A stretch of 64,000 nucleotides of DNA, from NCBI RefSeq assembly GCF_001908375.1, contig NZ_CP017244.1, forward strand, positions 992,001 through 1,056,000, read 5' to 3'. This DNA comes from Rhizobium etli 8C-3. GTDB lineage: Bacteria; Pseudomonadota; Alphaproteobacteria; Rhizobiales; Rhizobiaceae. Below the pieces are notes generated by a model. The model saw only the letters and a list, made by a program, of their open reading frames with translations. It did not search any database and had not been told where the DNA came from. The position numbers and the translations under genes were made by a program. Below, one piece after another: positions 1 through 64,000 of this stretch (position 1 is its first letter; every line of letters begins with the position of its first letter).

Positions 1-445
1 CATCCTCGTACCAATGCGTCAGCTGCTCGATCAGACCGTGCATTTCGCTCATCCGCTCCTGGGCGAAGCGTTCGGCTTCGCTCGCCGGCCTTTGCATCAG
101 GATTTCGCGCAGAACCGAGAGCGTTGGATCGACCTCGCGCTTCTTCCGCTCTTCAGCAAGGGTGCGCAGGATGTGCCAGACATCATCAGGTGTCGTGAAG
201 AAATCCCTGCGGTCGTCAGGTCGATGTTTCAAAAGCACGAGGTTCCATGCCTGCAGCTCCCTCAGGCTCATCGACACATTCGATCTCGAGATGTTGAGCG
301 CATCGACGATCTCATCGGCGCAAAGCGGCGATGGCGAAACATAAAGAAGCGCATAAATCTGGCCGACCGTGCGATTGATGCCCCAACGCGAGCCCATCTC
401 ACCGAAATGCAGAACGAAGGATTGAACGAGCGGCGGGAGGTTCAT
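1..445 (-). CDS. GbsR/MarR-type transcriptional regulator, C-terminus cut by window edge
   Basis: Reading the minus strand from the ATG at 445 gives 148 codons without a stop before the window ends. The N-terminus begins MNLPPLVQSFVLHFGEMGSR, and a winged-helix segment follows with the stretch LCADEIVDALNISRSNVSMS (about residues 41-60), as expected for the recognition helix, then RRDFFTTPDDVW in the wing region. This layout is that of the GbsR branch of the MarR superfamily (about 180 residues), so roughly 30 residues are probably missing. The gene is preceded by a clear sigma70 promoter and a perfect palindrome, which suggests autorepression. The ligand and the regulated partner gene cannot be told; no divergent gene was found on the other side of the operator. 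Family call fairly sure, function unknown. Confidence 0.85.
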   Translation of the reverse strand, partial: MNLPPLVQSFVLHFGEMGSRWGINRTVGQIYALLYVSPSPLCADEIVDALNISRSNVSMSLRELQAWNLVLLKHRPDDRRDFFTTPDDVWHILRTLAEERKKREVDPTLSVLREILMQRPASEAERFAQERMSEMHGLIEQLTHWYED

Positions 446-468
446 TGGCGATTCCGTTATTTCTAAAC

Positions 469-486
469 TTTCAGAAATTTCTGAAA
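469..486. promoter_or_regulatory. Perfect 18-bp palindrome, probable operator of the GbsR-type regulator
   Basis: TTTCAGAAATTTCTGAAA is its own reverse complement. It starts 24 bp before the regulator's ATG and covers the expected transcription start of the promoter at 489-516. A degenerate third half site (TTTCTAAAC) lies next to it at 460-468. The position suggests autorepression; binding is inferred. Confidence 0.75.
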
Positions 487-488
487 CT

Positions 489-516
489 ATTATACGTCTG
501 TTTTCGCAGCCCTCAA
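489..516 (-). promoter_or_regulatory. Sigma70-type promoter of the GbsR-type gene
   Basis: On the minus strand TTGAGG (516-511) is followed after 16 bp by a consensus TATAAT (494-489). Transcription would start near 482, inside the 18-bp palindrome and about 37 bp before the start codon. Confidence 0.6.
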
Positions 517-909
517 TCGATCAAACCGGGCTGCGGCAATTTGGTGATGTCTTCTCGATACCTCTACGTCTCTGGGCGGCACAAAAATCCAGCGCGGACT
601 TCGAAAGAGCCGATAGGAACGAAATGAAACGGGCCGGAGGACTTGTCGCAGGAGATGGCCCAGACGGACCCGGAGGCTCGTTTTTGCTGGCAGCGTGCTG
701 CCACTGATGAAAAGAGCAGGGCCGATCTGAGCCCCACCTCATGGCAGATGGCAAAATTTACAGTCGATCGAAGCGCTCTCGCCACGACGCCGCCATCGCC
801 GGGCCAGGGCGCAGTTTAGCACTGACAAGGAGCGAGATTGCTTTGGAACTTGTTTGATCCGCTCAAAAGTGATCGAGGAACATGCAGTGCCGAATGGAAA
901 ATTGGCGGT
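517..909. other. Gene-free stretch
   Basis: About 390 bp between the GbsR-type gene and the DapA-family gene. Short open frames exist on both strands (for example minus 785-564) but have no ribosome binding site and no recognisable protein family. Apart from the promoter and operator at its left end, I see nothing in it. Confidence 0.5.
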
Positions 910-1842
910 CTAGTCCCTGAACGCCGCACGCGTGTCATATCTTGCAATGCGTGAAAGGAGGTAATCGATCTCGGCCTTTGCTCTCATTGAAATGTTTCCC
1001 GCGGGCTTTCGCTGAGAGTCGCTGGCGATCGCGCCGCGCTTGTTGAGGACATATTTGCGCACGGCAAGCCCAACTCCCGGCTGCTGCTCATAGCGAACGA
1101 GCGGCAGATGTGCATCGAAGAGGTCATGTGCCGCCTCGCGGTTTCCGGTCTGCTGGAAATTCACGACGTCGACCAGCATATCGGGGAAGGCGTAACCGGT
1201 CATCGCGCCATCGGCACCGCGCTCCATCTCGAAATCGAGAAACAGCCCGCCGTTGCCGCAAAGGATCGAAATGTCGCGCATCTCGTTCGCTTTTTGCGCT
1301 GCCCGCAACTGGGAAATCTTCTCGAGCCCCGGCCAGTCTTCGTGCTTCAGCATCACGCAGGACGGGTGATTGTTGACGATCTTCTGGATGACGCCAGGCG
1401 TCATCACCACGGTCAGTGTCAGCGGATAGTCCTGGATGACGAAGGGAACATCATCGCCGATCGCCTCGACCGCCTGGGCATAGTAGCCGACGATCTGATC
1501 ATCCGTCCGAAGAGACGGCGGTGGGGCGATCATGACGCCCTGGGCGCCAATATCCATGGCGCCGCGCGCGAGTGAACGCATCGCCGCAAATCCCGGCGCC
1601 GAGACACCGACGATCACCGGAACGCCGGCGCGCTTCACGACCTGCCGGGTGATTGCAAGCGACTCCTCCGGCTCAAGCTTCGGCGCTTCGCCCATGATCC
1701 CAAGTATGGTAAGCCCGCTCACGCCGCACCCGAGATAGAAATCGGTGAGCCGGTCAACCGACACCTGATCCAGCCGCCCGTCCGGATGAAACGGCGTTGC
1801 GGCGATGGCATAGACGCCCTTGGCTGTCTGATCGAGCTTCAT
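910..1842 (-). CDS. Dihydrodipicolinate synthase (DapA) family aldolase/lyase
   Basis: A 310-residue class I aldolase of the DapA/N-acetylneuraminate lyase superfamily, a TIM barrel that forms a Schiff base with a keto acid. The sequence shows the N-terminal GVYAIAATPFHPDGRLD strand, the VIQDYP segment where the family carries its catalytic Tyr, and CVMLKHED with the Schiff-base Lys. The C-terminus is longer and more divergent than in true DapA, so lysine biosynthesis is unlikely; related rhizobial proteins act on sugar acids or other keto acids. The start is supported by AGGAG 8-9 bp upstream of the ATG. It stands alone, with its own promoter-like element at 1866-1894. The substrate cannot be told from sequence. 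Confidence 0.85.
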   Translation of the reverse strand: MKLDQTAKGVYAIAATPFHPDGRLDQVSVDRLTDFYLGCGVSGLTILGIMGEAPKLEPEESLAITRQVVKRAGVPVIVGVSAPGFAAMRSLARGAMDIGAQGVMIAPPPSLRTDDQIVGYYAQAVEAIGDDVPFVIQDYPLTLTVVMTPGVIQKIVNNHPSCVMLKHEDWPGLEKISQLRAAQKANEMRDISILCGNGGLFLDFEMERGADGAMTGYAFPDMLVDVVNFQQTGNREAAHDLFDAHLPLVRYEQQPGVGLAVRKYVLNKRGAIASDSQRKPAGNISMRAKAEIDYLLSRIARYDTRAAFRD

Positions 1843-1865
1843 TGCGCACTCTCCTTTTTTGCCGG

Positions 1866-1894
1866 AATTTAGGGGTAGTCACCTTTCCGATCAA
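1866..1894 (-). promoter_or_regulatory. Promoter candidate for the DapA-family gene
   Basis: On the minus strand TTGATC (1894-1889), a 17-bp spacer and TAAATT (1871-1866) give a plausible sigma70 promoter about 25-30 bp before the start codon. Recognised by pattern only. Confidence 0.4.
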
Positions 1895-2002
1895 TTGAAA
1901 TGCGTCGTTTGCAGGGATCGCGCTTAAGTGCAAGAGCGCTGTTGCAGGGCCTGCCGCGCCTGTTTAAGACAGTCCAGCAATTTACGAGTCTGGATCTTCT
2001 TC

Positions 2003-2482
2003 ATGTTCGATATTTTATGGCGCGGGATTGGTATGGGGATCGGTGCGACCTTGCTCATGGATATTTGGGCAATCGTCCTTTTCCGGGTTTTCGGTCAGGG
2101 GCCCGCCAACTGGGCGCCTGTCGGACGGTGGTTCTGGCACCTCGGGCGCGGCAAGGTATTTCACGACAATATCGCCAATGCAGAACCCTATAGACACGAG
2201 CTGGCAATCGGGTGGATCGGCCATTATGCGACCGGCATCATCTATGGCCTTGCTCTTGCGGCTATCATGGGTCCATCCTGGCTGGCAGCACCGACTTTCC
2301 TGCCCGCCTGGATCCTCGGTATTGTCACGGTCGGGGCCGGCTGGTTCCTGCTGCAGCCCGGACTTGGCATCGGCTGGGCAGCGTCGAAGACACCGAACCC
2401 GAACAAGGTGCGTGCGCTCAATCTGATCGCGCATACCGTCTTCGCCATCGGGCTCTACGGCACGGCGCTTTTGATCGCCTGA
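2003..2482 (+). CDS. DUF2938 family integral membrane protein
   Basis: A 159-residue hydrophobic protein of a family with no known function. Four membrane segments can be seen: about residues 4-24 (after MFDILWRGIG), 70-92, 96-120 and 135-157. The conserved features of the family include the early GMGIGATLLMDIWAIVLFR helix and the PNPNKVRALNLIAHTVFAIG region. The open frame extends upstream to an ATG at 1928, but the added residues are Cys/Arg-rich and unlike the family, so the start at 2003 is preferred although its ribosome binding site is weak. It ends 25 bp before cobF and may be co-transcribed with it, but there is no known link to cobalamin synthesis. Confidence 0.75.
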   Translation: MFDILWRGIGMGIGATLLMDIWAIVLFRVFGQGPANWAPVGRWFWHLGRGKVFHDNIANAEPYRHELAIGWIGHYATGIIYGLALAAIMGPSWLAAPTFLPAWILGIVTVGAGWFLLQPGLGIGWAASKTPNPNKVRALNLIAHTVFAIGLYGTALLIA

Positions 2483-2507
2483 GGGCACAAGACCGCAAGG
2501 AGGCTCA

Positions 2508-3266
2508 GTGAAGCATCTTTACGCAATCGGCATCGGCACCGGAAATCCGGAGCACATGACCATTCAGGCGATCAACGCCATGAACGGCGCCGAATTCGTG
2601 TTCATTCCCACAAAAGGTGCACAGAAAGAAGAGCTTGCAGATGTCCGCCGCGAAATCTGTGAGCGGTATCTTAAGCAGGCGGATGGAAAGATCATCGAAT
2701 TTGCGGTGCCTCTTCGCGAAACGAAGGAGCGCAGCTATGGGCAAAGCGTCGATGAATGGCACGCCACAATTGCTGAGACCTATTGTCATCTGATCAATGA
2801 GTTGCCTGAAAATGGCACGGCTGCCTTCCTTGTATGGGGCGATCCGAGTCTTTACGACAGCACATTGCGCATCCTGGAACGGGTGCGGGACAAAGTGGAT
2901 TTCGATCTCACCGTCATCCCGGGCATTACCAGCATTCAGGCGCTTGCCGCCAGCCACCGCGTTCCAATCAATCTCGTGGGCAAGCCTGTGGAGATTACGA
3001 CTGGCCGAAGGCTCGCCGAAGAGGGGCTCAAGAGGGAAAGTACGGTCGTGATGCTCGATGGGATCCAGGCGTTTACGAAGATCGACGACCCTGATGCGGA
3101 GATCTTCTGGGGAGCCTATCTTGGCACGCAGGACGAAATCATCCGGTCCGGGCGGCTCGGCGACGTCGCCGATGACATCGTAACGATCCGGGCCAAAGCG
3201 CGCGAACGGCACGGTTGGATCATGGATATCTACCTGCTGCGCAAAGCCCGCGACGTTCACGACTAG
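2508..3266 (+). CDS. cobF: Precorrin-6A synthase (deacetylating) CobF
   Basis: A 252-residue SAM-dependent methyltransferase that methylates C-1 of precorrin-5 and releases the extruded acyl group as acetate, giving precorrin-6A. CobF is specific to the oxygen-dependent cobalamin route. The tetrapyrrole-methylase fold is recognisable from the N-terminal MKHLYAIGIGTGNPEHMT glycine loop, the WGDPSLYDSTLRIL segment (about residues 110-123) and the VIPGITSIQALAA segment. Translation starts at GTG 2508, with AAGGAGG just upstream. It opens the plus-strand cob cluster; cobG follows after 72 bp. No cobalamin riboswitch was found upstream, so control is not evident from sequence. Confidence 0.93.
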   Translation: MKHLYAIGIGTGNPEHMTIQAINAMNGAEFVFIPTKGAQKEELADVRREICERYLKQADGKIIEFAVPLRETKERSYGQSVDEWHATIAETYCHLINELPENGTAAFLVWGDPSLYDSTLRILERVRDKVDFDLTVIPGITSIQALAASHRVPINLVGKPVEITTGRRLAEEGLKRESTVVMLDGIQAFTKIDDPDAEIFWGAYLGTQDEIIRSGRLGDVADDIVTIRAKARERHGWIMDIYLLRKARDVHD

Positions 3267-3338
3267 CCCGGCAGGTCGAGTCGGGGCGCTTTACCGCAAG
3301 CGTGCCGCCCCGTAAAGGCATGCATGAAAGGACGAGCC

Positions 3339-4703
3339 ATGGGGTTTGCCGGCGAAAGAGAGATCGACATGGAAGGGCGTGCAATTGCCGCACCAGGCTC
3401 GCGCCGAGGCGCCTGTCCGACGCTTGCTGCACCCATGGCGACCGGTGATGGCCTTCTCGCACGGCTGCGTCCAGCCGGGGGTGCGCTGACGCCTTCGCAA
3501 TTGAACATGCTTGCAGTCTCCGCAGCGGCAAACGGCAACGGCGTTTTGGAAATCACTGGGCGGGGAAGTCTGCAAGTGCGCGGACTGCGGCCGGAAACTG
3601 TCGGGCGGCTCGCCGCTGATGTTGATGCGGCTGGGATCCTCGTGCCCGCAGGTCCGCCGATCGAGCTGTCGCCATTGCATGGCATCGACCCGGGTGAGAT
3701 AGGAAATGCCGCCGCGATCGAAGCCCGGCTGCGAAATGAGCACAAGATCGCGCTGTCTTCACCACTCTTGGCCCCGAAGCTCTCCATCATCGTCGACGGT
3801 GGGGGACGTTTCGGTCTATCCGGTCTATCGGCCGATATCCGCGTTGACGCTCTGGACGAAGGCCGTTGGTTGGTCGCGATCGACGGTGATGCAAAAGCGG
3901 CAAAGCCGGTTTGTATCGGTTCCGCAGACGACGCCGCCCGGGCGGTCGGGCGATTGCTGGCGATGCTCATGGAAATCGGCAAGAATTCTCGAGCGCGCGA
4001 CATTGGACCGACTGCATTGCGCGAAGTGTTTCCGGCAATGGAATTGCAATTTGCCGCCGGACCAAATTCGCAAATGCCGAGGCCCGGCCTTCATCAGCTT
4101 TGCGATGACAGCGCGGTCCTTGGCCTCAGACCGCGTTTCGGCCAGATGAAGGCTAGTGCCCTATCACGATTCCTGGGACAGACCGAGCCCCTCGGTGCGG
4201 CGGAAATTCGCCTGGCACCGGGCCGCCAGTTCTTCGTCACGGGCTGCAGCACGGAGGCGGCGAAGGCGTTGCAGGCAGCGGCAAAGGATTATGGCTTCAG
4301 CTCCGATGCCGATGATCCATCTGCAAATATTGCCGCTTGCGCCGGTGCGGGTGCCTGCGCCTCCGGCTTTTATGAAACGAGGATGCGAGCACAGCATTTG
4401 CTGCGGCATTCACCGGTTCTTTTCGATGGATCGCTTACGTTTCATCTCTCGGGTTGTTCCAAGGGATGCGCTCATCCGCGACCGGCGCTGGCGTTGACTG
4501 GAATGGCGAGCGGTTATGGTATTGTGTTGAGCGGACTTGCAGGCGACAGCCCTGATGCAACGATTGCTGGCGGCAAGATTGATTTCGCTATAGAGAAGCT
4601 CGCCCGGCTGGTCGAGAACAACAAGAGCGCTGACGAATCGGCTGCTGCCTGCCTGACGCGGCTTGGCCCCCAGACGATCGTGAAGGCGCTGAAACAGGAA
4701 TAG
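3339..4703 (+). CDS. cobG: Precorrin-3B synthase CobG (iron-sulfur monooxygenase)
   Basis: CobG uses O2 to convert precorrin-3A to precorrin-3B, which sets up ring contraction and defines the aerobic pathway. It belongs to the nitrite/sulfite reductase-like family. Visible marks are the N-terminal RRGACPTLAAPM motif, the GRGSLQVRGL siroheme-reductase-like segment (about residues 70-80) and, near the C-terminus, LSGCSKGCAHPRPALALTG with two of the iron-sulfur cysteines; CAGAGACASGFYETR just before it supplies further cysteines. Two starts are possible: ATG 3324, and ATG 3339, which has the better ribosome binding site (AAAGGA, spacer 6); a third is at 3369. The chosen form has 454 residues. 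The next gene, cobH, begins 2 bp after the stop. Confidence 0.9.
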   Translation: MGFAGEREIDMEGRAIAAPGSRRGACPTLAAPMATGDGLLARLRPAGGALTPSQLNMLAVSAAANGNGVLEITGRGSLQVRGLRPETVGRLAADVDAAGILVPAGPPIELSPLHGIDPGEIGNAAAIEARLRNEHKIALSSPLLAPKLSIIVDGGGRFGLSGLSADIRVDALDEGRWLVAIDGDAKAAKPVCIGSADDAARAVGRLLAMLMEIGKNSRARDIGPTALREVFPAMELQFAAGPNSQMPRPGLHQLCDDSAVLGLRPRFGQMKASALSRFLGQTEPLGAAEIRLAPGRQFFVTGCSTEAAKALQAAAKDYGFSSDADDPSANIAACAGAGACASGFYETRMRAQHLLRHSPVLFDGSLTFHLSGCSKGCAHPRPALALTGMASGYGIVLSGLAGDSPDATIAGGKIDFAIEKLARLVENNKSADESAAACLTRLGPQTIVKALKQE

Positions 4704-4705
4704 GA

Positions 4706-5338
4706 ATGCCAGATTACGATTATATCCGCAGCGGCGAGGCGATCTACGAGCGCTCCTTTGCGATTATCCGCAGCGAAGCCGACCTCTCGCGCTTTTCGAC
4801 GGAAGAGGCCGAGATTGCCGTGCGCATGATCCATGCCTGCGGGCTGGTCGAAGCCGCGACATATTTCGACTTTTCGCCGGGTTTCGTCGATGCAGCGCGC
4901 GGCGCGCTCAAAAAGGGCGCAGCGATCTTCTGCGACGCGGAAATGGTCGCCCACGGCATCACACGCGCCCGGCTGCCAGAAAACAATGACGTGATCTGCA
5001 CTCTGCGCGACCCCCGCACTCCGCAAATGGCAGAAGCAAGCGCCAACACGCGTTCGGCGGCGGCCGTCGACCTTTGGATCGATCGTCTGGCCGGCAGCGT
5101 TGTCGCGATAGGCAATGCGCCAACGGCACTCTTCCACCTTCTTGAACGATTGCGCGGCGGCGCACCGCGGCCGGCGGCCATCATCGGCATGCCGGTCGGC
5201 TTCGTCGGTGCGGCAGAATCAAAGGACGCGTTGGCGGAAAATTCCTATGGCGTGCCCTTCGCGATCGTTCGCGGTCGCCTGGGCGGCAGTGCGATGACTG
5301 CCGCCGCAATCAACGCGCTGGCGAGGTCGGGACTATGA
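4706..5338 (+). CDS. cobH: Precorrin-8X methylmutase CobH
   Basis: A 210-residue enzyme that shifts the C-11 methyl group of precorrin-8 to C-12, giving hydrogenobyrinic acid, the last ring-forming step. The catalytic His lies in AVRMIHACGLVE (about residue 43), and the family's FCDAEMVAHGI and GMPVGFVGAAESKDAL segments are present. The length is normal. It starts 2 bp after cobG and its TGA overlaps the cobI ATG in an ATGA junction, indicating translational coupling. Confidence 0.94.
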   Translation: MPDYDYIRSGEAIYERSFAIIRSEADLSRFSTEEAEIAVRMIHACGLVEAATYFDFSPGFVDAARGALKKGAAIFCDAEMVAHGITRARLPENNDVICTLRDPRTPQMAEASANTRSAAAVDLWIDRLAGSVVAIGNAPTALFHLLERLRGGAPRPAAIIGMPVGFVGAAESKDALAENSYGVPFAIVRGRLGGSAMTAAAINALARSGL

Positions 5339-6066
5339 CCAGGCCAAGCCGACTGATCGGCGTCGGAACGGGTCCAGGCGACCCAGATCTGTTGACAATC
5401 AAGGCAAAGAAAGCGATCGAAGCTGCGGATGTCATTGCCTATTTCGCCAAACAGGGCAGGGCCGGCAACGGCCGGGCGGTCGTCCAGCACTTGATCAGTC
5501 CCGAGACAGAACTGCTGCCGCTCTACTATCCGGTGACCACTGAAATCGAAAAAAGCGAGACGTTCTATCAAAGCCAGATCACTGCCTTCTACGATGATTC
5601 TGCAGCCGCGGTCGCAGCGCGCCTCGATGCGGGAAGAACCGTTGCTGTCCTCAGCGAAGGCGATCCGATGTTCTACGGATCCTATATGCACCTGCATGTG
5701 CGCCTTGCCGGTCGCTATCCGACCGAGGTGATTCCGGGCATCAGCGCCATGTCCGGTTGCTGGTCGCTTGCCGGCATGCCGATCGTGCAAGGTGACGATG
5801 TCCTTTCCGTGCTGCCGGGCACCATGGCCGAAGCGGAACTGACCCGGCGGCTTGCCGATACCCAGGCAGCCGTCATTATGAAGGTCGGCCGCAATCTTCC
5901 GAAGATCCGCCGCGCTCTTGAAGCAGCAGGGCGTCTTAGCGAAGCCGTCTATGTCGAGCGTGGGACGATGGCGAATGCCGCAATGGCGAAGCTTGCGGAG
6001 CGGCCGGAGGGTGACGCGCCGTATTTCTCGCTGGTGCTGGTACCAGGCTGGGAGGCAAGTCGATGA
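5335..6066 (+). CDS. cobI: Precorrin-2 C20-methyltransferase CobI
   Basis: A 243-residue SAM-dependent methyltransferase that converts precorrin-2 to precorrin-3A, committing uroporphyrinogen-derived intermediates to corrin. It shows the tetrapyrrole-methylase signatures GVGTGPGDPDLLTIKA (residues 9-24), the internal LSEGDPMFYGSYMHL segment and VIPGISAMSG. It overlaps cobH by 4 bp (ATGA) and cobJ by 4 bp (ATGA). The upstream enzyme CobA/CysG, which makes precorrin-2, is not in the window. Confidence 0.93.
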   Translation: MTRPSRLIGVGTGPGDPDLLTIKAKKAIEAADVIAYFAKQGRAGNGRAVVQHLISPETELLPLYYPVTTEIEKSETFYQSQITAFYDDSAAAVAARLDAGRTVAVLSEGDPMFYGSYMHLHVRLAGRYPTEVIPGISAMSGCWSLAGMPIVQGDDVLSVLPGTMAEAELTRRLADTQAAVIMKVGRNLPKIRRALEAAGRLSEAVYVERGTMANAAMAKLAERPEGDAPYFSLVLVPGWEASR

Positions 6067-6827
6067 GTGGAATCCTGTTCGTCATTGGCACCGGTCCTGG
6101 CAGCCCACAGCAGATGACACCGGAAGCGCATTCAGCGGTTTCGGCCTCGACCGATTTCTTCGGCTATGGGCCCTATCTGGACCGGCTGCAGCTTCGCGCC
6201 CACCAAAATCGTCATTCTTCCGACAATCGCGAGGAGATGAGGCGGGCAGCGGATGCTTTGACGATGGCGGCAGGCGGCCGCAAGGTCTGCATCGTCTCCG
6301 GCGGCGATCCCGGTGTGTTCGCCATGGCAGCGGCAGTCTGCGAGGCAATCGACACAGGTCCGGCCGAATGGCGTTCCGTCGAACTGGTCGTCGTTCCGGG
6401 CATCACCGCAATGCTTGCGGTTGCTGCGCGTGTCGGCGCCCCGCTCGGCCACGACTTCTGCGCAATCTCGCTTTCGGACAACCTCAAATCCTGGGAGATC
6501 ATCGAAAAGCGCCTGACATTGGCTGCCAAGGCGGGCTTCGTGATTGCGCTTTACAATCCGATCAGCAAAGCGCGGCCCTGGCAGCTCGGCAAGGCCTTTG
6601 AATTGCTGCGCGCGCAACTGCCGCAGCAGACGCCGGTGATCTTCGGGCGCGCAGCCGGACGTCCCGACGAAAAAATCATCATTCAGCCCCTCGGTGACGC
6701 CCACGCTTCAATTGCCGATATGGCGACATGCATCATCATCGGGTCGCCAGAAACACGGATCATTTCCGGCGGCGGCAGGCCCGAGCTCGTCTATACTCCC
6801 CGTTCTATGGCGGGAGGAAACAGTTGA
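6063..6827 (+). CDS. cobJ: Precorrin-3B C17-methyltransferase CobJ
   Basis: A 254-residue SAM-dependent enzyme that methylates C-17 of precorrin-3B and drives ring contraction to precorrin-4. It has the N-terminal FVIGTGPGSPQQMTPEA loop, VSGGDPGVFAMAAAV (about residues 79-93) and VVPGITAMLAVAARVGAPLG, all typical of CobJ/CbiH. Its last 37 bp overlap the 3' end of cobK, which lies on the opposite strand. Transcripts running on into cobL must cross cobK in antisense. Confidence 0.94.
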   Translation: MSGILFVIGTGPGSPQQMTPEAHSAVSASTDFFGYGPYLDRLQLRAHQNRHSSDNREEMRRAADALTMAAGGRKVCIVSGGDPGVFAMAAAVCEAIDTGPAEWRSVELVVVPGITAMLAVAARVGAPLGHDFCAISLSDNLKSWEIIEKRLTLAAKAGFVIALYNPISKARPWQLGKAFELLRAQLPQQTPVIFGRAAGRPDEKIIIQPLGDAHASIADMATCIIIGSPETRIISGGGRPELVYTPRSMAGGNS

Positions 6828-7561
6828 TCGATCGCGCCAAGCGCTTCCTCGACGGTTTCGACCGCTCTCATGGCAGGAGCGGGCGCACGGGCGATCATGA
6901 AGACTTCAATGCCGAGATGGCGAGCCGCCGCGATTTTTGCGTAGGTCGAAGCGCCGCCGCTGTTTTTGGCGACGATAGCATCGATGCGGTGAGAGGCAAA
7001 AAGCGCGGCCTCGGCGTCCACATCGAAGGGGCCACGATCGAGAATATACTCGGCGTTTTCGATATCGAGCGGCGGGGTGACGGGATCGACGCTGCGAACA
7101 AGATAGAAATGATGTGCCGCCGCCTCGGCATAGTGCGCCTCCTGACGCCCGATCGCCAAAAAGACGCGGCGGGGAACGGGCCCAAGCGCGGCGATTGCCT
7201 GCGCGATGTTACTGCTCGCGGTCCATTTGTCACCCGGTCGCTCGATCCATTCGGGCCGGTGGAGGGCAAGGGCCGCAATTCCGGAAAGTCGCGCTGCGGC
7301 GACGGCATTGGCCGAGATGCGTGCGGCAAAGGGATGTGTCGCATCGACGAGAATGTCAAATCGTCCGTCGCGCAGGAAAGAAGCAAGGCCCTCCACTCCG
7401 CCGAAACCACCAATACGAACGGGGACAGGCTGGACGGAGGGTTTTTCTGTGCGGCCGGCCAAGGACAGCAGGATGTCAAAGCCGGCCCTCTTGGAAAGCA
7501 TCTGTGCCAAGGCACGCGCTTCGCTCGTCCCGCCCAGTATCAGCACGCGGATTTTTGCCAT
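6791..7561 (-). CDS. cobK: Precorrin-6A reductase CobK
   Basis: A 256-residue NADPH-dependent reductase that converts precorrin-6A to precorrin-6B. The N-terminus [20 protein letters not shown] is the nucleotide-binding Rossmann start of the family; VDATHPFAARISANAV and AKNSGGASTYAKIAAAR are further conserved blocks. An open frame continues upstream to 7651, but homology begins at this Met, and the ATG at 7561 overlaps the cobL start codon on the other strand. It is the only minus-strand cob gene here; its 3' end overlaps cobJ and its 5' end meets cobL, so its promoter must lie inside cobL. Confidence 0.92.
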   Translation of the reverse strand: MAKIRVLILGGTSEARALAQMLSKRAGFDILLSLAGRTEKPSVQPVPVRIGGFGGVEGLASFLRDGRFDILVDATHPFAARISANAVAAARLSGIAALALHRPEWIERPGDKWTASSNIAQAIAALGPVPRRVFLAIGRQEAHYAEAAAHHFYLVRSVDPVTPPLDIENAEYILDRGPFDVDAEAALFASHRIDAIVAKNSGGASTYAKIAAARHLGIEVFMIARAPAPAMRAVETVEEALGAIDQLFPPAIERGV

Positions 7562-8792
7562 GTCTGATATGCCTAGCCTCACTCCGAAACCCTGGCTGAC
7601 CATTATCGGTATCGGCGAGGATGGTCCAGAAGGACTTGGCGAGCACGCCAAGCGGCTGATTCTGAGCGCGCCTGCCGTCTTCGGCGGCGAACGGCATCAT
7701 GCGCTGATGGATAGTCTGATTGCCGGCGAGCGGCTTGTCTGGCAAAGCCCCTTCGAAAAGTCGATCGATGCTATTGTTAGGCGGCGCGGTACACCGGTCG
7801 TCGTACTCGCTTCCGGTGACCCATTTCTTTTCGGTGTCGGCGCAACACTCTCGCGGCATGTAAATGCCGAGGAGATGCGCACGATCCCAGCTCCGTCAGC
7901 CTTCAGCATGGCCGCGTCGCGTCTAGGCTGGCCGATGCAGGAAACTGCCTGCCTCTCGCTGCATGGCCGTTCCATCAATCTCATCCGCCCGCATCTGCAT
8001 TCCGGACGGCGCATCATTGCGCTGACATCCGACGGGAAGGGGCCGGGGGAACTGGCTGTGCTGCTGTCAAACAGCGGCTTTGGCCACTCCCGCATAACGG
8101 TTCTGGAGGCGCTCGGCGGCCCGCGCGAGCGCATCTTCAGCACGTCTGCAGAAGACTTCCAGTTTAGGGATATCGACCCTCTCAATGTCTGCGCCGTCGA
8201 GGTCAAGGCGGGAAATGAAGCTCGCATCCTGCCATTTGCCCCCGGCCGCGACGATGAACTCTTTGAGCACGACGGGCAGATCACCAAGCGAGAAATCCGC
8301 GCTCTGACGCTGTCGGCACTTGCACCGCGCCATGGGGAACTGCTGTGGGATATCGGAGCCGGCTCGGGTTCGATCGGCATCGAGTGGATGCTCTGCGACC
8401 CATCACTGAAGACGGTCGCTATCGAGCAATCGCCAGGTCGCGTCAGCCGGATCGCGCGAAATGCTGCCGCGTTCGGGGTGCCCGACCTTGCCGTCGTCGA
8501 GGGAAGAGCCCCTGCGGCTTTGAGGGGATTGCCGGAACCTAACGCCATATTTGTCGGCGGAGGCGGCAGCGAGCCAGGCGTCATGGATGCCGCAATCATC
8601 TCGCTCAAAAGCGGCGGGCGCCTTGTGGCCAATGCGGTGACACTGGAAATGGAGGCCGTTCTGCTTGCCGAACAAGCCAGGCGCGGCGGCTTTCTGACAA
8701 GGATCGAGGTTTGCCGAGCCGCCCCGCTCGGCGCAATGAGCGGCTGGCGCCCGGCAATGCCGGTGGTGCAATGGCGCTGGATCAAGGACTAG
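7560..8792 (+). CDS. cobL: Precorrin-6Y C5,15-methyltransferase (decarboxylating) CobL
   Basis: A 410-residue bifunctional enzyme that methylates C-5 and C-15 of precorrin-6B and removes the ring-C acetate carboxyl, giving precorrin-8. The N-terminal half is CbiE-like ([35 protein letters not shown]) and the C-terminal half CbiT-like, with the SAM motif [16 protein letters not shown] near residue 262. Possible starts are ATG 7560 and ATG 7569; the long upstream open frame is antisense to cobK and is not used. If 7560 is right, the cobK and cobL start codons overlap as CATG. cobM follows 2 bp after the stop. Confidence 0.93.
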
Positions 8793-8794
8793 AA

Positions 8795-9553
8795 ATGACG
8801 GTTCACTTCATAGGAGCCGGCCCAGGTGCGGCTGATCTCATCACCGTTCGCGGCCGGGACCTCATTGGCAGATGCCCGGTATGCCTTTATGCCGGATCGA
8901 TCGTATCGCCCGAACTGCTCAACTATTGCCCGCCGGATGCGCGCATCATCGATACCGCACCGATGTCACTCGATGAGATCGAGGCGGAATTTGTGCGTGC
9001 GACCAACGCGGGGGAGGATGTGGCTCGTCTGCACTCGGGCGATCTATCCGTCTGGAGCGCTGTTGCTGAGCAGGTTCGGCGTCTTCACAAGCATGCCATC
9101 GCCTACACGATGACACCGGGCGTTCCGGCCTTTGCTGCTGCGGCCTCCGCCCTGGGCCGGGAACTGACGATTCCGGCCGTTGCTCAGAGCCTGGTGCTTA
9201 CGCGCGTCTCGGGCCGCGCTTCGCCGATGCCGAGTGAGGAAACGCTCGCCAAGTTTGGCGCCACGGGCTCGACGCTTGCAATACATCTGGCAATTCATGC
9301 GCTCAGCCAGGTCGTTGAAGAACTGACACCACTTTACGGCGCTGATTGTCCTGTTGCGATCGTCGTCAAAGCCTCCTGGCCGGACGAGCGCGTCGTGCAT
9401 GGCACGCTTGCCGACATCGAGGCGAGGGTCGCCCTCGAACCGATCGAGCGCACGGCGATCATCTTCGTCGGTCCGACGCTTGCTGCCTGCGATTTTCGCG
9501 AAAGCGCTCTTTACGACGCCTCCTATCAGCGGCGGTTCAGGGGCAGGCAATAG
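8795..9553 (+). CDS. cobM: Precorrin-4 C11-methyltransferase CobM
   Basis: A 252-residue SAM-dependent methyltransferase converting precorrin-4 to precorrin-5. Motifs include [20 protein letters not shown] at the N-terminus, the [13 protein letters not shown] segment, [16 protein letters not shown] and [19 protein letters not shown], which are typical of CobM/CbiF. The start at 8795 follows the cobL stop by 2 bp; a longer frame from 8711 lies within cobL and is rejected. It ends the cob cluster and its stop codon touches a hairpin. Confidence 0.94.
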
Positions 9554-9574
9554 CGAGCCGGAACGCCGGCTCGC
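9553..9574. terminator. Hairpin after cobM
   Basis: A perfect 9-bp stem (GCGAGCCGG / CCGGCTCGC) with an AACG loop begins at the last base of the cobM stop. No U-run follows, so it may be a stabilising hairpin or a weak terminator between the convergent cob and hut operons. Nothing else is evident up to the end of hutD at 9696. Confidence 0.55.
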
Positions 9575-9695
9575 CGTCCCGCTCAATGCTTTGCCGATAG
9601 TGGGTCCATGCTCGCCTTCGCTGCTTGTCTTTGCAAACGCGGCGAGCAGATCTCAAAACCAAGCGGCTCCACGAGGGTCGATGATGCCGGCTCCT

Positions 9696-10277
9696 TCAGT
9701 CATCGGCTTCCATAATGCTGATCAAGTAGCAGGTGGCAGCACCAGCAAGCGTCAAAGCTTCGCGGTTATGAGCCTCGATCATCAAGACATCGCCGGTATG
9801 AATCATGCCGCTTTCTTCGGCCAGTTCAAATGCTGCTTTGCCTTCGTGACACAGCACAAGCGATACTGCGGCCGGTAGAGAGCCGCTCCAGCTTTGCTCG
9901 ATATGCAGCCTTACGACCTTGTGGGCAAAGGCGTGCCGCCGCGTCATGACATTGAGGTCTGTGATCGGCCCCGCCACAAGTCGTGCCGTGACGCCAATGT
10001 CGGCCGAAAAAGCAAATGGCGGGCTGTCCTGTGCCAGGAGCGCAGGCTCTTTGCCGTCGATCTTAAGGATCATGCCACTGCCGGACAGGATTGAAAGTGT
10101 GCGGTCGATGCCGGGAAAAATCGAAAAGGGTCCATCGAAAGCAACCGTGGCCATGCTGACCCGCCAGTCGAAATCGAAAAGGCCCGCACCGGGCGGCCAA
10201 ACGGCCACCTCCACCGTCTCGCCGCCGCCGTTCTTCCACGGCATGCGCCGGTGATCGGCCGCGCGAAGGATCTGCAT
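9696..10277 (-). CDS. hutD: HutD family cupin protein
   Basis: A 193-residue protein of the HutD family, bicupin-fold proteins found in hut operons and thought to limit or tune histidine catabolism; no enzymatic activity is known. The conserved HRRMPWKNGGGETVEVAVWP motif (about residues 9-28) and FDWRVSMATVAFDGPFSIFPG are present. It starts 4 bp after the hutU stop and is the last gene of the leftward operon hutI-hutH-hutU-hutD. Confidence 0.9.
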   Translation of the reverse strand: MQILRAADHRRMPWKNGGGETVEVAVWPPGAGLFDFDWRVSMATVAFDGPFSIFPGIDRTLSILSGSGMILKIDGKEPALLAQDSPPFAFSADIGVTARLVAGPITDLNVMTRRHAFAHKVVRLHIEQSWSGSLPAAVSLVLCHEGKAAFELAEESGMIHTGDVLMIEAHNREALTLAGAATCYLISIMEADD

Positions 10278-10281
10278 TGGT

Positions 10282-11955
10282 TCAGTCTCCCAAGATCCCC
10301 GGCAGCCTTAGCCCCTTCTCCTTGGCACAATCAAGCGCGATATCGTAGCCGGCGTCGGCATGGCGCATGACGCCGGTCGCCGGGTCGTTCCAAAGCACGC
10401 GTTCGATGCGGCGGGCCGCATCGTCGGTGCCGTCGCAGCAGATGACCATGCCTGAATGTTGCGAATAGCCCATGCCGACGCCGCCGCCGTGATGGAGAGA
10501 AACCCACGTTGCGCCGGAGGCGGTGTTCAAAAGAGCGTTCAACAGCGGCCAGTCTGAGACCGCATCAGAACCATCCTTCATCGCTTCCGTCTCGCGGTTC
10601 GGCGATGCAACCGAGCCGGAATCGAGGTGGTCGCGTCCGATCACGATCGGCGCCTTCAACTCGCCGCTTTTCACCATTTCGTTGAAGGCAACCCCAAGAC
10701 GATGACGGTCGCCAAGGCCGACCCAGCAGATGCGCGCCGGCAGACCCTGGAAGGCGATACGCGTGCGGGCCATGTCCAGCCAGTTGTGCAGGTGCTTGTT
10801 GTCCGGCAGCAATTCCTTCACCTTCGCGTCGGTCCTGTAGATATCTTCCGGATCGCCCGAGAGTGCTGCCCAGCGAAAGGGACCGATGCCGCGGCAAAAG
10901 AGCGGGCGGATATAGGCAGGCACGAAGCCGGGGAAAGCGAAGGCGTTTTCGAGACCCTCGTCTTGAGCAACCTGGCGGATATTGTTGCCGTAATCGAGCG
11001 TCGGAATGCCTGCATCCCAGAATGCGATCATCGCTTCGACATGCTCGCGCATGGAGGCGCGAGCCGCTTTTTCGACAGCCTTCGGATCGCTTTCGCGCAT
11101 CGCCTTCCATTGCGCGATCGTCCATCCTTTCGGTAGATAGCCGTTGATCGGGTCGTGGGCTGACGTTTGGTCGGTGACGATATCCGGACGGATGCCGCGG
11201 CGGACCATTTCAGGAAGAATTTCGGCGGCATTGCCAAGAAGGCCGACCGATCTGGCTTGGCCAGCCTTGGTCCACTGACCGATCATGGCGAGGGCTTCGT
11301 CCAGCGTTTCGGCCTTGGCATCGAGATATCGGGTACGCAGGCGAAAATCGATCGAGTCCGGATTGCACTCGACGGCAAGGCAGCAGGCGCCGGCCATGAC
11401 GGCAGCGAGCGGCTGGGCGCCACCCATGCCGCCAAGGCCGCCGGTCAGGATCCATTTACCCTTGAGGTTGCCGCCATAATGCTGCCGGCCCGCCTCGACG
11501 AAGGTTTCAAAGGTCCCCTGGACGATGCCTTGTGTGCCGATGTAGATCCATGAGCCTGCCGTCATTTGTCCATACATCGCCAAGCCCTTCTTATCGAGCT
11601 CGTTGAAGTGGTCCCAAGTCGCCCAGTGCGGCACGAGGTTGGAATTGGCGATCAGGACGCGCGGCGCATCCTTATGCGTGCGGAAGACGCCGACCGGCTT
11701 GCCGGACTGCACCAGAAGCGTCTCGTCTTCGGTAAGCGTCTTCAATGTCGCGACGATGCGGTCGAAATCCTCCCAGGTACGGGCAGCGCGGCCGATGCCG
11801 CCATAGACGACGAGTTCGTTGGGATTTTCTGCCACATCTGGATCGAGATTGTTCATCAGCATGCGAAGCGGCGCTTCGGTCATCCAGCTCTTGGCATTGA
11901 GCACCGGTCCGCGAGGTGCCCGGATTTCGCGGATGTTGTGACGGGGATTGCTCAT
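10282..11955 (-). CDS. hutU: Urocanate hydratase HutU
   Basis: A 557-residue NAD+-dependent urocanase, which converts urocanate to imidazolonepropionate, the second step of histidine breakdown. Diagnostic stretches include [20 protein letters not shown] (NAD-binding, about residues 168-187), the YAQ-like [20 protein letters not shown] segment and [20 protein letters not shown] near the C-terminus. Length is normal. It starts one base after the hutH stop codon. Confidence 0.96.
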
Positions 11956-11956
11956 C

Positions 11957-13492
11957 TCAGATCTCCAGGGACGGAAGGATGTTTTCGGAAACCGACGCGT
12001 TCAATACGCCGGTTGCAACAAGTTCGCTGACGGCTTGCAGGTCGCCGGCCATGTAGCGATCGACCTCCAGTGTCGGCACCACATTGCGAATGGCAGCGAT
12101 CGCTTTTTGCAGTTCACCGCTGGTGGCAAGCGGTGTGCGCAATTCTACGCCTTGTGCGGCCGTCAATGCCTCTATGCCGATGATGCCGAAAAGGTTTTCG
12201 GTCATCTGCAACAGACGGCGTGCACCATGGCAGGCCATGGAAACATGATCTTCCTGGTTCGCCGAAGTGGGCGTCGAGTCGACGGAAGCTGGATGCGACA
12301 TCTGCTTGTTTTCGGACATTAACGCGGCAGAGGTGACCTCCGCGATCATCAGACCGGAGTTCAGTCCTGGCTTCTTGGCAAGGAAGGCTGGAAGCCCGTA
12401 GGAGAGAGCCGGATCGACGAGCAGGGCGATGCGGCGCTGCGAAATTGCACCGACCTCGCAGACCGCAAGCGCGATCTGATCGGCAGCGAAGGCAACCGGC
12501 TCCGCATGGAAGTTGCCGCCGGAAACGACGGAGTTGTCGGAAAGTACCAACGGATTGTCGGTCACTGCATTGGCTTCGATTTCAAGCGTGCGTGCGACCG
12601 TCCGCAGAAGATCGAGGCAGGCGCCATCGACTTGCGGCTGGCAGCGAATGCAATAGGGATCCTGCACGCGCTCGTCGCCCTCAATATGGCTTTCCCGGAT
12701 AACGGATCCTTCTAGCAGCGCCCGCAAAGCCGCGGCAGTGTCGATCTGGCCGCGGTGACCGCGAAGTGTATGGATATCCGGATGGAACGGTGCCGAAGAG
12801 CCCATGGCCGCGTCGGTGGACATGGCGCCGGTGATCAGGGCCGCCTGGGCGGCACGATGCGCACGGAACAGGCCGGCAAGTGCGAGCGCGGTTGAAGTCT
12901 GCGTACCGTTGATCAGCGCAAGGCCTTCTTTTGCGGCCAGAACGACCGGCGCAAGGCCAGCCTTGCTCAAGGCTTCCGCGCCTTCAAGCCGATCGCCTTT
13001 GAAGTAGGCCTCGGCCTCTCCCATCATCACGGCCGCCAGGTGGGCAAGCGGCGCAAGATCGCCCGAGGCGCCGACGGAACCCTTTTCCGGAATGACCGGT
13101 ATGACGCCCTTGTCCAGCATCGCTTCGATCAGCCGCACCACCTCCAGTCGCACGCCCGAGGCGCCGCGGCCGAGTGACACGAGCTTCAGCGCCATGACGA
13201 GACGCACGATGTTTTCAGGTAACGGTGCGCCGACGCCGCAGCAATGCGAGAGGATGAGATTGCGCTGGAGTGTGGCAACATCGGCACTGTCGATCTTAAT
13301 CGAAGCGAGTTTTCCGAAGCCTGTGTTGATGCCGTAGACGGGGGCATTGCCGGCGGCGATCTCGGCAATGCGCGCCGCCGACTTCCTTATGCCGGCATCA
13401 AATGCGGGATCGAGTTCCGCCGCTTCGCCGGTCCAGTAGATTTTTTCCAGCTGTTTCAGCGAAACGGAACCTGGGTGGAGGATGATGGTCAA
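11957..13492 (-). CDS. hutH: Histidine ammonia-lyase HutH
   Basis: A 511-residue enzyme that deaminates histidine to urocanate. The Ala-Ser-Gly triad that cyclises into the MIO cofactor is in [16 protein letters not shown] (about residues 142-144). The best start is a TTG at 13492-13490 (protein [14 protein letters not shown]), because AAGGA lies 7 bp upstream and the length then matches the family. This TTG overlaps the hutI TGA as TTGA. The open frame continues upstream to 13678, but those residues are antisense-like and overlap hutI. Confidence 0.95.
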
Positions 13493-14739
13493 CGGTCGAT
13501 CCTTTCGCCCTTGAAGACACGCGCAAAGAGCGGGTTGAAGCCGATTCGATAGACAAGTTCGGCCAGACTCTCGATCTCCCAGATGGCAAGATCGGCGGAT
13601 TTGTCGGCCTGGATCGTGCCCGTTTCGGCAACGACGCCGAGTGCGCGAGCGCCTTCGCGTGTGACCCCTGCAATACATTCCTCAACCGTCAGGCCGAAGA
13701 GCGTCGCCGACATATTCATCGCCAAAAGCAGGGAGGTGAGAGGCGATGTGCCCGGGTTGCAATCCGTCGCGACCGCGATCGGAACACCGGCGGCGCGCAG
13801 CGCCTTGACGGGTGGTTTCTGTTTTTCGTTGATGGAATAGAATGCGCCCGGCAGCAGCACCGCGACGGTTCCGGCTGCCGCCATGGCGACCACGCCGTCA
13901 TCATCGAGATATTCGAGATGATCTGCAGAGAGCGCACCATACTCGGCAGCAAGTGCAGCTCCGCCGAGATTAGACAACTGCTCGGCATGCAGCTTCACCG
14001 GAAGGCCAAGTGCCTCGGCGCGATCAAAGACAAGTCCGATCTCTTCCGCTGAGAAGGCAATGCCTTCGCAGAACCCATCGACGGCATCGACAAGGCCCTT
14101 GGCGTGCGCCTCTTCGAGAGCGGGCAGCACGATGTCTGTTATATACTCACGGTTGCGGTCCTTGTATTCGGCCGGTGTCGCATGGGCGCCGAGATAGCTG
14201 GTCTTAACGCGCACCGGTCGCATATTGCCGATAACACGGGCAGCTTCCAGCATCTTCACTTCGCCAGCGATGCTGAGACCGTAGCCCGACTTGATCTCGA
14301 TCGTCGTCACCCCCTCGCCAAGCAAGGTATCGAGGCGGGGCAGGGAAGCTTGCACAAGGCCTTCGACAGAAAGCGCGTTCGTTGCCTTGACCGAGGAGAC
14401 GATGCCGCCGCCGGCGCGGGCAATCTCTTCATAGGTCGCGCCGCCAAGCCGCATTTCGAATTCGCGCGCCCGGTTGCCGCCGTGAATGATGTGGGTGTGG
14501 CAATCGACGAGCCCCGGCGTCACCCAGCGGCCCTCAAGGTCGATGATTTCGGCACGTTCGATGACGGAAACCGGCAATTCGCCCTCCGGGCCAGCATAGC
14601 GGATTCGGCCGCTTTCCGTGACGATTGCGCCTTTTTCGACAATACCCAGTCCCGGCTTACCCGGGTCGAGCGTCGCCAGCCGGCCATTTCGCCAGAGGCT
14701 CGGCCTCTGCTCTCGCGCAAAAAGATTGTTCCCGCTCAT
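13489..14739 (-). CDS. hutI: Imidazolonepropionase HutI
   Basis: A 416-residue metal-dependent amidohydrolase that opens imidazolonepropionate to formimidoylglutamate. The metal-binding [20 protein letters not shown] motif (near residue 75), KLHAEQLSN and [12 protein letters not shown] are present. The ATG at 14739 ([12 protein letters not shown]) is chosen over an upstream frame reaching 14868, which would run through the intergenic operator. It is the first gene of the leftward hut operon; hutH is translationally coupled through a TTGA overlap. Confidence 0.95.
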
Positions 14740-14768
14740 CAGCTTTACGCCTTTCCTTCTGTCGAAAC

Positions 14769-14780
14769 ATGTATATACAT
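14769..14780. promoter_or_regulatory. HutC-type operator between hutI and hutF
   Basis: ATGTATATACAT is a perfect 12-bp palindrome in the 119-bp gap between the divergent hutI and hutF genes. It fits the GT-N-TA-N-AC pattern known for the HutC subfamily of GntR repressors. One site could control both operons. Confidence 0.7.
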
Positions 14781-14858
14781 AATAACCGGGTGACAAGTGG
14801 AAATTTGGGCGTTTCCATGGAAAAGAAAGATGACAGGCCCACAGGAAGGGAAAAGGCG

Positions 14859-16205
14859 ATGACGACACTTCATGCGGCGAGCGCGCTCCTGCCTGAGGGG
14901 TGGCGAAGCGACGTGCGTCTCACACTTGATGGCGGCCTTATCGCGAAGATTGCGGTCGGCGCAAAGGCCGAGGCGGGCGACGAGTGCCACAAACTCGTCA
15001 TTCCTGCGATGCCCAACCTGCACAGCCATGCCTTCCAGCGCGCCATGGCGGGCCTTGCCGAGGCCCGTGGTCCCGGAGCCGACAGCTTCTGGAGCTGGCG
15101 CACGGTCATGTACAGGTTCGCGCTGTCTATGACGCCGGAGCATGTCGAGGCCGTTGCCGCACAGCTTTACATGGAAATGCTCGAAGCCGGCTTTTCGCGC
15201 GTCGGCGAATTCCACTATCTGCATCATGACAAGGACGGCAGTCCTTATGCCAATATTGCGGAGTTGGCAGAACGCATCGGCGCGGCGAGCGAGACGGCCG
15301 GTATCGGCCTGACGTTGCTGCCGGTCTTTTACGCCCATTCGAGCTTCGGCGGTGCTGCTCCCCTCGATGGCCAGCGGCGCTTCGTCAACTCGCTTGAGGG
15401 CTTCGGCAGGCTGATGGAGCGGGCACGCACGATCACCTGCAAGCTTGACGGCGCAAAGATCGGGATTGCACCTCACAGCCTTCGCGCCGTCACGCCTGAT
15501 CAATTGGCAAAGCTCCTGCCGCTTGCAGAAGGCGGTCCAGTCCATATCCACATCGCCGAGCAGCTCAAGGAAGTGGATGATTGCATCGCCTGGTCGGGCG
15601 CGAGACCCGTCGAGTGGCTCCTGGAGCATGCGTCCGTCGACCGCCGCTGGTGCCTCATCCATGCCACTCACATGACCGAGGATGAAACGCGGCGCATGGC
15701 AAAACGCGGATCGGTCGCCGGTCTCTGCCCAATCACTGAAGCCAATCTCGGAGACGGGGTTTTTCCAGCGCCGATCTTTCTTGAAGAGGGCGGACGGTTT
15801 GGCATTGGTTCGGACTCAAATGTGCAGATTACGCTTCCCGGGGAACTCCGCCAGCTCGAATATTCCGAGCGACTGGCACTTCGCGCCCGCAACGTGATTG
15901 CAGAGACCAGCGGCTCGACGGGCCGAGCGCTGTTCGATCACGCGCTCTTGGGTGGTGGTTGCGCGCTTGGTGCTGCCGCGGGCCTCGCCGAAGGCAATTA
16001 TGCAGATATCGTCGCCCTTGACTGCCGCCAGGTGCCTTATCTCACACATGATCAAATCCTTGACCACTGGATATTCGCCGGCAGCGTCGCGGTCGATTGC
16101 CTCTGGGCACTTGGCCGCAAGCAGGTCGAAGCCGGCCGTCATCGGCAGCGTGAGGCGATCAGCCGACGTTTCCTTGCTGCAATGCGCCAATTGCTTGCCG
16201 CCTAA
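14859..16205 (+). CDS. hutF: Formimidoylglutamate deiminase HutF
   Basis: A 448-residue amidohydrolase that converts formimidoylglutamate to N-formylglutamate and ammonia, the five-step branch of the hut pathway. It has the metal motif [19 protein letters not shown] (about residues 50-68), the [14 protein letters not shown] region and [20 protein letters not shown]. The ATG at 14859 follows AGGAAGG; longer frames enter hutI. N-formylglutamate would next be cleaved by HutG, which is not encoded here. hutC follows after 56 bp. Confidence 0.95.
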
Positions 16206-16261
16206 GTCTTTCCTTGCTGCTGCATTGGCAATAGAGCAGGTGGCGCGAAGCGGAGAGAATA

Positions 16262-16975
16262 ATGAACGATAGCAAGGATGCGACCCTGCATCAGCGCATC
16301 TTGAGCGAGATCGAAGGTCGCATCGTTTCCGGTGAGTGGCCGCCGGGATATCGCATCCCCTTCGAGGTCGATCTCGCCGCGCAATACGATTGCTCACGAA
16401 TGACCGTCAACAAGGTGCTGACGCAGCTGGCCAAAGCCGGATTGATCGAGCGCCGCAAGAAGTCGGGCAGCTTCGTCACCCAGCCGCAGGCGCAGTCCGC
16501 CGTGCTGGAAATTCATGACATCAAAGCAGAAGTTCAATCGCTGAATCTGCCGTACGCGTATTCGGTCATGAAGAATGCAAACCGCAAAGCAAGGGCGGAT
16601 GACAAACTAGACCTTCCGGCCGGCGGCTTCGTGAAGGAGGTCGTTTGCGTTCATTTTGCAGGGACCCGGCCTTTCTGTCTTGAACAGCGCTTGATCAATC
16701 TGGGCACCGTTGCGGAAGCGGCCGATGCCGACTTTGGCGCAATCGCGCCTGGCCCCTGGCTTTTGAAACTGGTTCCGTGGAGCAAGGCGGAGCACAAGAT
16801 TTACGCGTTTGCGGCTGGTGCTGAGGAAGCCGCAGCGCTCGACATTGCCCGCGCGGCAGCATGCCTGGTTATCGAGCGCCGCACCTGGAGCAGTGCCGGG
16901 CCTGTGACGCATGTGCGCTTTACCTATCCCGGCGACCGCCACGCGCTTGTTGCCCGTTTCAGCCCGGCCTCCTGA
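16262..16975 (+). CDS. hutC: Histidine utilisation repressor HutC
   Basis: A 237-residue GntR-family repressor of the HutC subfamily, released from DNA by urocanate. The N-terminal winged helix runs over about residues 8-75 (LAAQYDCSRMTVNKVLTQLA is the recognition region), followed by a UTRA ligand domain ending FTYPGDRHALVARFSPAS, the typical HutC C-terminus. GGAGAG precedes the ATG. It is the second gene of the rightward hutF operon and its likely target is the palindrome at 14769-14780, so it would regulate its own operon. Confidence 0.93.
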   Translation: MNDSKDATLHQRILSEIEGRIVSGEWPPGYRIPFEVDLAAQYDCSRMTVNKVLTQLAKAGLIERRKKSGSFVTQPQAQSAVLEIHDIKAEVQSLNLPYAYSVMKNANRKARADDKLDLPAGGFVKEVVCVHFAGTRPFCLEQRLINLGTVAEAADADFGAIAPGPWLLKLVPWSKAEHKIYAFAAGAEEAAALDIARAAACLVIERRTWSSAGPVTHVRFTYPGDRHALVARFSPAS

Positions 16976-17051
16976 GAATCCACAACAGCTCTATTGCGAA
17001 TCATCCCACAAATAGCGGAAGTAAACAGCAAGATGACTTCCGGCCGAGAAG

Positions 17052-18170
17052 ATGCGCTACGAAATCGACAATACCCTGCTGAAGAACCTGTTGCCCGCTT
17101 TCGCGCTGGCGGAGGATATGCTGGCCAGGCTGGATGAGAGGGTGGCCCGTTCGCCAGTCGGCGCTGGTTTTGCCGAACGGGGGCATTTTTTCGACGCTGC
17201 AAGCGCGCTCTGGGTTGCCGGAGAACTCGTGCACGTCGAAGACCTGGTGCTGCATGATGCACATATGGACAGCCGGACGCCGAGCCACGAGCTGACGATT
17301 GCCCATGCCGTGCTGCGAGCGCGGCGCCGCATCTGGACGGCCGACCCGCTCTGGGCGCTGAGCGGCGCCGGATTGAACGTACTTGCCGGCAGCGGTCCAG
17401 ATGATGCCGGGCGGGCACCCGAAATTAGGAGCATGCCAGCGTCGCCTGAACAGGAAATGGACGAAGGCGAAGCGTTGCTGTCACTGGAACTTGCCGAGAT
17501 CGACGCCGTACTCGCGCGCTCCCAGCGATTGCTCGATACGCATCTCGCCAGAGGTTCTAAGGTGGAAGAAAGGCCGAAGGCGACGCCTGTCGACCCGCTT
17601 GGCCTGTTCGCCGACGATGAATGGGACGAGGCCCAGCGTCTATCGGATTGGCGTGCGGTTATTCCGCTCGCCGATGAGTTGCCTGCCGCCTTGGGTGCAG
17701 CGGTTCTTTTCGAGGCATGGGAGAGAACTGAGCCGCTTCGGCGCCAGCACTGGCTGGGCGGGCTTCTGGTTTCGAGCTACCTGCGCTCGCGGGGCAAGGT
17801 CGCCTCTCATCTCTTTTCCTTCTATGCCGGATTGAAGGTAATCCGTCATGAGCGCCGCCGCTCGCGAGATCGGGCGACGCGGCTGCTCGCCTTCCTCGAG
17901 GCAATGCGTGAGAGTGCGGCGGCCGGCCTTAAGGATATGGATCGTCTGTCGCTTGCCCGCACGCAGATGGAACTGCGATTCAGGGATCGTCGCTCGAACA
18001 GCAGCCTGCCGCAGCTTGCCGAATTCGTCCTATCGCGGCCCATGGTCTCCTCGACGATGGTTGCGCGTCAGTTGCGGGTGACGAGCCGGGGCGCACTCAA
18101 TCTTCTCAACGAGATAGGCATCCGCGAAATCACCGGCCGGGGACGCTACCGTGCCTGGGGTATCATCTGA
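17052..18170 (+). CDS. RHE_PE00001-family DNA-binding protein (DUF1612/HTH)
   Basis: A 372-residue protein of a family largely restricted to rhizobial plasmids and chromids. The middle has the conserved DWRAVIPLADELPAALGAAV and LFEAWERTEPLRRQHWLGGL stretches (about residues 190-240), and the C-terminus ends in a helix-turn-helix, FVLSRPMVSSTMVARQLRVT followed by SRGALNLLNEIGIREITGRG, with a basic RRRSRDR patch before it. Its role is unknown; a DNA-binding, perhaps plasmid-maintenance or regulatory function is inferred. It is a single-gene unit closed by a strong hairpin. It is one reason to place this window on a secondary replicon. Confidence 0.8.
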   Translation: MRYEIDNTLLKNLLPAFALAEDMLARLDERVARSPVGAGFAERGHFFDAASALWVAGELVHVEDLVLHDAHMDSRTPSHELTIAHAVLRARRRIWTADPLWALSGAGLNVLAGSGPDDAGRAPEIRSMPASPEQEMDEGEALLSLELAEIDAVLARSQRLLDTHLARGSKVEERPKATPVDPLGLFADDEWDEAQRLSDWRAVIPLADELPAALGAAVLFEAWERTEPLRRQHWLGGLLVSSYLRSRGKVASHLFSFYAGLKVIRHERRRSRDRATRLLAFLEAMRESAAAGLKDMDRLSLARTQMELRFRDRRSNSSLPQLAEFVLSRPMVSSTMVARQLRVTSRGALNLLNEIGIREITGRGRYRAWGII

Positions 18171-18177
18171 GACAAAA

Positions 18178-18200
18178 CGGCCGGGCACGGTGCCCGGCCG
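18178..18200. terminator. GC-rich terminator-type hairpin
   Basis: A 10-bp perfect stem (CGGCCGGGCA / TGCCCGGCCG) with a 3-base loop begins 8 bp after the stop of the preceding gene. It lies between convergent genes and could act in both directions; there is an A-run before it (T-run for the minus strand). Confidence 0.65.
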
Positions 18201-18289
18201 ACTATTTCGGTGAACACCCGGCCCGCCATCCTGTCACAGACGGCGAACCGGGCGTTCTTGCGCTTCCATTGCCCCCAGAAGCGCAGTCT

Positions 18290-19006
18290 TTATTCCCGCT
18301 CGCCTGTGAAGTTGAGCAGGAGTTGGAAGATGTTCACGAAGTTCAGGTAGAGCGAGAGCGCACCGAAAACAGCAAGCTTCTGGTTCGATTCCTGATCGTG
18401 ATTTTCCGAATACTGCTCCTTGATGTTCTGCGTATCCCATGCGGTCAGGCCGACGAAGACGAGGATACCGATCACCGATATGGCGAACTGCAGCGCGCTC
18501 GAACCCAGGAAGATATTGACGATGCTGGCGATGATGACGCCGATCAGGCCCATGATCAGAAATGAGCCGAAGCGTGAAAGATCACGCTTTGTCGCGTAGC
18601 CATAGAGACTGGTCGCGCCGAACATCGTCGCGGCGATAAAGAAAGTGCGCGCGATGCTCGTGCCGGTAAAGACCAGAAAAACCGAGGCAAGCGAAAGTCC
18701 CATGACCGCGCAGAACGCCCAGAAAGTCGTTTGCGCAGCACTTGCCGACATCGTCTGGATGCGGAACGTGAAGAAGAAGACGAAGGCAAGCGGCGCGAGC
18801 ATCACGACCCATTTCAAGGGCGACTGGAAGATCGGCACGTAAAGGGCCGGCGTACTGCCGACGATGAATGCTACGATCCCGGTGATGACAAGGCCGAGAC
18901 CCATGTAGTTGTAAACGCGCAGCATATGCTGGCGGAGGCCCTCGTCGAAGATGGCCTGCGAGCCTGCGGCGGAGCCGTAGCCGTATCGCGGATTGTTCGG
19001 ATTCAT
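18290..19006 (-). CDS. Bax inhibitor-1/YccA family membrane protein
   Basis: A 238-residue integral membrane protein with seven predicted transmembrane segments and a hydrophilic N-terminus (MNPNNPRYGYGSAAG). Conserved features are the VYNYMGLGLVITGIVAFIVG helix near residue 35, and near the C-terminus FVGLTAWDTQNIKEQY, whose Asp belongs to the family's pH-sensing calcium-leak site. BI-1 proteins act as calcium channels or stress modulators, and bacterial YccA interacts with the FtsH protease. It follows the anti-sigma gene by 21 bp on the same strand and may be read with it. Confidence 0.92.
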   Translation of the reverse strand: MNPNNPRYGYGSAAGSQAIFDEGLRQHMLRVYNYMGLGLVITGIVAFIVGSTPALYVPIFQSPLKWVVMLAPLAFVFFFTFRIQTMSASAAQTTFWAFCAVMGLSLASVFLVFTGTSIARTFFIAATMFGATSLYGYATKRDLSRFGSFLIMGLIGVIIASIVNIFLGSSALQFAISVIGILVFVGLTAWDTQNIKEQYSENHDQESNQKLAVFGALSLYLNFVNIFQLLLNFTGERE

Positions 19007-19027
19007 TTTGATCTCCTCGGGTTGACA

Positions 19028-19795
19028 CTAGTAGAGCGAACGGGCGAGCCCTTCGGCCGCCCGGTCGAGTTCAAGATCCTTGTCGCTGGCAATCAACGCA
19101 TAGGCCACCTCGCCAATCTGCCAGTAAGCAGCCTGGGCATTGTCGAGCGCCAGATGGCTGACGGGCTGAACGGCAAACGCGCCAGGACGCACGGCAAAAA
19201 GCGAAAGTTGCTTTCCGTCCGGTTCCCGGATCGCCATTTCGACACTGGGGCCGAACTCAGAGGGAAAGATCTGGACATCGGAAACCTTCCAGTCTTTCGG
19301 GAGCTCCGGCATCGCAATCGCCGTCGCCGCACGAACGTCGTCAGCATTATATTGTGCCGCTGGCTGCGAAGGCATCGTTTCGCGGAGCTTGGCTGTCTGG
19401 TAGGCGCGCACCGCATCCTCGACGTAGGGCGGGGCGGGAACGGATGCGGCGACCTCCGTCGCCGTAAAGGCACCAAAGGACGTGTGCGCCACCCAGCCTG
19501 CCATCACGAGAACGCCGACGGCGGCAATCCTTTGAACCGAATGCAGGATACGGCCGTAAGAAAGTCCCCGCTCCAGACGCCGTGCGGCGTCGCGGGTCTC
19601 GATCCGGCCAAAGGCGTTCTCTCCGGCGAGCGCCAGACGCAGTTCGCCCTTGATGCTCAGATCGGCCATGACCTTTGCAGCAATCGCCGGATTCTCCGAG
19701 AGATAAGACTCCACCTGGATGCGGCGAGCCACATCCAGTTCGCCATCCACATAGGCGTCGAGATCGGCATCGATGATCGGATCAACTGCTTTCAT
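19028..19795 (-). CDS. Membrane anti-sigma factor
   Basis: A 255-residue protein with a cytoplasmic N-terminal helical domain (DADLDAYVDGELDVARRIQV, about residues 9-28, then VESYLSENPAIAAKV), one transmembrane segment at about residues 90-110 and a periplasmic C-terminal domain. This is the anti-sigma layout seen beside ECF sigma genes in rhizobia. The N-terminus lacks the HxxxCxxC zinc motif of ZAS-type factors. It overlaps the sigma gene by 14 bp and must be translationally coupled to it. It would hold the sigma factor at the membrane until an envelope signal is sensed. Confidence 0.88.
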   Translation of the reverse strand: MKAVDPIIDADLDAYVDGELDVARRIQVESYLSENPAIAAKVMADLSIKGELRLALAGENAFGRIETRDAARRLERGLSYGRILHSVQRIAAVGVLVMAGWVAHTSFGAFTATEVAASVPAPPYVEDAVRAYQTAKLRETMPSQPAAQYNADDVRAATAIAMPELPKDWKVSDVQIFPSEFGPSVEMAIREPDGKQLSLFAVRPGAFAVQPVSHLALDNAQAAYWQIGEVAYALIASDKDLELDRAAEGLARSLY

Positions 19796-20321
19796 TGCCG
19801 TTCCTTCCGATTAGTTTCAGGTGTGAGGCACGAGGCGTCGCTGCCTCGAACTCGCGAAGCTGGGTCCGGGCGCGCGAAATGCGCGACATCAGCGTTCCGA
19901 CCGGAATGCCCAGCGAGGCTGCAGCTTCCTGGTAGGAAAGATCCTCGATCGCAACGAGATGCAGTGCTTCGCGCTGTTCTTCCGGCAGGTCAAAGAAAGC
20001 TTCACGAACCTGCTGAAGACGCACTGCATGCTCCTGTCCCGCCGGCAGCGACTGGTCTGCCTCGATGGCTGCCTTATCGTGCCGGCGCGTTATGGACCGA
20101 TTCTGACGAACCCTGTCGATATGGGCATTGTGGAGAATCGAGAGCAGCCAGGTCCTCAGGTTGCCGCCGCGCCTAAAGCTCTGCCGCTTCTCGAAGGCGC
20201 GCACCAGCGCATCATGGACAAGATCTTCGGCGTCATCCGAATTGCGCACCAACGCACGTGCGTAGCGCCTCAGCGCTGCGAGCTGCCCGATAACGTCGAA
20301 TGGCCGTTCGTTGCGTTCCAT
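19782..20321 (-). CDS. ECF-type RNA polymerase sigma factor
   Basis: A 179-residue sigma factor with region 2 (ALVRNSDDAEDLVHDALVRA, then NLRTWLLSILHNAHIDRVRQ; about residues 22-75) and region 4 (LPEEQREALHLVAIEDLSYQ and EAAASLGIPVGTLMSRISRA; about residues 115-160). The ATG at 20321 gives the usual ECF length; the open frame upstream to 20465 lacks homology. There is no ribosome binding site before this ATG, and a promoter-like element ends only 7 bp upstream, so the message may be leaderless. The downstream anti-sigma gene overlaps it. Its targets are unknown apart from probable autoregulation. Confidence 0.9.
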   Translation of the reverse strand: MERNERPFDVIGQLAALRRYARALVRNSDDAEDLVHDALVRAFEKRQSFRRGGNLRTWLLSILHNAHIDRVRQNRSITRRHDKAAIEADQSLPAGQEHAVRLQQVREAFFDLPEEQREALHLVAIEDLSYQEAAASLGIPVGTLMSRISRARTQLREFEAATPRASHLKLIGRNGNESS

Positions 20322-20328
20322 GATTGAG

Positions 20329-20357
20329 TATACGACAGCCCGTGAGGTTTTATTCCC
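20329..20357 (-). promoter_or_regulatory. ECF-type promoter of the sigma gene
   Basis: On the minus strand GGGAAT (20357-20352), 17 bp, then CGTATA (20334-20329). The GGxAA/CGT pattern is typical of ECF sigma promoters and suggests autoregulation. Transcription would begin at about 20321-20322, at the start codon itself. Confidence 0.55.
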
Positions 20358-20521
20358 GTTCCTCTGATGTTTTTTGACAAATGGGAGGAACCACCCTTGG
20401 TCTCGGCTTGCGGAGATGCCTGCGCTATATCGTCTAAACGGGACCGTGCGAATGCCTCTCGTCATTCCAAGCGAGATTGCGAAACAGCTGGCTCCCAGGA
20501 AGCCATATCACCAAGACCGAG

Positions 20522-20938
20522 GCCTTGCGGCGAACTTTAAAAAGCCCGAGACCGGCTAGAATACGCCTGCAGCGACTGGCACGCCAAGCGTTTGTCGAGG
20601 ATCAATGCAATCGACCTTCGAGAAACGCTCCAATGCTTCAGCATCCTGGATTAGCACGTCCTCCTGCGCGCCATGGACCGTCGCATTGATGATCGACATC
20701 GGCGTCGCAAGATCAAGTGCGCACGGGCAAGCGGTGATGGCCACAGGCGGTCCTGCCCGAACATGTCCCAGGCGACGAAGGCCGCTATCGCTGTTACAAC
20801 GACGACCGGTACGAACACGGCCGAGACCCGGTCAATTGCGCCCCTTTATTGGCGCGCGAGCGCTGTGCCTTGGCGACCATTTCGACCGACGACGGGCGAT
20901 AACATTGTTCCCGCTCCCACGCGCTCTCACCCTTGATC
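20522..20938 (-). pseudogene. Remnant of a heavy-metal (copper-type) P1B-ATPase
   Basis: Minus-strand fragments in all three frames match consecutive parts of a CopA-like metal pump. From 20935 down: ERVGAGTML, then EMVAKAQRSRA, then DRVSAVFVPVVVVTAIAAFV (a membrane helix), then AITACPCALDLATPMSI with the CPC metal-binding motif, then EDVLIQDAEALERFSKVD. The sequence then jumps directly to LGVPVAAGVF, a motif from the far C-terminus of these pumps, followed by a TAG where Tyr is expected and PVSGFL. The phosphorylation (DKTGT) and nucleotide-binding domains are gone. At least two frameshifts and one large internal deletion are seen. It is non-functional; the remaining DNA to the sigma promoter (20358-20521) holds nothing I recognise. 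Confidence 0.85.
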
Positions 20939-20953
20939 CCTGAACCCTCATGG

Positions 20954-23473
20954 TCAGGGTCCTCCGTCGGTTCCACCAGATTCTACGAGCGCCACAGGCT
21001 GGCTGCCAAGGAGCGCCGAAAGTGGCAGCTTGCCTCCTGGATCGAGAATTTGACCAGTCAGGAGATCGCAGCGGCGCCCTTCAAGAAAGGCCGGCACCTG
21101 GATTGCCGTATCGTTCCAGAATTCCGGACCGGCGAATAGGACGCCTGGATCGAGCCACCCGAGCATCAACCGTGGAACGACGGTCATTGCATAGGTTCCG
21201 TTTAACTCTCGTGCAAAGGCAACAACATGATCCTTGCGGTTGCCTGACACCTCAAGCGGAACATAGTTTCCTTTCGCAAAAAGCGCCGGCTGCCGCTTTC
21301 GAAGATGAAGACCGATTTGGACGATGCGCTGCTTCAGCGCGGGCACCGTCAAACTAGCAATTGGCGCTCCTTCCAGGAGGCTGGCATGCAATGCCGTCAT
21401 GTCGACAGCCCTGCGATTATCAGGATCGACGAAGCTCAAATCCAGGATCTCGGCCCCCTGATAAATATCTGGAACACCCGGCGCCATGAGCTTAATCAGC
21501 GTCTGTGACAGGGTGTTTAGATAGCCGGCCTCAATGAAGGGCCGCATTAGCGCTGCGAAGTCCTCGTGGAAGACGAGGTTGGTCGATGAAAGCAACGCTG
21601 TTGCATAAGCTGTGACCGCTGCTTCGTAGCCGGCATGCGGTTCATTCCAGCTCGTGCCGAGCTTTGCTTCACGAATCGCCTTTTGCGCATAGGCCGTGAA
21701 GCGCCCGATCAGCGCTTCGGCCTCACCGTTTGAGAAATCCTCCGGCCATATCCCGGCAAGTGCTTGATAGAGCATCCACTCGACATTCGGTTCCGGCGTC
21801 AACCCTCCCGGCAGCTCGACCAGACAATCACGGTTCATCTCGCGCCAGCGCTCCACCGCCTGCGCCCAGACATCGGCTCCTTCACTCAAGCTGTAAAGCC
21901 TTGCACGCGCATCCTCGCCGCGCTTGGTATCATGCGTCGATGTCGCCGAAAGCCCGTGTGCATGAGTCTGCGCGCGCCTCAGCATCAACGCATGAAAAGC
22001 CTCGACGCCGCCCGGCTTGAGATCCGGATCGCAGCCGACTTCGTTTACCGCAAGCAACCGAGTGTAGCGATAAAAGAAGGTGTCCTCCATTGCCTTGGCC
22101 ATGACCGGTCCGCTCAACTGCTGGAAACGGCGGCGGAATTCTTTCGCCGCTGCTCCCCGTACTTCACCTTTCAATAACCTTGCCACAACGTCGATCGCTC
22201 GCCGGTCAGCAAGCTTTTCTGCCGCGCTGGAAATGACCCGGCTGAGCACGTCCGCATCGCGTGCTTCAAGGCGACCCTTGCTGCCATAGATGCGATAGAC
22301 GGGAAAGGCTATCAGTGATTCGTGGATGGCTGCCGCAATGGCGGGGCGGTCAAGGTCGGGATAAACGCCATGGACGATCTTCACCAGCCGGGTCGTCTCG
22401 CCTTCGAAGTACCGCGAGACCATCAATTGCTTGGCCTTGCGAAGACCGGCAGCGGTATCGACCATGTCCGGGGCGATATTCGCATAGATGGTATCCAGCT
22501 GTTGCAGGCCGCCTCCGTCGACGAAGAGATGGCCAAGCGCCGAAATGAATTCGTAGCCGGTGGTCCCCGCGATCGGCCAGCTTGCGGGCAGTGTCTCGTC
22601 ATGGGCAAGGATCTTCTCGACCACTATATAGGTCTTAGGTCCTGTCTCAGAGCGAAGCCTTTGCAGATATTGCTTCGGATCGGCCAAGCCATCGATATGG
22701 TCGAGCCGCAAGCCCTCTACCTGACCGGAGCGGACGAGTTCGAGAATGAGCCGATGGCTATCTTCAAAAACCTGCTCGTCCTCAACGCGCAGTCCGACCA
22801 GACCCGTTACTTCGAAAAATCGCCGGTAGCTCAGATGTCTGGCCGCCTCTTTCCAATATGTCAGCCGCCAATGCTGGGCCTGGTGCAGTCTGACGATGAG
22901 CTCTTGGTCTAATGCGAGGTCGACCAACGCTGGCTCGTCCGCGCTTGCTGGAACAAGATTGGTGCTGTCGGGGTTCAGGGGCAAGAGTGTATCGCAGTAG
23001 CCGAGCGCCAGCTCGCCGCTTTCAGGATCGCGTTTAAGGCGTAGTTCACCATCCGACAGTGCATCGTTGAACGGCTTGCCAAGGATCGGCAGGGTGAGCC
23101 GTTCGCTCCAGTCGATATCGAAATGGCCCGCATAGGGGCTTTCTTGACCGAGCTTCAACACGCTTCGCCACCAGGGGTTTTCCGTCGAGGCGGCCATATG
23201 ATTTGGCACAATGTCAAGGATGAGGCCGAGCCCGGCGTCTTTCAAAGCATGGCACAAGCGGTCAAAGCCGTCGCGTCCGCCGATAGCCGGCTCGATTTCA
23301 TTGACATCGGTTACGTCATAGCCATGCGTGGAACCTCTCGTCGCGGCAAAGATCGGTGAAGCGTAAAGATGGCTGATGCCAAGGGCCTTGAGATAGGGCA
23401 CAGATTCTATGGCCCGGTCGAATGTCATGCCGTTGCGGAATTGAATGCGGTAAGTCGATGTCGGAAGTATCAT
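20954..23473 (-). CDS. treY: Malto-oligosyltrehalose synthase TreY
   Basis: An 839-residue GH13 enzyme that isomerises the reducing-end bond of malto-oligosaccharides to an alpha,alpha-1,1 linkage; TreZ then releases trehalose. Family marks are STYRIQFRNGMTFDRAIESV at the N-terminus, SHLYASPIFAATRGSTHGYD, ILDIVPNHMA, GLRLDHIDGLADPKQYLQRL with the nucleophile Asp, and IVVEKIL with the acid Glu. Length is slightly short of some TreYs (about 860-960). treZ and treX are not in the window, so the partner must be elsewhere. A general-stress promoter lies 33 bp upstream, suggesting induction under osmotic or starvation stress. Confidence 0.94.
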   Translation of the reverse strand: MILPTSTYRIQFRNGMTFDRAIESVPYLKALGISHLYASPIFAATRGSTHGYDVTDVNEIEPAIGGRDGFDRLCHALKDAGLGLILDIVPNHMAASTENPWWRSVLKLGQESPYAGHFDIDWSERLTLPILGKPFNDALSDGELRLKRDPESGELALGYCDTLLPLNPDSTNLVPASADEPALVDLALDQELIVRLHQAQHWRLTYWKEAARHLSYRRFFEVTGLVGLRVEDEQVFEDSHRLILELVRSGQVEGLRLDHIDGLADPKQYLQRLRSETGPKTYIVVEKILAHDETLPASWPIAGTTGYEFISALGHLFVDGGGLQQLDTIYANIAPDMVDTAAGLRKAKQLMVSRYFEGETTRLVKIVHGVYPDLDRPAIAAAIHESLIAFPVYRIYGSKGRLEARDADVLSRVISSAAEKLADRRAIDVVARLLKGEVRGAAAKEFRRRFQQLSGPVMAKAMEDTFFYRYTRLLAVNEVGCDPDLKPGGVEAFHALMLRRAQTHAHGLSATSTHDTKRGEDARARLYSLSEGADVWAQAVERWREMNRDCLVELPGGLTPEPNVEWMLYQALAGIWPEDFSNGEAEALIGRFTAYAQKAIREAKLGTSWNEPHAGYEAAVTAYATALLSSTNLVFHEDFAALMRPFIEAGYLNTLSQTLIKLMAPGVPDIYQGAEILDLSFVDPDNRRAVDMTALHASLLEGAPIASLTVPALKQRIVQIGLHLRKRQPALFAKGNYVPLEVSGNRKDHVVAFARELNGTYAMTVVPRLMLGWLDPGVLFAGPEFWNDTAIQVPAFLEGRRCDLLTGQILDPGGKLPLSALLGSQPVALVESGGTDGGP

Positions 23474-23505
23474 GTTCGCCTGCCGTTCCGGAGGAGACGG
23501 CCCGC

Positions 23506-23531
23506 AACGGTGACAACGGGTTCTTTGTTCC
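23506..23531 (-). promoter_or_regulatory. EcfG/RpoE2-type general stress promoter before treY
   Basis: On the minus strand GGAAC (23531-23527), 17 bp, CGTT (23509-23506). This is an exact match to the alphaproteobacterial general-stress sigma consensus GGAAC-N16/17-CGTT, placed with a leader of about 25 bases to the treY ATG. Confidence 0.8.
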
Positions 23532-23545
23532 CCTCAGCTCAAGAT

Positions 23546-25627
23546 TTAGTCGATGAAGACACCGACGCTTGCCGCACGGCCGATCGCATCGATCACCGTC
23601 AGTTTCGAGTAGCCGCCACCATCCGGCATCCATTGATTGGTGCGGCGGCGAGAAAGATCGGGTAGCGGCTTGCCGTTTGCAAGCCAGCGGAACGGCGCCC
23701 GGCCGCCCTGCAGTTTCAATATCAATGGCGAAAGATCACCGCTTCTTGCGCCGAGATCGACATGCGCGCCCTCCGGCGGATAGACGATCTGTGGCGCCTG
23801 CTCTCGGCTGGAGGTGGAAAGCAGTCCGCTGGCATCTGTCGAGAAACGCCGCTGGCTCACCGGCAGATCCGCCTGGGCGATGCGCATGGCGCCAGAGGGC
23901 GGGCGCGGCAAAGGTGTGGTTGCAATGTTCGATTTTGCAAAAGCCTCAAACAGGATGGGGGCTGCCGTGCCGTAACCGGTCGATCCCGGCACCGCGCCAT
24001 TGTCGGGCCTTCCCACCCAGACACCGAGCACATACCGCCCGTCGTAGCCGACTGACCAGGCGTCGCGATAGCCGTAGCTGGTCCCCGTCTTGTAGGCGAT
24101 GCCGCGTTGCGGGGCGCCTGCCGGTGGAATGACGCTGGAAAGTATATCCGAAACATTCCAAACGGCGACCGGCTCCAGCAAGGGCTCGCCGTCTATCTTG
24201 CCGGGCACGGCAGTTACGCCGTCGCCGATGCGAACCGGCTCACCCCTGTTGGCAAGCGCCGCATAAAGCTGCACGAGGTCTTTCAACGTGATGCCTACGC
24301 CGCCGAGACCAATCGCCAGTCCCGGCGCTTCGTTCGGCGGCAGGATGGGGCGAACGCCGGCCCGGCGGAAGCGGACCAAGAGCCGCGCCGGATTGACGGC
24401 GTCAAGCAGCCGGACGGCCGGCACATTCAAGGAAAGCTGCAATGCCTCGCGGACCGTCACGTCGCCTTGATAACTCATGTCGAAATTACGCGGCCGGTAA
24501 CCGAAGAAATCGGCAGGCCGGTCCTCGATGATCGTTTCCTGGCTGACCAGTCCCTGTTCGAAGGCAAGACCATAGATGAAGGGTTTCAGGGTCGAGCCGG
24601 GCGAGCGGCTGACACGCGTCATGTCGATCCAGCCGGAACGGCTCGCGTCGAAGTAGTCCGCCGAGCCCACTTCGCCGACGATTTCGCCGGTGCGCGCATC
24701 GGCCATCACGATTGCGAGCGAAAGTTTCGCAGGAAGTTTCATCGCGGCACTTTTCGCCGTCGCTTCAAGCCCTGCCTGTATCTGCTTTTTCAGCGTCGTG
24801 CGATGTTCGCGCTGGCTCGGCTTGCTGCCAAGCGCTGCTTCAGCAAGATGCGCGGCAAGGGCCGGAAGCTGCATGCGCGTTGCCGGAACGAGTGTCGCCT
24901 CGGCGCGCTCGGCCTCACCCTCGCCGATGACTTCGGCCACGGCAGCGCGATTCAAAACGCGTTTTCGTGCGGCTTCCGCTGCCGCCAGGTTCCTGTCGGG
25001 GCGTCGTCGTTCAGGAAGCTGGGGAAGGGCAACGAGAAGGGCAGCCTGTGCAACTGTCAGCCGCTTCGGCTCCTTGCCGAAATAGGCAAGGCTTGCGGCC
25101 CGCACGCCTTCCAGATTGCCGCCATAGGGTGCATATGTCAGATAAAGATCGAGTATCTCTTCCTTCGAAAGCCGCCGCTCGATCTGAATGGCGCGCGTCA
25201 CCTGGAGGATTTTCGCCGAAAGCGAACGTCCGGCGCGCGGTTCGATCAGCCGCGCCACCTGCATGGAAAGTGTCGAGGCACCCGATACGATGCGACCGTT
25301 GGTGACCAGTTGCAGGCCTGCGCGCCCGATTGCCAGCGGATCGATGCCCCGATGCTCGTAGAAGCGCCGGTCCTCATAGGCAATCAGCATGCGCATGAAT
25401 TGCGGGTCAACGTCCGCGACCGTGGTTTTCAGACGCCAACGCCCTTCCGGCGTCGCAAAGGCGCGCAGCAACTGACCATCGGCATCAAGCACTTCGGCCG
25501 ACACCGCACCGGTCTTATCGAGCGGCGGCGGAAAGGCCCTATCGGCAGTGTCCAGCGCAAAAAGAACCGCGCCGGCAAGAATGAAACCGGCCGCAGTACC
25601 AATCGTGAGCTTGCGCCAGAGCCGCAT
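23546..25627 (-). CDS. pbpC: Penicillin-binding protein 1C PbpC
   Basis: A 693-residue bifunctional peptidoglycan synthase anchored by an N-terminal membrane segment (about residues 8-26). The GT51 transglycosylase domain shows YEDRRFYEHRGIDPLAIGRA and GASTLSMQVARL; the transpeptidase domain has SPGSTLKPFIYGLA (active-site Ser), SLNVPAV (SxN) and YKTGTSYGYRDAW (KTG). A BiPBP_C domain closes the protein (PPEGAHVDLGARSGDL to the end). Its ATG overlaps the last base of the alpha-2-macroglobulin stop codon, so the two are co-translated, the widespread bacterial A2M-pbpC pair thought to repair the wall while the inhibitor traps proteases. Confidence 0.95.
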   Translation of the reverse strand: MRLWRKLTIGTAAGFILAGAVLFALDTADRAFPPPLDKTGAVSAEVLDADGQLLRAFATPEGRWRLKTTVADVDPQFMRMLIAYEDRRFYEHRGIDPLAIGRAGLQLVTNGRIVSGASTLSMQVARLIEPRAGRSLSAKILQVTRAIQIERRLSKEEILDLYLTYAPYGGNLEGVRAASLAYFGKEPKRLTVAQAALLVALPQLPERRRPDRNLAAAEAARKRVLNRAAVAEVIGEGEAERAEATLVPATRMQLPALAAHLAEAALGSKPSQREHRTTLKKQIQAGLEATAKSAAMKLPAKLSLAIVMADARTGEIVGEVGSADYFDASRSGWIDMTRVSRSPGSTLKPFIYGLAFEQGLVSQETIIEDRPADFFGYRPRNFDMSYQGDVTVREALQLSLNVPAVRLLDAVNPARLLVRFRRAGVRPILPPNEAPGLAIGLGGVGITLKDLVQLYAALANRGEPVRIGDGVTAVPGKIDGEPLLEPVAVWNVSDILSSVIPPAGAPQRGIAYKTGTSYGYRDAWSVGYDGRYVLGVWVGRPDNGAVPGSTGYGTAAPILFEAFAKSNIATTPLPRPPSGAMRIAQADLPVSQRRFSTDASGLLSTSSREQAPQIVYPPEGAHVDLGARSGDLSPLILKLQGGRAPFRWLANGKPLPDLSRRRTNQWMPDGGGYSKLTVIDAIGRAASVGVFID

Positions 25628-28600
25628 TATCTTGCTGCGACAACCTCCATCTTGCCGGTCGCCGTGCGAGCCGAATACTCGGGACGGTACATATCTTCAA
25701 CGGTCGCCGCCGGATGGTCATAAGCGCCCGGGGTGACGGCCCGCACGATATAGGCGACATTGATTTCCCGGTTGTCGTCGGTGGTCCGATTGAAGGCGGC
25801 AACAAAGCGATCGTTGCGGAATTCAGTGTGTGCCGCCGTCTGTTCGCCGATCCAGTCGAAATTGGTGAGCTGAGCACTGTCGACCAAGCTCGGATTATCG
25901 ATCTGGAGGCCGGCTGGCAGCAGATCGGTCACGACAACGCGCGACGGCCAGGCGTTGGTTTCGGTGACGTGCAGCACTACCACGTAACGCTCGTTCTGCT
26001 GCGCCTCACTGACATTTGCCGGCTCGCCATCCAACGTGTAATAGGTGCGCTCGATAGCAAAGCCGTTGCCTCCTGCAGGCAGCGGCGTGACGGGTGCTGC
26101 AACTGTCGTGACGACCGCCGACACCGGCTCGGCCATGGCGCTCGTCAGCGTCAGGGGATTGTTCATCAGCGCGTCGCCGCTCATCTTCGCCATATAGGCA
26201 CCTGTATGTAGCGCGCCGTTGACGTCCACCTTCAGCGAATCATCGCCGCTCTGGATCGCGCGCGCAGCAAGCAGCGTCCAGGCCTGTTCCTGGGTGCTCG
26301 TCCACTTGCTGCGGTCCCATTCGCGGCCAACAGCTTTTGCCAGTTCCGGTATGACTGGCGGGACGGGGCGGCTTTCGGCCGCAAGTGCCAGGATGGCCGC
26401 ACCGTCGCGCAGAATAGAGCCGTAATCGGTGCGCGAAAGATTGACGCGCTGAACGATGGAATCCTCGGTCATCTGCAAAGCGTCGACGAAGATATTCTTC
26501 GACCGCGTCGCATCTCCGTAAAGTGCCAAAGCCGCGGCGACGTGAGCTTTGGCAAGCGGCGTCGGGAAGTCGTTGATCATCGTATCGGCGTAGTAGCGCA
26601 GATCGCTGATCGAGGCTTTCCTGTTGCGGGCAAGAACATAGATTGCATAGGCAATTTGATCGCCCTGCGTCTTGACGTCAACGTCGTAGCTCAGCGCGTT
26701 CTGCAGGTTCTCGAGCGCTTGGACCAGCGCGCGGTCAGGCACGTCGTAGTTCTCTTCACGCGCCCGCGTCAGGAAATCAGTGACATAGGAGTCGAGCCAA
26801 AGATCGCCTGAATCGGGTCCCCAAAGGCCGAAGCTGCCCGCCGATGCCTGATAGGACAGCACACGATAGATCGCGTCCTGGACACGCTTCGTGACGTCGG
26901 CATCGCCTTCGAGCCCGTTTTGTTTTGCAAGATCGCTGAGATAAAGAAGCGGCAGCGCGCGGCTCGTCGTCTGTTCGGCGCAGCCGAAAGGATAACGGTC
27001 GAGCGACATCAGCAGTGCGGGAATGTCGAAGGCGGCCGAACGCGTGACGTTGACGCTGACCGAGGCGCCCGGCAAAACGCTGTTGGCCAGAAGTTCCTGG
27101 TCGACCCTCAGTTTCGCCCCCGGTTTTAAGGCGATGACGCGCCTTTCGGTCACGGGCAGGGACGATGGGCGGACCGGTATGTCGACTGTCTGATCAAGCG
27201 ACAGTCCAGATGCATCCGACAGATTGATCGAAACAAGGCCGTTGCCGGGCTGCTTGCCGATCACCGACAGCGTGAAATCGGATTTTTCACCGGCATCCAG
27301 ATGGATTGTCCGGGAAGCTGCGGCCCCCTCGATGCCGACGGCTTCGTTGCCCATCAGCTGCAGTCTGAAATCGCCGGCGGGCGCATCGGTATTGGCGATA
27401 TCGAGGCGCAGTTGCGCCGTGTCGCCGGGCGCCAGGAATTTCGGCAGGCTGGCGGTGACGACCACCGGATCGCGGATGACGATATCCTTGACGCCGTGGC
27501 CGACCCCGTCCTTGGACCAGGCAACGGCCATGAGACGCGCCGTGCCGTTGAATTGCGGAATGTCGAAGCGGACATTCGCCCGTCCTTCGGCGTCAAGCTT
27601 CACCGGACCTTTGAAGAAGGCGACGAGTTTTTGCGTCGGCGGGCTGGCCTGCAGCGCCACCGTGCCACCATCGCCACCGGTTCTAAGCTTGCCTGTCGTG
27701 CCGAGAGAAGCGTCAATCAGGCGGCCATAGAGATCCCGGATTTCAAGACCGAGCTGGCGCTGGCCGAAATACCAGTCCTCGGGATCGGGCGCCTCGTAAC
27801 GTGTCAGGTTGAGGATGCCGACATCGACGGCCGCAACCGTGACATAAGCATCCTCAGTGGCTCCAGCACCCGATACCGCAAGGCTGATGTTCAACGGAGC
27901 GCGCGGCAGCATTTTTTCCGGTGCATTGACTGTTACCTGCAGTGCGCGCTGCTCGGGATCGACCTTCAGCCATTTGATGCCGATCGAGCGCATCGGCATA
28001 TGGCTGTCCTGTGCGTCGCCCGGACGGAAGAGAGCTGCGGTCACATAGGCGCCAGCGCCCCATTCGGCGGTGACTGGGATCTCCACTTCGCCGCCAGTCT
28101 CGCCAATCGTGGCATTTTGTACGGCGATGAGGTCTTCCGTTCCGGCCGTCACCATCAACTCGCCGCCATAACGCGAAGAAATCTTGAGCTTCGCCGTCTC
28201 GCCTGTCCTGTAGCTCGCTTTGTCGAGTGCGATTTCAAGGCCGTCTGGCGTTTCGCTCGAGACAGCCTCCACCATCCATCCGGCATCGAATTCAACACTT
28301 GATACCGGGCCATCGTTCTCGGGGCTTTCGACTTCAAGTCGGTAGCGGCCCCAGCCGACCTGCGATGCGATCTTGCCGCCATCCAATCCGGTATCAGTCG
28401 TGCCGCTGGCAACCTGGCGGGCATTGAAGGCGGTTTCGTATTTCCACGCCGTGCCTTCCCGATACCATTGGTATTCGCGCTCAAGGAGTGAAAGCGTCCA
28501 GCGAAGCCCCTTCATTTCCTGCTTCTGGCCGTCGGCCGAGACGCCGATCACGTTGAAGCTTGCGATCGAGTTCTCGGCAATATCATCTGAAAATTCAGGC

Positions 28601-31095
28601 TTGATGCCGATTACCGGCCCCTGGTTCTTGACCGGGATCACGAGCGAGCGCTCAAGCGCCCGGCCGCCCGTTTCCTGCATGCGGACATGGATCGTCGCGT
28701 TCAACAACTGCGTGGTTGCCGGAAGATCGCCGATCGCAAGATCGGTCGTTGCTTGGCCGTTCTCGTCCAGTTCCGGCAGGCCTTCGATCGCCTGGCGGCT
28801 TTCTTCGTTCGCCTCCTCGTCAGAAAGACCGAAGAAGTAACCCGGGAAGCTTTGGCTTTCGCGCGTCGGGTTGATGACGACATCGCCTTCGAGCGTCAGG
28901 CCGGCTGCCGGCGCGCCGTAAAGATATTTACCGCTGATTTTAATCGTTGCCGGCGTATCGGGACCGATTACCTGGGCTTCGGTCTTCAGATCCAGCTCGG
29001 TGCGATCGGGAACGAAATCATCGACGAGGAACGTTCTGGTGCCGATCGGGGGGGCCTTGGGGTCGGTATGGACGTTCATCGTCCAGCTGCCGCGCATGGC
29101 ATTTTCCTGAATCGGCAGATCGATCAGGTAGCCGCCGACGTCGCTGCTTTGCCGAATGATGCGCCGGTCTTCGACGCCATCTGGACGCATGAAGATGAAG
29201 GTCAGCGGCAGCTTCTCGATCGCCTTGCCATCCGTATCGCGGGCAAGGGCAGTGGCATGGACGATTTCGCCCACCCGATAGATCCCGCGCTCGGTCCAGG
29301 TCATGACATCGATAGCCCCGGGTGAGGCTCGTCCCGTGACGCCGCGATCGGACAAGTCGAAGCCTGCACGAGTCATGTCGACGAAGACGTAGTCGGACGC
29401 CCCGCTCCGGGCAGCCAGGACGGCTGGCGTGAGTGCTGCGGTGCCGCGCAGCAGCCCGGCAGTGAAGGTGGCTCGGCCGCTTTCATCCGTCGTCGCGGTG
29501 CCCAGAACCTCGTTGTTTTTGGCAAGCAGTTGCAGTTCGACACCGGCGATCGGCTTGGCGGAAGCGAGCGAGCGCGTAAAGACGTTGAGCCCGTCGGCTC
29601 CGGCATAGGTTGTAACGCCGATATCGGAAACGACGAACCATTGTGTCGCTTTGGAATCCCACTCGTTTTCCGGCTTGTCGGCAGGCGAGGCGGTCAGAAC
29701 ATAGATGCCCGGCTGGCGCTTGGGCAGGACTTCATCGACGGGGAAGCTGGTGACGACATCTTTGTTCAGAGCGTTGGCGATCTCGATTGAACCCTGCCAC
29801 ACGAGTTCACCGCTTTCATCCTGAATGCGCTGCGCGCTATAACCGTCGAGCTGCGTCAGGAACTGCGAAGTGGTGAGGAGCGGAGCAATACCGCGATCGC
29901 CAATGCGGTAGAGCTTGAGGTTGGCAGTTTCGATATTGACGCTGACGAGCGGAACGCCGCGGCGGGCCGTCGAAGGCAGCACGAAGCCATCGCCGGTAAA
30001 GCGCACCATCTGAGAGCGGTCCTTGACGTAGACATCGAGGCTGACGGGTACGTCCAGGACTTCGTCGACGGAAGAGGGAAGGCCGGTGCGCAAGCTGATC
30101 TTGTAGGTTTCGCCGTGACCCAGGCCCTCGACGCAGATCTGCTTGTCCTTGGCCTCGAGCGCCTTGGGGACTTGTCCGTTCAGCGTTACAAACGGTGCAT
30201 AGTCGAGCGACTTGACGAGGGGTTCAGAGAACGTCACGCAGGCACGAGGCGTCGCGCTGTCTGCATCGACATTGTGTTCGGTGATACGGAAGCCCTGTTC
30301 CGATTTGAGCTTTAGATAAGCTGCCTGCACTTCCCTGGAACTTGCCAGCGCAAGGCTTGCCTTATAGGCGTTGAGGGCCGCGCGGAAATTCGAATTCTTG
30401 GCGAGCGAGGTCGCAAGCACGGCAAGAGCCTCGGCCCGCTTTGAGGCTGTGCGCGTCAGTTGGTAGCCGTTCAACCCATCGACCAGTGCCTGGCCGAAGG
30501 CCTGGCTGTCAGTACCGCCGAGCGAATTTGCGGCGCGAGCCGTCTCCAGCCAGAGATCGGCATCGTCGGGCGCCAGCGCCAGCGCATGATGAAAAGCGTC
30601 GATCGCACCTGCGAGGTTGTTGGCGGTAAGATCAAGGCGCGCCGTTGCTGTCAGGCTGTCGACGGTCTGGCCCGGTTGAGCGTCGGTGAGCGCCAGATTG
30701 GCCTTGAAGTCGCGCGCTTGCTGGATGATGTCTTCCGACAGAAAGCTGAGGCGAGGGGGCGCACCGATATCGCGCTCGCGCGGTCCCGCCGTCGTTTCGA
30801 CGACCCGACCGGCGATGGCGCCCGGAAATGCGTTCATCGTCTTGAAGTCGGACTTCAGGAAACACCATTTCACCTTGGGGTTATAGGTGAAAGCCTTGCA
30901 GCTCTTGTCACCAATGCACGAGGTCTTGCATTGTTCGAGCGAAACGTTCTGTTCGGTCCGCAGGTCAAAGCCGAAGAAGTCAGCGTCCTTGATCGTCTGG
31001 ATATCTCGCTTCGTCTCCGCAGCTGTCGCGGGAAGGCTGGCCGCGATGGCTGAAACGGCAATGACGGCAGATGCAAAAAACGAGCGTACAGACAT
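25627..31095 (-). CDS. Alpha-2-macroglobulin family protease inhibitor with N-terminal PAN/Apple domain
   Basis: An 1822-residue exported protein. A signal peptide covers about residues 1-25 and is followed by a PAN/Apple-like domain (about 27-90) with cysteines in EQCKTSCIGDKSCKAFTY and WCFLKSDF. Then come the MG domains, the bait region and the thioester domain with YPFGCAEQTTSRALPLLYLS; the thioester Cys is residue 1372, so the CxEQ motif is intact. Such proteins sit in the periplasm and trap proteases covalently. There is no lipobox: the signal peptide ends ATAAETKR, so it is probably soluble or otherwise held. pbpC overlaps its stop codon. Confidence 0.93.
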   Translation of the reverse strand: MSVRSFFASAVIAVSAIAASLPATAAETKRDIQTIKDADFFGFDLRTEQNVSLEQCKTSCIGDKSCKAFTYNPKVKWCFLKSDFKTMNAFPGAIAGRVVETTAGPRERDIGAPPRLSFLSEDIIQQARDFKANLALTDAQPGQTVDSLTATARLDLTANNLAGAIDAFHHALALAPDDADLWLETARAANSLGGTDSQAFGQALVDGLNGYQLTRTASKRAEALAVLATSLAKNSNFRAALNAYKASLALASSREVQAAYLKLKSEQGFRITEHNVDADSATPRACVTFSEPLVKSLDYAPFVTLNGQVPKALEAKDKQICVEGLGHGETYKISLRTGLPSSVDEVLDVPVSLDVYVKDRSQMVRFTGDGFVLPSTARRGVPLVSVNIETANLKLYRIGDRGIAPLLTTSQFLTQLDGYSAQRIQDESGELVWQGSIEIANALNKDVVTSFPVDEVLPKRQPGIYVLTASPADKPENEWDSKATQWFVVSDIGVTTYAGADGLNVFTRSLASAKPIAGVELQLLAKNNEVLGTATTDESGRATFTAGLLRGTAALTPAVLAARSGASDYVFVDMTRAGFDLSDRGVTGRASPGAIDVMTWTERGIYRVGEIVHATALARDTDGKAIEKLPLTFIFMRPDGVEDRRIIRQSSDVGGYLIDLPIQENAMRGSWTMNVHTDPKAPPIGTRTFLVDDFVPDRTELDLKTEAQVIGPDTPATIKISGKYLYGAPAAGLTLEGDVVINPTRESQSFPGYFFGLSDEEANEESRQAIEGLPELDENGQATTDLAIGDLPATTQLLNATIHVRMQETGGRALERSLVIPVKNQGPVIGIKPEFSDDIAENSIASFNVIGVSADGQKQEMKGLRWTLSLLEREYQWYREGTAWKYETAFNARQVASGTTDTGLDGGKIASQVGWGRYRLEVESPENDGPVSSVEFDAGWMVEAVSSETPDGLEIALDKASYRTGETAKLKISSRYGGELMVTAGTEDLIAVQNATIGETGGEVEIPVTAEWGAGAYVTAALFRPGDAQDSHMPMRSIGIKWLKVDPEQRALQVTVNAPEKMLPRAPLNISLAVSGAGATEDAYVTVAAVDVGILNLTRYEAPDPEDWYFGQRQLGLEIRDLYGRLIDASLGTTGKLRTGGDGGTVALQASPPTQKLVAFFKGPVKLDAEGRANVRFDIPQFNGTARLMAVAWSKDGVGHGVKDIVIRDPVVVTASLPKFLAPGDTAQLRLDIANTDAPAGDFRLQLMGNEAVGIEGAAASRTIHLDAGEKSDFTLSVIGKQPGNGLVSINLSDASGLSLDQTVDIPVRPSSLPVTERRVIALKPGAKLRVDQELLANSVLPGASVSVNVTRSAAFDIPALLMSLDRYPFGCAEQTTSRALPLLYLSDLAKQNGLEGDADVTKRVQDAIYRVLSYQASAGSFGLWGPDSGDLWLDSYVTDFLTRAREENYDVPDRALVQALENLQNALSYDVDVKTQGDQIAYAIYVLARNRKASISDLRYYADTMINDFPTPLAKAHVAAALALYGDATRSKNIFVDALQMTEDSIVQRVNLSRTDYGSILRDGAAILALAAESRPVPPVIPELAKAVGREWDRSKWTSTQEQAWTLLAARAIQSGDDSLKVDVNGALHTGAYMAKMSGDALMNNPLTLTSAMAEPVSAVVTTVAAPVTPLPAGGNGFAIERTYYTLDGEPANVSEAQQNERYVVVLHVTETNAWPSRVVVTDLLPAGLQIDNPSLVDSAQLTNFDWIGEQTAAHTEFRNDRFVAAFNRTTDDNREINVAYIVRAVTPGAYDHPAATVEDMYRPEYSARTATGKMEVVAAR

Positions 31096-31214
31096 AGGTC
31101 CCCCCCGGTCGCTGGCGCTTCATTGCGGCACTCTCCTGCGGCCGAAAAGACTTGTCAATACAACTTCAAATTTAGAGATGCTTTTTATCAAAGGCTTACG
31201 CCACGTTTAGTGTT

Positions 31215-31230
31215 TTGTTAATATTAACAA
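31215..31230. promoter_or_regulatory. Perfect 16-bp AT-rich palindrome
   Basis: TTGTTAATATTAACAA is its own reverse complement and lies in the 292-bp gap between the divergent A2M and response-regulator genes, 33 bp upstream of the stress promoter. It looks like an operator, but no specific regulator can be named. Confidence 0.45.
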
Positions 31231-31262
31231 TAGCTTATTCGAAAAATAATGCGTATCGGTCC

Positions 31263-31287
31263 GGAACATATCCCCCGCTTGCCCGTT
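31263..31287 (+). promoter_or_regulatory. EcfG/RpoE2-type general stress promoter before the response regulator
   Basis: GGAAC (31263-31267), 16 bp, CGTT (31284-31287), an exact consensus match. Transcription would begin near 31294, giving a leader of about 95 bases before the response-regulator ATG at 31388. Confidence 0.75.
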
Positions 31288-31387
31288 ATTCACCCAAGTT
31301 CCGCTGCTGCGCAGTCTTTCGTGTGCCGGGTGGAAAGGGCGTTTGGCCACGAATTGTTTTGCGTAAGCTGGCTTATAGGACAACCTC

Positions 31388-31786
31388 ATGAACCAAAAAG
31401 TATTGATCGTGGAGGACGAGTTCTTGATCGCCCTCGATCTTGAAGCAACCGTTCACGCCATGGGCATGGAAGTGACAGGGCTTGCCACAAACAAGGAACA
31501 GGCGTTGCGTCTTGCGCCGACGGCGGACGTCGCTTTTGTCGACGTCAACCTGTCGGATGGTGCGACCGGACCGGAAATCGGCCGCCGACTGGCGCAAGAC
31601 CACGGTATTGCCGTCGTCTTTATGACCGGCAATCCGGACATGGTGGCAGGAGGCATCGAGGGGACGCTCGGCGTCGTCAAAAAGCCGGTCAAGCCGTCTG
31701 TCGTCGAGCAGTCGCTGAGATATGCCGTCGCACGCCGCAATGGCGCGCTCGCTGCCGTTCCGTCGCAGATGCTGGTCTTTGCCTGA
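31388..31786 (+). CDS. Single-domain response regulator (receiver only)
   Basis: A 132-residue protein made only of a receiver domain. The acidic pocket is VEDE (Asp10, Glu11), the phosphoacceptor is Asp52 in AFVDVNLSDG, the switch Thr is Thr80 in VVFMTGNPD and the conserved Lys is in VVKKPVKP (98-99). There is no output domain. The beta4 region FMTGNPD resembles the receiver of PhyR and of the stand-alone receivers that feed the general stress response. An EcfG-type promoter lies upstream, which supports that link. AGGA precedes the ATG. Confidence 0.88.
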   Translation: MNQKVLIVEDEFLIALDLEATVHAMGMEVTGLATNKEQALRLAPTADVAFVDVNLSDGATGPEIGRRLAQDHGIAVVFMTGNPDMVAGGIEGTLGVVKKPVKPSVVEQSLRYAVARRNGALAAVPSQMLVFA

Positions 31787-31789
31787 GGC

Positions 31790-32479
31790 TCAGCCGCTGG
31801 CGGGCGCAAGCCGCCCGGCGCTCACACCCGCACCGTAGGCGCGAAGGAACGTCGTGACCGCATTGCGGGCGGCACTTTCAATCTGCTCATCGCTCGGCGT
31901 TTGCCCGAACAGCATCATGACCTGCAGATCCGCATTCGCGAGAGCAAGGAATTGGCGTGCCGCCACATCGAAATCTTCGATCGTCAGCGCACCGCTGGCG
32001 CTCAACCGCGCAAATAAGGCGCCGAGCGCCGAAACGATCCTGCCGGGGCCTTGCTGACGCCAAGTCTCGAAGAGATGCGGATAGCGCTCACCTTCGTTCT
32101 GGACGAGACGGCGCAGGAACTTTCCGTCCTGGTTGCAAATGCAATTCTTGTTGATCCGGATCGCGAAGGCGACAAGGTCTTCTTCCAAATTGTCGGCATT
32201 GATCGGAAATGTTGCCAGCATCGAAAAAATCATCGAATTGGCGCGCTTCAGCACGTCGTCCACGACGGCGATGAACAAGGTCTCTTTCTCGCAATAGTGA
32301 TTATAGATCGTTTGGCGCGAGACATTGGCCTCTGCCGCAATCTCGTCGATGCTTGCTCCTGCGAAGCCCTGGCGGCAAAACACGTCCGCGGCTGCTTCAA
32401 GGATGGAAGCGCGCTTCTTGAACTGGCCGCGCTGGGTCGGCTCGTCCAATTTCTTTTCGGATGGCGCGAAATTCTTCAT
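31790..32479 (-). CDS. TetR/AcrR family transcriptional regulator
   Basis: A 229-residue repressor. The N-terminal helix-turn-helix is clear: SILEAAADVFCRQGFAGASI and DEIAAEANVSRQTIYNHYCE (about residues 24-65). The C-terminal ligand domain carries the TetR_C pattern (FLALANADLQVMMLFG). The ATG at 32479 is chosen over 32515 because the upstream extension runs into the operator and has no homology. It is divergent from a Bcr/CflA exporter and an 18-bp palindrome lies 28 bp upstream, so it most likely represses both. The effector is unknown. Confidence 0.9.
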   Translation of the reverse strand: MKNFAPSEKKLDEPTQRGQFKKRASILEAAADVFCRQGFAGASIDEIAAEANVSRQTIYNHYCEKETLFIAVVDDVLKRANSMIFSMLATFPINADNLEEDLVAFAIRINKNCICNQDGKFLRRLVQNEGERYPHLFETWRQQGPGRIVSALGALFARLSASGALTIEDFDVAARQFLALANADLQVMMLFGQTPSDEQIESAARNAVTTFLRAYGAGVSAGRLAPASG

Positions 32480-32507
32480 CTCTCTATAGATAATGCGCCT
32501 TGACGTT

Positions 32508-32525
32508 TTAGACAACGTTGTCTAA
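32508..32525. promoter_or_regulatory. Perfect 18-bp palindrome, TetR operator
   Basis: TTAGACAACGTTGTCTAA is its own reverse complement and lies between the divergent tetR-type and exporter genes, 28 bp from the regulator's ATG. Size and symmetry fit a TetR-family operator. A second, looser repeat (GTGTC-N11-GACAC) lies at about 32536-32556. Confidence 0.75.
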
Positions 32526-32688
32526 TTTTACATATGTGTCCAAAATAATTGACACGTCGGTTCGCATTCGCTGACGCCGGTCCCAGCGCGTCGGGCAGGC
32601 TGCAGCCGCCCCTCATTTGAATCCTTCGAAAGCAACGCGGCGGAGTAGATCCGCTTCCTTCGCTGCGCATTTATGAAAGATCATCAAA

Positions 32689-33888
32689 ATGACCGCTTCA
32701 TTCTTTCGCATTGCGATCATTCTCGGGCTGCTATCAGCCATAGGTCCCTTTGCTATCGACATGTACCTTCCCGCGCTGCCTTCGATCGGCGCCGATCTCG
32801 GTTCTAATAATAACGTTACCCAGTTGAGCCTTCTGTCGTTCTTCATTTCTTTTGCACTGGCCCAGTTGCTTTACGGTCCGCTGTCCGACATGTGGGGCCG
32901 CAAGCTGCCACTTTACCTGGGCATCGGCATCTTCACCCTTGCCAGCATCGGCTGCGCGCTGGCGCAAGACATAGAAACGCTGATCGCCTTCCGTTTTATC
33001 CAGGGCATCGGCGGGGCGGCCGGCATGGTCATACCACGCGCTGTTGTTCGTGACATGCACACTGGCGTTCAGGCAGCCCGTCTCATGTCGCTACTCATGC
33101 TCGTCTTTTCAATTTCCCCCATCCTTGCTCCGCTGGCCGGCAGCGCGGTCATCGAGTTCTACGGCTGGCGGGGTGTCTTCTGGGCGGTGATGGTCGCGGC
33201 CGTCGTCGGGCTCGTGCTGCTTGCCACACAGCTTGACGAGACTCGCCCGACGAAGGATCGTAAGGGCAGCAGCCTCGGCAGCGCGATGTCTGCCTATGGA
33301 TTGCTTTTGCGCGACAGGAATTTCCTGACGCTCACCACCATCGGTGGTCTCGGGATCTCAAGCTTCCTCGTCTACCTCGCCAACTCGCCCTTCGTTCTGA
33401 TCCAGCACTACGGCCTGACCCCGACGCAGTACAGCTTCGCCTTTTCCGTCAATGCCGTGTCCTTCTTCGCCGTTTCGCAGGCGACCGGATGGCTCGGAGA
33501 GCGTTTCGGCCTCGCTCGCGTCATGCGCTCAGCTGTCACCTTCTATTGCCTCGTCATGGTCGTGATGGCCGTCGTAATGGCGGCGGGCATCAACGAGCTT
33601 GCGGTCATGGCCGTCTTGCTTTTCATCGGATATGGCTTTCTCGGCCTTGTCATCCCAACGAGCGCGGTTCTTGCTCTGGAGGATCATGGTCAGATCGCAG
33701 GTACGGCCTCGTCATTGATGGGAACATTGCACTTCGTCATTGCGGCTGTCGCGATGGTGGTGTCTAGCCTGTTTGCCGACGGGACGGCCGTTCCGATGGC
33801 CGCAGGCATTGCGGCCTGCGCGCTGCTTGCATTCGTCCTTACTCAAGCAACGCTCGGCCGCCGCGCCGCCGCAGCGCCGGCTGAATGA
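32689..33888 (+). CDS. Bcr/CflA family drug-resistance MFS transporter
   Basis: A 399-residue, 12-segment major facilitator of the drug:proton antiporter DHA1 group. The family start AIGPFAIDMYLPALPSIGAD is present, with the MFS motif A-like LYGPLSDMWGRKLPLYLGIG between segments 2 and 3 and RFIQGIGGAAGMVIPRAVVR (motif C region) in segments 4-5. It would export drugs or small metabolites in exchange for protons. It is divergent from the TetR-type regulator and is the obvious target. The ribosome binding site is weak (GAAAGATC). Confidence 0.93.
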   Translation: MTASFFRIAIILGLLSAIGPFAIDMYLPALPSIGADLGSNNNVTQLSLLSFFISFALAQLLYGPLSDMWGRKLPLYLGIGIFTLASIGCALAQDIETLIAFRFIQGIGGAAGMVIPRAVVRDMHTGVQAARLMSLLMLVFSISPILAPLAGSAVIEFYGWRGVFWAVMVAAVVGLVLLATQLDETRPTKDRKGSSLGSAMSAYGLLLRDRNFLTLTTIGGLGISSFLVYLANSPFVLIQHYGLTPTQYSFAFSVNAVSFFAVSQATGWLGERFGLARVMRSAVTFYCLVMVVMAVVMAAGINELAVMAVLLFIGYGFLGLVIPTSAVLALEDHGQIAGTASSLMGTLHFVIAAVAMVVSSLFADGTAVPMAAGIAACALLAFVLTQATLGRRAAAAPAE

Positions 33889-33924
33889 CAATTGCGGCCG
33901 CTCCGAAGATGGCGCGGCCAGTTT

Positions 33925-34962
33925 TCACGAATTGAGTAAAAAGGCGTCGCTTTCGCCTGGCACCAGTTCCAGCGGCCAGATCGTGTTGCGCGCGCCCTTG
34001 GGATAAAATTTCGCATAAGCGGGCATGGTCGCAAGCAGCGTTTCGGCCAGTTCGACACCGAGATCGCGCAGCGACATGCGAAAACAGGTGAGGGCAGGTT
34101 GCAGGAATTTAGCGCGCGGCTCTTCGCGGAAGCCGATCACTGCCAAATCGCGCCCCGGAACGACGCCTGCCTCGACAAGGCGTCTGTAAAGACCAATCGC
34201 CATCAGTTCGTAGATCAGGATGATGGCTGTCGGCTTGTTGTCCAGCAGCAGCAATTCGTGTCCGGCCTGATAGCCACCTTGTTCGCTCGATTTGACGCGG
34301 ATGACGAGCTTCGGGTCGTAGGGGATGCCGTGGCGCTCAAGCGACTTTTGGTAGGCATCGACGAAGACATAGCCGAGATTGATGTCGCTCGAGGGTGCTG
34401 CGATCGCGATCCTGCGATGTCCCTTGGCCACCAGCCGGTCGACGGCCGATGCAGCTACGCCTTCGAAATCGAGATCTATCCAGGTGTAGTTGCCGCCCGA
34501 TGAACTTCGTCCGAGCGCGACGAAAGGGATCTTGGCTTTCACCAGAAGATCGATGCGCCTATCGATCCGCTGCGTCGCTGAAAGAATCATCGCGTCGACG
34601 ACGCGCCGCGCCACCATGCGCTTCAGATATTCGTAGGGATCTTCGTCGCTGGGGCAGGGCAGCATTACGAGGTCGAGCTTGTGGCGTGCAAGCACGCTCT
34701 GCAGACCGCCGGTGAGGCCGAGAAAAAAGTTGTCGCTATTTTCGACCGTTTCTTTGCTTGATTCGATCATCAATCCGATGACGTTGGTCGTGCCCTGCCT
34801 CAGGCTCCGGCCGGATTGATTTGGCACGTAGCCGAGCTCTTCGGCAGCCGCCAGCACGCGCTTGCGCGTTTCCTCGTTGACGTCCGGCTTGTCGTTCAGC
34901 GCGCGGGAAACCGTCCCAATCGAAATGTCGAGATGCTTGGCAAGCTGACGGATTCCCTTCAT
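33925..34962 (-). CDS. LacI family transcriptional regulator (first)
   Basis: A 345-residue LacI/GalR repressor. The DNA-binding helix-turn-helix and hinge (IRQLAKHLDISIGTVSRALN, about residues 4-23; VLAAAEELGYVPNQSGRSLR) precede a periplasmic-binding-protein-like sugar domain. No transport or catabolic gene is adjacent, so its target is unknown; it could be a second regulator for the LacI operators at 37242-37274, but the other LacI protein is closer. No operator was noticed in its own upstream region (34963-35185), which otherwise holds nothing I recognise. Confidence 0.9.
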   Translation of the reverse strand: MKGIRQLAKHLDISIGTVSRALNDKPDVNEETRKRVLAAAEELGYVPNQSGRSLRQGTTNVIGLMIESSKETVENSDNFFLGLTGGLQSVLARHKLDLVMLPCPSDEDPYEYLKRMVARRVVDAMILSATQRIDRRIDLLVKAKIPFVALGRSSSGGNYTWIDLDFEGVAASAVDRLVAKGHRRIAIAAPSSDINLGYVFVDAYQKSLERHGIPYDPKLVIRVKSSEQGGYQAGHELLLLDNKPTAIILIYELMAIGLYRRLVEAGVVPGRDLAVIGFREEPRAKFLQPALTCFRMSLRDLGVELAETLLATMPAYAKFYPKGARNTIWPLELVPGESDAFLLNS

Positions 34963-35185
34963 CGGCTGCGTTCTTCCTCCTCGATCAAAGCGCGTAGCCT
35001 CCTCTTATTGCCACAGGAACGCGTCTGCGCAAAGCGGCCGCAGGCTCGCTTGCCCATGGGCGGCAGCCGTGGGCGGCACGGACGTCAGATGAAAACCGGC
35101 CCAGGATGACGATGCCGCATCGCTTTTGCGCTTGCCAGCCGACATCTACTTCACGCTCCTCATCAAGGTGGTCCGCAGGCAGATG

Positions 35186-35216
35186 CCAGCCCCGGCAGCC
35201 AGGCCGCCGGGGCTGG
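35186..35216 (-). terminator. Strong hairpin after the DUF1127 gene
   Basis: A perfect 11-bp stem (CCAGCCCCGGC / GCCGGGGCTGG) with a 9-base loop lies 3 bp beyond the stop codon of the minus-strand DUF1127 gene. There is no U-run, but the stem is strong. Confidence 0.65.
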
Positions 35217-35219
35217 AAG

Positions 35220-35459
35220 TCATCTTGTGTCTGGCCAGATGCTCCAGTACCTCTCCGCGCTGTGCGCGTGCTCGGCCTCCGGAAGGCCGATATCGCGGCG
35301 CATACGATCTGACAGCTGGGAGACCTGGCTCACCGTTTGGTGATGCCTCCAGGCGGCCAGGACCAGCGCGCGCGCTGTCCGCCAGACGCCAAATTTCCGG
35401 TATAGTTCATCGACCGTTGCTGGCAGGGTTTCAGCAACTATAACTTGTACTTCACGCAT
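35220..35459 (-). CDS. DUF1127 domain small protein
   Basis: A 79-residue protein whose C-terminal half carries the DUF1127 motif (LSDRMRRDIGLPEAE, about residues 49-63), preceded by a hydrophobic/aromatic helix (FGVWRTARALVLAAWRHHQ). DUF1127 proteins are abundant in rhizobia; some act in RNA binding, phosphate or motility control, but this one is uncharacterised. It is a single-gene unit closed by a hairpin. The ribosome binding site (GGGGCGGA) is modest. Confidence 0.82.
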   Translation of the reverse strand: MREVQVIVAETLPATVDELYRKFGVWRTARALVLAAWRHHQTVSQVSQLSDRMRRDIGLPEAEHAHSAERYWSIWPDTR

Positions 35460-35603
35460 GATTATCCGCCCCGGCTCAAGCAGCCAGGTCCTCTTGAAGG
35501 TTCAAAGACATACGGAGGCGGACGTGGAACACACCTAGTCGCTCGGCGGTCCGACTCACGTCAGGTCAAGTTGGGAAATGCCAAATTGGCAGGAATCCGG
35601 GGT

Positions 35604-35708
35604 TTACACGGCCTCGGACGAATACAGGTCCCGATTGGATGCACAGTGCATCGACGTCATGGGAGCCATCCCGCCAGCGGAGCGTACAAACACGAGAATG
35701 GAATTCAT
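35604..35708 (-). CDS. Candidate 34-residue small protein
   Basis: An ATG at 35708 preceded by AGAGGAGGCG, one of the strongest Shine-Dalgarno sequences in the window, at normal spacing. The product starts MNSILVFVRSAGGMAPMTSM and ends NRDLYSSEAV, then TAA. It is mildly hydrophobic at the N-terminus, has one Cys and no domain I recognise. It is 145 bp upstream of and on the same strand as the DUF1127 gene. Short length and unknown homology keep confidence moderate; it could also be a leader peptide. The rest of 35460-35900 shows nothing else. Confidence 0.45.
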   Translation of the reverse strand: MNSILVFVRSAGGMAPMTSMHCASNRDLYSSEAV

Positions 35709-35900
35709 TTCACGCCTCCTCTGATCAAATCTGCGAGATAGCCGCATATTTGCACAACGGCGGGTGGTCAGCAATACTAAATCATGAATTGTAGCTATCA
35801 TCGATAAGGTTGTTGCGTGACGGCAACACGTCACTTCCGACGCCTGTTGTCCGGCAGCTATCTGTGGCGAGCGGCAAAAGGGATCGCGTCGGCTTTAAGG

Positions 35901-36944
35901 TCAGGGAGTAAAGCTGTCGCGGAAGACAAGTTCCGGAACGATTCTCTCGTAGGCAGGCGGCAAGTCCGGATTGGCAAGCCGACGCTCGACAAGGTCGACG
36001 GCGCGCTGCGCCATGACGACCGGATCCTGGCGGAAAGTCGTAAGCCGGTAGCTGAGCCAGGCTGCCTCCGGCACATCATCGAAGCCGATCACCGCGACGT
36101 CTTCCGGTATCCGCAAGCCGAGCGTCTTTCGCACATGATCCATCAATCCGAAGGCAATCAAATCGTTGGCGCAATAGACGGCATCAGGTCTTTCGGTCTG
36201 GGAGAAGAGCTGACGCGCGGCATCCATGCCGCTGTCATAGTCGGAATCGCTGCCGCGCCCGATCGAGATCGAAGCGCCGCACTCTTCGGCTGCCGCCAAG
36301 AAGGAATCCTTGCGCTCTGCAATGCTGGACGTTGCCGAATGCGACACTGCAACGGCAAGTCGCCGGTACCCCTTTTCGAAGAAAGCCGTCGCTGCTTTGC
36401 GGGATGCTTCGGCGTTTCCGGCACTGACATGATCGGCATCCGGCTCGCAGCGACCGATGACCACCAACGGCTGGCCGTTGCGATGCGCGATATCAACGAA
36501 GCTGGCGGGTGGCGATCCGGAAAGAATGATCGTTGCTTCGGCGCGGTGGCCGATCAACACCTTCTGCGCGGCAAGCATTTCATCCTCTGTCTTGCCGGTG
36601 TCGATCAGGATCGGGATGCTGCCTCGCCTTATCAGCGCCTTTGCAAGTGCTGCGGCCAGATGGGCGCGGAAGCCGACTTCCGGCCGCGTCGCAACAATAC
36701 CGACCAGGCGGCTCTGATTTGCAAGGACGCCACGTGCCAGGTCGTTGACATGATAGCCGAGCTCCTCGGCAGCCTTCTGCACCCGTTCGCGGGTGGCGGG
36801 CGCAACGCTTGCGCCTGGGGTGAAAGTGCGTGAAACGGCGGAGCGTGAAACGCCCGCAAGCTGGGCGACCTGATCTGCGCTGGCAAATCGCATGCGCTCC
36901 TTGGGCTTGGTCTTATTTTTCTGGCTCGTCGGGCCGTCCTTCAT
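35901..36944 (-). CDS. LacI family transcriptional regulator of the sugar operon
   Basis: A 347-residue LacI/GalR repressor. A basic N-terminal tail (KNKTKPKERMRF) precedes the helix-turn-helix (ADQVAQLAGVSRSAVSRTFT, about residues 23-42); the ligand domain includes RPDAVYCANDLIAFGLMDHV and EDVAVIGFDDVPEAAWLSYR. The gene is divergent from the sugar operon starting at 37322, and two LacI-type palindromes cover that operon's promoter, so this is the likely cognate repressor. The inducer is unknown but should be the imported sugar or a derivative. Confidence 0.92.
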   Translation of the reverse strand: MKDGPTSQKNKTKPKERMRFASADQVAQLAGVSRSAVSRTFTPGASVAPATRERVQKAAEELGYHVNDLARGVLANQSRLVGIVATRPEVGFRAHLAAALAKALIRRGSIPILIDTGKTEDEMLAAQKVLIGHRAEATIILSGSPPASFVDIAHRNGQPLVVIGRCEPDADHVSAGNAEASRKAATAFFEKGYRRLAVAVSHSATSSIAERKDSFLAAAEECGASISIGRGSDSDYDSGMDAARQLFSQTERPDAVYCANDLIAFGLMDHVRKTLGLRIPEDVAVIGFDDVPEAAWLSYRLTTFRQDPVVMAQRAVDLVERRLANPDLPPAYERIVPELVFRDSFTP

Positions 36945-37231
36945 TGGTATTCCTTTTTCTCAGCGCGAAGTCACGAACAGCTCCTGATTCGCATGGGCAC
37001 CAAGGATGCAGGCATGAGCGCGGTCCTCACTGCTATGTTTCCGTGCCACGGCGCTTAAAGCAGCAGTAGGGCGCCTGTTCTGCCCGTTTGGGTGCTGATT
37101 GTTTTCCTAAAATCTCTGTTTGTCAGCCAGATGACATGCCTGCCATGACCGCGCTGCATTGAACAGGGATTCCACCAAGATCGTGCATTCAAACCCCTTT
37201 TCCGCACTATTCGAGCCTGCTTTGCCTTCTA
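36945..37231. other. Gap between the LacI regulator and the sugar promoter
   Basis: No gene. The one structured element seen is a 5-6-5 inverted repeat, TGTCA-N6-TGACA (37121-37136), which could be a second operator or the regulator's own site. Confidence 0.35.
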
Positions 37232-37274
37232 TTGACAGCAAGAAACGTTTCCGTTAGGATCGTAAACGTTTACG
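37232..37274 (+). promoter_or_regulatory. Sugar-operon promoter with two LacI-type operators
   Basis: TTGACA (37232-37237), a 17-bp spacer and TAGGAT (37255-37260) form a strong sigma70 promoter. GAAACGTTTC (37242-37251) lies within the spacer and CGTAAACGTTTACG (37261-37274) covers the transcription start; both are perfect palindromes with the central CG of LacI-family operators. Their centres are 21 bp apart, two helical turns, so two dimers could bind the same face of DNA. Confidence 0.85.
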
Positions 37275-37321
37275 GGACATGCCTTCGGAGATTTGCCGGA
37301 GGCGCGCCGCGGGAGGAAATC

Positions 37322-38356
37322 GTGACATTGAATGCAGTGCTGTGCGGTTGCGGAGCCATGTCCAAGGGCTGGTTGCGTGCCATAAAGGAAACGCCGGCTC
37401 TAGCCGAAGCAATCGAGGTGACGGGCCTCGTCGATGTGAACTTGGCTGCAGCCGAAGCGCTCGCCGCTGAATTCGGCCTGAATCGGGCCTTGATCGGCAC
37501 CGATCTTTCCGATGTTATTGCATCGGCGAGGGCGGATATCGTCTTCGACGTCGTCATCCCGGTTGCCCGCTTCAATGTCGTCTCTACAGCCCTTAAGGCG
37601 GGATGCCATGTGCTGAGCGAAAAGCCGATGGCTGCCTCGCTGGCGGAAGGAACTGCCCTGATCGATCTTGCCGCAGAGACAGGCAAGATCCATGCGATCA
37701 TCCAGAACCGACGCTTCATTTCCGGTGTTCGTCGCATGCGCCGTTTTGTCGAAAGCGGTGCAATCGGCGATCTGACCGGGATCCATTGCGACTTCTTCAT
37801 AGCCCCGCATTTCGGCGGCTTCCGCGAAGACATGGACAATGTCCTGCTTGTGGACATGGCGATCCATACCTTCGACGCCGCACGCTTTGTCGCCGGCAAG
37901 ACGCCGCTCGCCGTCTACTGCGTCGAGCGCAATCCGAAGGGGTCGTGGTATCGTCACGGCGCCTGTGCCAACGCCACCTTTGAATTCTCCGACGATGTCA
38001 TTTTCACCTATCGCGGCTCCTGGTGCGCTGAAGGCGAGCGCACGAGCTGGGAAAGCCAGTGGCGTCTCGTTGGCTCCAGGGGAATGCTGACCTGGAATGG
38101 AGATGAAACATTCCGCGCCGCGGTCGCCGGGGAAGAGAGGGGGCTGCTTCGCGGCTTTACGCCCGTCGATGTTCCAGGGCCGGAGCGGGACGAGGAGACA
38201 CGCGGCCATGCCAGCGTGATTGCAGGTTTCGTGGACGCCATCCGGACCGGCAGGCGGCCGGAGACGGCCAGTTGCGACAACATCAGAAGCCTTGCCATGG
38301 TCTTCGGCGCGGTCGAGAGCGCCAGAACGGGCAAACGTGTTGTAATATCAGCATAA
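37322..38356 (+). CDS. Gfo/Idh/MocA family oxidoreductase
   Basis: A 344-residue NAD(P)-dependent sugar dehydrogenase. The N-terminal Rossmann fold begins LNAVLCGCGAMSKGWLRAIK, and the family's EKP motif is in HVLSEKPMAASLAEGTALI (about residues 92-110). The C-terminal barrel has the conserved VDMAIHTFDAARFV segment, in which the H and D take part in catalysis. It starts at GTG 37322 after GGGAGGAAATC; the open frame upstream crosses the promoter. First gene of a six-gene operon; TIM-barrel enzyme and ABC importer follow. Oxidation of an imported sugar, perhaps at C-3, is inferred from this pairing. Confidence 0.9.
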   Translation: MTLNAVLCGCGAMSKGWLRAIKETPALAEAIEVTGLVDVNLAAAEALAAEFGLNRALIGTDLSDVIASARADIVFDVVIPVARFNVVSTALKAGCHVLSEKPMAASLAEGTALIDLAAETGKIHAIIQNRRFISGVRRMRRFVESGAIGDLTGIHCDFFIAPHFGGFREDMDNVLLVDMAIHTFDAARFVAGKTPLAVYCVERNPKGSWYRHGACANATFEFSDDVIFTYRGSWCAEGERTSWESQWRLVGSRGMLTWNGDETFRAAVAGEERGLLRGFTPVDVPGPERDEETRGHASVIAGFVDAIRTGRRPETASCDNIRSLAMVFGAVESARTGKRVVISA

Positions 38357-38368
38357 GGAATTGAGATC

Positions 38369-39271
38369 GTGAGCAATCCTGCAAAATCCATCCGAATCGG
38401 AACTATGGTCAGCGCGTCCAAGGGCGGGGCCGACAAGCGCATCGGCCAGATCGCCGATATGGGATTCGAGAGCTTCGAACCCTTTTTCTGGCAGACGACG
38501 AACGGGCAGGATCTCGCCGAGCTCGGCAAGCGCTCACTCGATGCCATCGGCGATCGCGACATCACGATCTCGACGCTCGGCATGTTCGGCAATCCGCTGG
38601 AAGAAACCGATATCGACTTGCAGACGCTGCAGGGCTGGAAGGACTGCATCGACAATGCCCATCATTTTGGCGCCAATTGCGTTGCCGGCTTTACCGGCCG
38701 CATCCGCGGTGCGCCGCTGACCGACAGCCTGCCGCGCTACAAGCAGATCTGGAGCGAACTTGCCAAGCGCGCCGCCGACAAGGGCATCAAGATCGCCTTC
38801 GAAAACTGCGCAATGGACGGCAACTGGACAACCGGTGACTGGAACATCGCGCATAATCCCGATGCCTGGGAGCTGATCTTCAATGAGACGCCGGACGATA
38901 ATATCGGCCTTGAGTGGGAACCGTGCCACCAGATGGTCTACCTGATCGAGCCGCTGCCGCAGATCCGAAAGTGGGCAAAGAAAATCTTCCATGTCCACGG
39001 CAAGGATGCGACGATCCGCTGGGATGTCATCAAGGAGCATGGCATCTTCGGCAAGGAAAAATTCGTCCTCATGCGCACGCCTGGCTTCGGCGACAGCAAC
39101 TGGACGGACATCATTTCGGAGCTGCGTCTGGCGGGCTGGTCGGGCTCGATCGATATCGAAGGCTGGCACGATCCGGTTTACCGCGACGTGCTGGAGATGA
39201 CAGGCCAGGTCTACGCACTGAACCATCTGAAGCATGCCCGGGGCGGCGACTTTGTCGCCGATCCGGTTTAA
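38369..39271 (+). CDS. Sugar isomerase/epimerase-family TIM-barrel protein
   Basis: A 300-residue protein of the xylose isomerase-like/AP-endonuclease-2 barrel family. Metal-binding residues of the family can be seen in IKIAFENCAMDGNW (Glu, about residue 143), NIGLEWEPCHQM (Glu and His, about 180-190), HVHGKDATIRW (His, about 209-212) and SIDIEGWHDP (Glu, about 261). Start is GTG 38369 after AAGGAA. It follows the Gfo/Idh gene by 12 bp. Such pairs epimerise, isomerise or cleave 3-keto-sugars in related operons; the substrate here is not known. Confidence 0.88.
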   Translation: MSNPAKSIRIGTMVSASKGGADKRIGQIADMGFESFEPFFWQTTNGQDLAELGKRSLDAIGDRDITISTLGMFGNPLEETDIDLQTLQGWKDCIDNAHHFGANCVAGFTGRIRGAPLTDSLPRYKQIWSELAKRAADKGIKIAFENCAMDGNWTTGDWNIAHNPDAWELIFNETPDDNIGLEWEPCHQMVYLIEPLPQIRKWAKKIFHVHGKDATIRWDVIKEHGIFGKEKFVLMRTPGFGDSNWTDIISELRLAGWSGSIDIEGWHDPVYRDVLEMTGQVYALNHLKHARGGDFVADPV

Positions 39272-39280
39272 TGATACGGC

Positions 39281-39305
39281 GCCCGGCAAGGAGGATTTGC
39301 CGGGC
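39281..39305 (+). promoter_or_regulatory. Hairpin before the binding-protein gene
   Basis: A 9-bp perfect stem (GCCCGGCAA / TTGCCGGGC) with a 7-base loop sits between the TIM-barrel gene and the binding-protein gene. It may stabilise the mRNA 5' end of the abundant binding protein or act as a processing site. Confidence 0.4.
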
Positions 39306-39340
39306 AGTCGGGGAATGGGTAACCACAAAGGAGGAGAACC

Positions 39341-40573
39341 ATGGCTATCCGCAAATTCGCAGTCCTGAGTGCTTTGGCACTTGCCGGCGTCTCGCTCTTC
39401 GGCTTTTCAGCCAAGGCCGAAGACGTGACCATCAGCGTCTGGTCACTTGATCGCGACATTCAACCGGCGCCCAATCTCGTCAAGGAATTCAACGCGCAGA
39501 ACAACGGCATTAAGATCGAATACCGCCTCATTCAGTTCGATGACGTCGTCACCGAAGCGATGCGCGCCTATGCCTCCGGTCAGGCGCCCGACATCATTGC
39601 CGTCGATAATCCCGAACACGCAATGTTCGCTTCGCGTGGCGCCTTCCTCGATCTGACCGACATGATCTCGAAGTCGACCGTGATCAAGCCGGAGAATTAT
39701 TTTCCCGGGCCGCTGAAGTCGGTCGAATGGGACGGGAAATACTATGGCGTGCCAAAAGCGACGAACACGATCGCGCTCTACTACAACAAGGACATGTTCA
39801 AGGCGAAGGGCCTCGACCCGAACAAGCCGCCGCAGACCTGGGACGAGCTCGTTGAAGACGCGCGTAAACTGACCGATCCGGCCAAGAACGTCTATGGCCT
39901 GGCCTTCTCTGCAAAAGCCAACGAGGAAGGCACCTTCCAGTTCCTTCCTTGGGCCCAAATGGGCGGTGGCGGCTACGAGAACATCAATGCCGATGGTGCG
40001 GTCAAGGCGCTCGAGACCTGGAAGACCATACTGGACGAAAAGCTTGCCTCGCCGGATACACTCACGCGCGGCCAGTGGGACTCGACCGGCACCTTCAACT
40101 CCGGCAATGCAGCCATGGCGATCTCCGGTCCGTGGGAGCTCGACCGCATGGTGAAGGAAGCCAAGTTCGATTGGGGTGTGACACTGCTTCCGGTCCCGAA
40201 GGCAGGCGCAGAGCGTTCATCGGCCATGGGCGACTTCAACTGGGCGATCTTCGCAAGCTCCAAGCACCCGGCCGAAGCTTTCAAGGCGCTTGAGTATTTC
40301 GCCTCTCAGGACGACAAGTTGTTCAAGAACTACGGCCAGCTTCCGGCCCGTTCCGACATCACTATCCCGCAGACCGGCGAAAAGCTGAAGGATGATGCTC
40401 TCAAGGTCTTCCTCGAGCAACTGAAATATGCCAAGCCCCGTGGCCCGCACCCGCAGTGGCCGAAGATCTCCAAGGCGATCCAGGACGCAATCCAGGCCGC
40501 ATTGACTGGCCAGATGAGCGCCAAGGAAGCGCTCGACCAGGCCGCCGACAAAATCAAGGCCGTTCTGGGATAA
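39341..40573 (+). CDS. ABC sugar importer, substrate-binding protein
   Basis: A 410-residue periplasmic protein of solute-binding family 1 (MalE-like). A signal peptide ([20 protein letters not shown] through FSAKA, cleavage near residue 27) precedes the mature [19 protein letters not shown]. The family hinge and binding segments [20 protein letters not shown] and [20 protein letters not shown] are present. The ribosome binding site AAAGGAGG is very strong, in keeping with the excess of binding protein over permease. The substrate is probably a mono- or oligosaccharide or glycoside. Confidence 0.92.
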
Positions 40574-40595
40574 TTGGCGCAGTCAATCGCTTCGT

Positions 40596-40618
40596 CTTCT
40601 CCCCGGTCCGGGGGGAAG
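40596..40618 (+). terminator. Intra-operon hairpin after the binding-protein gene
   Basis: A 9-bp stem with one G-U pair (CTTCTCCCC / GGGGGGAAG) and a 5-base loop lies 23 bp after the binding-protein stop and 85 bp before the first permease. Such hairpins commonly lower permease expression relative to the binding protein. Confidence 0.45.
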
Positions 40619-40702
40619 GAGAAACTCAACCATTTCCTCCCGGCAGGGGCTGTCTTGCGCGAGAGCGCCAGGCAGCGCCGTTCGGGAGTAATCGGAGGCC
40701 CC

Positions 40703-41605
40703 ATGAAGAGGATCCTGATGAGCGTCAAGGACGGCCGCGGTTTCGATATCGTGCTCGTTGCCTTTCCGCTCGGCTTTCTGTTTCTGATGGCGGGTCTGCC
40801 GCTCATCTACAACGTTGTAATGAGCTTTCAGGAGGTTGACATGTTCAGCCTCGGGACCTTTTCGCGACCCTTTGTCGGCTTCAAGAATTACACAGATCTC
40901 TTCGCGCAGCCCGAGACGCTGGGGATCTTTTACAACACGCTGATCTTCGTCGCCGGCTCGATCGCAGGTCAGTTCCTGATCGGTTTCGGGCTTGCGTTGT
41001 TCTTCTGGGTGAACTTTCCCGGGGCATCATGGATGCGCGGTCTCTTCCTCGTGTCCTGGGTCATGCCCGGCCTCGTTGTCGGCGCCATCTGGAACTGGAT
41101 CTTGTCAGGCGACTTCGGCGTGCTCAATTTCATCCTGCGAGAAAGCGGCATGATCTCCGGAAACATCTTCTGGCGTTCCGACCCACACTATTCGCTCTTT
41201 GCCGTCATTATTGCCAATGTCTGGCTCGGCACTTCCTTCAACATGATCCTTTTATCCGTCGGCCTTTCGGCCATCCCCGGCGATCTCTATGAAGCTGCAG
41301 AACTCGATGGTGCGAATGCCTGGCAGCGCTTCTGGACCATCACTCTGCCGATGATGCGCTCGACAATCGGCGCCATCATCGCCCTTGGCCTGATCTTCAC
41401 GCTGCAACAGTTCGACCTCTTCGCCGCGATCACCTCTGGCGGGCCGAACAATTCCTCAAATGTGACGCAATATTGGGCCTGGGAGTTGTCTTTCCGCCAA
41501 TATGATTTCGCCAAAGGCGCCACGATCTCCGTCATCATGATCGTCTTCGTCATGATCGCCTCTGTCGTCTATGTCCGTTCGACGCGCCATGAGGTGCGAG
41601 GATGA
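40703..41605 (+). CDS. ABC sugar importer, permease (MalF type)
   Basis: A 300-residue inner-membrane permease with six predicted segments. The EAA loop that contacts the ATPase is YEAAELDGANAWQRFWTITL (about residues 197-216), and the first segment follows GRGFDIVLVAFPLGFLF. The ATG at 40703 has GGAGG upstream; the longer open frame to 40574 crosses the hairpin. Its stop overlaps the next permease start by 4 bp (ATGA). Confidence 0.93.
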   Translation: MKRILMSVKDGRGFDIVLVAFPLGFLFLMAGLPLIYNVVMSFQEVDMFSLGTFSRPFVGFKNYTDLFAQPETLGIFYNTLIFVAGSIAGQFLIGFGLALFFWVNFPGASWMRGLFLVSWVMPGLVVGAIWNWILSGDFGVLNFILRESGMISGNIFWRSDPHYSLFAVIIANVWLGTSFNMILLSVGLSAIPGDLYEAAELDGANAWQRFWTITLPMMRSTIGAIIALGLIFTLQQFDLFAAITSGGPNNSSNVTQYWAWELSFRQYDFAKGATISVIMIVFVMIASVVYVRSTRHEVRG

Positions 41606-42429
41606 GTGAAATAAACCGAAACCGACTGATGCTCGCGATCGCCATCGCCATGGCGGCGATCTACCTCTTTCCGCTCTACTGGATGTATATCACAGCACTG
41701 AAAAGCGGCTCGGAGATGTTCGCCACGCCGCCGAGCTTCTGGCCGTCTTCTCCGCAATGGAGCACCTATGCCTATGTGTGGGAGAGCCGGAACATGGGTC
41801 GCTATCTCTGGAATTCGCTGGTGATCGCGCTCGGTTCCGTGGCCCTCATCACCATCCTCGGCGTTGGTTGCGCATACGTGCTGGCGCGTTATCGCAGCAT
41901 CTGGGTGGATATCGGCCTGTTCCTGATCCTCATGCTGCAGGTTCTTCCCGCCTCCTTGATGGTTACACCGATCTTCGTCGGTTTTTCGCAGCTCGGCATG
42001 CTCAACTATCCGCGTCTTGCCGTTATCATCGCCATAGCAGCAAAAAGCATGCCCTTCTTCGTCGTCCTGGTCCGCGCCACCTTCATGGCCGTACCCCAGG
42101 AACTGGAAGAGGCCGCTCTTGTCGACGGCAATTCCCGCATCGGCGCTTTCTTCACCATCGTCTTGCCGCTGGCGCGCAACGGTATCCTGGTCAGCGCGAT
42201 CCTCATCTTCATGCAGGCCTTCGGCGAATTCGTCTATGCGAAATCGATGATCCAGGCCGCCGAGCTTCAGCCGGCGAGCGTCGGTCTCAATTCCTTCATG
42301 GGGCCGAACACCAACGAGTGGAACAACATCATGGCCTACGCCACGATGTATGTAACGCCCATTCTCGCCATCTTCGTTCTCTTGCAGCGCCGCATCGTAT
42401 CCGGCCTCACCTCGGGAGCCCTCAAATGA
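41602..42429 (+). CDS. ABC sugar importer, permease (MalG type)
   Basis: A 275-residue inner-membrane permease. It has the MalG-type beginning (LYWMYITALKSGSEMFATPP) and the EAA loop EEAALVDGNSRIGAFFTIVL (about residues 172-191). It overlaps the previous permease and the ATPase gene by 4 bp each (ATGA), so the three are translationally coupled. Confidence 0.94.
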   Translation: MSEINRNRLMLAIAIAMAAIYLFPLYWMYITALKSGSEMFATPPSFWPSSPQWSTYAYVWESRNMGRYLWNSLVIALGSVALITILGVGCAYVLARYRSIWVDIGLFLILMLQVLPASLMVTPIFVGFSQLGMLNYPRLAVIIAIAAKSMPFFVVLVRATFMAVPQELEEAALVDGNSRIGAFFTIVLPLARNGILVSAILIFMQAFGEFVYAKSMIQAAELQPASVGLNSFMGPNTNEWNNIMAYATMYVTPILAIFVLLQRRIVSGLTSGALK

Positions 42430-43496
42430 CCACTCAGATCGAGCTTGTCGGCGTCAACAAGCATTACGGCGCCTTTCACGCTCTCAAGAACATCAACCTG
42501 TCGATCGCCAAGGGGACGTTCGTGGCGCTCGTCGGTCCTTCCGGCTGCGGCAAGTCCACGCTTCTGCGATCTCTCGCGGGTCTTGAAAGCATCTCTGAGG
42601 GCGACCTCAAGATCGCCGGGGAGCTGATGAACAACGTGCCGCCGCGCAAGCGCGACGTGGCGATGGTCTTCCAGTCCTACGCTCTTTATCCGCATATGAC
42701 CGTCGAGCAGAATCTCACATATAGTCTCCGCATCCGCGGCGTCGCCAAAACCGAGGCGAAGAAAGCCGCCGAGGACGTCGCCGCCACGACCGGCCTGTCG
42801 CATCTCCTGAAACGCTATCCGCGAGAGCTTTCAGGCGGCCAGCGTCAGCGCGTCGCCATGAGCCGCGCCATTATCCGTCATCCGAAGGCATTCCTCTTTG
42901 ACGAACCGCTTTCCAATCTGGATGCGGCGCTGCGTGTCCATATGCGCAAGGAAATCCGTGCGTTACACGACCGACTTCATGCGACTTCCGTTTACGTTAC
43001 CCACGACCAGATCGAGGCTATGACGATGGCCGATCACGTTGTCGTCATGCGCGATGGCGTCATCGAGCAGCAGGGAAGGCCGCTTGATCTTTACGACACG
43101 CCTGCCAACAAATTCGTCGCCGGCTTCATCGGCTCGCCCGCAATGAACTTCATCCCGGCGATCGTCGGCGAAGGTAGCGAAAGCCTGACGCTCGACTTCG
43201 GGGCGCTGAAGCACAAGGTGGCGATCTCCAGCAAACTGCAACCCGGCCGCAAAGTCACCGCCGGTATTCGCCCCGAACACATTGGCATCACCAGCCAGGG
43301 GCAGGGCACTTTCGACGTTCCGGTCGCTGTCGTGGAATCGACGGGTTCTTCAACCTTCATCACCGCGGCGACCAGACCTGAACTCACCATTGTCGAAACC
43401 GGTCGCGGAAATACACGGGCGGGAGATATCATCGGCGTCCGTGTCGATCTGGAGAAGCTTCACCTCTTCGACGAGACAAGCGGCGTCAGGATCTGA
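42426..43496 (+). CDS. ABC sugar importer, ATP-binding protein (MalK/UgpC type)
   Basis: A 356-residue ATPase. Walker A is GPSGCGKST (residues 37-45), the signature LSGGQRQRVAMSRA, Walker B FLFDEPLSNLDAAL and the switch His in YVTHDQIEAMTMADH. The C-terminal third is a TOBE/OB-fold regulatory domain as in MalK (VTAGIRPEHIGI). The ATG overlaps the permease TGA. It ends in a terminator-type hairpin shared with the convergent aldo/keto reductase gene. Confidence 0.94.
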   Translation: MTTQIELVGVNKHYGAFHALKNINLSIAKGTFVALVGPSGCGKSTLLRSLAGLESISEGDLKIAGELMNNVPPRKRDVAMVFQSYALYPHMTVEQNLTYSLRIRGVAKTEAKKAAEDVAATTGLSHLLKRYPRELSGGQRQRVAMSRAIIRHPKAFLFDEPLSNLDAALRVHMRKEIRALHDRLHATSVYVTHDQIEAMTMADHVVVMRDGVIEQQGRPLDLYDTPANKFVAGFIGSPAMNFIPAIVGEGSESLTLDFGALKHKVAISSKLQPGRKVTAGIRPEHIGITSQGQGTFDVPVAVVESTGSSTFITAATRPELTIVETGRGNTRAGDIIGVRVDLEKLHLFDETSGVRI

Positions 43497-43515
43497 CGCC
43501 GCCTTTAAGCGTCAG
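43493..43515. terminator. Bidirectional terminator between convergent genes
   Basis: CTGACGC and GCGTCAG form a 7-bp perfect stem with a 9-base loop that includes TTTAA. Both stop codons, of the ATPase gene (43494-43496) and of the aldo/keto reductase gene (43512-43514), lie within the stem. Confidence 0.65.
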
Positions 43516-44543
43516 CGTCCGCCTTCCATCTTGCGGTGGCGCTGGTTGATGCCATGCTCACCATAGGGATATTGTCCAGGCGTCGGCGCGCTGACTTCGT
43601 CAAGCCTGGTGGTCTCCTCATGTGAAAGCGCAAGGCTGGCGGCGTTGAGATTGTCGGCGAGCTGCTCAGGATTTCGCGCACCGAGAATGACCGAGGTCAC
43701 TGCCGGGCGCGCCGCCGTCCAGGCAAGGGCCACTTGCGCCATGCTGACGCCGCGGGCAATGGCGATCTCCTCCACCACCCTGATAACTGCCCAGGTGCGC
43801 TCCTGCGCATTGCGGGCTTCGAAGGCTTCGCCGCCGCGCGCTGGATTTTCGCCAAGACGGGTTGCGCCGGTCGGCAGCTGATCACGCTTGTACTTGCCAG
43901 TCAGCCAGCCGCCGCCAAGTGGTGACCAAGGAAGCAGCCCCAGGCCAGCATCCTGGCAGGCGGCGACGATCTCTAGCTCGATATCGCGCATCAGCAAATT
44001 GTATTGCGGCTGAAGCGTCACCGGCCGTGTGTAGCCGCGCGCCTTGGCAATTTCGCATGCCTTGGCGATGTGCCAGCCGACATAGTTGGAAAACCCGTAA
44101 TAGCCGATCTTGCCCGCTGAGACGGCGTCATCGAGGAAGCGTAGGGTCTCCTCGATCGGCGTCAGCGCGTCCCATGCATGCATCTGGTAAAGATCGATAT
44201 GCTCGATGCCCAAGCGACGCAGAGAGTCGTTGAGCGCTTGGTTGAGATGTTTGCGTGAGAGACCGATATCATTTGGACCCGGACCCATCGGGAAGCGGCC
44301 TTTGGTCGCGATCACGGCTTGCCTTGCCTCGCTCGGCCGCGTTTTCAGCCAGCGGCCGATGATTTCTTCGGAACTGCCAGCGCTATAAACGTCGGCGGTA
44401 TCGATGAAATTGCCGCCCCAGGCGAAATAGTCGTCGAGCAGCTTGTGGGAGGCCGCTTCGTCCGCCTCCGCGCCAAAGGTCATCGTGCCGAGACAATAGG
44501 CGGTCACGATTGTGCCGCTCTGGCCGAGTTTGCGATAATCCAT
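43512..44543 (-). CDS. Aldo/keto reductase
   Basis: A 343-residue NADPH-dependent oxidoreductase. The catalytic tetrad can be seen: Asp and Tyr in FIDTADVYSAGSSEEIIGRW (about residues 47-66), Lys in VIATKGRF and His in IDLYQMHAWD. The substrate-strand motif VTLQPQYNLLMRDIELEIVA is also typical. The ATG at 44543 is preceded by AGGAGG. It faces the sugar operon tail to tail and is divergent from a LysR regulator. It could reduce a keto-sugar intermediate of that operon or detoxify aldehydes; the substrate is not determined. Confidence 0.93.
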   Translation of the reverse strand: MDYRKLGQSGTIVTAYCLGTMTFGAEADEAASHKLLDDYFAWGGNFIDTADVYSAGSSEEIIGRWLKTRPSEARQAVIATKGRFPMGPGPNDIGLSRKHLNQALNDSLRRLGIEHIDLYQMHAWDALTPIEETLRFLDDAVSAGKIGYYGFSNYVGWHIAKACEIAKARGYTRPVTLQPQYNLLMRDIELEIVAACQDAGLGLLPWSPLGGGWLTGKYKRDQLPTGATRLGENPARGGEAFEARNAQERTWAVIRVVEEIAIARGVSMAQVALAWTAARPAVTSVILGARNPEQLADNLNAASLALSHEETTRLDEVSAPTPGQYPYGEHGINQRHRKMEGGR

Positions 44544-44816
44544 GTTAACCTCCTGATCCAACAAAGCCGCGACACCAAGGGCGGCCACCGTCTCGCGTCA
44601 TCGACACCGGTGGCGGCGGTATCCGCAGCCAACGATTCTTTTCTTTCGCAGCTGTCGGAAGGGACAGCGTCGACAAGACCGTCATGAACAGATGGGTTGA
44701 TCACATGAGGTAGAAGCAATGCCGAAAACGCCACGAGAGAATGCGACAGGCGCTTCCATCTTTCAAACGGAAGATTTAGATGAGATTGATCAATAGATGT
44801 GAAAAATGAGGCTCCC

Positions 44817-45704
44817 GTGGAACTACGCCAGCTCCAGTATTTTGTTGCTGCGGCAAAAGCCGAGCATTTCACAAAAGCCGCGCAACGGTTGAACATTGTT
44901 CAGTCTGCTCTTTCAAGTTCAGTCCGGGCGCTAGAACAAGAGCTGAATGCCAAGCTTTTCGTTCGCACGACTCGCAAGGTGCGGCTGACGGCCGCCGGCA
45001 GAGCGCTGCTCGAAAAAGCCGAGATTGTCCTTGATGCCGCGAAGGACGCACGCGAAGCGGTAAGCGCTGTTGCCCAGGCGAAATCGGGAAAGCTGAACCT
45101 CGGAACCGTTCACGGACTGCCGGCGTTTGTCGATCTGCCGTTTCTACTTGCACGTTTTCATAAGCGTCATCCGCATATCGATGTGCGGCTGATACAGGGC
45201 GGGGCGGTCCATCTCCTGGAGAAGGTCAGGAATGGCAAGCTTGACCTTGCTTTCCTGCCGATGTTTGAACCACCAGCCGATATCGCAACCGTCACCATCG
45301 CCTGCGAAGAACTGGTTGTCGTCTGCAACAAGGCCCATTCACTTGCCTCAAGCCAGGTCGTTTCGCTTGCTGAGATTGCAGCTCATGCCTTTGTCGAATT
45401 CGAGCAGGATTTAGGAACGCGCAAAATCATCGATGATTTGTTTTTGGCGGCGAATATCGATCGCAAGATCGCATTTGAGGTGAGTGATCTTGCTACTCTG
45501 ATGGAACTGGTCGGACACGGGCTCGGCATCGCCCTGGTGCCGGAATCGGTCGCCTGCAGCCAGCCACAGATATTGAGTGTTTGCCGTCTCAAAGAAGCAG
45601 ATGCATGCTGGGAAGTCGTATTGGCCTCATCGGCAACATCGGGCGACGCTCTGCCGAGACGCTTTGAGGAAATCATCGGAAGTGATGCCGGCATCGAAGT
45701 TTGA
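44817..45704 (+). CDS. LysR family transcriptional regulator
   Basis: A 295-residue LysR-type regulator. The N-terminal winged helix is canonical: MELRQLQYFVAAAKAEHFTK and AAQRLNIVQSALSSSVRALE, followed by the LysR substrate-binding domain. The start is set at GTG 44817 (protein MELRQL) because LysR proteins start here and TGAGG precedes it; another GTG at 44799 is possible. It is divergent from the aldo/keto reductase gene and probably controls it. ATTGATCAAT, a 10-bp palindrome at 44785-44794, is a candidate binding site in the 273-bp gap. Confidence 0.92.
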   Translation: MELRQLQYFVAAAKAEHFTKAAQRLNIVQSALSSSVRALEQELNAKLFVRTTRKVRLTAAGRALLEKAEIVLDAAKDAREAVSAVAQAKSGKLNLGTVHGLPAFVDLPFLLARFHKRHPHIDVRLIQGGAVHLLEKVRNGKLDLAFLPMFEPPADIATVTIACEELVVVCNKAHSLASSQVVSLAEIAAHAFVEFEQDLGTRKIIDDLFLAANIDRKIAFEVSDLATLMELVGHGLGIALVPESVACSQPQILSVCRLKEADACWEVVLASSATSGDALPRRFEEIIGSDAGIEV

Positions 45705-45803
45705 CCCCCGGGTGGCGCATGATTTGTGGATACTGTCGAAATTTGCGGCTGTGACACCGGTCGTCACCATGGCCGGCAACCGGAGTGTACGGAAGGGATG
45801 AAC

Positions 45804-46004
45804 ATGAGACGGAAATTCGGTTATGCATTCGGCGCGAGCTTGATCCTGCTCGGACTGCTCTGGATCGGTCAAGGCAGCGGGCTCTTCCCCTATCCTTCCT
45901 CAAGTTTCATGGTCAATCAAAATCTCTGGATTTTATGGGGTGTCATCGTCGTGGGGATCGGCGGCATAGCCGTCTTCATCACCCATAAACTGCGTGGGAA
46001 CTGA
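45804..46004 (+). CDS. Small two-segment membrane protein
   Basis: A 66-residue protein with two hydrophobic segments, about residues 8-26 (AFGASLILLGLLWIGQGSGL) and 40-60 (WILWGVIVVGIGGIAVFITH), joined by FPYPSSSFMVNQNL. It matches a common small inner-membrane protein pattern in proteobacteria with no assigned function. Start 45804 is favoured by GGAAGGG 6 bp upstream; an ATG at 45798 is an alternative. No partner gene. Confidence 0.75.
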   Translation: MRRKFGYAFGASLILLGLLWIGQGSGLFPYPSSSFMVNQNLWILWGVIVVGIGGIAVFITHKLRGN

Positions 46005-46323
46005 TCTGCTGACAGGTCTAGATCAGCCGACCGCCGTAGCAGACCGGCTCGTGGAGTTGGATCGCCAGACTACGAATAGGCTGAAAGCTTGTGAAAGCCG
46101 TCGGTCCCTATTGTCACTCAGGCAAAGTTCTTTCGGACCGCACTTGCGTTTATATCAATAACTTATGGCCTATTGCCTAAAGCGTCGATTGAAGATCTAT
46201 GAGGACAGCATGTTGGCAGATGTCGTACTACTGTCTGACAGAGACATGGCGGTGCGTCAGCTTGCAGTTTTGAAGTAGTCATCGAACGGTTCGGATGAGG
46301 TCTGATGCAATGTTTCAGGTTCG
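46005..46323. other. Gene-free stretch
   Basis: Its left end forms a 7-bp stem (CTGATCT 46001-46007 / AGATCAG 46020-46026) directly at the stop of the preceding gene, a possible weak terminator. A 22-codon frame at 46210-46278 has a weak ribosome binding site and is not convincing. Nothing else is recognised. Confidence 0.4.
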
Positions 46324-46641
46324 CTAGTCGGCGACAATGTTGCCCTGATAGTCGAGAGCGATCGAAACGGCTTTGCCGTCCTTCATCCCCGAGGCCATCC
46401 AGACGCCTTTGTCATTGAGCTTTAAGTCCTTAACCTCCGTGTAGCCCGCATTTTCGATGCGATCTCTTGCCTGGGCTTCGGTGAAGCTGTTGGCACCTGC
46501 GACGGGGGCAGTCGGGTTCTTGGAGCCTGGCGTTGCGATTGCAGGCGTGTTGCCGGTCGGGGAGGGGGCAAGGGTTGCCTGGGCTAGCACGGAAGAGGCG
46601 GATGCGCCGAGGGCGGTAGCGGCTAGGATGAAGGCATGCAT
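46324..46641 (-). CDS. Exported PepSY-like small protein
   Basis: A 105-residue protein with a signal peptide (MHAFILAATALGASASSVLA, cleavage near residue 20-21), a Pro/Thr/Ala-rich linker and a C-terminal domain NSFTEAQARDRIENAGYTEV followed by KDLKLNDKGVWMASGMKDGK and VSIALDYQGNIVAD. The last part has the pattern of a single PepSY unit. It should be periplasmic; rhizobia carry many of these and their role is unknown. The ATG at 46641 has AAGGA upstream; the open frame continues to 46782 without signal or homology. Confidence 0.8.
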   Translation of the reverse strand: MHAFILAATALGASASSVLAQATLAPSPTGNTPAIATPGSKNPTAPVAGANSFTEAQARDRIENAGYTEVKDLKLNDKGVWMASGMKDGKAVSIALDYQGNIVAD

Positions 46642-46989
46642 TGTTATGTTCCTTTTTGGGATCGCCGAGATCCGTGCAAGGAACACCGGTCGAACCTTAA
46701 AGTTCCAGGAAACTTCCGGGCGCAGACGGCGTCTCAAGATTTCCATGCATCCCCATGATTTAACGCGGCCTTCACCTGCCACTGTAAATCATTCCCAACG
46801 CATGCCCGCCTGTCGTCGAAGCCACCGGGCGCAATTGTCGCGGTCACGAAAAATGAGTGTCGACCTTGCAGCAGGATACTCGCCGCGATGAGCTTCGAGT
46901 TTGACATACCGGTTTGCGGCGGTTGCAACGCAAATCCGGAACTTCCTGTCACCTACGGGATTAGTGCGATCAAGAAGGAGGAACTCAAA
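46642..46989. other. Intergenic region between divergent small genes
   Basis: About 350 bp. Contains no gene. GGAAC-N16-AGTT at 46680-46704 (plus strand) resembles a general-stress promoter but lacks the C of CGTT and is about 290 bp from the next gene, so it is not called. Confidence 0.35.
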
Positions 46990-47469
46990 ATGCCAAATCC
47001 AGACGAATCCCCAGCAGTTCAGTCCATGAAGCAGGAGCAGGCCGAGCAGCGCAAGCGATCGCGAAAGGGCGAACTCGAGAAGGGACTCGAGGACACCTTT
47101 CCAGCTTCGGACCCCGTTTCCCTCACCCACACTACGGCACCATCTGGAAGAGTGGACGCCGAGGCGGCCGAGCGCGTGCAGCGGCAGCGGGACCTGGAAA
47201 GTCCCGACGAAAGATCTCCCTTGGTGGATGAAGCTCTCGCTGCACATCGAAAAAGGAGCGAGGCCAGCGGCGGCGAGATCAGGCCCCTGCGATCAGAAGT
47301 GAGCCGCCTGTCAGGAGCCGCAACAGATCTTGCCTCCGATACGGCGCGGGTCGCGAAAGTTCAGGCGAGAACCCTTGTTTATGAAATCGAAGAGCATGTC
47401 AGGGCAAGGCCGCTGACTGCCGTCGGCATAGTCGCGGCGGTTGCCTACCTCTGGGGCGCTACGCGCTAG
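46990..47469 (+). CDS. DUF883/ElaB-like membrane-anchored small protein
   Basis: A 159-residue hydrophilic protein. The N-terminal part has the motif LEKGLEDTFPASDPVSLTHT (about residues 29-48), which recurs in small rhizobial stress proteins. The middle is charged and coiled-coil-like, and the C-terminus has a short Gly/Ala-rich membrane anchor, RPLTAVGIVAAVAYLWGATR, of the DUF883/YqjD type that attaches stress proteins (in E. coli, ribosome-binding ones) to the membrane. AAGGAGG precedes the ATG at 46990. The open frame upstream to 46888 is not used. Confidence 0.78.
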   Translation: MPNPDESPAVQSMKQEQAEQRKRSRKGELEKGLEDTFPASDPVSLTHTTAPSGRVDAEAAERVQRQRDLESPDERSPLVDEALAAHRKRSEASGGEIRPLRSEVSRLSGAATDLASDTARVAKVQARTLVYEIEEHVRARPLTAVGIVAAVAYLWGATR

Positions 47470-47627
47470 CGCCCCCTTGCATCTTCGCTTCCTCTTGAAG
47501 TTGTAGGCGATATTGCAGTCTAGCAAACGCCAGCTGGCGCGCGCTCATAACGGCGCTCTCGAGCGCTAAGAATCGCATACTCGTACACAGCAATCACCTG
47601 GGCGGCGAAGATCAAAACCCGCACTTT

Positions 47628-47849
47628 CTATACTGCTTCTGCTTGCAAGACCGTCCCGTGCGGCTGTGCTGAAGCCTCGCTGTCATTAGACCGCGCGGCC
47701 GTGCTCACGTCCTTCATTGCCTGTGCGTGGACCCGCGCTGCAGCTTCGCGAAGCAATGTCGCGAAAAAATCAAGCGATACCCTGTCGGCGCGCAAAAGCT
47801 GCCGGATCAGCGGATCGCTCAGCATCTCTGATATGGTCATATCGCGCAT
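47628..47849 (-). CDS. Small conserved-type hypothetical protein
   Basis: A 73-residue protein beginning MRDMTISEMLSDPLIRQLLR and continuing ADRVSLDFFATLLREAAARV, with an Ala/Ser-rich tail. It is predicted to be helical and resembles short rhizobial proteins with the SDPLIRxLxRADxVS pattern; no function known. The ATG at 47849 has GGAGG 6 bp upstream; the open frame continues to 48026 but lacks a second ribosome binding site. It is divergent from the phosphodiester importer operon, 279 bp away. Confidence 0.65.
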   Translation of the reverse strand: MRDMTISEMLSDPLIRQLLRADRVSLDFFATLLREAAARVHAQAMKDVSTAARSNDSEASAQPHGTVLQAEAV

Positions 47850-48047
47850 AGTTGCCTCCTGATGATGAAAACAATCTAGCCGCGATTGATTACAATCTAA
47901 TGTAACTGCGACGGCGAAAAGATGGCCACACAGCCGCCGTTGGTCATCAGCCGCATTCAAGAATGTGCGAACCGGCCACCCTTGCGTCGATGCCGTTTTC
48001 GAAGATGAGAATGCACGGCTGTGCAAAAAACTCTCGTCGGGCCTAGT

Positions 48048-48065
48048 TTGTCATCTCGATGTCAC
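48048..48065 (+). promoter_or_regulatory. Candidate PHO box before the importer/diesterase operon
   Basis: TTGTCAT-CTCG-ATGTCAC: two 7-base direct repeats separated by 4 bases, close to the PhoB consensus CTGTCAT-N4-CTGTCAT (6 and 5 of 7 bases, 6 if the last base is taken as Y). It ends 63 bp before the binding-protein ATG, a normal place for PhoB activation. Confidence 0.6.
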
Positions 48066-48128
48066 GCGTCAGCGTTAGCTAGCTCCATCAGCCACGCGCG
48101 GTGCGGCTGTGAACGAATGGAGAGGGTC

Positions 48129-49274
48129 ATGAATAGACGCGAGTTTCTTGTCACATCGTCGGCAGCTGCAGCTCTGTTGGCCGCGCCGCGTCTTGCCGCC
48201 GCAGCAACGACGACGATCGATCTCTACAGCGGCTCCGACGCCAATATCGTCGACTTCTGGAACAACATCGTCCGTCCGGCTTTCGAAAAGGCCCATCCGG
48301 ACGTTGCCTTGAAGGTCACTGACGCCGGCGACAATACCGGCTTGCGCGCCATTGCCGATCGAGCCCTGGCGGCTCTACAGACTAAGACCGATCCGCAGGC
48401 AGACATATTCGAGACCTTCGATCCGCGCCTGCCCACGGGTGGGATCGACGCCGGTCTTTGGGTCAAGTTCTCTGCAGAGAACATCGAAGGCTTCGACCGC
48501 GTCAATCCACTGAGCGTCGACAGCCAATATTCACTTCCCTACCGCGGCTCGCAGGTTCTTCTCGCCTACGACAAGTCCAAGCTCGATCCAAAGGATGCGC
48601 CGAAAACCTGGGAACAGCTGGTATCGTGGATCAAGGCCAATCCGGGCCAGTTCATCTACAATCGTCCCGACAAGGGCGGTTCAGGCGGCAATTTCGTCCG
48701 CCGCGCCATTCACGAGGCAAACGGCCGCGATCCGAAGAAATTCACGATCGACAACTTCTCGGCCGATTACGCCACCCAGACCCTGACGCCTGCCTGGGCG
48801 ATCCTCAACGACCTTGCGCCGTCGCTCTATGAAAAAGGCGCCTATACGGCTGGCAACACGCAGTCGATCCAGCTTCTGGCGCAGGGCGTCGTCACCATGA
48901 CGCCGGTATGGTCGGACCAGGTCCTGCAGGCGATCTCGCAAGGCGTCTTGCCCGAAACGACCGGTGTCGTTCAGCTCGGCGACCTTGCCCTTTGCGGCAA
49001 TTTCTCGCGCATGACGGTATTTTCGATCGGCGCGCACAAGGAGGCGGCCCTGAAGCTGGCCGCCTTCGTGCTCACAAAGGAGATGCAAGAGGCGATCATC
49101 ACCGAGATCGGCGGTTTTCCAGGCATCTCCTGGGACCATATCTCCGATGAACTGCGCCAGAAATATGCCGATGTCGTCCCGGCAACCATCCCCACTTTTC
49201 CGAGTGGCGATTGGGAGCCTGCCATCAACGACGGCTGGTACCGCAGCGTCGCGCCAGGCATTGACCGTATCTAA
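48129..49274 (+). CDS. ABC importer, substrate-binding protein with twin-arginine signal
   Basis: A 381-residue solute-binding protein of the iron(III)/spermidine-type family 1, which also includes binders of sugar phosphates and phosphonates. The N-terminus MNRREFLVTSSAAAALLAAP has the twin-arginine pattern RREFL, so export by Tat is likely. The mature part begins near ATTTIDLYSGSDANIVDFWN and includes WEQLVSWIKANPGQFIYNRP. The ATG at 48129 follows GAGAGGG; the frame upstream to 48021 holds the PHO box. First gene of a five-gene operon with two permeases, an ATPase and a glycerophosphodiesterase. Confidence 0.9.
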   Translation: MNRREFLVTSSAAAALLAAPRLAAAATTTIDLYSGSDANIVDFWNNIVRPAFEKAHPDVALKVTDAGDNTGLRAIADRALAALQTKTDPQADIFETFDPRLPTGGIDAGLWVKFSAENIEGFDRVNPLSVDSQYSLPYRGSQVLLAYDKSKLDPKDAPKTWEQLVSWIKANPGQFIYNRPDKGGSGGNFVRRAIHEANGRDPKKFTIDNFSADYATQTLTPAWAILNDLAPSLYEKGAYTAGNTQSIQLLAQGVVTMTPVWSDQVLQAISQGVLPETTGVVQLGDLALCGNFSRMTVFSIGAHKEAALKLAAFVLTKEMQEAIITEIGGFPGISWDHISDELRQKYADVVPATIPTFPSGDWEPAINDGWYRSVAPGIDRI

Positions 49275-50164
49275 TGGGCAAGGATTTTGCGCTACCATCG
49301 CTGGCGCGCTGGCGCGCACCAGCCGCCAGGAGCGCTTCGGCAGGGCTTCTTCTCGTCGCCCTGCCGGTGCTTCTGCTGGCCTGGCTGATCGTCTACCCGA
49401 TCATCGCCGCTGTCGTCGGAACGGTCTTCGTGCACCAACCGGACGGCGCTACTGTCTTTTCGCTTGCCTCCTACCGCTTTTTCTTCAGCGATACCTACAG
49501 CCTCGCCAATCTTTGGCTTACGCTCTGGACGACGCTGGTTTGCGGCGTGCTGCTTCTCGCCACGGGACTGCCGATCGCACTCTATCTGCGCTTTTCGCAG
49601 GGACGGCTGGCAGCTTATGTCCAGGGCCTGGCAATCTTTCCGATGTTCGTCCCGTCGATCATCCTCTCTTATGCTCTTATCCGCACGATTGGTCCGAACG
49701 GCACGATCGACATCCTTCTGAACGCGACCGGCCTGCCAAAGCTGCCTTCGCCATATCTGACGCCCTGGGGGCCGGTGATTGGCCTTGTCTGGGACAATCT
49801 TCCGCTCACCGTGCTGATGCTGGCGGCCGGATTGGGCAGTATCCCGAAAAGTTCGATCGAAGCTGCGCGTGATGTCGGTGCCTCTCCGCTGCGGGTCTTC
49901 ATTTCGATCATCCTGCCGCGCATGGGCAATTCGTTTCTTGTCACCACCTCCTTCGCCATCCTCGGCATCTTTTCGTCCTTCACGCTGCCTTATGTGCTTG
50001 GCCCAGCTTCGCCCGAAATGATGGGTCCGTTCATGCAACGCACCTTCTCCGACCTCAACGACCCGCTGAATGCGCTGACGCAGGCGGTGATCACCTTCGG
50101 CTTCTGCCTGGGGTTCGGAATCTTCTATGTTCGATCGATCGCGAAAAACCGGGGCTGCCGATGA
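49274..50164 (+). CDS. ABC importer, permease 1
   Basis: A 296-residue inner-membrane permease with about six segments. The EAA loop is SSIEAARDVGASPLRVFISI (about residues 194-213). Its first base is the last base of the preceding stop codon, and its own TGA overlaps the next start (ATGA), so the block is translationally coupled. The fold is that of the iron/putrescine/2-aminoethylphosphonate permease group. Confidence 0.93.
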   Translation: MGKDFALPSLARWRAPAARSASAGLLLVALPVLLLAWLIVYPIIAAVVGTVFVHQPDGATVFSLASYRFFFSDTYSLANLWLTLWTTLVCGVLLLATGLPIALYLRFSQGRLAAYVQGLAIFPMFVPSIILSYALIRTIGPNGTIDILLNATGLPKLPSPYLTPWGPVIGLVWDNLPLTVLMLAAGLGSIPKSSIEAARDVGASPLRVFISIILPRMGNSFLVTTSFAILGIFSSFTLPYVLGPASPEMMGPFMQRTFSDLNDPLNALTQAVITFGFCLGFGIFYVRSIAKNRGCR

Positions 50165-50988
50165 GCATTGGTACAGATGCGCGTGCGGCAAGAATCGATT
50201 GGGTTGGCATCTTGTTTGCGGCGCTGCTGACCCTGTTCATCGCGCTTCCGCTGATTGTTGTCGGAACCTGGGCCTTTACCGAGGTATGGCGCTATCCCTC
50301 AGTCATTCCGCAGCAGTTCGGGCTGCGCTTTTGGTCGCAGACGCTGTCGCGCTCCGATGTCTGGGAATCGCTTTTCCTCAGCCTTCGGCTGACGGCGACC
50401 GTGACGCTGCTGTCGGCTGTCATCTGCCTGCCGGCAGCTTACGCATTTGCGCGCATGACCTTTCCGGGCAGGAACATCCTGTTTCTCTCCTTTCTTGCTT
50501 CGCACGCCTTCCCGAAGTTCGGACTGCTTGTTGCGATCGCCGGCATCTTCCTGCAGCTTGGGCTGATCAGCACGTTCTGGGGTGTCGTCCTGATCCAGCT
50601 TGTCGGTACCCTTATGCTGATGATCTGGATCCCCGTCGCAGCGTTTCAAAACGTTGACCGGGCCATGGAGGAAGCGGCCCGGGATGCGGGTGCGGCACCA
50701 CTGCGGGTATTCTGGTCGATCACCCTTCCGCAGGCCGCGCCGACAATCGCGGCTGCGCTTCTGCTCACCTTTGTCGGAACCTTTTACGAAACGGAAGGAG
50801 CTTGGCTGATCGGTGCTCCTGAGGTCCGAACCATGCCGGTTTTGATGATCACCTTCATCAACAATCAGATCGTCGTGCAGTATGGCGCCGTCCTCTCGCT
50901 CATGTTGTGGGTGCCGTCCTTCATCGCACTGATGTTTGCCCGCCGTGTCGTTGGAACGGGCGCCTTTGCCCGCGGCTTGGGCGCGTGA
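50161..50988 (+). CDS. ABC importer, permease 2
   Basis: A 275-residue partner permease. The EAA loop is MEEAARDAGAAPLRVFWSIT (about residues 170-189); hydrophobic segments flank it on both sides. It overlaps permease 1 by 4 bp. A 36-bp gap separates it from the ATPase gene. Confidence 0.93.
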   Translation: MSIGTDARAARIDWVGILFAALLTLFIALPLIVVGTWAFTEVWRYPSVIPQQFGLRFWSQTLSRSDVWESLFLSLRLTATVTLLSAVICLPAAYAFARMTFPGRNILFLSFLASHAFPKFGLLVAIAGIFLQLGLISTFWGVVLIQLVGTLMLMIWIPVAAFQNVDRAMEEAARDAGAAPLRVFWSITLPQAAPTIAAALLLTFVGTFYETEGAWLIGAPEVRTMPVLMITFINNQIVVQYGAVLSLMLWVPSFIALMFARRVVGTGAFARGLGA

Positions 50989-51024
50989 CGCGCGGATCGG
51001 GCATGACCCAACGAAAGGTTTGAA

Positions 51025-52104
51025 ATGGCACGCTTGACGATCAAAGGGGTTTCGAAGGCCTTCGGCGCTTCGTTCGCGGTGCGCGATTTCTCGCTCGATG
51101 TCGATGATGGCGAGCTCGTCTGCCTGCTCGGACCATCGGGCTCCGGCAAGTCGACGCTTCTTCGCATGATCGGCGGCTTCGAACGACCGAGTGCAGGCGC
51201 AATTCTCATCGACTCCAAGGATGTTACGACCGTTGCGCCGGAGAAGCGCCCGACAGGGATGGTGTTTCAAAGCCATGCGCTGTGGACCCATATGGACGTT
51301 TTCAACAATATTGCATTCGGGTTGAAGATACGCAGGCTGGCAAAACCCGAGATCAGGGAGCGCGTTGAAGGCGCGCTCGCACTAGTCGGCCTTTCCAACT
51401 ATGCAAAGCGGATGACGACTGAACTTTCGGGCGGGCAGCAGCAGCGTGTGGCGCTGGCGCGCTCGCTCGTGCTCGAGCCGAAGATCTTGCTGCTCGACGA
51501 GCCCTTTGCCAGTCTCGACCAGCATTTGCGCGAGCGTCTGCGGGAGGAGGTGCGCGACATCCAGCAGCGCCTCGGCATCACGACCCTGTTTGTCACTCAC
51601 GGGCAGGACGAGGCTCTAACGCTTGCCGACCGGATCGTCGTCATGCGGGATGGCGGCACCGAACAGATCGGCCCGCCGGACCTTATTTACCGCGAACCGA
51701 AGACCGAATTCGTGGCAGGTTTCATCGGCTCCATGAATTTCGTTCGCCTGAAGATCCGCAACGGGATCAGCAAACATCCAGACTTTTCGCTTGCAGTTCC
51801 TGTCGAAGATGGCGATCTCGTAGTCGCCTTCCGTCCGGAAGCGCTTGTGCTCAGCCCGTCCAAGAAGCCAGGCGCCGGCATCGTGCATCGCAGCATCGAT
51901 TTCGGCACCCACAGGATCATCGATGTCGACCTTGCGGACGGCACGCGGCTCAAGGCCATGACGTCACCGGATGTCGATTGGAAAATGGGCTTTCTTGTGG
52001 AACCTGTAGTCACCGCTTACTTCGCCTTTCGTGACAACAAGCTCGTCCATCGGTCGGACTGCGCCGGCGAACCGCAAACCGATCGGATGCTCGGACATGT
52101 CTGA
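51025..52104 (+). CDS. ABC importer, ATP-binding protein
   Basis: A 359-residue ATPase. Walker A is GPSGSGKST (about residues 36-44), signature LSGGQQQRVALARS, Walker B LLLDEPFASLDQHL and the switch region FVTHGQDEALTLADR, followed by a TOBE domain (FRPEALVLSPSKKPG). AAAGG precedes the ATG. Its last 8 bp overlap the start of the glycerophosphodiesterase gene, tying the enzyme to the importer. Confidence 0.94.
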   Translation: MARLTIKGVSKAFGASFAVRDFSLDVDDGELVCLLGPSGSGKSTLLRMIGGFERPSAGAILIDSKDVTTVAPEKRPTGMVFQSHALWTHMDVFNNIAFGLKIRRLAKPEIRERVEGALALVGLSNYAKRMTTELSGGQQQRVALARSLVLEPKILLLDEPFASLDQHLRERLREEVRDIQQRLGITTLFVTHGQDEALTLADRIVVMRDGGTEQIGPPDLIYREPKTEFVAGFIGSMNFVRLKIRNGISKHPDFSLAVPVEDGDLVVAFRPEALVLSPSKKPGAGIVHRSIDFGTHRIIDVDLADGTRLKAMTSPDVDWKMGFLVEPVVTAYFAFRDNKLVHRSDCAGEPQTDRMLGHV

Positions 52105-52945
52105 CCGCAGGGGGATTGCCATCGAGACAGGTGAGCACAGGACATGGCTGAAATGGCATCGTGGTCATCGCTTCGCCGGCGACATCTCGTTCACGCGCCG
52201 GCGGATTGCCGAAGGCATGTTGCTTGGCGCCAGCGTCGAGATAGATCTCATTCGCTTTTGCGGCGCAGGTTTTGCAGTTCTTCACGATGAAACACTTGAT
52301 CGAGCCACGACGGGCACGGGCCGTGTCCTGGATGCTTCGCAGGAACATCTGCGTGGCTTGCAGCTTCGCGATGATGACGGCATTCCGACAGATCACCCTG
52401 TGATGCTGATCGACGATCTCGGTCAGCTTCTTCTTGCAGGCGAATACGATGAAAATGCCGTCCTGCAGCTGGATCTCAAGGAGGCGTCGACGAATATACG
52501 CGACATCGATATCGCCGCCTTTGCCGCAGCAATATCGCCGGTCGCACGGTCTGTCGTCCTGTCTGGGGGCGATGCTGGAGCCATCGAAAGGCTTTCCCTC
52601 TCAGTACCCGACATGCCGGTCGGCTATGATCCTTGTCACGACGGAGCGATTGAGCGCTTGATCGAAAGCCGCGACTTCGCAGGTTTCGTGGAAAGAGCGC
52701 TGAAGGCATCGCCGCGCGCGCGAATGTTCTATCTCTATTACGAGCTGGTGCTCTTCGCCGACGCTGCAGGCTATGACCTCATTGGTGCCTTCCATCGTGC
52801 TGGCCGCCGCGTCGATGCCTATACCATCACGGCAGCCGTTCCCGAAGTCTTGCCGAAAGTTCGACGGCTTCTTGCGCTCAAAGCGGATCAAATCACGACC
52901 GACGATCCGGTCGGGCTGGAAACGCTTCTGGTCAAACACCTGTAA
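52097..52945 (+). CDS. Glycerophosphodiester phosphodiesterase family protein
   Basis: A 282-residue enzyme of the GDPD family, which cleaves glycerophosphodiesters to glycerol 3-phosphate (or a phosphoalcohol) and the head group. The metal site and catalytic motif are recognisable: HRGHRFAGD, VEIDLIRFCGAGFAVLHDET followed by LDRATTGTG, and LQLDLKEAS. No signal peptide, so it acts in the cytoplasm on imported substrate. It overlaps the ATPase gene by 8 bp (ATGTCTGA). Not a classic UgpQ; the middle region is more divergent, so the head-group preference is open. Confidence 0.88.
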   Translation: MSDRRGIAIETGEHRTWLKWHRGHRFAGDISFTRRRIAEGMLLGASVEIDLIRFCGAGFAVLHDETLDRATTGTGRVLDASQEHLRGLQLRDDDGIPTDHPVMLIDDLGQLLLAGEYDENAVLQLDLKEASTNIRDIDIAAFAAAISPVARSVVLSGGDAGAIERLSLSVPDMPVGYDPCHDGAIERLIESRDFAGFVERALKASPRARMFYLYYELVLFADAAGYDLIGAFHRAGRRVDAYTITAAVPEVLPKVRRLLALKADQITTDDPVGLETLLVKHL

Positions 52946-52952
52946 GCCGAGC

Positions 52953-53777
52953 TCAGTTAAACCCCTGGACAAGCCACGGATGGATCGCGCTGTTTGCGGC
53001 GAGAATATCGCCGTTTGCCGTAACCGGCCCGCCCGAAAAGGCCGAAACCTGCCCGCCAGCCTCTTCGACCAGAAGGACCGACGCGCCATAATCATGCAGC
53101 GAAAGGCCGTCTTCGAAGAAGCCGTCCAGCCGTCCGCATGCCACATAGGCAATCGAAAGTGCTGCTGAGCCCATCCGCCGCACACCTGCGGTATTTCCCA
53201 TCAGCCGCTTGAGCGCGGTGAAATAGGTTTCCTCGCTGACGGCTTTCACTTGTCCTGGAACCGGCAGTCCAGCGCCGATCAGGACGTTTTCGATTTCGCC
53301 GTTCTCGATGCAGCGGATCGGCTCGCCGTTCAGATAAGCGCCGCCTCCGGCCTCCGCGCTGAACAGTTCATCCTGCATCGCATCATAGACGACGCCAGCC
53401 ACGATGCGGCCAGCTTCGACGATCGAAATCGTCATGCCGAAATGCGGGATACCCCAAGCGTAGTTTGTCGTGCCGTCGATCGGGTCGATATAGATGACAG
53501 GCGTGCTTGCCCCGGCGTCACGATTGCCGACGGCCTCCTCTCCTTTGATCGAGTAAGTCGGAAAGGCTTTCGCCACCTCATCGACGATGATTCGCTCGAC
53601 CGAAACGTCGATTTCCGTCTGGTAGTCACGCGGTGCCTTCGACACGATCTCGCTCACGAGCCGCCGCTTTAGCGAGGCGCGGGCGGTTTGCCCCGCTATC
53701 AGGGCCGTATTTGCGAGAAGCATCAGGCGTTGCGAGGCCGCCGGTGACAAGCGCGTTGAGGCTGAGGAGAATGTCAT
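52953..53777 (-). CDS. Inositol monophosphatase family protein
   Basis: A 274-residue Mg-dependent phosphatase of the IMPase superfamily (inositol-1-phosphatase, histidinol-phosphatase, CysQ types). The first metal motif is YIDPIDGTTNYAWGIPHFGM (about residues 95-114), with the upstream Glu of KGEEAVG; the second, usually WDxAAG, is read here as LHDYGASVLLVEEAGGQ, which keeps the Asp. It converges on the GDPD gene with 7 bp between their stops. The AAAGGAGGATTG sequence at 53792-53803 is on the wrong strand; AGAATTCTCC precedes the minus-strand ATG. The context suggests a role in phosphoester use. Confidence 0.88.
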   Translation of the reverse strand: MTFSSASTRLSPAASQRLMLLANTALIAGQTARASLKRRLVSEIVSKAPRDYQTEIDVSVERIIVDEVAKAFPTYSIKGEEAVGNRDAGASTPVIYIDPIDGTTNYAWGIPHFGMTISIVEAGRIVAGVVYDAMQDELFSAEAGGGAYLNGEPIRCIENGEIENVLIGAGLPVPGQVKAVSEETYFTALKRLMGNTAGVRRMGSAALSIAYVACGRLDGFFEDGLSLHDYGASVLLVEEAGGQVSAFSGGPVTANGDILAANSAIHPWLVQGFN

Positions 53778-53831
53778 GGAGAATTCTTAAAGGAGGATTG
53801 CCGACGTCGTTTGAAGCTTTCGCAGAGGCGC

Positions 53832-53849
53832 ATGAAGTTTTTGTGACGC
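53832..53849 (-). promoter_or_regulatory. Weak PHO-box-like element before the IMPase-family gene
   Basis: On the minus strand GCGTCAC-AAAA-ACTTCAT. Spacing and the AT-rich centre fit a PHO box but the second half matches only 4 of 7 bases. It is 55 bp before the ATG. Worth noting because the convergent operon has a better copy. Confidence 0.3.
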
Positions 53850-53898
53850 GGAGGCGCATGGATGCAAACAGGATTGTATTGCTGCGAATAACAATAGG

Positions 53899-53919
53899 CG
53901 GGACGAGGCATTCGTCCCG
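53899..53919 (-). terminator. Terminator-type hairpin after the PhoX remnant
   Basis: CGGGACGA and TCGTCCCG form a perfect 8-bp stem with a 5-base loop, 18 bp past the ancestral stop codon of the PhoX-like pseudogene; a moderately T-rich stretch follows on the minus strand. It could also serve as a bidirectional stop. Confidence 0.55.
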
Positions 53920-53936
53920 GCTAACAAGGTATCGTC

Positions 53937-54441
53937 TCAGACGCCAATCTTGCCGCCGCCGATCTTGGTCACGGCAAGTACAGACGGGCGCTCTGGCATG
54001 TCATCCTTGAAGTCCGGCCATCTGATGGACGATCTTCGTAACAGGATGGACGGCCATGGCCGGCCCAGTCAGCACCGCCGTCGCCGGGATGTTGCACGGC
54101 GACGAAAGCGGTTTCGTCATCCGGGGCAAAAAGCGGACCACTGAGTTCGGCCCCGACCGGGACGCGGAAGAACAGGCGAGAGGCGGCGTGGGCGTCACCA
54201 TCGGTGTCGACAGCCCAAAGGCCGTCAGTGCGGCCGGTGGCCTTGTTGCTATTGCCGTCCGTTGCGACCCAAAGGCGGCTGGCCGAATCGACAGTGCAGT
54301 TGTCCGGCATGCCGAACCAGCCGTTCTTCGAAGTTTCGGTCGAGAAAGTCGCACCGACTTCAGCAACCGAAGGATCCCCGCAACTTCAAAAGCACTTCCC
54401 ATTTGAACGGCCCCCTGGTTTTGGAGCCATTCTAAACTTAG
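53937..54441 (-). pseudogene. C-terminal remnant of a PhoX-family (DUF839) phosphatase
   Basis: Minus-strand pieces in three frames match the end of a PhoX alkaline phosphatase, a secreted Ca/Fe enzyme that releases phosphate from organic esters. In order: RMAPKPGG (frame one, to a TGA), then FEVAGDPSVAEVGATF and KNGWFGMPDNCTVDSASRLW, VATDGNSNKATGRTDGLWAV and FFRVPVGAELSGPLFAPDDE (frame two), then RWPDFKDDMPERPSVLAVTK ending KIGGGKIGV and TGA at 53939-53937 (frame three). The N-terminal two thirds, including the catalytic part, are absent and at least two frameshifts remain, so it is dead. Confidence 0.88.
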
Positions 54442-54509
54442 AGCTGGGATAATACGAAGATGCGACAGTTCCTTGCCGCTCACTCGCAACCCGTCGCGGT
54501 CGGCTAAAT

Positions 54510-54785
54510 TCAATGCCGCGTCATTTTGTGCCAGTTCTGGACATCCTTCGCCGTGATCCAGATGCGGCCATCGAAGGCGATCTCGCCATGATCGAATTTC
54601 CGGCTCGCGATAAGTTCGAGTACGCTCAGATCCTGCGGCAGCCACCGTGGGTCAGGCGCAGCCTGAACATCAGCAAGCGCATCTTTCGTCACACAGACTG
54701 CTTGATGCATGTCGTCGGCCTTCATGACGATAAGCGCTTCGTTGCCGATCAGGTTGAACGTATCCGGTAAAGCGATAAGCTGCAT
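54510..54785 (-). CDS. Small protein, DUF1488-like pattern
   Basis: A 91-residue protein, MQLIALPDTFNLIGNEALIV then KADDMHQAVCVTKDALADVQ and ending AFDGRIWITAKDVQNWHKMTRH. The strand-helix pattern and the VCVTKDAL segment recall small DUF1488 proteins, but the match is loose and the function unknown. AAGGAG lies 7-8 bp before the ATG at 54785. The upstream open frame to 54851 is not supported. It stands between the PhoX remnant and the type I secretion genes. Confidence 0.55.
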   Translation of the reverse strand: MQLIALPDTFNLIGNEALIVMKADDMHQAVCVTKDALADVQAAPDPRWLPQDLSVLELIASRKFDHGEIAFDGRIWITAKDVQNWHKMTRH

Positions 54786-55269
54786 TTGCAAACTCCTTGG
54801 AGAAGATATCCAGCCCAAGCGCCACATGCCTGAAGCTGCAAAGCCCGCCACGCGACATGCTGCCTTGCTATCGCGGAAAAGCAGCGCCCCATTGGTAGGT
54901 CGGCATGGTTAACAAAACGTTGCCAACTCCAGCCCGTAGGGTGCCAACAGGGCCAAATTTCGTCGGCAATCTCTCTTATCCACAGCAGGATTTGCAGGGC
55001 GGGCTTGCTTTTGTCGAACGCCAAGGCTGACATATTGGAGGATGATTTCGTCGGCAAGACATGCGCGGCCTCGTCCCTTTCCGGCACATCGGCCGTTCAC
55101 ATGCGTCCGGTGTAAAGCGGTCCTTAATTTAGACCGAAAGAAACTTTTTAACGGGAACACGCCGACCCCATGGGATGATATCAATAAAGTCGAACTGAGA
55201 ATCTAATGTTGAAATGGCCTGCACGAACGGCTCCCGCTTCGTGTCGGTGATACAACCGCGGAGCGCTGC
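54786..55269. other. Gene-free stretch before the secretion operon
   Basis: About 480 bp with AT-rich patches (55119-55160). CGGTCCTTAATTTAGACCG at about 55115-55133 is a near-perfect inverted repeat that could bind a regulator. GGAAC at 55160 is not followed by CGTT at the stress-promoter distance. No gene recognised. Confidence 0.35.
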
Positions 55270-57012
55270 ATGGCGAATGAAAAATCCGGCCCATCACGGG
55301 CTTTCCTTGTGGCGGTGCTATTTTCCCTCAAGCGCGCTTTTCTGGGTGTCGGAGCAACGAGCTGCATTGTCAACATATTGGCGCTCACCGGCTCCTTCTT
55401 CATGCTGCAGATCTATGATCGGGTGATTCCGGGTCGAAGCCTGCCGACACTTGCCGGGCTTGCGATCATTGCAGCAACGCTCTTCATCTTCCAGGGATTG
55501 CTCGACTTTATCCGCTCGATGCTTTTGATGCGGGCCGGAGGCGCTGTCGACGAGCGTTTGGGAGGCGACGTCTACAACTCCCTGATCCTGTTGCCCTCAC
55601 GGATGCGAATGCCGGGCGACGGTCTCCAGTCGATCCGCGATCTTGATACCGTGCGCGGTTTTCTCTCAGGTCCCGGGCCAACGGCGCTGTTCGATATGCC
55701 GTGGATGCTCTTTTACATCGGTCTGTGCTTTTTCTTTCACGTCTGGATCGGGGTCACGGCGCTTGCCGGTGCGGTGATGTTGATAGGCCTTACAGCACTC
55801 GCCGAGTACAAATCCCGCAAACCGGCAAAGATCGCCGCTGAGCTTGCCGCGCGGCGGCTGAATCTTGCCGAAGCGACACGGCGCAATTGCGAGGCCGTGT
55901 TGGCCATGGGGTTCGGGTCGTTGCTTGCCGCCAAATGGAGCGACGTCAACAACCAGTATCTTGCGAATCATATCTCGGCGACGACTGTGACGACCAGTCT
56001 GATGTCGATCTCAAAAGTCCTTCGGTTGATGCTGCAATCCGGCGTTCTGGCCGTCGGCGCGATCTTGGTCGTCAGGCAAGAGGCCACGCCCGGCATCATG
56101 ATCGCAAGTTCCATCCTCGTCTCAAGGGCGCTGGCACCTGTGGAGCTTGCTATCGGACAATGGAAGGCCTTTGTCGCCGCCCGGCAAAGCTGGAGCAGAC
56201 TGACGACCTATCTGGAACTGCTGCCGGGCGAGAAGCGGCATGTCGACCTGCCTGCGCCGACCGCGAACCTGTCCGTGGAAGCGCTCCACCTTGCCGTTCC
56301 TGGTAACCGCACGATGGTGCTGCGGGCGATCTCCTTCAGGGCGCAGGCCGGAGACGCTGTCGGCGTCATCGGGCCGAGCGCATCGGGAAAATCCTCGCTT
56401 GCCCGCGCACTTGTCGGCCTTTGGAGACCAGTCGGCGGCGCGGTGCGTCTCGACAAGGCGTCCCTTGATCAGTGGGACCCGTCATCGCTTGGCCGGTCGA
56501 TCGGCTATCTCCCGCAGGAAGTGTCGCTCTTTGAGGGCTCAATTGCCGAAAATATCGCTCGTTTCGACACGGATGCCCCGTCCGAGAAAGTCATCGCAGC
56601 TGCGAGAGCTGCGGGTGTCTACGAGATGATCGTGCAGCTTGCCGATGGCTTCGATACCCAGATCGGCGAAAACGGATCGATGCTTTCGGCCGGGCAGCGT
56701 CAGCGGATCGGCCTGGCGCGCGCGCTTTATGGCGATCCTTTCCTTGTCGTCCTGGATGAGCCGAACTCAAACCTCGACAGCGATGGCGAGGCAGCGCTCG
56801 CTCAGGCAATCGCAGGCGTCCGGGCACGAAAGGGCATTGCCATCGTAATTGCTCACCGACCAAGTGCATTGGCGGCAACCAATCTCGTTCTGGTACTCGC
56901 CAATGGACAGCTTCAGGCCTTCGGGGCGAAGGACGAGGTTCTCAATAAGACAACGGTTACGACGGCTCCGCGCAGTAGCACGCTGACGGTTATCGCGGGA
57001 GGCGACAGTTGA
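55270..57012 (+). CDS. prsD: Type I secretion ABC permease/ATPase, PrsD/PrtD type
   Basis: A 580-residue inner-membrane exporter subunit with an N-terminal transmembrane domain (about residues 20-310) and a C-terminal ATPase. Walker A is IGPSASGKSSLARALVGLW (about 365-383), the signature is LSAGQRQRIGLARALYGDPF and Walker B is LVVLDEPNSNLD, the NSNLD form typical of the PrtD branch. It would export RTX proteins lacking a cleaved signal. In Rhizobium, PrsDE exports EPS glycanases and Rap proteins. The ATG follows GGAG; its TGA overlaps the prsE-like start (TTG/ATG region) by 4 bp. The symbol is by similarity of type, not proven orthology. Confidence 0.9.
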   Translation: MANEKSGPSRAFLVAVLFSLKRAFLGVGATSCIVNILALTGSFFMLQIYDRVIPGRSLPTLAGLAIIAATLFIFQGLLDFIRSMLLMRAGGAVDERLGGDVYNSLILLPSRMRMPGDGLQSIRDLDTVRGFLSGPGPTALFDMPWMLFYIGLCFFFHVWIGVTALAGAVMLIGLTALAEYKSRKPAKIAAELAARRLNLAEATRRNCEAVLAMGFGSLLAAKWSDVNNQYLANHISATTVTTSLMSISKVLRLMLQSGVLAVGAILVVRQEATPGIMIASSILVSRALAPVELAIGQWKAFVAARQSWSRLTTYLELLPGEKRHVDLPAPTANLSVEALHLAVPGNRTMVLRAISFRAQAGDAVGVIGPSASGKSSLARALVGLWRPVGGAVRLDKASLDQWDPSSLGRSIGYLPQEVSLFEGSIAENIARFDTDAPSEKVIAAARAAGVYEMIVQLADGFDTQIGENGSMLSAGQRQRIGLARALYGDPFLVVLDEPNSNLDSDGEAALAQAIAGVRARKGIAIVIAHRPSALAATNLVLVLANGQLQAFGAKDEVLNKTTVTTAPRSSTLTVIAGGDS

Positions 57013-58319
57013 TCGACAAGCGAGCTCCCATTTCCGAAGCTGCAATCGGCCGCCTTACGACAATCGCGCTGGCGATGGTCCTGCTTCTGATCGGTGTGGT
57101 TGGAGGCCTTGGAGCCACGACCTACCTCTCCGGCGCGGTGATTGCGAACGGCACGCTTGTCGTCGACAGCTATGTGAAGCCCGTTCAGCATCAAAAGGGG
57201 GGTACTGTCGGGCAGATCTTCGTCAAAAACGGCGGGCTGGTTGAGGCCGGGCAGATCCTCGTGCATCTGGACGATACGCAATTGCGGGCAAACCTCGCAA
57301 TCATCTCGCGGCGACTGAACGAACTGTCGGCAACCTCTGCCAGGCTGGGCGCCGAACGGGACGGCGTTGGGGAGATCGGGTTTCCCCAGAACCTGTTGCA
57401 GCAGGCGGTCGAAGCTGGAGATGGCGGCATTATCGAAGGCGAGCGCAGATTGTTCGAAGATCGCCGGACATCGCGAGCCAGCAGAAAGGCCCAGTTGCGC
57501 CAACGCATCCAGCAATTGCGGCAGGAAGCGGAGGGACTGGTTGCCCAGCAGACCGGCAAGAAAGCGGAAATGGCGCTGATCGACAAGGAGCTTGCGAGCG
57601 TCAGGCGACTGTTCGACCAAGGTATCGTGCCCGTCAACCGCCTCTATGCCCTTGAACGCGAGTCCGCGCGCCTGAAGGGCGAACTCGGCAGCCTCGTGGC
57701 AAGCGTTGCGCAGACGAACGGTAAGGTGACCGAGACGGAATTGCAGATCATTCAGATCGATGACGATCACCGCAGCGAAGTATCGGACGAACTGCGCAAG
57801 ACCCAGAGCGACATCGCTGAATTCTCCGAACGAATGGTCGCCGCAAGAGACGAATTACGGCGCGTTGACATCCGGGCGCCTCAGACAGGTGTCGTCCATC
57901 AGCTTATGGTCCACTCCGCCGGCGCCGTCGTTCCGCCCGGTGAGCCGATCATGCAGATCGTGCCCGCCCGCGATACGCTGACGCCCGAAGTCCGCGTCTT
58001 ACCTCAAGACATCGATCAGCTATCCATCGGCCAAGAGGTCAGGTTGAGATTTTCTGCCTTTAACCAAAGGAATACGCCCGAAATCAACGGCATCGTGCAG
58101 CAGATTGCCGCTGATCTGACGACGGATCGTGAGAGCGGCTCGACCTACTATGCGGTCCGGATTTCGGTTGATCAGAGCGAATGGAGCCGATTGGGTAGTC
58201 TTGTGCCCGTCCCCGGCATGCCAGTGGAAGCATTCGTGCAAACAGGTGCGCGTACTGCTCTTGCCTATCTGACGAAGCCTCTGACCGACCAGGTGGCACG
58301 CGCGTTCCGGGAGGACTGA
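57009..58319 (+). CDS. prsE: Type I secretion membrane-fusion protein, PrsE/HlyD type
   Basis: A 436-residue adaptor linking the inner-membrane exporter to an outer-membrane TolC-type channel. One membrane segment lies at about residues 17-40 (IALAMVLLLIGVVGGLGATT), then a lipoyl half motif (VKPVQHQKGGTVGQIFVKNG), a long coiled coil (about 95-280) and the second lipoyl/barrel part (VDIRAPQTGVVHQLMVHSAG). Translation appears to start at the TTG/TTGATC region at 57009, overlapping the prsD stop by 4 bp. The TolC partner is not in the window. Confidence 0.91.
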   Translation: MIDKRAPISEAAIGRLTTIALAMVLLLIGVVGGLGATTYLSGAVIANGTLVVDSYVKPVQHQKGGTVGQIFVKNGGLVEAGQILVHLDDTQLRANLAIISRRLNELSATSARLGAERDGVGEIGFPQNLLQQAVEAGDGGIIEGERRLFEDRRTSRASRKAQLRQRIQQLRQEAEGLVAQQTGKKAEMALIDKELASVRRLFDQGIVPVNRLYALERESARLKGELGSLVASVAQTNGKVTETELQIIQIDDDHRSEVSDELRKTQSDIAEFSERMVAARDELRRVDIRAPQTGVVHQLMVHSAGAVVPPGEPIMQIVPARDTLTPEVRVLPQDIDQLSIGQEVRLRFSAFNQRNTPEINGIVQQIAADLTTDRESGSTYYAVRISVDQSEWSRLGSLVPVPGMPVEAFVQTGARTALAYLTKPLTDQVARAFRED

Positions 58320-58557
58320 GTAGTTTTGGCGGGTGCCCGAGGCATTGGCGAGGGCAAGCGCAAGTCTTGGCGGTGTCATTATGGATCATTATGGTTCGAA
58401 CGCCAGATGATGGCACAGCCGCAAACGGACGGCGATATTTCCATTAGGTCTGTTGCAGGCTTTCCGTGGAGGTTGAAGCTAAAACCAATCGAAAGGTGTC
58501 AAAACCGCCTAAATCGTCGTCTACTATCGCAAGGCAGAAAACGAAGGAGAATCATGT

Positions 58558-59991
58558 ATGGCAAGCTCGGTTACGAACGCCGTTGGTAAATCACTTTTTT
58601 ATAGCGGTGCATCGAGCGCCTGGTTTTCGGCCAAAGGTTCAGGCCCTGTGTTGAATGGGACGAGCGGCAACGATTCGATCTGGGGCGACGCCTCCGTAAA
58701 CGTCACCATGCAGGGCGGAACGGGTGATGACATCTATTACCTCTATTCCAGCATCAACCGCGCGGTGGAGGCCCCGAACGCCGGGGTCGATACCATCAGC
58801 ACCTGGATGAGCTATACGCTTCCTGAAAACTTCGAAAACCTGACCGTCACCGGTAGCGGCCGCTACGCATTTGGCAATGCGGCCGACAATATCATCACCG
58901 GTGGATCCGGCAGTCAGACGATAGATGGTCGCGCGGGCAACGATGTCCTTATCGGAGCCGGCGGATCCGACACATTCATCTTCACGCGCGGCAACGGCAG
59001 CGACCTTATCGTCGATTTCGCTGTCGACGATACCGTCCGATTGAACAGCTACGGGCTGTCGAGCTTCGATCAGGTGGTAAACCACCTCACACAGGAGGGC
59101 GCAAACCTGCGGCTCGATCTCGGTGGCGGAGAAAGTATCGTTTTTGCGAATAAAACCGTCGCCGACCTCAGTGCGAATCAGTTCCAGCTGACGCTCGACC
59201 GGTCCGCACTCACGCTTACATTTGCCGATGAATTCAACAGCCTGTCGCTGCGCAACGGCGACCAGGGTGTCTGGGATGCCAAATTCTGGTGGGCGCCCGA
59301 AAAGGGCAGCACTCTCTCCGGCAATGGCGAACTCCAGTGGTACATCAACCCGTCCTATGCTGCGACCTCGGCCGTCAATCCCTTCTCCGTCCAGAATGGG
59401 GTACTGACCATCACAGCGGCGCCGGCCTCCGAAGCGATCCAATCGCAGATCAACGGCTATGATTATACGTCGGGCCTCTTGAACACCCACTCCTCCTTCG
59501 CCCAGACCTACGGCTACTTCGAAATGCGCGCTGATATGCCGACCGAGCAGGGTGCCTGGCCGGCTTTCTGGCTGCTGCCTGAAGATGGCTCATGGCCGCC
59601 GGAACTCGACGTCGTCGAAATGCGGGGACAGGATCCGAACACGGTCAACGTGACAGTCCACAGCAACGAGACTGGCTCGCGCACCTCGGTCTTGACGCCG
59701 GTCAAGGTTCCGAGCACCGATGGCTTCCACACCTATGGGGTCTTGTGGGACGAAGATCAGATCGTCTGGTATTTCGACGATGTCGCCATTGCCCGTGCCG
59801 ATACGCCGGCCGACATGCATGATCCAATGTACATGCTGGTAAACCTGGCCGTCGGCGGCACGGCTGGGACACCGGGTGCCGGGTTCGCCGATGGAGCACA
59901 GATGAAGATAGACTACATCCATGCCTATTCGCTCGATGACGCCCCGGTCACGGCCAGCTCCCAGTCCGCCACAACCGATTGGCACATATGA
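58558..59991 (+). CDS. RTX-repeat GH16 glycanase, likely type I secretion substrate
   Basis: A 477-residue secreted enzyme. The N-terminal third (about residues 30-215) is a hemolysin-type calcium-binding domain with NGTSGNDSIWGD, GGTGDDIYYLY, GNAADNIITGGSGSQTIDGR and AGNDVLIGAGGSDTF. The C-terminal part (about 220-460) is a GH16 beta-glucanase barrel with the catalytic motif ELDVVE (349-354; nucleophile Glu349, acid/base Glu354). It resembles the ExsH/PlyA-type EPS depolymerases that PrsDE exports. There is no N-terminal signal peptide. RTX repeats before the enzyme domain are the reverse of the usual order. AAGGAG precedes 58558; an out-of-frame ATG at 58554 is not used. Confidence 0.9.
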   Translation: MASSVTNAVGKSLFYSGASSAWFSAKGSGPVLNGTSGNDSIWGDASVNVTMQGGTGDDIYYLYSSINRAVEAPNAGVDTISTWMSYTLPENFENLTVTGSGRYAFGNAADNIITGGSGSQTIDGRAGNDVLIGAGGSDTFIFTRGNGSDLIVDFAVDDTVRLNSYGLSSFDQVVNHLTQEGANLRLDLGGGESIVFANKTVADLSANQFQLTLDRSALTLTFADEFNSLSLRNGDQGVWDAKFWWAPEKGSTLSGNGELQWYINPSYAATSAVNPFSVQNGVLTITAAPASEAIQSQINGYDYTSGLLNTHSSFAQTYGYFEMRADMPTEQGAWPAFWLLPEDGSWPPELDVVEMRGQDPNTVNVTVHSNETGSRTSVLTPVKVPSTDGFHTYGVLWDEDQIVWYFDDVAIARADTPADMHDPMYMLVNLAVGGTAGTPGAGFADGAQMKIDYIHAYSLDDAPVTASSQSATTDWHI

Positions 59992-60055
59992 TCGACGCGG
60001 ATCTCGGGCGACAGACCTTGTTCCAATCGCTTGGCCGGTGAACGGGTCGGCCACC

Positions 60056-60081
60056 TTGAGCGCCATGGCCATGGCGCTCAA
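60056..60081. terminator. 26-bp perfect palindrome after the glycanase gene
   Basis: From TTGAGCGCC through GGCGCTCAA the 26 bases are their own reverse complement. It lies 65 bp after the GH16 stop codon and 72 bp before the GH25 gene. It could fold as a transcription terminator or mRNA-stabilising hairpin; no U-run follows at once. Confidence 0.5.
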
Positions 60082-60152
60082 TCATTGGGACGCGTGTTCA
60101 GGCCATCTTATTCTTAACATATTATAAACTTGGGATATTCTACCCTGGATCG

Positions 60153-61103
60153 ATGAAGGGGCTCCGAACATCGATTCTCTCCTGCCTATGTCTGCTTGCA
60201 TTCATCGTTGAAGCAAGGTCTCTGTTTGCGGCGGATGTGTCGCCCTGGAAGAGTCCAAACACTGCGCTGGTCGTCGACGCCTATGAAATGAATGCGATCG
60301 ATTGGCAGGCCTTGCTCAAGGACGAGCGCGTTGCGGCCTTTATTTCCAAGGCATCCGATGGTCTGCCTGAGAGCTTCCACTGCAAGGGAGAACACCGCGG
60401 AGACACGTTTGCGCATTGCAAAACGATGTGGCGGAAATACGCGGTAAGCCGGGAGCTCTATACGAGCCGCCGGATGATTGCCCGACAGAACGACTTACTC
60501 TGGGGTGCCTACCATGTCGGTCGGCCGGGCAATCCGATCGACCAGGCCAATCACTTCCTGGACTATGCAACGCCGGGTACGGACGATCTGATGATCCTCG
60601 ACATCGAGGGAATCGACCCCGATCGGTTCATGTCGCTCGAGGATGCGCAGATCTTTGTAGGGCACATCAGGGCCAGAACCGGACGCTATCCCATCCTTTA
60701 TACCAACCACGATACGGCACGCTATATTGCCGCATATCGCCGAGACTACAGCGTACTGGCTAGGCTGCCCCTGTGGTATGCGCGTTACAAGCCGGACATC
60801 CGCAAGGTCTTCCCGCTCGGCAACTGGCAAAACTATTTTCTGTGGCAGTTTTCTTCCGCCAGCAACTGTTCAAAACGGCGTTGTCCTTATCGCGTGCCGG
60901 GCACGCTGACCGACATCGACGTGAACGTCGCAGCGATGTCCAAGGAGGAACTGCGCCGTGCCTGGCCCCAAGGCGATCTCCTGCGCCCTGCCGAGCCCGA
61001 TCCTCCATTGATCCTTGCAAAGATCGAATTCGGCTCCGTGCCGCTTGAAGCGCCGCAACTTGACCGGATTGTAACGTCTGCGATCTCGCCTGGCCGCCGC
61101 TGA
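60153..61103 (+). CDS. GH25 muramidase (lysozyme) with signal peptide
   Basis: A 316-residue secreted enzyme that hydrolyses the MurNAc-GlcNAc bond of peptidoglycan. A signal peptide (MKGLRTSILSCLCLLAFIVE, cleavage near residue 28 after SLFAA) is followed by a GH25 barrel: VVDAYEMNAIDWQALLKD, AYHVGRPGNPIDQANHFLDY and the catalytic ILDIEG with Asp150 and Glu152; WQNYFLWQFSSAS and TDIDVNV close the barrel. It is downstream of a 26-bp palindrome and may have its own promoter. It could remodel the wall for the secretion machinery or act on other bacteria; no immunity gene is visible next to it. Confidence 0.9.
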   Translation: MKGLRTSILSCLCLLAFIVEARSLFAADVSPWKSPNTALVVDAYEMNAIDWQALLKDERVAAFISKASDGLPESFHCKGEHRGDTFAHCKTMWRKYAVSRELYTSRRMIARQNDLLWGAYHVGRPGNPIDQANHFLDYATPGTDDLMILDIEGIDPDRFMSLEDAQIFVGHIRARTGRYPILYTNHDTARYIAAYRRDYSVLARLPLWYARYKPDIRKVFPLGNWQNYFLWQFSSASNCSKRRCPYRVPGTLTDIDVNVAAMSKEELRRAWPQGDLLRPAEPDPPLILAKIEFGSVPLEAPQLDRIVTSAISPGRR

Positions 61104-61212
61104 CGAGCACTTGATCAATCCGTCGCCGGTGGCGTCCGATCGCACCTTCAGGGCCTGCCGAGTAAAGGCGAAACACCCTCTTAACCAAACCAGCCGGAAG
61201 TGGGCAGGCCGG

Positions 61213-61238
61213 GGAACAGTGCTGACGTGAAATCCGTT
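61213..61238 (+). promoter_or_regulatory. EcfG/RpoE2-type general stress promoter before the DUF982 gene
   Basis: GGAAC (61213-61217), 17 bp, CGTT (61235-61238), an exact consensus match. Transcription would begin about 61245, giving a leader of about 17 bases with GGGAGG before the ATG at 61262. Confidence 0.8.
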
Positions 61239-61261
61239 CCCAGTTCGGGAGGTGCTGCGTC

Positions 61262-61507
61262 ATGAAACAGGCTGCTTGGGATACTCCGATCACTCTTGAG
61301 GATCCGGAGACGGGTAATATGCGAACGGTCAGGACCGTTAGGCAAGCCAAGGTGATGCTGGATCGTTTCTGGCCGGCTTATCACGGGAGCCAGTACCGGA
61401 AAGCTGAGAAGGTTTGTGACGACGCTCTCAATGGCGGCGATGACGAGACCAAAGCCCGGCAAGCATTCATTGCTGCTGCAATCGAAGCCCACTTTCGTTT
61501 GAGCTGA
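61262..61507 (+). CDS. DUF982 domain small protein
   Basis: An 81-residue protein. The DUF982 pattern is clear: AWDTPITLEDPETGNMRTVR at the start, then VRQAKVMLDRFWPAYHGSQY and KAEKVCDDALNGGDDETKAR followed by QAFIAAAIEAHFRLS. DUF982 proteins are numerous in rhizobia and of unknown function. GGGAGG precedes the ATG. An exact general-stress promoter 24 bp upstream suggests it belongs to the stress regulon. Confidence 0.85.
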   Translation: MKQAAWDTPITLEDPETGNMRTVRTVRQAKVMLDRFWPAYHGSQYRKAEKVCDDALNGGDDETKARQAFIAAAIEAHFRLS

Positions 61508-61551
61508 CAGAAGGTTCCACGACCGTATGGGCGCCGGCAACCAAGCCGGGC

Positions 61552-61770
61552 TTAACTTCCGACAAGGACATGTATACTGCCATGGGCAGGCAGTCCGCGG
61601 TAGACAAGCGGCTGATGCCTGCGGCAGAACCATCGTGTGGCGCCGGTAGCCTCCTCGAAGCCATAACAGCCCCATTGCGAGCAACGGATCCCGCTTGCAT
61701 CTTCATGGTCGCAGCAATGGTCCTCATGGACGTTTGCACCGGGCGCTGTCGAGTGTCCTTCAAGACTCAT
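61552..61770 (-). CDS. Small Cys/His-rich protein, possible zinc knuckle
   Basis: A 72-residue frame starting MSLEGHSTAPGANVHEDHCC. It contains C-x10-C, then WGCYGF and TRWFCRRHQP, with cysteines and histidines spaced as in small metal-binding rhizobial proteins that end in a TRWFCxxH motif. GGAAGG lies 9 bp before the chosen ATG; another ATG at 61809 has no ribosome binding site. On the minus strand between DUF982 and napE. It may be a real zinc-binding protein; moderate confidence only. The rest of 61771-61977 shows nothing else. Confidence 0.5.
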   Translation of the reverse strand: MSLEGHSTAPGANVHEDHCCDHEDASGIRCSQWGCYGFEEATGATRWFCRRHQPLVYRGLPAHGSIHVLVGS

Positions 61771-61977
61771 CCTGGCAAACCTTCCAAGAGCGACCTCAAT
61801 CGCGTCCATTTTCGTATGTGCGATCTCTGGAAATGCACGTCCAATCCTCTAGTTCCTTCCAGGGATCGAAAACGGCCCGCTTTCGCTACCGGACGGTGAA
61901 ATCTAGATGACAAAGCCCCAATGGGTTTTGATTTTCTGCTCGTATTGATGGCTTGACTGCAATTGAGGAGGTTCGTT

Positions 61978-62169
61978 CTGTCAGACTCGTCTCCCAACCG
62001 ACCCCTTTCGATCGACCCTCGTTCCCGGCGGCGTAACGAGTTTCTGACGTTCCTTGTCCTGGCGTTCGGCATTTGGCCGCTGCTCGCAGTCGCCGTTGTT
62101 GGCGGCTACGGCTTCCTCGTCTGGATGTTCCAGATCGTATTCGGGCCGCCCGGCCCGCCCGGGCATTGA
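61978..62169 (+). CDS. napE: Periplasmic nitrate reductase component NapE
   Basis: A short single-span membrane protein of the nap operon, function unclear. The conserved NapE pattern is present: RRRNEFLTFLVLAFGIWPLL, then AVAVVGGYGFLVWMFQIVFG and the PPGPPGH end. No ATG lies at the expected start. GAGGAGG (61965-61971) is a strong ribosome binding site, and the in-frame codon at the right distance is CTG at 61978 (protein about 63 residues); a TTG at 61963 lies before the binding site and is unlikely. First gene of the napEFDA operon. Confidence 0.82.
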   Translation: MSDSSPNRPLSIDPRSRRRNEFLTFLVLAFGIWPLLAVAVVGGYGFLVWMFQIVFGPPGPPGH

Positions 62170-62176
62170 GATTGCC

Positions 62177-62677
62177 ATGCAAATGGAACCTCTCTCACGG
62201 AGGAAGTTTCTCGCGGGCTCGCCGGTGTCCCGGCAAACTCGCATCCCACCGCCTGGCGCCTCCACTGAAAGTCTTGAAGCCTGCACCGGGTGCGGGCTGT
62301 GCGCCGAGCGATGTCCCACCGGCATAATCTGTCTGCTCGACGGTTTGCCTTCCATCGATTTCGAATTTGGCGAATGCACCTTTTGCGGCGCGTGCAAGAC
62401 CGCCTGTCCGGAACCCGTTTTCCAGCCGGAGGCTGCAAAGCGCTTTGCCCATATGGCGGTCGTCACCGATGGCTGTCTGGCGAGGAAAGATATCGCCTGC
62501 CAGGCCTGCGGCGAAAGCTGTCCCGAGCAAGCCATCCGTTTCCGTCCGCGCATCGGCGGCCCGTTTCTTCCGGAGCTGAAGGCAGGGATGTGCAGCGGTT
62601 GCGGCGCGTGCCTGCAGGTCTGCCCCGTCGGCGCTATCGCTCTTCAGGCACGTGACGGGGAGGCCGCAAATGTCTGA
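62177..62677 (+). CDS. napF: Ferredoxin-type protein NapF
   Basis: A 166-residue cytoplasmic iron-sulfur protein thought to help mature NapA. Four-cysteine clusters can be seen in ACTGCGLCAERCPTG, ECTFCGACKTACPEP, ACQACGESCPEQAI and MCSGCGACLQVCPVG, so up to four 4Fe-4S centres (the third has a nonstandard spacing). The start is ATG 62177, with another ATG at 62183. It begins 7 bp after napE and overlaps napD by 8 bp. Confidence 0.93.
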   Translation: MQMEPLSRRKFLAGSPVSRQTRIPPPGASTESLEACTGCGLCAERCPTGIICLLDGLPSIDFEFGECTFCGACKTACPEPVFQPEAAKRFAHMAVVTDGCLARKDIACQACGESCPEQAIRFRPRIGGPFLPELKAGMCSGCGACLQVCPVGAIALQARDGEAANV

Positions 62678-62957
62678 GCCGGTATTGCCCTATCATATTT
62701 CAAGCGCCGTAATCGCCACGATACCGGCTCGCACCGAGGGTGTGCTTGCTGCGCTGACAGGGATGGAAAACGTCGAAATCCATGGTCATGCTGGCGGCAA
62801 GATCGTCGTCGTCATCGAGGGAACAAGTACAGGAATGCTTGGAGAATGCCTGTCGCGAATCTCGCTTCTGGACGGGGTGATCGCGGCGAACATGGTTTTC
62901 GAGCATGTCGAGATGGAGGAGATGCAGAGCGATGACGGGAGAATTGACGCGGCGTGA
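62670..62957 (+). CDS. napD: NapD, NapA-specific Tat chaperone
   Basis: A 95-residue cytoplasmic chaperone that binds the twin-arginine signal of NapA until its cofactors are inserted. The family start [20 protein letters not shown] and the GKIVVVIEG and [16 protein letters not shown] stretches are typical. GGGAGG precedes the ATG at 62670. It overlaps napF by 8 bp and napA by 26 bp. Confidence 0.93.
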
Positions 62958-64000
62958 CATTCTCAAGGCCCAGGCCGCCGGCATTGCCGCGGCCGCAGCC
63001 GGCATTGTGCTTCCTGCTGCTGCTCAGCCGGTGCCCGGCGGCGTGAGCGCGCTGGAGATAAAATGGTCTAAGGCTCCCTGCCGTTTCTGCGGAACGGGCT
63101 GCGGCGTCATGGTCGGCGTCAAGGGGGGGCAGGTGGTTGCCACGCATGGCGACACGCAGGCGGAGGTCAACCGTGGCCTGAACTGCATCAAGGGCTACTT
63201 CCTGTCGAAGATCATGTACGGCGAGGACCGGTTGAAAACACCGCTGCTGCGCAAACGCGAAAGCGTCTACGCCAAGGACGGCGAGTTCGAGCCCGTCAGC
63301 TGGGACGAGGCCTTCGACGTGATGGCCGAGCAGTGCAAAAGGGTGCTGAAGGAGAAAGGGCCAACGGCGGTCGGCATGTTCGGCTCCGGCCAATGGACGA
63401 TCTTCGAGGGCTATGCGGCCACGAAGCTGATGCGGGCCGGCTTCCGCTCAAACAATCTCGATCCGAATGCCCGACACTGCATGGCATCGGCAGCCTACGC
63501 CTTCATGCGCACCTTCGGCATGGACGAGCCGATGGGGTGCTACGATGATTTCGAAAACGCCGATGCCTTCGTGCTCTGGGGCTCGAACATGGCTGAGATG
63601 CATCCGATCCTGTGGACGCGCGTCGCCGATCGCCGCCTAGGCCAACCACATGTCCGCGTGGCCGTACTTTCGACATTCACGCATCGGAGCATGGACCTTG
63701 CCGACATTCCGATCATCTTCACGCCCGGCACCGATCTTGCCATCCTCAACTACATCGCCAACCACATTATCACGAGCGGCAAGGTCAACGAGGAATTCGT
63801 CCGCAACCACACGATCTTCATGAAGGGCGTGGATAACATCGGCTACGGCCTACGCCCTGAGGATCCGCTGGAACTCAAGGCGCTGAATGCCGGTGATCCA
63901 GCCAAAATGGAGCCGATTGATTTCGAGGCGTTCAAGAAGTTCGTCTCAGATTACACGCTCGACAAGACCGCTGAATTGACAGGGGTCGATCCCGGTTTCC
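62932..64000 (+). CDS. napA: Periplasmic nitrate reductase catalytic subunit NapA, 3' end cut by window edge
   Basis: The frame from ATG 62932 stays open to the end of the window (356 codons; full NapA is about 830). The twin-arginine signal is [20 protein letters not shown] (residues 5-24). The 4Fe-4S cluster cysteines are in [13 protein letters not shown] (Cys50, Cys53, Cys57) and NCIKG (near 85). The molybdenum ligand Cys183 is in [20 protein letters not shown]. NapA reduces nitrate to nitrite in the periplasm with a bis-MGD cofactor, fed by NapBC, which should lie to the right. A GATGGAGGAG sequence 18-27 bp upstream is a poor ribosome binding site, so coupling to napD is likely. Confidence 0.96.

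Follow-up and report, generated by a model that had tools for sequence, protein, structure and literature searches.

A predicted Pho-regulon cassette for phosphodiester scavenging, combining an ABC importer with GDPD- and IMPase-family enzymes, in Rhizobium etli 8C-3

The window (the whole stretch of Rhizobium etli 8C-3 DNA analysed, 64,000 nucleotides) carries an operon in which the substrate-binding protein (SBP), two permeases and the ATPase of an ABC transporter are coupled to a phosphodiesterase of the GDPD family, while a phosphatase gene of the inositol monophosphatase (IMPase) family faces it 7 bp beyond the GDPD stop codon (Table 1). The question raised by this arrangement is what the transporter imports and under which control. 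The initial annotation proposed phosphate-controlled scavenging of glycerophosphodiesters, with a transporter mislabelled by default. The Pfam families agree with its gene assignments, including that of the IMPase (179.8 bits for Inositol_P, PF00459; cut-off 27), and many of the SBPs indeed bear a polyamine label, with source names that read putative spermidine/putrescine transport system substrate-binding protein. From the sequence comparisons below we consider it likely that the locus is a Pho-regulon phosphorus-scavenging cassette, by which a phosphodiester would be imported whole, cut by the GDPD and finally relieved of its phosphate by the IMPase. A search of the open-licence literature found no published account of this cassette.

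Table 1. Features of the locus, in coordinates of the window.
Feature	Coordinates	Strand	Basis
Conserved palindrome ATGCACGGCTGTGCAA, 21 bp before the PHO-like box	48011..48026	.	Conserved in SBP upstream regions
PHO-box-like direct repeat TTGTCAT-CTCG-ATGTCAC; SBP start 63 bp downstream	48048..48065	+	Site score and matrix
SBP, twin-arginine signal, SBP_bac_8, distant YnjB-like	48129..49274	+	Pfam
ABC permease A (BPD_transp_1)	49274..50164	+	Pfam
ABC permease B (BPD_transp_1), 4-bp overlap with permease A	50161..50988	+	Pfam
ABC ATPase (ABC_tran)	51025..52104	+	Pfam
GDPD-family phosphodiesterase, divergent, 8-bp overlap with the ATPase	52097..52945	+	Pfam
IMPase-family phosphatase, convergent with GDPD	52953..53777	-	Pfam Inositol_P
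PHO-box-like element GCGTCAC-AAAA-ACTTCAT before IMPase	53832..53849	-	Block aligned in orthologues
PhoX remnant, C-terminal end only	53969..54433	-	Profile match

The conservation of the neighbourhood was assessed in the best 80 of the 188 GDPD relatives confirmed in a GTDB scan. The same ABC importer accompanies the GDPD in 68 of these best 80 loci, in line with the proposal that import and GDPD form one unit. The association with the IMPase, named beforehand as a check that could go against the original reading, was likewise recovered, since an IMPase gene lies at most 3 kb downstream in 62 of the 80 loci, 60 of them among the 68 with the importer. Within these 62 loci the gap to the IMPase is below 100 bp in 53, and the orientation is convergent in 46 and co-directional in 16; a second IMPase elsewhere in the flanks was seen in only one of the 80. 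The IMPase is missing from eight of the 68 importer loci, two of which stop at a contig end, leaving six real absences. No replacement phosphatase was seen in the six downstream frames scanned in loci without IMPase, which gave GntR, LysR, FMN dehydrogenase or nothing. The GDPD occurs without importer or IMPase in two Rhizobium loci and in all seven Gordonia/Aldersonia loci of the same set. L055 is the only locus with a different metallohydrolase at the place of the IMPase.

Phosphate control had been proposed from two PHO-box-like elements, one before the operon and a weaker one before the IMPase gene, and both were located. Sites were scored with a matrix built from 11 sites in pst and phn promoters of relatives, as a training set from phnC-locus promoters yielded few sites. 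Because the training sites were chosen by a preset consensus, which biases the matrix towards that consensus, column-permuted and shuffled controls were added. By this matrix the importer box of the window is marginal (P 0.053 against random stretches, 0.08 or 0.099 against dinucleotide shuffles), and its support thus comes from its conserved position: 10 of 11 loci (the window and L031-L039; not L040) have a site scoring 12-13 of 14 between -66 and -83. The IMPase element gave P 0.016 against random stretches and 0.015 or 0.039 against shuffles. Furthermore, 75% of the 68 importer regions and 59% of the 46 regions before a convergent IMPase have a best upstream score above the 95% level of the background, P is at most 0.05 in 10 of 16 importer and 10 of 18 IMPase regions (representatives below 80% identity), and mean PHO-site scores lie above those of all 200 column-permuted matrices for importer and IMPase alike. 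The exact pattern TGTCA-N6-TGTCA was rejected as proof of PHO boxes, as the 7.3-Mb genome contains 8 copies of it and 5 of a control pattern, so that the pattern alone says little. A PHO box in the promoter, although marginal in the window when taken alone, would place the operon in the Pho regulon, and the enrichment of PHO-like sites before both importer and IMPase argues for phosphate control. The gene neighbourhood and promoter statistics of the cassette exceed chance.

Regarding the enzymes, the GDPD has the fold of the PF03009 family but is called divergent because of its score of 26.0 bits against a gathering cut-off of 23.6, the best stretch covering residues 61-91 only. No export signal was seen on this protein. 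Aligned to 2pz0, it carries the catalytic residues of the family, which in GDPD structures are two His, an Arg, a Glu, an Asp and a Lys: H21, E48, D50, H63 and K128 are invariant in 41 of 41 sequences, and R22 nearly so. A Glu as third metal ligand and an ENT motif are typical of the family. In the window protein the place of this Glu is occupied by D126, also invariant in 41 of 41, and the ENT motif, present in the AccF-type, pAt and UgpQ-type proteins compared, is absent. Judged from the alignment, these two departures mark a divergent subfamily and are no ground for exclusion from the GDPD family.

The IMPase translation contains all the metal-site motifs (GEE, DPIDGT and HD), and proteins of its family are active on many monoesters. 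In the IMPase tree of 76 rows the locus proteins fall into two well-separated clades, one of 37 rows and one of 29, suggesting that the pairing with the cassette probably arose at least twice; clade II groups, weakly supported (96/72), with an IMPase encoded outside the locus in this genome, and long branches are flagged.

In the phosphorus-scavenging reading, PhoB would at low phosphate activate the importer operon and, independently of it, the IMPase gene that faces it. The MNRREFL segment of the SBP is presumably a twin-arginine signal, and all 33 aligned SBPs share both of its Arg residues; exported folded by Tat, the SBP would catch a small phosphodiester in the periplasm for import, still whole, by the ABC transporter. 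The co-translated GDPD would then cut the diester in the cytoplasm into a phosphomonoester and an alcohol, and the IMPase-family phosphatase would take the phosphate off the monoester. The repeated pairing of the cassette with a phosphatase of its own suggests that the monoester is probably not glycerol 3-phosphate, which is used directly by cells, and that inositol or a sugar carries the phosphate instead.

A similar design is known from the agrocinopine (acc) operon (AccABCDE-AccF-AccG), which also unites an ABC importer, a GDPD-family phosphodiesterase and an IMPase-family phosphatase. However, its transporter has an oligopeptide-type (AccA-type) SBP and two ATPases (two at L068), whereas the window cassette has SBP_bac_8 and a single ATPase; its GDPD belongs to a distinct subfamily, and its IMPase shares only 26% identity over 222 positions with that of the window. 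The acc-type set at L068 adjoins an agrocinopine synthase gene, and a GDPD and IMPase pair is also found behind a sugar-type ABC on pAt2788b. AccF is reported to convert agrocinopine A to sucrose and arabinose-2-phosphate, and the operon to be controlled by AccR (PMC4526662), in contrast to the PHO-type sites of the window cassette. Given the divergent GDPD and the use of the same enzyme pair for agrocinopine, a sugar phosphodiester, sugar phosphodiesters are as good ligand candidates as glycerophosphodiesters. We tentatively suggest that the cassette could be a counterpart, outside opine catabolism, of the agrocinopine pathway, with a Pho-controlled importer and its own GDPD subfamily leaving the phosphate on inositol or a sugar, hence the IMPase. 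Another relative is the Rhizobium etli-type GDPD cassette (L042-L051), whose GDPD, at 33-35% identity, belongs to the same broad subfamily and faces an IMPase in R. etli, with an IMPase-family match near the GDPD in 9 of 9 loci (L042-L050); unlike the window cassette, the R. etli one includes an oligopeptide-type ABC, an aminotransferase, a LacI regulator, a canonical GDPD and a second sugar-type ABC.

The Ugp system (UgpBAEC with UgpQ), Pho-controlled in E. coli, resembles the window cassette in that import of a phosphorus compound is accompanied by a GDPD. A Ugp/UgpQ analogue importing glycerophosphodiesters in general (glycerophosphocholine, -ethanolamine, -glycerol), with the IMPase acting on glycerol 3-phosphate or in a side role, would agree with the coupling to GDPD and the Pho-type sites, and three other GDPD-family genes elsewhere in the genome show this general chemistry in the host. 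It is doubtful, however, since it leaves the repeated pairing with the additional IMPase unexplained, the GDPD is of a divergent subfamily without the ENT motif, and all Ugp cut-offs are missed (UgpA 29.4 versus 335 bits, UgpE 23.9 versus 297, and the ATPase, against UgpC, 303.7 versus 432).

Glycerophosphoinositol, the more specific ligand put forward initially, would be split by the GDPD into inositol and glycerol 3-phosphate or into glycerol and inositol 1-phosphate, with the IMPase completing the pathway. The enzyme pair fits, PF00459 bears the inositol phosphatase name, and phosphatidylinositol products are present in plant-root soils. We nevertheless regard this ligand as unlikely, considering the breadth of the IMPase family, the score of 158.7 bits against the inositol-1-monophosphatase equivalog NF008027 (curated cut-off 332) and the lack of any inositol gene in the annotated neighbourhoods examined; moreover, glycerol 3-phosphate, the canonical GDPD product, would require no IMPase.

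As for the default labels, the highest ATPase scores are those with PhnT2 (334 bits; cut-off 457.7) and PotA (314.2; 482), the ferric ATPase (289; 496) and PhnT (266; 499.15) families were scored too, and the SBP reaches 23.6 bits with the 2-aminoethylphosphonate binder (cut-off 310). A fold search with the SBP AlphaFold2 model (mean pLDDT 84.0) does not discriminate between ligands, its top matches ranging over binders of iron, dinucleotide, sugar and spermidine as well as UgpB. An importer of polyamine, iron or 2-aminoethylphosphonate with incidental GDPD and IMPase is highly improbable in spite of the SBP names, these best ATPase scores and an SBP WSD segment that resembles polyamine binders, because every curated cut-off of those families is missed, GDPD and IMPase are kept across divergent loci and the sites are of PHO type. 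In S. meliloti, the SMc04316-SMc04317 operon carries an iron-transport label, yet is reported to have a Pho box and strong low-phosphate induction (PMC8829014), a likeness to the window cassette in the kind of label and in the predicted Pho control.

If the tentative reading as a counterpart of the agrocinopine pathway is true, phosphodiesters of this kind would be a common, unrecognised phosphorus nutrient of Alphaproteobacteria in soil and sea, and the combination of ABC transporter, GDPD and IMPase would form a general module with interchangeable transporters, acc being one specialised offshoot in design. Organic phosphodiesters make up a substantial share of soil phosphorus, and whole-phosphodiester importers are poorly catalogued. 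The cassette is widespread, judging from the 188 confirmed GDPD relatives, and with so many SBPs labelled as polyamine binders, genome-based surveys would err in their counts of polyamine uptake and phosphorus uptake alike. In addition, the retained enzyme pair offers a directly testable substrate prediction and would connect the normal phosphorus nutrition of rhizobia with the scheme by which opines are broken down.

The palindrome upstream of the PHO-like box is a probable operator of a regulator, as suggested by its recurrence: at most one mismatch to TTGCAC-N4-GTGCAA was found in 35 of 68 SBP upstream regions versus 15 of 2000 stretches of 280 bp taken at random from these loci. The form WTGCAC-N4-GTGCAW has only 2 sites in the genome. 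A regulon shared through the second site, before a CpdB-type gene, was considered and rejected, the site being present in 2 of the 18 cpdB loci, out of 24 rows, with a start found.

Finally, the dead PhoX phosphatase noted beside the IMPase is indeed a remnant, spanning profile positions 430-515 of 515, or 404-515 with one internal stop. In keeping with the phosphorus-scavenging reading, a full-length open PhoX frame occupies the same place in three near relatives (L093, L094 and L095), and another PhoX lies before the importer in L157.

The genes for the solute-binding protein (SBP), both permeases, the ATPase and the GDPD occur together in all ten related loci compared (L031-L040), and an IMPase gene follows the GDPD gene in nine, being absent from L032. 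Scanning named genomes gave 188 confirmed GDPD relatives; among the best 80 of these, three or more of the four importer genes lie upstream in 68 loci (all four in 66), and an IMPase gene lies within 3 kb downstream of the GDPD in 62, of which 60 belong to the 68 with the importer. The GDPD-IMPase gap is below 100 bp in 53 of the 62, and the IMPase is convergent in 46 and co-directional in 16. Another IMPase elsewhere in the same flanks was found in only 1 of 80 loci. Identical gene order is found on annotated plasmids of Ketogulonicigenium, Alloyangia and Rhizobium sp. WL3.

Features of the locus in the window
Feature	Position	Strand	Remark
Palindrome ATGCACGGCTGTGCAA	48011-48026		ahead of PHO-like box
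Importer box	48048-48065		
SBP	48129-49274	plus	operon gene 1; 1-bp start/stop codon overlap with permease A
Permease A	49274-50164	plus	operon gene 2; 4-bp overlap with permease B
Permease B	50161-50988	plus	operon gene 3
ATPase	51025-52104	plus	operon gene 4; 8-bp overlap with GDPD, as initially annotated
GDPD	52097-52945	plus	operon gene 5
IMPase gene	52953-53777	minus	converges on operon, 7 bp between
IMPase box	53832-53849	minus	
PhoX remnant	53969-54433	minus	C-terminal end only

An IMPase is lacking from eight loci that carry the importer (L100, L105, L115, L137, L144, L158, L153 and L168), the last two stopping close behind the GDPD. Neither is present in ten others: L120, L123 (a short contig), L130 and seven from Gordonia/Aldersonia (L143, L152, L155, L156, L162, L165 and L172), which lack both a window-type importer and an adjoining IMPase; their GDPD, of the same subfamily (51-53% identity), looks like a separate use or transfer. 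An IMPase without a window-type importer is present in L110 and L132. In L110 (Rhizobium tibeticum) a different ABC importer lies about 2 kb upstream of the GDPD, and the IMPase is apparently in two pieces. In Roseinatronobacter, a CehA/McbA-type metallohydrolase occupies the IMPase position.

In a tree of 76 rows the locus IMPases split into two clades, so that the pairing with the cassette probably arose at least twice. The first (37 rows) comprises Rhizobium, including the window, Rhodobacterales, Pannonibacter and Aureimonas; the second (29 rows; Devosia, Agrobacterium and Rhizobium sp. WL3) groups with a non-locus IMPase of the host genome (support 96/72). IMPases of the acc type and of R. 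etli fall outside both. Long branches were flagged, and the deep joins are therefore uncertain.

The canonical GDPD product, glycerol 3-phosphate, is used by metabolism directly. Since it needs no phosphatase, yet one seems to have been recruited repeatedly, the phosphate is probably left on inositol or a sugar, a placement that makes more sense of a dedicated enzyme. Glycerophosphoinositol, as initially suggested, is one among several candidate substrates. No export signal is apparent in the GDPD or the IMPase, while the SBP begins with MNRREFL, whose two arginines do not vary across the 33 SBPs aligned; the simplest reading is import of the intact substrate followed by cytoplasmic cleavage. 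Mislabelling by default had been anticipated, and indeed polyamine-transport labels stem from source names; the locus proteins missed all the curated polyamine, iron and aminoethylphosphonate cut-offs tested.

Agrocinopine is imported through the acc operon and cut by the phosphodiesterase AccF, AccG being the phosphatase (PMC4526662). Locus L068 has the acc arrangement next to an agrocinopine synthase gene, and its two enzyme genes would be AccF and AccG. L067, on pAt2788b, combines a sugar-type ABC transporter, GDPD, IMPase and aldose epimerase, and R. etli has a further version of importer, GDPD and IMPase. These systems share this common logic with the window locus, while their transporters differ. 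The window locus would work like acc but is not a member of it, because its transporter family is different.

The importer box (12 or 13 of 14 consensus positions) lies at -66 to -83 in 10 of 11 loci (window, L031-L039); L040 lacks one. Scored with a PHO matrix built on 11 pst/phn sites found in relatives, the 68 regions upstream of importers passed the 95% level set by random stretches in 75% of cases and the 99% level in 44%; the 46 convergent-IMPase regions did so in 59% and 22%. With dinucleotide shuffles as the control and one representative per 80% identity group, P was at most 0.05 in 10/16 importer and 10/18 IMPase promoters. None of 200 column-permuted matrices reached the mean best scores of 7.94 and 8.23, respectively, their highest being 4.09 and 5.04. 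In the window, the importer box gave P 0.053 against random stretches and 0.08 or 0.099 against shuffles, and the IMPase box 0.016 and 0.015 or 0.039; the latter, initially annotated as the weaker element, is thus the better matrix match. Support for the window importer box as a putative site comes from its conserved place, not its score.

The palindrome, a second and strongly conserved element, is present with no more than one mismatch in 35 of the 68 importer promoters vs 15 of 2000 random stretches, and several Devosia and Agrobacterium loci also have it. Its sole further copy in the host genome (contig C1, L198 1501-1516) lies 29 bp upstream of a Tat-signal CpdB-type 2',3'-cyclic phosphodiesterase/3'-nucleotidase frame; this copy is common to the host and genome G016, and absent in the other 16 of 18 relatives with the start found.

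The dead PhoX noted initially proved to be such: the frame is open (672-684 codons) and adjoins the IMPase in the near relatives R. mongolense (L093), R. mongolense subsp. loessense (L094) and R. sullae (L095). On either side, the window flanks are 86-92% identical to L093 and L094; about 1.5 kb is absent between them, and the remnant is what a deletion of that length left behind. An intact PhoX is present elsewhere in the host genome (7.3 Mb, 4 contigs), which also holds eight IMPase-family genes and, among the profile matches listed (window GDPD not among them), three GDPD genes elsewhere. In Alloyangia L157, PhoX lies ahead of the importer. The closest named GDPD matches are from Rhizobium gallicum and relatives (92% identity, on 2.3-2.5-Mb replicons), R. 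mongolense reaching 91-92%. Next downstream of the locus (55270-58319, plus strand), genes for an ABC exporter-like ATPase and a membrane-fusion-like protein resemble, judged from translation only, a type I secretion pair.
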